The notes under the pieces are model-generated. The model did not search any database and was not told the origin of the DNA. It was given only the letters and a program-made list of their open reading frames with translations. From Saccoglossus kowalevskii (taxonomy: Eukaryota > Hemichordata > Enteropneusta > Harrimaniidae), in contig NW_003141364.1 in the NCBI RefSeq assembly GCF_000003605.2, positions 25,843 through 51,542 on the forward strand: a stretch of 25,700 nt of DNA. Reading direction: 5' to 3'. Made by a program: the position numbers and the translations under genes. Shown here one piece after another: positions 1 through 25,700 of this stretch (position 1 is its first letter; each line of letters begins with the position of its first letter).

Positions 1-1104
1 TCAGACCACAAGATCAATATATTGTATCGGCCGTTTTTCCTCTTTGTAAAAAAAGGGTTTCATCTCACTGTCTGTCCGCGAATTGTGTATTATTCTACGA
101 CAGTCTAGACTTTTGTTTTGTAATGCGTCAGGCAAACGTAATTTGCATACCAATCGCCGTTGACTGCCACAATGATATTTACAAGATTAGTCTGTCCACA
201 TGTTTTTGTATTAAGTATATAACGGGTGGCTGTCTTCAATGCCATCTTAAGAGTGTACCTGAGGGTATATTGTCTTCTGGTAACCACAACCATTTATTAC
301 ATGGCTTCATATGATCAGCTGACAAATACAAGTGGACACAGAACAAAGGAAACAAAAGATTACCTCACTTACTATTGTTTCCAACCCCAAGCTGTGAACT
401 ACTTAACATAACAATATACTCTCAATTAGGCTAAACAATAGACCTTAAAAGTCTATGACATCATCAGTTGTCTTGAATAATTTTGCATGTAATTATAGTC
501 ACTGCAATGGGATAGACAGTAAATCTCTACTTGACCAGATTCTATTGTCTATTTCTGGCAATGTACATATTAGAGCTTTTGATCTGTGTCGGCATGATGA
601 CACGTCTGGTCACTCAAAGAAAAAGATATTTAATATAAAATACAAAGGAAAATTCTTGCTCGCGGTAGCACGTATAACAGCTCCAGCAAAAGATGCATTT
701 TATATTTGAAGGAAAAAATTATCATTATTGTTTGACCCCACCACTCCACACTGAACAAAGGAAATGAACATAAAGCTCCTGATGAGTGAGTTACTTGTAC
801 CTTACGAAATAAGATAAGATTCTAATTCTAAATTACACACATAATAATTTTATCATGTTAATTTTATATCAATTTGAATTGTAATTAATTTGTATATTAC
901 TATCTGTTTGTATTTGTTATAGTGTAATACCCCCCCATTCATAATATGTAAACGTATACGTGGTAACAGTATTTAAACAAAATATAGCGTCTAAAATCTG
1001 CTGTTGTATTATGATAAAAAGATTCAATGAGTATGTATTTGCACATTTTCTTTAAAAGTATATTTCTTTTCAATGCTAATATGTGTAATTCGTATTTATC
1101 TTAG
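1..1104. other. Upstream flank or intron, no supported exon
   Basis: I looked for the expected preceding exon (a lustrin-like exon ending in a CC pair, or a signal-peptide exon ending in phase 1) and found neither. Open frames here are short, lack hydrophobic leaders and show no domain pattern. The sequence is AT-rich with a short C-run near 930. It is most likely intron of the same gene, because the exon at 1105 begins in phase 1 behind a TTAG acceptor. Confidence 0.5.
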
Positions 1105-1257
1105 AATGGGGATCATGGACTTCGTGGTCCTCTTGCAGTGTCACATGTGGTGTTGGTAGTCAGACTAGGACAAGACCCTGTCTAATGGAACCTTGTGATG
1201 TTGATTCCACTACAGAGAGTCGTGACTGTATGACAATTGAATGTCCACTTGTCGTCG
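1105..1257 (+). CDS. Exon: TSP1 repeat 1
   Basis: A single phase 1-1 exon of 153 bases between a TTAG acceptor and a G|GTAAGA donor. It encodes WGSWTSWSSC, then CSVTCG, an R-x-R strand and six cysteines, ending MTIECP. This is the thrombospondin type 1 layout: a Trp ladder, the CxxTCG site that is O-fucosylated in this family, and W-x-x-W sites that can be C-mannosylated. TSP1 domains bind matrix glycans and proteins outside the cell. The exon opens the first of three TSP1-WSC-lustrin units. Confidence 0.93.
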
Positions 1258-2100
1258 GTAAGACATGACGCATTGAAGATTTTTGAAATCAGTCAAAATA
1301 ATTGAAAAATATAAACTATATGTCACAATTCATGTGTGAACCAACAATTGGGGGAAAGTATCCACCAACTTCTAGTGTTGTTTCACAATTTACTAAATAT
1401 ATTAGGCTTGTCTAACGTAAACACATCACATATAAATACGGTCACATTTGATCGGGATATGTCAACAAGCAGGATGTTTTTGTGATATGTATTTGTAACG
1501 TTGGTTGTTCCCAATGAAACAGTGTTGACATTCACACAATATGACAACTGTGACATCAACCTTGTATTATGACATTTTAATTTTATTATACCGACAAATA
1601 CGAGGTGACTGTTGGTTAACATTGCGTAAAGTGATTTTATGTTTTATATAAAAATAAATCACTGAGTACCTGTTTGGTCCAAAATTTAATTTCAATATAT
1701 AATCAATATAAATACATTAAATGATACTGTTAGGTGATAACACAATTAAATTTTATGTTGTTTAAATATTACGCAATCATTGCAGATTACATGTACCTTG
1801 GATGTTGGTCGAATGGAGGTGGTGACCCAACATTAACAACATTAGAAGGTACGGGTAATCCTCACCTTGGTGAAAGTTATACTACCAGAGAGGACAAGGC
1901 GAGGGTAGGTGTGATGTAATTAATATTTCCATATTCTATCAGGCAACCGGAAGTGATATGTATATATCATACATGTTATGGCAGAATGGTCCGATAGTCA
2001 ATATATTTGTTACCACTTTGTGTATCATGCAATCTGATTGTTAGTAATTCGTCGTACTATTTTGTGATTTTGTATTTACTGAATTATTATTATTATTGAG

Positions 2101-2132
<32 letters not shown>

Positions 2133-5100
2133 GGTGTCGGATTGTGTGGACATAGTGTCATTGATACCGATATAGGCGAGTTAAACATATGTCTAAAATA
2201 TGTTATTCAGTACTTCTGTTAATACACAACATGTCTTATTACTGGCGCTTAATATAATTACCGGCTATTTGTATATTATGTGGTCTTGCTCTTTTAAATT
2301 ACTACATACGACTGTTCAGTTATATTTGCTTGAGTATGTCGTTTTTAAATTACTTACACACTGCTATGAATTTGTTTACAGAAATGCGCAAGGGCTGCAG
2401 ATTTTGTAGCAGCATTGTTTTTTGCTCTTTTCGATGGTGGACAATGTTATACATCATCAGAACCAACACTGTCCAACTCAGATGATTGCTTCGAGGGATT
2501 TGGTACAACGAATGCCGTTGATGTGTATTCAGTTTCAGGTGAGTAAGTTGTCATTCATTTGCAAAGCAAATATAATATATAATCACTTTTAGATTTTTGT
2601 TAAATACACTGGTCAGTATAGATATTTTTTTCAAATTTCTAATTGTTCTCCACCCACAGGATTTTCATGCAGTTCATCATCACCTCAGATAGACACAGAT
2701 GGTGTAACAGTGTATTGTCAACTACCTGTCGATGTTCCACCATTTCCCGTTGTTGTTACATGCGATGATGACTATGATTGTGAGGCTGTAGGTTCGATTG
2801 CAGATACAGATGTGTCAATTTGCTGTAAAAGTACGCATATTATATCATGATTTTATAAGTCCGTTCTACTAATTACAATTGTATGACAATTAATACGTAT
2901 GTAAATTAGTAAATAAAATATATCCTGCCAAGCTGTTGTTTCATATGAGCATAAGAAGGTTGCGATATTCACAATCCTGACTAATACTCAAACATAAGTA
3001 TTAAGTCTGTTTGCAGTGCTGATTTGTTTACCTTGTATTATTATCAGAATGGGGTCCATGGACTACATGGTCTTCTTGTACTGCAACATGTGGAGGTGGT
3101 AGTCAGACAAGGACAAGACAATGTCTAAATGAACCGTGTGGTGATACTGTTGAGGAGGTTAGAGATTGCATGACAATTGAATGCCCACTTATTTTCGGTA
3201 AGTTGTGGTAGTATTGATGAATTTTAATTATATCTTGTTTTTTGTTTAACATTTATTTTAATGTAAAAATGTTTCTTCTATTCCGGTGGGTTTTAGAATT
3301 GCTTCATATGTTGTCATGTTTTTGTTCGAAGATGTATTCTAGCCAAGTTCAGTTATTGGATGTAGTTGTGAATGTGATTTGTGTACAAGTGTTTGAAACC
3401 GCATTTTAGACAACATGAATTTTAGTCTTTTAGTAATTGAGCGCGTTTAGAGCGTAAGCTCATTATTTAAGAAATTAAAATTCAATTTCATATTTTTCAT
3501 ATCATATGTTCATATCATAATATTCTTCATAAAATTAATCAATATTACATGCTTATTTTAATTGCATTGTTGCAATGCATTATTGTATGGTATATATTTG
3601 TTTATATTTTCTATCGTCATGTATTATTTCATGTTCTTTATCTTTCAAAATTGCTGTTGGAGAGACTGCAGTCGGGTTGACCAGCGGATAGTCAGATGTA
3701 ATCATTCAATAGACAGCGTAATAAGTAATAACAGCTATAATGAGAATAAACATAAAACATTTATTTTTCTTGTCATCTATCACAATATGCATACATTTAC
3801 ATTTATTACGACACTAATATATTATTCGTGATATAGGAAAACAAGTAAATGAATTGACGTTTGTTTAATTAACTATTTTTCTTCATAGACTATGTCTATC
3901 TCGGATGCTGGTCTGATGACAGCACCGATCCACAATTAATAACACTAGAAGACACAGGTAATCCTCATCTACAAGAAAATTTTATCAGCAGGGAGGAAAA
4001 GGCTAGGGTGAGTGATTAATATAATACGTGCCATTTATTTGTTTTCATAATTTTTGTTAATTAATGTGATTAGATTTGTATGGTGTTATTCTACTGACAC
4101 TAAATACAATTATTAGTTTGTTTGTTTTATTAATGCAACATTATTTAATTATCTTTAACACTAAATGATGTGATCCAATCATTTTTTATTCGACTTCCGT
4201 TGTCGTATGCTCTCTTATCAGCGGTAAATGAGGACAAACTGCGGAAATTCCAAGTTTAGGCATCCATGATTAGGAATATTCTTATCGTATCCTTTGAATA
4301 ATTTAGAACTGTTAAATTGTGTTTATTTCCTTCTATTATCCCTTTATTATGTGAAATTATTGACGTATTTAGCCTCTGGTTTGTCGTTATACTAACAGAA
4401 ATGCGCAAGGGCTGCAGATCATGTTGAAGCATCTTACTTCGCCCTACTTGATGGCGGACAATGTTTTGCATCTTCAGAACCAACAACTACTAGCCTTTCA
4501 AATGAATGTGTGGACGGTTTCGGAACGAATATTGGTGCTGATGTTTACTCCGTGTCAGGTATGTGTGTGCTATCGGTTAAAGAATTAAGCTTTATTCAAA
4601 CATTGATCCTTAAGACCAAAATCAATCACACTATCTTTCGGAACACCTGTTATTTAAATTGTCATAATAACGATTTGATTGACTTCTAGGATTTGCGTGC
4701 AGTTCATCATCAGCGCAAACAAACGGGGAAGGTCTTACTGTATACTGTTACTTACCAATAGATGTTCCAACATTTCCATTTCCACTTGAATCATGTGAAG
4801 CGGATTATGCCTGTGAGATCGTGGGTGCAATTACGGAGGGTGATATCTCAATTTGCTGTAGAGGTTGGCATTTTTAGACTGATAGCTCGTTCTTACGTGT
4901 AACTCGTTCTAACGTGTTATGTTGCAAACAATAGCTTTAGCTTTTGCATGCGTTATTTTGTATGTATCACTGTATATATATGGTGTGTGTGTGTGTGCAT
5001 GATACACGTGAGTTGAGTAGAACAGTATACTGATACAGAGTATAGAGAATATTTATATACAACAAAAGTTAAGATGGAATATTATTATATTGAGACTGTT

Positions 5101-8100
5101 TTTTGCGACCGAGTTTGCCTTTATTCATCGCAGAATGGGATATATGGACCGAATGGTCTGAATGTCTTGTGACATGTGGAGGTAGTACACAGACGCGCAC
5201 TAGATCGTGCATGTTAGATTCGTGTGATGGTCCTTCCGAAGACACCCGAGACTGTATGACAATTGAATGTCCACAGTTTGTTGGTAAGTCGTGTCAAACA
5301 AAATACTTATCTTCGTAAAACCAACATAATTCATATATCTTAACCTTGTTTGGTCTACGATTCATCCTTTAAGCGCATTCTTTGAAACATACTTGTACTC
5401 TCATTTTCGTTGGCAGTAAAATGTGTGTGATGCTTTAGAGTTGACATTTCAAGTAGCTCATCTCTTGGTTTAAAATTATTGTTTCCAGAGTACTTCTATG
5501 TTGGATGTTGGTCAAGTGTTGATATTTTGTTTTCGCTAGAAGGTACCAGCCCCCACTTAGACGGTGCCTTTGGTATCAGGACTGATAGAGGACGGGTAAG
5601 TATATACATAATTATTTATGATATTAAAATACCAATTACTTGTGTCTTTAAAGTGCAAACAAAAACAGTACTTTAAAATTAATGGGGCATGGGATGGGGC
5701 TGTGAGTGTCAGACATCAAAGAACAGTGGGACCGGCCAACCCACTTTGTTTTTTTTTTCATTTGTACTGATCCTCAAGTGTTCTTTTAACTTGTTTGTGA
5801 ATCCCAATATTTTACGATACAATGAAAAGAAATCTAATTCATCCTCTGATTGACAATGTATCCTTTCACCATGGAATTGCTTACTCAGCTCACTGTAATT
5901 CGATCAAAATTTGTCATTATGAATTTTGGTTTCGCATTGCTTTCATGTCAACAAAACCACACCCATGATGTGTGCTGTGCATGGCGCATGCGTGGAGAAG
6001 TAAGGAAAACATAAATGCATACACCACGGAGAATAGACCGTCAGGCGTTCGGCGTGTGAACCACGTTTGTGGTAGTTTGTATCAGATAGTTTAACCTATA
6101 TCGATTCCTGGTTTGCTTTATTTTATACGTAGAAATGTGCTCGGGCTGCATCTGATGCACATAAAGCTTATTTTGCTCTTAAAGACGGTGGAGAGTGCTA
6201 CGCATTTTCTGATCTTCCTGGTAGCAGCGATTCAGCAGAATGTGTGCAAGGCTTTGGTACAAACAATGCGATAGATGTATATTCGGTAACTGGTGAGAAC
6301 ATATTGTATATTACATTCTAAAAGTTAGCCAACATTAACAAGGGAATCATTATCTTCAAAAACTACAATCGGATTGATAGAAATTGTAGACACGCCCACG
6401 CTCCACGCCACTCACCTAAAGAGTATTTACGTGAATTTACGATGCATACGTCACAATGAATGCATAATAAATATCAGTAATGAGTGATTATTTGATCTTT
6501 AAAATATAGAATTGCTATGTAGCACGGGAATACCTAACAGAGATACAGAAGGAAACAACATATATTGCGAACAGCCAGATGGGGTTATGTTTACTGTTGT
6601 TGACTCATGTGTAGATGGTTATGCATGTGAACACGTTGGAAAAGAGGCGGGTGTATCAATGTGCTGTTTGGTTGGTAAGTAATTATTCTTATGTGATGAA
6701 ATCATTTGCGCAGTATTGTTGGCTTTATTTATGAGTAGTCTCTACAAATGAAAAATGACTCTATTTTAGAATTGCCTCTATGAAGTTTTTATATAAAATA
6801 GGTTGGACGGAGCTGATTTAAATCTAGTTGAAGCTTATAATTTTTCACATCTTTCTCCATGAGTCGTATTACTAACGTGACCAACACACTTGATAACCAT
6901 GCCCATATGAAAAATGCATTAATCATTGTACAACCGCAACGTTTGATACAAATTAATTCTGCAAAAATGGCACACAGAATGAACAAATTAAGTTAACGCC
7001 CCATTGATTTGTAATTATTTCTTAACAACCACACTCTTTGTAAAAAGAAGTCTCGTAAACGCCACGCACATAACAAACGCCTCTTCAAGTACAAATGAAT
7101 GATATAAGCACCACGATTACAAAGGAAGCCCTAACGCTACTTAACGTGCAAGTAAACACTGTAGCCCTTCTTTCAGTGCAGTTGAAAACGCTATATTAAA
7201 GGCCACTGTACAAATATATTCTGTGGAAGTTACTCTCAGTACAAATTGATAATCCAAATGGATTAATTACTCACACAATGTTCGTATAATATTGGATACA
7301 TGCTTTCCATTCATATACAGAAAATGTGAGTTGGACAAGCTAAGTTCAGTAATGTAGCAAATTTATAGTAAAACAGAAATGTTGAACGTTAAACAATAAT
7401 TAAGCATTAGAAAATGTCAGAATGCAATAACTTTGACCAACAGAGTAATTTCTAAAGTAGATGTATATACAGGTACATGTATCACAGTTATCATTTCTTA
7501 ATCCCGGGGCTACATACAAAGACGAGCACATTAAACAGACTTTCGCTATCAATTTTAAAAATTCATCACATACATGAATATGAAACGGGAAATGTTTTTT
7601 TTTTATTTTCATGATGCGTGATATCACCATAAACACACACGGCATAATTGCTGAGAAATAAACAAAGCAGTAACTCACGAACACACCATAAACAAAAACC
7701 CATTACAGACGAATCGTTCTCTACACTGGCTAGTATATTAACACATACGGAAACACAGTTTGAATAAAATAAATATAATATCATTATTACAATAGGGTCA
7801 GATAACATTTGTATACTTGTATACTGATGTACACACCATTCTACATTGTTTTTTTCCTTCACGCAGATATCGAATGTCCGCCAAATCAAGTATACAATTC
7901 GTGTGGGTCAGCTTGCCCTCCAACATGCGATATACCCTTCCCTGTGGGCGAATGTACAGAGCAATGCATTGAAGGATGTTTCTGTGAAGATGGTTTAATC
8001 TTAGACATAGGGAACGTGTGTATTCCACAATCAGAGTGTGGGTGTTATGTGATGAACACACTCTATAGGGTACGTGCAATAAATGGAAATTAGTATACCC

Positions 8101-9936
8101 TTTATTTGGTATTTACTATCACTGGCCAAATGCGAAGTTAAAGGAAGCATGCACTAATAACACTACCATGTTGTGGTAATCACTTCCTCGGCTGGATGTA
8201 CATTGGATTACGTTGCAGTGGCCATCTTTAATGTAGTTGTATTTTTGTCTCGTAGTGGAAGTGAACTTTTATGTTACAGTGAAATGTTTATAGGCAGGGA
8301 AACAAATATAATACACAATTGGTTTTTTGATCAATTTAATTTTTCGAAACATTTTCATTTAGAGCTATTAAATAATGAAATCAGTCATTACAGTTATCCG
8401 ATCTTTTAATCATACTGTTCGTGTTGTTATTTAACAGTTCAACGAGATATTGCCAAATGGAGAGACGTGCAGCTGCGAGTGTGAGTATGGGGGTATTACT
8501 TGCTCTAATTCTTCGAAGGATTGTTTTCATTATTCACGCATGACCAGGTCGACAATTTATTTTGTTTATTTATGTGAAAATTATCATGAAATATTTTATG
8601 TATTAGGGCCACAAAAATAATAAATTATCATAAAAATGTTGTTAGATTACCCTTGTATATACACTTAATTAACAATATAAATAGCAATTAGTTTATTTTT
8701 GCATGGTGTTAAACACTTTGTATAGAGACCTAGTATTTCAATCATCAAAACCAAGATGTATATTATGTCTATACAAACTTACATATAAAATGACAAATTT
8801 CAAGAGGATTCAAAATAATATTTGTCAAGATTATCGTCTACAAATGGTCAATGTGAGTTGGCCATTGGTTATTAGTATTTTTTTAGCTTGAATATTTAAA
8901 AAGTAAGGCCAGATCAGTCACATTTTTAAACAGATTAGCTAAAATATGTAAACCCGACTCATTTTCAAAAACTGTAAAATGTTTATCGTTATGTTTTGTA
9001 TTCTGTAGTCACAAACACTGTGTGTAGTGGATGCCATTTTTATGAGCTGAATACGACTCCAGAAACCTGGTACAATGCCAAAAATATCTGTGAAGATAAG
9101 GGTGGACGATTGGCCGTGCTAAATGAGGCTTCCGTTTTTAACCTTGTTCGCCAGTTCATATTCAATAATGGATACGATGATGACGTTAAACACGGGTTTT
9201 GGTTTGGACTCAACGATCTTGTGAATGAGAGTGAATTCGTCTGGTCTGACAACACAACCCTATTAGATGGCGACTATACCATGTGGGCTCGTAAACAGCC
9301 GAGTGGTGGCATTCGTCCACTTGGGGATCAGGATTGTGTGCAAATGTGGTTAGTAAAACAATAATTTTTGTCCTTGATTCCGCTCCAGGAGCACCCTCAA
9401 ATATGATATACAAATTATATACCTTACTCTCAAATGGCTGCTGATATCGTTTGAAGAATGAGAGGGCCACAAGACTTATATGGAACAGTTGACACAATAG
9501 CGATAGACAATAAAACACTATTTTGATATAGCCATTTAGGAATTAAGGTATTGTTATAATGTCAGGATTATTTTATTTGCAAATACCTATAACTAGCATC
9601 TTTCATTACACACTGTATAATGGTATAATGTTTTAACATTTCGACATATTCAGGAAAAAAAGAGCCTTTAGGTGGGATGATACCAATTGTGCAGCCAGGA
9701 AAGGATACATTTGCGAATATAGTAAGTAATAAAATCATCATTACCATAAGCAATTTATATACTCAATTTAATTTATAAACAATTTAACGCTACCCAATTT
9801 CAAATACTAAACAGTTTCAATTATTTAGGTCAGGATTTCCCGAGTTTAACCCATGCTATCACTGTCGAATTTACACTACTTTATTTTATTAATACCGTAC
9901 ATTCGATATATTTTTGCAGCCGATGGGTGTTTTTAA
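1105..9936 (+). CDS. Mosaic extracellular protein (TSP1-WSC-lustrin-like)x3-TIL-C-type lectin; 5' partial, 17 exons
   Basis: I assembled this by hand from splice sites and reading phase. Exons: 1105-1257, 1786-1904, 2382-2538, 2660-2830, 3048-3197, 3889-4007, 4399-4558, 4690-4863, 5134-5283, 5489-5595, 6133-6292, 6510-6674, 7867-8069, 8438-8480, 9009-9348, 9654-9721 and tentatively 9920-9936. All introns are GT-AG, from 121 to 1192 bases. With the first base of the split codon supplied by an unseen upstream exon, the sum is 819 codons including the stop, with no frame break. Approximate residues in this fragment: TSP1 1-51, 201-250, 402-451; WSC 52-143, 251-343, 452-540; lustrin-like 144-200, 344-401, 541-595; TIL and tail 596-677; C-type lectin 678-813. 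Every domain is cysteine-rich and extracellular, so the product is inferred to be secreted or cell-surface, probably in adhesion or recognition. Signal peptide and start are missing. The 3' end may instead continue into the exons from 16731. I do not recognise a named orthologue. Confidence 0.85.
1786..1904 (+). CDS. Exon: WSC domain 1, first half
   Basis: A phase 1-0 exon of 119 bases (TTGCAG acceptor, AGG|GTAGGT donor). It begins with YLGCWSN, the signature opening of WSC domains, and ends TTREDKAR, where the family usually has a Thr before a paired C-x-x-x-C. WSC domains are putative carbohydrate-binding modules. The rest of the domain is on the next exon. Phase and boundary are identical in the copies at 3889 and 5489. 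Confidence 0.85.
2101..2132. repeat. (TA)n microsatellite
   Basis: About sixteen TA dinucleotides with one G substitution, within the intron that splits WSC domain 1. Confidence 0.95.
2382..2538 (+). CDS. Exon: WSC domain 1, second half
   Basis: A phase 0-1 exon of 157 bases with a TTTACAG acceptor and a CAG|GTGAGT donor. It reads KCARAADF, then FALFDGGQCY, then DDCFEGFGT and a terminal VDVYSVS. This matches the WSC pattern of a YFGL-like strand followed by GGxC, a late Cys and a final VY. Only three cysteines lie here and one in the previous exon, against eight in typical WSC domains. Confidence 0.83.
2660..2830 (+). CDS. Exon: lustrin-like six-cysteine module 1
   Basis: A phase 1-1 exon of 171 bases. 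It encodes about 57 residues with six cysteines: FSCSSSSP, VYCQ, VTCDDDYDC and a closing ICC pair. The order C...YC...C-x5-C...CC resembles the lustrin-type cysteine-rich repeat of invertebrate matrix and mosaic proteins. That family call rests on pattern only. It sits between WSC and TSP1 in all three units. Confidence 0.75.
3048..3197 (+). CDS. Exon: TSP1 repeat 2
   Basis: A phase 1-1 exon of 150 bases, TTATCAG acceptor and G|GTAAGT donor. WGPWTTWSSC, CTATCG, TRTRQC and the ending RDCMTIECP give all six cysteines and the O-fucosylation-type motif. It is very close to TSP1 repeats 1 and 3, as expected from tandem duplication of the unit. Confidence 0.93.
3889..4007 (+). CDS. Exon: WSC domain 2, first half
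   Basis: A phase 1-0 exon of 119 bases, the same length as the copy at 1786. YVYLGCWSDD opens the domain and SREEKAR closes the exon. Donor AGG|GTGAGT. Confidence 0.85.
4399..4558 (+). CDS. Exon: WSC domain 2, second half
   Basis: A phase 0-1 exon of 160 bases, one codon longer than the copy at 2382. It encodes KCARAADH, YFALLDGGQCF, NECVDGFGT and DVYSVS. YFALLDGGQC is the clearest WSC core in the window. The same four-cysteine reduction is seen. Confidence 0.84.
4690..4863 (+). CDS. Exon: lustrin-like six-cysteine module 2
   Basis: A phase 1-1 exon of 174 bases. FACSSSSA, VYCYLP, SCEADYAC and ISICC repeat the six-cysteine spacing of the module at 2660. The donor (G|GTTGGC) is weak, but the frame and its match to the other copies support it. 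Confidence 0.75.
4983..4997. repeat. (TG)n microsatellite
   Basis: Short run of TG dinucleotides in the intron before TSP1 repeat 3. Confidence 0.9.
5134..5283 (+). CDS. Exon: TSP1 repeat 3
   Basis: A phase 1-1 exon of 150 bases, CGCAG acceptor and G|GTAAGT donor. It encodes WDIWTEWSEC, CLVTCG, TRTRSC and RDCMTIECP, with six cysteines. The repeated C-terminal motif RDCMTIECP is shared by all three TSP1 copies. Confidence 0.93.
5489..5595 (+). CDS. Exon: WSC domain 3, first half
   Basis: A phase 1-0 exon of 107 bases, four codons shorter than its two paralogues; the loop after GCWSS is shortened. YFYVGCWSS is the WSC start and RTDRGR ends the exon before GTAAGT. Confidence 0.83.
5596..6132. 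other. Intron in WSC domain 3, locally GC-richer
   Basis: No coding signal found. The parts around 5690-5740 and 5940-6070 are less AT-rich than the rest of the intron and may be old insertions, but I recognise no element, terminal repeat or target duplication. Confidence 0.4.
6133..6292 (+). CDS. Exon: WSC domain 3, second half
   Basis: A phase 0-1 exon of 160 bases, CGTAG acceptor and G|GTGAGA donor. KCARAASD, YFALKDGGECY, AECVQGFGT and DVYSVT align with the other two copies and keep the same three cysteines. Confidence 0.84.
6510..6674 (+). CDS. Exon: lustrin-like six-cysteine module 3
   Basis: A phase 1-1 exon of 165 bases. LLCSTGIP, IYCEQ, SCVDGYAC and VSMCC keep all six cysteines although other residues have diverged. 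The C-x-DGYxC spacing and the terminal CC give the best match of the three copies to the lustrin-type repeat. Confidence 0.77.
6675..7866. other. Long intron before the TIL exon
   Basis: 1192 bases, AT-rich. Minus-strand frames at 7400-8079 are open only by chance; they lack domain patterns and partly overlap the TIL exon. I see no RNA gene or mobile element here. Confidence 0.55.
7867..8069 (+). CDS. Exon: TIL (trypsin-inhibitor-like) cysteine-rich domain
   Basis: A phase 1-0 exon of 203 bases, CACGCAG acceptor and AGG|GTACGT donor. It encodes ECPPNQVYNSCGSACPPTC, then GECTEQCIEGCFC, then VCIPQSECGC, which is the ten-cysteine order of TIL domains. An eleventh Cys follows in GCY. TIL domains occur in protease inhibitors and in mucin-, VWF- and SCO-spondin-like proteins. 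Here, inside a mosaic chain, a structural role is as likely as inhibition. Confidence 0.92.
8438..8480 (+). CDS. Exon: short VWC-like tail of the TIL unit
   Basis: A 43-base exon, phase 0-1, with acceptor TTTAACAG and the consensus donor T|GTGAGT. It encodes FNEILPNGETCSCE. TIL domains in SCO-spondin-like proteins are often followed by a short segment with G-x-x-C-x-C, which this matches. It also restores the phase needed by the next exon. Confidence 0.75.
8481..9008. other. Intron between TIL tail and lectin exon
   Basis: AT-rich, 528 bases. I see nothing in it beyond the donor and acceptor. Confidence 0.6.
9009..9348 (+). CDS. Exon: C-type lectin domain 1, main part
   Basis: A phase 1-2 exon of 340 bases. 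It encodes VCSGCHFYEL, then WYNAKNICEDKGGRLAVLNE, then FWFGLNDL, FVWSDNT, WARKQPSGG and QDCVQMW. This is the order of the C-type lectin fold, with the WxxAxxxC helix, the G-x-L-A strand and the WIGL-equivalent strand. The sugar-specificity loop reads QPS, not EPN or QPD. Three N-glycosylation sequons are present (NTT, NES, NTT). Donor TG|GTTAGT keeps the frame. Confidence 0.93.
9654..9721 (+). CDS. Exon: C-type lectin domain 1, C-terminal part
   Basis: A phase 2-1 exon of 68 bases, TTCAG acceptor and A|GTAAGT donor. It encodes FRWDDTNCAARKGYICEY, the last strands and last two cysteines of the lectin fold. The usual WND calcium motif is WDD. The phase-2 join makes a Trp codon with the previous exon, a strong check on the model. 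Confidence 0.9.
9920..9936 (+). CDS. Possible terminal exon (TDGCF-stop)
   Basis: After a T-rich tract and TTTTTGCAG acceptor the frame reads T-D-G-C-F then TAA. Phase 1 matches the donor at 9721. This would end the protein just after the lectin domain. It is only 17 coding bases, so chance is possible. It could also be an alternative last exon or the decayed start of another cysteine-rich exon, since the neighbouring LDLa exons also begin with an early Cys. Confidence 0.4.
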
Positions 9937-10057
9937 AACACTGTACAACACTGAAGAGTATACTAATGTGGCGAGTATATTGAGATGTGTACTGGTGGAA
10001 GTATTTCCAGTGGCTCGTCATAGAACTATATGATCGAAATGTTTGTCAAAAATATTC

Positions 10058-10063
10058 AATAAA
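10058..10063 (+). promoter_or_regulatory. Candidate polyadenylation signal AATAAA
   Basis: Canonical hexamer about 120 bases after the putative TAA at 9934-9936, followed by TG- and T-containing sequence. In DNA this AT-rich the hexamer is common by chance, so it supports the terminal-exon model only modestly. Confidence 0.35.
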
Positions 10064-11814
10064 ATTATCAGTTAGCAAAAATTAACAATATTGTTTGCAA
10101 TTTATATTCAAATTCACTTCCCATTTCATTCACACAAGTGACTTTATTAGATGGTAATGTTTGTGACTGAACCAAGTGTTGAAGCTATAGTAACCCATTT
10201 GGGTAAACATTTTAATAGGATGTAAATGACACCGTACGTAAATAATATGTCTTGTATAATACTACGTTACGACAGAGAGAGCGAGAGCTGAATTTTTTTC
10301 GAAATAGACCCTATTAGTAGATTCTGACCAGAAAGAAACAATATTCTCACAACGAAAAGAGCCTATAATGTTCGTAGATTTGTAAGAAACTCTGGTTATT
10401 TTTCCACTCTGTAATATCTGTACTACTTTTTTAGTTTACAAATACATGGAATAAGTAACAAAGCTGAGTCATTTAAACATTATATCAGTATCAGAAATAA
10501 TGATAACATGTATTGCATCTCAGGTAAAACATTTGTAAACCGACTACTGAAAACTAAATGCACGAACATCGGAGGCAGACAGCTTGAATGCAACGTATTT
10601 ATAGACCTCATACAAAAGGCGAAATTCGCTCAAATGAGGGCTCTAAATCGGGATTCTCCTTTTGAGAATGGCCAACTAGGGCGCTTCACTGCACGGTCTC
10701 AGGCAACATAAGCTGTAATAAGGTGTATACAGATTCTTCATAACAGCTTTTATCATATACCTTATAGGTTGGATTAAAAGAACTATGGTTGTTTCGATTA
10801 ACTGGTGTTACATTTTTTTCAGTTATTCATTTTATTTCCGTGGTTCCTGACCAACAATATCTTCGAGCATTCCAGCATTCAGTTAAACTTTCGCAACAAT
10901 AGTCGATAGTAAGTTTTAGGTAATGTTATCGATGTTTCACAAAGGCGAGTCCAACAACATGAAAGTAAACTTCTGTGCAAATACAAATTTTAACCGTCAT
11001 TTTCGACTGGTCGTTTCGCGCCCCTCAGGTGTTACATGTAGTGAATAAAATCCCAATAAAAAATAGTTTACAAAATGTTTGACCGTTTCACAACATTCCC
11101 AAACTAGAAAATTCCTTCAGGACACATTTTTGATAAATGATAAAATATGTTTTCCACTCTATATAGCTCGAAATTTAATGAGAAATGATCCTGATAAATG
11201 ATTTAGGTTACAGTCATCTGTTTCTTGATGCATTAATAGCACAATGAGCTTTGGGTTTCAGCTGAAAAATGATTCGATACTTCTAAGTAACTGGTCAAAT
11301 GACTTTATATTTCCTGACACTTCGGGGATAATACTTTTGATCAACTGCTAAGCTACAATACATTGGCAAGTCGAAAAGCTTATTTATTTAGTTCTGTCTA
11401 TTACAGTGGAAACGTTTATTTAATATAATTAACTTATTGTTCTTGCCTTAAGATATAGTATTTATTTTGGCAACCAGATTCACCTACAAACAATAATGTT
11501 GTACATTGTGGTCAGTACTGAACACCAATAAAAAAGGTGTGAAAATAGAATAAACTCTACAGCAAAACTTGGCCAGTGTTACATCTTTGATGCGGCCTAA
11601 AAACTAATCAAACTCGAAATCAATACAGCGAGTGTATTTAAAGCAAGCTGACAGCGACTGTGGCTATTACGCACCAAGTGTGTTTTAATACTAGTAAGGA
11701 GAGTTGCAAATATGTCCCTGCACTCCAGTGTAAGCACTTTAATAAAAATAATAATTCTAAATACCAATCAGTAATGTGTAATTTTATAAGGCACAACACA
11801 CATACCCTTTAGTA
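10064..11814. other. Non-coding stretch, nothing recognised
   Basis: The longest plus frame (10508-10711, 67 codons) has no domain pattern, no splice-site support and no recognisable transposon motif. I see no RNA gene here. Confidence 0.5.
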
Positions 11815-11954
11815 GGAATGGGATTGAGAAAGAATAAGAGGAATAGTAGGATATTTAGTGAGTGTGTGAGAGAGAAGGAGCGAGATAAATAGAGTGAGAG
11901 GTTGAGTGAGAATGAAAGTGAAATTGAGGGAGAGCTTTAGTGAAAGTGTGAACG

Positions 11955-12005
<51 letters not shown>
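11815..12005. repeat. Purine-rich tract ending in (GA)n
   Basis: An imperfect GA-rich strand from about 11815 runs into a pure GA run of about 24 dinucleotides at 11958-12005. This is a simple repeat with a degraded 5' side. Confidence 0.92.
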
Positions 12006-12008
<3 letters not shown>

Positions 12009-13280
12009 AAATGGTGCAAACAATAATCTTAGTGTTACCAAATACAGTGTCAATTGTAATGTTGGTATTAGTTTCCATTCAAAAATGAAAGGAAAAACCT
12101 AAAATGACAATCTCTCGAGGAGCTATAACTCTAAACAATATGTTCAGATTTACTTGGGAGATAAGTGGGGTGGTTGCTATTCATGGAAGAAACAATCAAT
12201 TAAATGTAACTAAAAACATAGATGTATAGATTGCAATACATTCAGAAATGATTGCATTGTGAAGACAATCATTTTTCATTCATGAAACTGCCAGGATAGA
12301 TTGCCCACAATGAAATGACTAATTTGTTAAATATTGCTGAAAATGTAGATCTAGTAGCCATAGAAACATAAATTTTATATTTAGAAATTATATTTACATT
12401 CGTCACTCAAACATTTAAAAATTGAGTAAATGTTCAACAGGTTTCTTTTTGGAAACAAGTGCGACTAAATGATAAGAGGTGATCGAAATATGAATGTTGC
12501 TACTATTTACGATTAATGAATGTTACTGTACGTCACAAAATAAGTAAAAAAAGTTAATTAAAAAAAATCTTGAGATATCGAAAACGGCTTGTACTTCAAA
12601 CAAAAAAAAACACGCAATTTGGTTTAAGGAGAGTGTTGTTTTACCCCATTCTGTTGGGGTAAACGTTTGTATTAATATACCTAATAAATCTTGAAACAGA
12701 AACTGCTACACTAAATCATGGAAATGTCCCATGTCACACTCGTGTTGAACGGAGTGTGGAACAGGAGCTGTGATTGAATTAAATCATGTACGCTATTTTT
12801 TATTCTGTACGCTATTATTTAGTCAAGCAGCGTCAGACTTACGAAGAATTAATTTTAGCAAGGACACATGGAAAGAGAGAGAGAATAAAACACAAATAAT
12901 ACATTAGACATTCGCCTATTTGAGCAAAATGTCATCATGTTATCATCTAGCTGCAAGTACAGGTCACAGAAAGATAACATCACCAGGTAGTTCCACAACA
13001 CTTTAATTGGTTTATATTGGTAGAAAAAAAAATTATCCTACTGGTCAAATTAGTAATAATGCTACTTACAAATCAACAATGGTTAGCAACAATGATTTTC
13101 TTGCTAAACGTCAATCATTACCATCACATAAAAAAGCAAGACATGAACGAATTGCCAACTGGTTGGAAATAATCAAGATCAACTTTAACTTTTCATTTTT
13201 TCACTATATGCCTCATGATGGGCAAACTTTACAAATGTAGTTTATAAGCTCTTTACTAAGCAAAACATGATTAATTTAAG
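12006..13280. other. Non-coding stretch, nothing recognised
   Basis: AT-rich with several A-runs around 12540-12610. The open frame at 13007-13240 is AAA- and AAT-rich and shows no domain. Confidence 0.5.
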
Positions 13281-13282
13281 GT

Positions 13283-13345
13283 TTAGATGTAGCTTAGTGG
13301 GTACGCGCAGTGCTAAACCCTGCATGGCTGTTCGATTACATGATA
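13283..13345 (+). repeat. tRNA-like element (SINE head or decayed tRNA)
   Basis: TAGCTTAGTGGG at 13290-13301 matches the RNA polymerase III A box (TRGCNNAGYNGG). GTTCGATTAC at 13330-13339 is close to the B box. The 28-base gap is near the shortest expected. The sequence does not fold into a good cloverleaf: the acceptor stem is poor and the anticodon loop looks too long. A tRNA-derived SINE fragment or tRNA pseudogene is therefore more likely than a working tRNA. Confidence 0.45.
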
Positions 13346-13450
13346 GACAAGATGAAAATTGTATACATAATTTCAGAAAAGGAGCAGATGAACGAAGCTA
13401 ATTCACAGAAAAGCATTGAATAGTTACTTAGTAGATTTAATCCAGGACAA

Positions 13451-13470
13451 TATATATATATATATATATA
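13451..13470. repeat. (TA)n microsatellite
   Basis: Ten TA dinucleotides between the tRNA-like element and the tandem array. Confidence 0.95.
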
Positions 13471-13682
13471 CAAAAAACTGAATAAATTGAATGTACATTA
13501 CCGACATCATCAACAATATTATTGTGCTTTGTGTCTTACTTAAGACTTACCATCTGAACAGTAGTTATATTCGACATGTACTCATAAGTAATGTGACCAT
13601 ATAGGTGACATGCTGCACGTTGAACAGCTCTTCTGGCAAGTCATTTGTAGTTTACATATAAAGTTTCAAGTGAAGGATGTAC

Positions 13683-13775
13683 ACATCTAAACAGTAGTTA
13701 TAATCGACACGCACTCACAATTAATGTAACCATATAGGTGACACGCACTCACAATTAATGTGACCATATATGTGA
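13683..13775. repeat. Internal short duplication inside the array
   Basis: The segment CACGCACTCACAATTAATGT with its continuation to the next GTGAC occurs twice back to back, about 34 bases apart. This lengthens that unit from about 140 to about 171 bases. Confidence 0.8.
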
Positions 13776-14100
13776 CTTGCTGTACGTCTAACGGTTAGAT
13801 CGTCTGGCAAGTCATTTGTAGTGTACATATTATAGTTTCAAATGAAGGAAGTACCCATCTAAACAGTAGTCATATTCGACACGTAATCACAAGTAATGTG
13901 AACATATAGGTGACTTTCTGCACGTTGAACGGTTAGGTCTTCTGGCAAGTCAGTTGTAGTGTACATATTAAATGTTACAAGTGAAAGATGTACACATCTA
14001 AATTGTAGTCATATTCGAAACGTACTCACACGTAATGTGAACATTAAGGTGACTTGCTGCACGTGGAACGGTTAAGCCTTCTGGCAAGTCAGTTGTAGTT

Positions 14101-14260
14101 ACATCACCTCTTGGTTTGTGCCTTGAGGTCCATGTATGTCTCTCACCGATTTGACAGTGTGTTGTTTGTTTTGTTTGTGTGTCCCCTGTGTGTTCTCGGA
14201 TTTGTAAATATTGCCTTTAACATTGATTGTTTGGATTATAGTTGGGTATTTTTGCTTGGA
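14101..14260. other. Insertion of about 160 bp between array units
   Basis: Between two array copies lies T- and G-rich sequence unrelated to the unit. The array resumes around ACATATTATAGTTTC. No terminal repeats are obvious, so the origin is unknown. Confidence 0.55.
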
Positions 14261-14613
14261 TTTTTACATATTATAGTTTCAAGTGAAGGAAGTACACATC
14301 TAAACAGTAGTCATATTCGACACGTACTCACAAGTAATGTGATTATAAAAATGCCTTCCTGCAATTGGAACGGTTGGGTCTTCTGGCAAGTCAGTTGTAG
14401 TGTATATATTATAGTTGCAAGTGAAATATGTACACATCTAAATAGTAGTCATATTCGACACGTACTCACAAGTAATGTGAATATTAAGGTGACTTGCTGC
14501 ATGTGAAATCGAAACGGTTGAGCCTTCTGGAAAGTCAGTTTTAGTGTACATATTATAGTTTCAAATGAAGGAAGTACCCATCTAAACAGTAGTCATATTC
14601 GACACGTACTCAT

Positions 14614-16170
14614 CTGTTTGATCTTCTGTTAATAGTTAAGAGAAAAATAAATAATAATGTTCACTGAATTACAGTTAATACAGATACAGTTAACATCACT
14701 GGACAACTGAAAAAACAACAGAATCTGATGACAGTAGAATAGGCATACATTTTAAAACCGATAACCATATGTACTACAAAATGACTTGCAAGAGTCACCC
14801 AGATATCTGAACAAATGCATTCAATGCCAATGAATATCTAAAGTCTTATGGCCTATGATGATTTGACCTTCTGAAAAGCACAAAATGTATTTCAACTGAA
14901 CATCAAGTTTATCTTTCTATAACAGTAATACTTTATCGCATTGCGTGTTTTGGCAATAGAATTTCGCCAACACTACATCCATGCGATGCCTACTTTGTAT
15001 AAAGGTAAACTGCTGCGATTGACTACTGACGTGCAGTATATTGATGAAACGACATATTGCAGTGAATTCAAGCTTAGCATAGTATTTAACATAATTTCTA
15101 TAGGCAACTAAGCAACCTGAGATTATGTTCCGCTACACACACGGACGGTATTTACACATATATTCACACTCCATCATTATCTCATTATTTGTACGTTTAA
15201 TGAGCTTCATGATTTTTCAAAATGTTGTCAAGATTATTTTCAACTGAATTTAACTAAATTTAAAAGATTTAGTTTTAGACAAGTTTTTCCAAAGGCCAGT
15301 GTGTCAATTAAGGAAATAATTATGAAAACATACGTTGAATTTGCTAAACCAATAATTACCAACTATGAAATTGGAATTGAATGTCATTAGCACTATATTC
15401 TTATCATATGGAACAGAGGTACTAATTCAATATTGCAAGCTGAAGAAACGTGTCATGTTGTTATATATACAATATATATAATACATATTCCCTGCTCTGT
15501 TACTTTTTGATATGTATGTTGTTTAGGAAGCAACAACAGACAATACGTACATCGTTGATCGCATAGCTGGGAGGACGTGGCAATATATCGAGTCGTTATA
15601 AACTTCTGTAGTTGCAATTGCACATACGGACAACTCATTTGTTATACTTTATATTTTTCTATGGAGGGGAAAAAGACACAAATTAAACTAATGAAATGCA
15701 TTACTAGTTTTGATATTAGTAATTCATTTTATACAAAAATAATCAGAAATACATCAATTTTGAAGATAGAGAATGATTGAATTATTAAAACATACGCGCT
15801 ATACCAACATATCTAATTAAATTGATATTGAGTTTTGCTAATTAAACAATATAATATACCACACCAAGAGTGCAAGTCACCACTCTTCTACTTGAGAGGA
15901 ACGCCGCATGATCGAGTGAGTTGCTTTAACTGTTTGCTATAACGATGAAAATTGTACATATACACAAATGATTACGGCCAACACCGACGATAATTTCATT
16001 CTATTTAAGTTATCGATATAATATCTTTAGTTGTTGTTTTTAATATATATGTCACATAACACTTTTCGATATGCTTTGACCAAATAGAATAAGTTAACAA
16101 TACCGCGAACAGCATTATTTCTATTATATTCGCTTAATGGTTGAATTGCGCATTTTTTTTTTTCACACAG
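14614..16170. other. Non-coding stretch, nothing recognised
   Basis: AT-rich. Short frames at 15453-15780 on both strands are not supported by domains or splice sites. Confidence 0.5.
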
Positions 16171-16216
16171 GTACAATGTCGTTGAAAGTTGCACCAATGC
16201 CTGGCTGCCTATTTAG
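16171..16216 (+). CDS. Doubtful 46-base exon
   Basis: A strong T-rich tract plus CACAG acceptor and an AG|GTAAGA donor bound 46 bases. An ATG at 16176 opens MSLKVAPMPGCLF and would leave in phase 2, which does not match the phase-1 start of the lectin exon at 16731. The other two frames meet stops. It could be a non-coding 5' exon of a separate lectin-LDLa gene, or chance. Confidence 0.2.
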
Positions 16217-16730
16217 GTAAGATATATCGTCTAGGCTAAATTGTATTTTTAATTTTATCATTACCAGTGTACATGTGTATATAAATACAACCAGAGTAAT
16301 TTACGAACGACTGCGGCGGTACATTATGGCCCAGCTATTATCGTTTTTTTTATCTTGGGTCAAAAAACTCCAACCACACACAGAAAACAACTAAAAATAC
16401 AACCAAGCCAGTGTTTGTCACATCGTAGCAATTCGTATGATCATTATGGACTTTCAAATAGAAAATAATTAAATTTGTGGATATAAAAATATGGATATGA
16501 ACACATTCCGCGTAACATTGTTTTTAAACAAGGAATATGACTTTTTAATGTATTAGGACCTTGTATTGCATTCTGGATCTTATGCTAGTTATTCAGTAAT
16601 TGCATTCGGCATTTGATGGGACTCCATCAGAAATTTATCTCTGCCGCAAATTCAGTGTTTTTATACTCAATTCAATTTTTATATGCGATTTTTTTGAAAT
16701 TTATTCTGTTTCACTTTACATTTTACATAG

Positions 16731-16905
16731 GTATCGTCATTGGAGAGCGCCATTGTGATATCAACATGCTTGGGAAGTGCTACTTTGTCTCCCAGGAATC
16801 CGTTGGGTGGGCAGACGCCCTAAACAATTGCCAAGTACAAGGGGGAAACCTTGCTGTCCTTGAGAAAAAAATCGAGCGGAAAGCTCTTGACGAACTTGCA
16901 GAACG
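16731..16905 (+). CDS. Exon: C-type lectin domain 2, N-terminal half
   Basis: A phase 1-2 exon of 175 bases, TTACATAG acceptor and CG|GTAATT donor. [17 protein letters not shown], then [19 protein letters not shown], is the typical first half of a long-form C-type lectin domain (paired N-terminal cysteines, WxxAxxxC, G-x-L-A). The frame also stays open upstream to an ATG at 16613, but that stretch is the T-rich acceptor tract. Confidence 0.9.
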
Positions 16906-19900
16906 GTAATTAAAACATATGTTGCGTGTCTGTACGTTTTATATGGACATATTTAGATATTCACGCTAAACGCATTGTTGTAGGCGTGGTAAAATTGTTT
17001 GTGGAAAAAATATAGATATAATAGCCTGAAAATGATACATATATTCCGAACTACAACAAACAAGTAGTTACTCATCTGAGAATATTAATATAGCTATTTG
17101 GAAACTGGAAATGCGCTTAAACACTTGTTGGACAATCGTCATGTGATAACAGGAATATTTCACAGTATGAGCTATGATACTCACTCACATCCAGTTCATA
17201 GATACTAATGCGCCAATTAAATGCATTTTTTATAATTCATAGGTGATATTATGTCAGGTTATTATGTTCCATGTCTAGGTGGTACAGGTGTCTAGAGGGT
17301 CTGTTCTTGATTTTCACAGGCACAATATCACACATTTGCGAATTATCCAGTCACAGAAATATTAAACCATATGTAACACAGTATTAGTGTTAACCATAAC
17401 CACTATTAATGTTTTTTTTAATATATTATAAAACTCTCAACTTGCCTTTGATCAATAATACAATAAATTTAAAACTAATTTTAGATCGACTTGTTTTGAG
17501 CAAATGTGGTACACTTTTTCCAAATGAGAAATGAACATTTTGTCATGGAATTTCCCATTACAAAAAGAAAAAAAAGAACAAAAGATAACTCATATTTCAA
17601 CACTTGTGAGCGTTGTACTACCACTGCGACAACAATAATGTTTGTTGGTTAATTGCCGCCCTAAGTGTTATGGTGCGCCAAGTATGACCAAGCTCGCCAA
17701 ATTTATTTCTTGGCTACCAGACTTCAGCTTCGCGCGTCAATCACAGGGAATAATCGTTCTATTACAGAGCTAGGTTCCCATTTATTTGAAGACATTGCGG
17801 TGAATATCGTTTTTATTATCATTTCATAAATTCTTAGTAGGTAGACTGACGTAGAGTAGTATTGCAGACACGTCTGCGTTTACAAAGGACGGATTTTGAA
17901 ATGTTTTCAAAATAAGTTGCTTATAATTATTCGTTTGAATTCATTACTGGAATTATCAAAAAAATTACTAGTAACTGACGTCTCACTGGTCGTTCGCAAG
18001 GGACGCCGGGAAGCAGCGACAAAGACAATTAGCTGAGGTTGTTGTTTCAATTTGGTCTTGATGCCATTCACTTTGATTGATGTTACACTTCGGGGCGTTT
18101 ACTCGTAATAACTGTCGATCACTCATTTGCACTTTCATTGTTAAAAGGGCAATGTAACGATTATAGGAGATTAGTCTAATATTAATACAGAAATTGCTAA
18201 TGTTGCCGATAAGGTAATACTTGCTGAAAACACATATGCTGATATTTATAATATGCTGATATTTACATTAAACAATTCCTCGGATTCCTTGCATCAATAT
18301 TGCATACCATTTGTCTTAACTTTAATAAAGAAGACGACTAATTTTTTTGAAAACATTTTGAACAGTTCAAGCGCAATGAAGTATAGCACATCATTACAAA
18401 TCACGTTTTATTCATTCATATTATTGATAGGATACATCTCGTATCGTCATTCAATGGATTTCTATTTCTTCGAAATGTATTCACATTTGTCCCAACAAAC
18501 CTTAAGACAAACTTTATCATTACACCACTTTTCTTTCCTTATTTCGGAGGCACCAACAATATAGCGCATGGATACGTGTATGAATCTTGTGAATCCTATC
18601 ACCTTGTAAAACGATGTATAATAATCAAGTCACTGCAAAGTATCATCTATTTGTCTGCTTACAGTACAAGTAATAGGAGACTCTGGATTGGTCTATGTGA
18701 TCTGGCAGGTAGTCCGTACTGGGTCCACCCGAAAATTAAGTATGACATCAACACCAACAGCCATAATTCCTACCCCTGGGCATCTGATGTGAGCAAAAGA
18801 CAAGGACATGACTGTGTTGTAGCTGTGGCAAATGAAAACAATGTATTTCAGTGGCAGTACAGTGACTGTCAGAACTCGGAAACATTTTTGTGTGTTGTAT
18901 CTTCTTCACAGTGTAATGGTATGTACACAATTTTCTCTTCACAACGTGTCTTACTTTGCCGACTAACTAACGCATGCGCTTTTAGAAAAACAGACAAATA
19001 AGATCTGAAGTGGATGAAGAACATTATTCGTTATTGTTATAATTGTTGATTAAATCACAGCAAATCCAATCTCGACACTGTGGTTTGACCATTTTCCGTT
19101 ATGATTCAACACTCGCTAAATTGATTATCTCTACTGCTAGGGTACTATTGTCTTCAGTATTCAGCCCAACAAAGTCTCACAGCTTCACAACTGTCTCCAC
19201 TGTAGCTGGAGACACCTCAGTGAATGCTAGAGAGTCATATGCTCTCATTGTCCAACCGACATGTGTTCAACGTATCTACGCTGTCAATATGTTTGGAACA
19301 ACTGAGGGTGTCCAGCAAAATAGTGTCGATTGAAAATAACAATCATTATACAATGCAGTATATAAACAATATAATCAACCCCATGGCATTAGTGTCGATC
19401 ATATCACTGTTTAATCATCTAATTTGTGTGACACGTCAGATATATTATATGTGCTCTGCTCAACATTGATCCCTTGTATTTCTTGTGGGTATTTTGGGTT
19501 TGTGCCTGCTGTGTACTAATTACTGCACATTTAATGAGTAAAACAACTTATACAGGATGTGAAAAAAAGAAAAAGCTAAGAGTACTTTCAATCTACTCGA
19601 CCAATTATTCAGAGGTTTAAATAGTACTGTTGAGTTTTAGAGAATTCACAAATCAAATGCTGTGACCAATCTTATTGTGTATTAAATAAATTGTATTTAT
19701 TCCAAATTTGAGAATGGTATACAACTTCATGTAGGTTAATTTCTTTCGTTCGTCCGTATTACAATAGGATGTGAAGAAGATCAATTCGCCTGCGACAATG
19801 GAGATTGTATTTGGTACACATGGGAATGTGATGAAGATAATGACTGTGGAGATAATTCAGATGAAGATCACTGCGATGAATGTAAGTTGTTTATGTCTTC

Positions 19901-20883
19901 CATATGGGACATTATACTATTCATTTGAGTTCCACCGTAATGAATTCACTACAATTGGGAGGTGGGAATAGTGTATCAAACCGTTCTATCGAATCGGAAA
20001 TTGTTCATATATATTGCATGCTACAAGAGTATAAACTGAAAATATCTTATTAACCATATGTAACCTAATAGACGAACTTCTAATTTATGAAATTCATTCA
20101 CTATAATATTGCACATAACACAAACGGCTTTTCATTAACAGAGATGCGACTGTCCTAAGATTAATTGAAATTAACGTTACACGTAACTTTAAATGAAGAA
20201 TCTAGAAAATAAATCGCTAAACGGTCGCGCAATATGTATAATTCAAATCGTTTTTTTTTTTGTAATATGCCAAACTAAAAACCTGGGGCAGAATATTTGG
20301 TACAATCGGATGAATGCAGTTCGTAATTTGTCAAATATGAATCAGTGGTAAAATCATAAGAACTGAAAATAATAAAGTTCGTGATCTGTCAAACTATCTG
20401 CAAAATATGCTGGACAACATCGTTGACTATTATATACATAGTCACAGCAACTGCAGTGAAACTTCAAGTTGTGAAACCAATCCAAGATATAAACCAGACA
20501 AACTAATTATCACGAGCTCTGTTTTACATTCGATTTTATAGTGAGCTAATATTACATATTAAGGTGTGGTTCATTTATTACAAACAAAAAGAAAACAGGC
20601 GAAAATATTAGACCCTTTATTCAAGCTTGTCTAGCCAGCGATATCGAGACACGTTCGTAAAACTAAATAAAACAAACAAACAATGGAATAGACGCAAAAG
20701 CATGAATCAGATTCCGACTTTTGACAGTGAACTAGCAGTCCCAATTAGACCAGAAAGTCTTTCTTATGCACATCACTTTTTATATATTAATAATTCTTGA
20801 TGCCGATATATACATTATGTTTCTAACAAAAAAACAGTAGCCAGTGCCTAAATACACATTGCGCTCAATTTAATGCATAAATT

Positions 20884-20948
<65 letters not shown>

Positions 20949-23900
20949 TAATCTGTAAACTATGATTCATATTAATTTGTTAGCATGACGGACATGCATG
21001 TTACATATTTAGTAGATTTTGAATGAAGATGATTTTTACATGTCGTTTTCAATAAAAAGCAGATTCTGAAACTCATCCACACATAATAGGCCCAAAATAA
21101 TTTGATGTCATGATGTTACGAAATACCGGAAGGAACATCATAAAGAGATAGTAACTGTATACTATGTTCACAAAACGGCTCAGTTTATTATCCCTGGGTA
21201 TTTGCAATTTATATACAGACAGTGACATTGTAACATTCGTTTTTAGTGATGTTTAACAATTATATAGGTGTACGTGTATTCCTAACTTCATAAGTTATAG
21301 TTGCATCCTTTGTATTGTTTTTGGATGAAATTTCATCAGTAGTCAAACAGCAAGTTAGATCAATGTTCATAACATTGACAATAGTTTGGTATGATTTAAC
21401 ATATTGCAATATTGTTTCGTGTTCTGATTCATATTTTTTATTGAAGCAGATTGTGCTTGTCATCAATTCAGGTGTAACAACACGAAATGTATAAGTGGTA
21501 GTTGGGAATGTGATTGTGATAACGATTGTGGAGATGCTTCAGATGAAGATCACTGTGGTGGAAGTACGTTATTTACAATTAAGAGCAAATCAAACCTATG
21601 AATGAAGCAAAATGACCCATTCAATATCGTAAATTCTTGACTAATCTGTCTTCAACTTTTTTTGGTCAACATTGTTCACCCAAGCACAAATGCAGTTTAT
21701 CTGTCACACGAATGTTGATGTCATTACATAAACGTAGTTTACTAAAAATAGTTTATTTAAGCTGGAATGTATTTTCGCTTAAATTTGCTTTTAGCTGCTT
21801 TGTATGAAGTTCACCTTCGTCGATTTTTGACTGTACTGCAACATATAAAATAAATATTTCCACTAGCTCAACTGAGAAGTAACTTCTATCTATCTAATAT
21901 TGTGGGTCAATCATATATCTTGCATTTGGATATGGATATAACACATGTTGAACGACTGACAAACAAAAAACAATGCAACATCCCCTTTCAACAGAAGGCG
22001 GAAAATCATATTTAATATTTAATCACCAGTAATATAATATAATATAATATGTTTATCACTCATTAAGACACGTTGCATTATCGTGTGAAATACTTTTCTT
22101 GTCATTGTCACTCTTCTTCACGACTAGAATTCAATGTTTATATTCATGCGAACTCACTTAAAATAATGATCGGATTCGACTTCAAGAAGATGTTTGCGTC
22201 TTTTAGCACTGATTGAAAAATATTATTTGTTATGGGTTCAAAACACTCGAATTCAGATCAATGACACTTGAAAAATATAAAATGTCCTGTGCAAGTTGTG
22301 AGTTATTCTACCAACAGACAATCAGACATACAACTTTACCCTGCCAGAACCTTGTCCTTCTTGGCTTGGGTAATACTATATTGAATTGAGAGAAAATAAA
22401 ACGCAAGTATATATATAAAATATCAGCGATAATTTATAACACCGAAAATGCAATGCAAGGAAACATAACATAAAGACATAAGTTATACAGATTTGCAATG
22501 GTACATCATTTCATATTAATTGTTACATTATTTTTTCTTTAAAAACCAGGCTGTGCTACTGATGAATTCACATGTGACAATATGTTCTGTATTCGTGCTC
22601 ATTGGGAATGTGATGATGACAACGATTGTGGGGATAATTCTGATGAAGAACATTGTGATGAACGTACGTTATTTTCAAATTCAAATTCATAAATTGGGAT
22701 ACTAAAAAAACAGAGTAATTTAGGTATACGCAAGGCTACAACAGTGATTTTGTTATGGACACTAGCTTCAGCAATATGAGCTAGAATGACAACTGCACTA
22801 TTACCTCCGGCTGAGGTTCCGAGGTAATTGGGAGGCAATGGATGCATACAATGTTTCTGGGTAGTGCTTGCCATATACCTGAAAATGAATCACTATAGTA
22901 CTTAGATTGTCCTAGTATCACACATAGTCCTTCCTGCCATGATGGGGCATGAGACGAGTCTTCCTATTTGGCGCATTTTCTTTTTGATGATTTTTGCATG
23001 AAAAATTGAACCACACAACTTAAGTACAGGGTGTGCATTCACTGCCTTGTAGATTAACACTGAGATGTGGCTATGAGGTAAACAGGGAGTCATTCTTAGG
23101 AAACACTGTATCTGTGATCAACGTTAGAAAAGTTCGTTTCTAAAGAGCCAGGGTCATCCACCACATGTTCTGACAAGCGACTTTTAGCTTGGATTGTATT
23201 CCAGCATTTTTATCAAATGTTAATCGTTTCGTGTTCTACTTTCTTTCTTTTTTCTATTGAAAAAGGTTGTGCTAGTTATCAATTCCGATGTAACAATACG
23301 GTATGTATCGATGCTGATTATGAATGTGATGGTGATAACGATTGTGGAGATGCTTCGGATGAAGTTCACTGTGGTAGAAGTACGTTATTTCTGTCTAAGA
23401 GCAAATCAAACCGATGAATGCAAAAGCAGCCACTCAATGTCGTAAATGATATTTTTTTTACTAATCTTGTTTTCACCTTTTCTTCATTAATATTGTTTAA
23501 CCAAGCATGAATACAGTTTATTTGGTATATGAATTGTGATATCTTTACACAAACGTATTTACTGTAAAAAAAATATTTTTAACTTGGAATATATTTTCGA
23601 TAAAAGACGTTTTAGTTTTTTGTACGAAGTTTATTTGATTGATTTTTGAGTTAATTGAACATATAGATTAGTAGGTATTTTCACTATCTCGACCAATTTA
23701 ATAATGTTGGACAAGCATTTCTCGTGCATTTGATATGAATATAATACCTACAATACTCGTACAATTTTAAACACATGTAAAACGACTGATGAACAAAAAA
23801 TAAAAACGCCAACAGAGAATGATTTGTAATAGAAGAAACTGAGCACTAGTAATATGATACTATATGATTTGCCTTATATGTTTAAAAATATATCCATCAA

Positions 23901-25240
23901 GAAATCAAAAGCTCCAAATAACTTAAGGCATTCCCGGTCAATATTAATTACAATAAAAGTATCTATTGTTCTGTTTTAACAATAGTTTGCATTATCGTGT
24001 GACATAGTTATCTTGATATTGTCACTCTCCTTCACGAGTAGACAAATAATTATTATTATTATTATTATTATTATAGCTTGTGCTCCTGGTGAATTTACTT
24101 GTAACAACTCGTTTTGCATAAGTGCAAGTTGGGAATGTGATGAGGATAACGAGCTTTACTGTCGTGGAAGTAAGTTATTTGTGGAATAACCACCCCACAG
24201 ACGATTAAGATACGATATGTTGTCTTATACACACGAACGATAATGAATCTGTAATTAAGTGTTAACTTTGCGTGTTATACTCCGCCTTTGGGTATGGTTA
24301 TGTTTATTATATTACAACAACTTCAGTTGAACTGTAATTTTGAGATACAAAAACGTCTTTGAAAAACTATGCTCAAATGTGATACGGCATTTGAAACCGT
24401 AGTTAAATGACATGGTCCCTGAACATAGCATACAGCGAATATAGGTACACCGATCGGTGAAGCTAATTTGCTACCGTCTCAATCGACATATCTTCGAACA
24501 AATACAGACGCCATTTAGCTCCGTACGCCCGATTGTGGTTGGAGGATCAACACAATTTTCTGTGTTTTAGTTTCTGGAAACGACATGCATATTTTTGGCG
24601 TCGTTTGCAATTTTTTTATGATTTTTTTTTAAAATGTAAGCGTCTGGTTAACGTGTTAATGTCAACCAATTCACAAATGTCATGATATATGCTACACATA
24701 TTTTTCGTAATTTGGTAATGACGAAAGCTTTTTTCAGATTCCATGTTTCTACCCATGCTAAATCTAGATGTTTCCGAAAGTCGAAAGTTAGGTTAGAGAA
24801 ACTTCATAATTAGAAAAGAAAATCAAGTAACATTTCAAGTATTCTGACAATGATTGAGAATTATTAATTATTATAATGGTCTATAACTACTCGCATTCTG
24901 ATCAAACCCACTTAAAATTCTGCAAATTTCGTTTGCAATTTTTGGTCATCTTACACACCAACCAAATACGCAAAATAATGCCAGTCAGAGCAATACTCCA
25001 TTTGGCGTAGGTAATAATATTTTGAATTAAGAAAAATGAGTGCGAAACGCTGGAAAATGTACTGTATAGTATATCTGCTATATAAGTTAAAACATGTAAA
25101 AGCAACAATTATTTTTTCTTTAAAAACAGGTTGTACTACTGAAGAATTCACGTGTGACAATATGTTTTGTATTCCTGGTTCTTATGAATGTGATGATGAC
25201 AACGATTGTGGAGATAATTCTGATGAAAATCACTGTGATC
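16731..25240 (+). CDS. C-type lectin + six LDLa repeats; open at both ends, 8 exons
   Basis: Exons: 16731-16905, 18665-18918, 19768-19881, 21450-21563, 22550-22663, 23266-23379, 24077-24169, 25130-25240. Introns run from 602 to 1759 bases, clearly longer than those of the upstream chain. Phases agree at every junction, giving about 363 codons: a lectin domain on the first two exons, then one LDLa repeat per exon. The last exon ends in phase 1 at a good donor (C|GTACGT), so more exons must follow outside the window. The 5' end is unresolved: either the chain is the 3' part of the upstream mosaic gene (9721 joins 16731 in phase), or it has its own first exon that I did not find. LDLa repeats bind calcium and ligands in receptors and secreted mosaics, so an extracellular recognition role is inferred. 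Confidence 0.82.
16906..18664. other. Long intron splitting lectin domain 2
   Basis: 1759 bases. The first part is AT-rich. The part around 17640-18130 is less AT-rich and may hold old inserted DNA, though no element could be named. The open frame 18253-18564 has no domain features. Confidence 0.5.
18665..18918 (+). CDS. Exon: C-type lectin domain 2, C-terminal half
   Basis: A phase 2-1 exon of 254 bases, CTTACAG acceptor and G|GTATGT donor. It encodes [18 protein letters not shown], then [31 protein letters not shown] and SSSQCN. WIGL and the late C...C...C pattern fix the fold. No EPN or QPD and no WND motif is present, so classical calcium-dependent sugar binding is doubtful. The Arg codon formed across the phase-2 junction supports the model. 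Confidence 0.9.
19768..19881 (+). CDS. Exon: LDLa repeat 1
   Basis: A phase 1-1 exon of 114 bases, AATAG acceptor and T|GTAAGT donor. [15 protein letters not shown] then [16 protein letters not shown] has the six cysteines and the acidic D-x-SDE calcium cage of LDL-receptor class A repeats. Confidence 0.94.
19882..21449. other. Long intron between LDLa 1 and 2
   Basis: 1568 bases of AT-rich sequence with an AAT microsatellite at 20885-20945. No coding or RNA gene signal seen. Confidence 0.55.
20885..20945. repeat. (AAT)n microsatellite
   Basis: About twenty near-perfect AAT trinucleotides, ending with an interruption at AAC. Confidence 0.95.
21450..21563 (+). CDS. Exon: LDLa repeat 2, with two extra cysteines
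   Basis: A phase 1-1 exon of 114 bases. [14 protein letters not shown] then [16 protein letters not shown] keeps the six standard cysteines and the SDE cage. It adds Cys at 21458-21460 and at 21515-21517, where the paralogue at 23266 has Ser and Gly. NNT is a glycosylation sequon. Confidence 0.93.
22031..22050. repeat. (AATAT)4 simple repeat
   Basis: Four perfect AATAT units in the intron between LDLa 2 and 3. Confidence 0.9.
22550..22663 (+). CDS. Exon: LDLa repeat 3
   Basis: A phase 1-1 exon of 114 bases, AACCAG acceptor and C|GTACGT donor. [15 protein letters not shown] then [16 protein letters not shown] is a complete LDLa repeat. It is the duplicate partner of the repeat at 25130. Confidence 0.94.
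23266..23379 (+). CDS. Exon: LDLa repeat 4
   Basis: A phase 1-1 exon of 114 bases. The acceptor AAAAAG is weak in itself but follows a long T/C tract. [15 protein letters not shown] then [16 protein letters not shown] is a complete repeat with an NNT sequon. Partner of the repeat at 21450. Confidence 0.93.
24046..24074. repeat. (ATT)n microsatellite at an acceptor
   Basis: About nine ATT units run straight into the TATAG acceptor of LDLa repeat 5, taking the place of the usual pyrimidine tract. Confidence 0.9.
24077..24169 (+). CDS. Exon: LDLa repeat 5, shortened
   Basis: A phase 1-1 exon of 93 bases, 21 fewer than its relatives. [14 protein letters not shown] is normal, but the C-terminal lobe reads CDEDNELYC. 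Seven codons that hold the fifth cysteine and most of the D-x-SDE calcium cage are missing, so five cysteines remain and calcium binding is probably lost. Frame, donor (A|GTAAGT) and an NNS sequon are intact, so the exon may still be spliced in. Confidence 0.8.
24170..25129. other. Intron between LDLa 5 and 6
   Basis: 960 bases. The part up to about 24880 has no counterpart in duplication copy A and is less AT-rich around 24420-24560. The remainder matches copy A. No gene seen. Confidence 0.5.
25130..25240 (+). CDS. Exon: LDLa repeat 6 (last in window)
   Basis: A phase 1-1 exon of 111 bases, AAACAG acceptor and C|GTACGT donor. [15 protein letters not shown] then [16 protein letters not shown] is complete. 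One codon is missing at the exon end compared with the repeat at 22550. The donor shows that the gene continues past the window. Confidence 0.93.
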
Positions 25241-25467
25241 GTACGTAATTTTTGTCTGGGACAAATTAATAACTGGGAACGCTAAAAAAACCAGTAATTT
25301 TATTATATGCTGAGAGCCCAGAGTACACTAGCAATGTAAAGGACAATGACGACCATTGCACTATCGGATCTGGCTGAGGCTTGGGAGGGAATGGGAGGGA
25401 ATGTATATTATGTTTCTAGGTGGTGCTTGCCATATAACTAACACATGATTACTGTAGTACTTAGATA

Positions 25468-25700
25468 ATATGTTGTTACAATGTTATTTAAACAGTAGTG
25501 CACTAATATCCGTATTGGATGCTTTAAAATTTTAAATCGTTTTATGTCTCCTAGAAACATTATCGTTATTTTGATCATGCACATGAACAATGGGCTCCCT
25601 ACCCGATACATTTTATTTAATTCCACAGAAACAAGAAGGGAGATGGATATTAACATTGAGAAAAACGAACATAAAAAACGTGATTCAGCATCCGCAAAAA
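25468..25700. other. Start of the next intron
   Basis: AT-rich sequence after the duplicated block. No further LDLa exon is visible before the window ends. Confidence 0.6.

Follow-up and report, generated by a model that had tools for sequence, protein, structure and literature searches.

A triple TSP1, WSC-like and six-cysteine repeat as the probable tail of a large astacin-family metalloprotease

Repeat units and domain content

Accessory domains of astacin-family zinc metalloproteases include TSP and C-type lectin domains (PMC9848320). In the tunicate Tast genes, astacin is followed by TSP1 repeats and several gene copies are clustered, features shared with the family analysed here, whereas WSC-like, six-Cys, VWD, TIL and CTLD modules are not named in the available descriptions of Tast (PMC6353882, PMC11673157). 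In the present genome, the mitochondrial genes are more consistent with the invertebrate than with the ascidian code. This mitochondrial code is not tunicate-looking at its one informative site, AGA at a conserved ND1 serine, and COX1 contains no AGA or AGG.

The 25,700-nucleotide stretch of DNA analysed here (the window) contains 16 forward-strand exons between 1105 and 9721, which join in frame and encode three TSP1, WSC-like and six-Cys units followed by a TIL and a CTLD. As defined by splice sites and phases, unit 1 (1105..2830) comprises TSP1 (1105-1257), a WSC-like domain on two exons (1786-1904 and 2382-2538) and six-Cys (2660-2830); unit 2 (3048..4863) comprises TSP1 (3048-3197), WSC-like (3889-4007 and 4399-4558) and six-Cys (4690-4863); and unit 3 (5134..6674) comprises TSP1 (5134-5283), WSC-like (5489-5595 and 6133-6292) and six-Cys (6510-6674). 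In all three units the phases are 1-1 for TSP1, 1-0 and 0-1 for the WSC-like pair and 1-1 for six-Cys, with GT-AG introns throughout. The preliminary description had placed three tandem copies with identical exon phases in this interval; its coordinates, strand and domain order agree with the exon joins and GT-AG sites, and each copy indeed consists of four exons in the same phases. Identities among the units are 64.6% (unit 1 versus 2), 52.4% (unit 1 versus 3) and 50.5%. Blastn between corresponding introns of the units gave no matches at E 0.01, so the copies appear to be old.

The TIL exon (7867-8069, +) is followed by a short TIL-associated exon (8438-8480) and by the first CTLD (9009..9721, +; exons 9009-9348 and 9654-9721), which is C-terminal in type and would read through to a stop at 9727-9729. 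Joining TIL to CTLD requires a phase-1 donor, and agt|GTGAGT at 8480 was selected among the candidates as the top-scoring of four in-phase GT sites before a stop. A GC donor site at 8474 scores about equally, and CAG|GTCGAC at 8547 was rejected because it breaks the frame.

The TSP1, TIL and C-type lectin labels first given to these domains stand above the Pfam cut-offs (21.6 bits for TSP_1, 24.5 for TIL and 22.6 for Lectin_C). With Pfam scanned alone, TSP_1 (PF00090) scored 37.7, 41.3 and 35.7 bits in units 1 to 3, TIL reached 56.9 bits (E 2e-15) and the CTLD 62.4 bits (E 8e-17). The WSC and lustrin-like labels fared differently. WSC (PF01822) remained below cut-off in copies 2 (E 9e-4) and 3 (E 4e-4) and had no match in copy 1; Lustrin_cystein (PF14625) matched copy 3 but neither copy 1 nor copy 2, and did so below its cut-off (E 0.007). 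Across 12 aligned WSC-like copies, eight matched Pfam WSC at E up to 1 (best 4e-4), and four Cys are invariant versus eight across eight canonical WSCs of the same genome. A profile of the WSC-like domains compared with true WSC domains by hhalign gave E 4.8e-4 with a probability of 32. The eight canonical WSCs read through in one frame, unlike the WSC-like domains, which are split by a phase-0 intron; such an intron has also been reported inside the WSC domain of Kremen 2 (PMC3927609). The WSC and lustrin names accordingly appear as weakly supported labels for the window domains. With seven profiles, the reversed window gave no matches at E 0.05; these profiles were built from sequences of the same family, and the Pfam matches are independent of them.

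Association with astacin in the same genome

Searching the 572-Mb genome with unit 2 yielded, among the matches listed and after grouping by hand, nine non-window clusters that combine TSP1 with WSC-like exons. Eight of them have an astacin match just upstream on the same strand, ending 162-1454 bases before the unit cluster; by simple arithmetic, a random same-strand position would fall within 1.5 kb of an astacin with a chance of ~7e-5. The sole exception, C2164, has no astacin match. An N-terminal CTLD is present among the matches listed for five of the eight astacin-bearing clusters (C3981, C2244, C2076 twice and C3976) and missing among those for both C1345 genes and C48. In C3981 a six-Cys fragment precedes TSP1, and between one C2076 astacin and the weak six-Cys match behind it (E 0.025) there is neither a TSP1 nor a WSC-like match; domain order is therefore not absolute.

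The most extended paralog, C1345, encodes astacin, then eight complete units in window order, then a CTLD. Its joined astacin exons cover positions 2-188 of the 189 in Pfam Astacin (E 9e-54), with HEFLHAVGFYHEQSRYDRD, the Met-turn SVMHY and the propeptide motif FEGDI, in line with published motif definitions that include an HEXXHXXGXXH-type zinc site, a SIMHY-type Met-turn and an FXGDI propeptide (PMC9848320). All 39 domain exons checked in C1345 have in-phase C/T-AG acceptors and 31 have strict in-phase donors, and shifting the phase by 1 or 2 left no exon with both an acceptor and a donor. Within the 36 kb examined, C1345 contains no TIL, SMB, VWD, LDLRa or C8, and the 4.9 kb before its astacin contain no N-terminal CTLD (best E 0.85) or LDLRa (best E 1).

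A second paralog, C3976, is arranged as astacin, TSP1, WSC-like, six-Cys, SMB, VWD, C8, TIL and CTLD, the last five each over the Pfam cut-off; its six-Cys copy matches Lustrin_cystein at E 0.029, below the cut-off. The best GT donors of its TSP1 exon are out of phase. Phases of its TIL (1-0) and CTLD (1-2 and 2-1) are the same as in the window, 38 of 68 TIL positions are identical between the two, and the first window CTLD shares 48% identity with the C-terminal CTLD of C3976 and 46% with that of C1345. Because C3976 carries SMB-VWD-C8-TIL-CTLD, the TIL and CTLD of the window can be read as parts of an astacin tail.

On this basis, positions 1105-9721 probably belong to the gene of a large zinc metalloprotease of the astacin family, secreted or pericellular, and would form its 3′ part, behind a putative front end (astacin and associated parts) as in the paralogs. 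An extracellular recognition or matrix function had been proposed for the composite repeat; its extracellular nature and a likely contact with glycans or matrix hold, and with astacin preceding the unit in most clusters it is probably not self-contained. It is unlikely that the product is instead a secreted adhesive or mucus component of VWD/TIL/CTLD type in which the protease part is incidental. VWD occurs in paralogs, VWD-C8-TIL in C3976, and TIL together with CTLD, LDL and TSP1 modules in flatworm temporary adhesive proteins (PMC8621496), but the zinc ligands, Met-turn and propeptide motif are retained in C1345.

Boundaries of the window gene

A further block (16731-25240, +), outside the scope of the preliminary description, consists of a second CTLD (16731..18918; exons 16731-16905 and 18665-18918), which matches Lectin_C at 45.8 bits (E 1e-11), and six LDLRa exons (19768-19881, 21450-21563, 22550-22663, 23266-23379, 24077-24169 and 25130-25240), which match Pfam Ldl_recept_a in six stretches and are all of phase 1-1. 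Relatives of this CTLD lie 1.4-5.7 kb 5′ of an astacin at eight of eight non-window places among the matches listed, and it is only 27% identical to the first window CTLD, which argues for two genes rather than one. The most likely reading is thus that the window runs from the 3′ end of one astacin gene into the 5′ start of the next, the two being in tandem and of the same family. The contig stops where the window does, and the front end of the first gene would lie in the 25.8 kb upstream, so that neither catalytic domain falls within the window.

A first model of one 24-exon chain was dropped when the second CTLD proved to be of N-terminal type by its genome relatives. The corresponding reading, a single very long gene (units, TIL, two CTLDs and at least six LDLRa) encoding a mosaic receptor or matrix protein that lacks a protease domain or does not depend on one, is quite unlikely. 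All 24 exons from 1105 to 25240 do join in one frame with GT-AG sites, and the CTLD exon ending at 9721, like its counterparts in two paralogs, has a strong donor. However, the second CTLD and LDLRa belong to the type that precedes astacin at all eight non-window places listed, the gap of 7009 bases exceeds the introns of the first (121-1192 bases) and second (602-1759 bases) blocks, no CTLD or LDLRa follows the C-terminal CTLD within ~6 kb in C1345 or 10 kb in C3976, and in-frame joining is the default for phase 1-1 modules. For mosaic genes generally, modules of symmetric phase can make two neighbouring genes resemble one chain.

Positions 1037-7818 align with units 6 to 8 of C1345, introns included, in three pieces of 82-86% DNA identity. 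Such identity across most of the interval would suit allelism with part of the C1345 gene rather than a separate gene, a quite improbable reading given that homology ends 48 bases short of the TIL exon, at 7818, that C1345 has no TIL match and that its CTLD has diverged from that of the window to the extent given above. Since the window units correspond to units 6 to 8 of the C1345 array, more of the gene is expected upstream. ADAMTS-like proteins exist alongside ADAMTS, and a comparable protease-free offshoot (decoy or structural) that keeps only units and tail would agree with C2164 and with the profile search of the window, which found no astacin exon, but is very doubtful because astacin is present in eight of nine clusters and the window units match the end, not the start, of an eight-unit array.

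Proposed docking function and comparison with known systems

Under this reading, the window would fit a family plan of [CTLD-LDLRa(n)]-propeptide-astacin-(TSP1-WSC-like-six-Cys)1 to 8-[SMB-VWD-C8-TIL]-CTLD, in which bracketed parts are present in some genes and missing from others. One gene would then contribute its last three units, its TIL and its C-terminal CTLD, and the next, beyond a 7-kb gap, its N-terminal CTLD and six LDLRa. Domain order and phases are seen directly in the paralogs, and catalytic and propeptide motifs in C1345. The protease would be synthesised as a latent zymogen held by the FXGDI aspartate switch and freed by propeptide cleavage; the TSP1/WSC-like array and the lectin may serve as exosites, which by binding glycan-rich matrix, mucus or the coat of an egg or body would keep the protease on its substrate. 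The triple repeat is thus suggested to be a docking tail rather than a lectin or matrix protein in its own right. An exosite role anchoring a secreted protease on glycan-rich matrix appears likely, whereby ligand, substrate and tissue are all points that we infer.

More tentatively, these genes could be lineage-expanded giant astacins, in which up to eight copies of the cassette form an adjustable docking arm whose end can be exchanged and whose copies change fast. The ends in question are TIL-CTLD, CTLD alone, or SMB-VWD-C8-TIL-CTLD. If true, fast divergence or homogenisation of tandem copies would suit recognition of a partner that changes, for example an egg coat, a symbiont or a mucus glycan. 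With the unit recurring behind astacin, what looked like an unusual extracellular mosaic becomes an enzyme family open to testing. Furthermore, other known astacins may contain, between their TSP1 repeats, WSC-like and six-Cys domains that score below Pfam cut-offs, and published astacin architectures could therefore be incomplete.

Among the papers listed by full-text literature searches, which for two queries were 25 of 126 and 15 of 39, none was seen to describe the astacin/TSP1/WSC-like/six-Cys combination. C1345 shares its catalytic motifs and FXGDI propeptide with the astacin family generally, whereas the available text of PMC9848320 mentions no tandem TSP1-WSC-like-six-Cys array with SMB-VWD-C8-TIL, and 'wsc' and 'ldl' do not occur in its main text. 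Nematostella Nv326 likewise combines TSP1 and a WSC superfamily domain in one protein, but is listed as hemicentin in a table row that names no astacin, TIL or lectin (PMC4877951). In Oikopleura Oik24, an astacin-type metalloproteinase domain is accompanied by LDLa as in the present family, but also by an EGF-like domain, and no TSP1-WSC-like array is named in the available description (PMC3390340). The flatworm adhesion proteins ap1 and ap2, for which neither protease nor WSC is named in the description available, share with this family the CTLD, vWD, C8, TIL, TSP1 and LDL modules (PMC8621496).

Domain content of the window

Between 1105 and 9721 on the forward strand, the window contains 16 exons that join in one frame with GT-AG introns; the encoded chain is (TSP1 - WSC-like - six-Cys)x3 - TIL - C-type lectin domain (CTLD), which bears out the order proposed in the preliminary description, (TSP1-WSC-lustrin-like)x3 followed by TIL and C-type lectin. 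The domain names fared unevenly: all three TSP1, TIL and the CTLD of this first block passed the Pfam cut-off, whereas WSC and Lustrin_cystein remained below it in the window scan. Each four-exon unit consists of TSP1, two WSC-like exons and a six-Cys exon (units 1-3 at 1105-2830, 3048-4863 and 5134-6674), with pairwise identities of 64.6, 52.4 and 50.5%; introns at matching positions retain no alignment between window units. A further TIL-associated stretch, CEYGGITCSNSSKDC (8481-8547), continues the open frame beyond the donor at 8480 and may represent an alternative or decaying exon end.

A second block at 16731-25240 comprises a second CTLD and six LDLRa exons. The fifth of these (24077-24169) still passes Pfam (32.1 bits) and lacks the DCGDxSDE stretch present in its neighbours, for which reason this module probably does not bind calcium. 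On another contig of the same genome, a 1735 aa open frame with many LDLRa-like matches was observed (C4670:36570-41495). Profiles built from the astacin-unit family detected no additional window exons at E < 0.03 on either strand; SMB and VWD were not found in the window (best 0.17 and 0.08, respectively), nor was C8 in a separate scan (best E 0.32).

Astacin-linked units elsewhere in the genome

In the genome searched (572 Mb, 4830 contigs), unit 2 as query yielded at least 151 matches with E up to 1 among the candidates scored. Clusters of TSP1 and WSC-like matches lying close together on one strand were grouped by hand, and nine occur outside the window among the matches listed: two each on contigs C1345 and C2076, and one each on C3981, C3976, C2244, C48 and C2164. 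A search for astacin, a zinc-protease domain, returned 51 matches. Among those listed, eight of the nine clusters have a same-strand astacin match 162-1454 bases upstream of their first TSP1; the exception is the C2164 cluster, which has no astacin match. The stretches examined contain 16 complete four-exon units in order (window, three; C1345, nine; C2076, two; C3981 and C3976, one each). Two departures from this order were seen: on C3981 the astacin and TSP1 are separated by a fragment of the six-Cys domain, and one C2076 astacin is followed by a weak six-Cys match (E 0.025) without an intervening TSP1 or WSC-like match. Downstream on C3981 (C3981:1156, minus strand), a 150 aa open frame resembles a reverse transcriptase fragment as judged by eye only. 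In the mitochondrial genes, AGA is found at a serine of ND1 and AAA at conserved lysine positions, and COX1 lacks AGA and AGG, a pattern resembling invertebrate code 5.

The C1345 paralog encodes an astacin followed in continuous phase by eight units and a CTLD. Its astacin (Pfam E 9e-54, positions 2-188 of 189) contains the full zinc motif, the Met-turn and the FXGDI propeptide motif, as defined in PMC9848320. A lenient splice test identified sites at the window's phases for 39/39 domain exons, and a stricter test acceptors for 39/39 and strict donors for 31/39; with the phase displaced by one or two positions, there were no acceptors, at most four donors and no exon with both. Window positions 1037-7818 align with the last three C1345 units in three pieces at 82-86% identity, introns included, and the match stops 48 bases 5' of the window TIL exon, in the preceding intron. 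No TIL was found on C1345; in its stretch 316962-313327 the CTLD directly follows the last unit. In an alignment of window 2995-3201 with C1345:331680-331474, the TSP1 exon of window unit 2 is 94% identical to that of C1345 unit 3, compared with 82% for the alignment containing its positional partner, which suggests gene conversion between units.

The C3976 paralog is ordered astacin - TSP1 - WSC-like - six-Cys - SMB - VWD - C8 - TIL - CTLD, with SMB, the first part of VWD, C8, TIL and CTLD over the Pfam cut-off; its TSP1 exon has no in-phase donor among the best two GT sites. It shares 56% (TIL) and 48% (CTLD) identity with the window, and its six-Cys exon, TIL exon and two CTLD exons have the phases of their window counterparts. 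This gene would explain the TIL and CTLD of the window tail, which resembles the C3976 tail minus SMB, VWD and C8.

One gene or two

The window very probably contains two tandem genes. Our first model, a single chain through 25240, was overturned when the second CTLD and the LDLRa exons served as query in a genome search, which scored 148 of 351 candidates and gave 49 matches with E no higher than 1e-6. Among the matches listed, the CTLD part is found at eight places outside the window, each of them 1.4-5.7 kb 5' of a same-strand astacin; at C2076:208420 a first-exon match stands alone 14 kb farther upstream and was counted together with its neighbour. In favour of one chain, exon phases are compatible across both blocks and a good donor follows the first CTLD in all three genes compared (window and two paralogs). 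However, the two window CTLDs are only 27% identical, whereas the first shares 46-48% identity with its C-terminal counterparts in C1345 and C3976. The 7009-base gap between the blocks is about sixfold the longest intron within the first block and fourfold that within the second. The window occupies C3249:25843-51542; this contig has the same 3' end, and the 25.8 kb preceding the window are N. An N-terminal CTLD is present in five of the eight astacin-bearing unit clusters among the matches listed and was not found in the 4.9 kb before the C1345 astacin.

Domain identity, proposed role and precedents

Twelve WSC-like copies share four invariant cysteines, compared with eight in eight canonical WSCs of the same genome, and comparison with the canonical WSC profile gave E 4.8e-4 and probability 32. 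The eight canonical copies read through in one frame, unlike the WSC-like domain, which is interrupted by a phase-0 intron, as PMC3927609 reports for kremen 2. Based on these sequence features, we name the domain WSC-like without assigning it to the WSC family. No fold match was found for the six-Cys exon.

All three window TSP1 repeats contain WxxW and CxxTCG motifs. These motifs mark C-mannosylation and O-fucosylation, respectively. Their combination with lectin and WSC-like domains suggests that TSP1, lectin and WSC-like domains could form a putative glycan-binding arm on a latent secreted protease. No description of the same domain combination was found among the papers listed by searches of full-text literature, which covers few subscription journals. 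VWD-C8-TIL is described as frequent in aquatic adhesives in PMC8621496. A precedent for astacin and TSP1 in one protein is provided by the Tasts of tunicate sperm, which PMC6353882 and PMC11673157 describe as candidates for digesting the egg coat.
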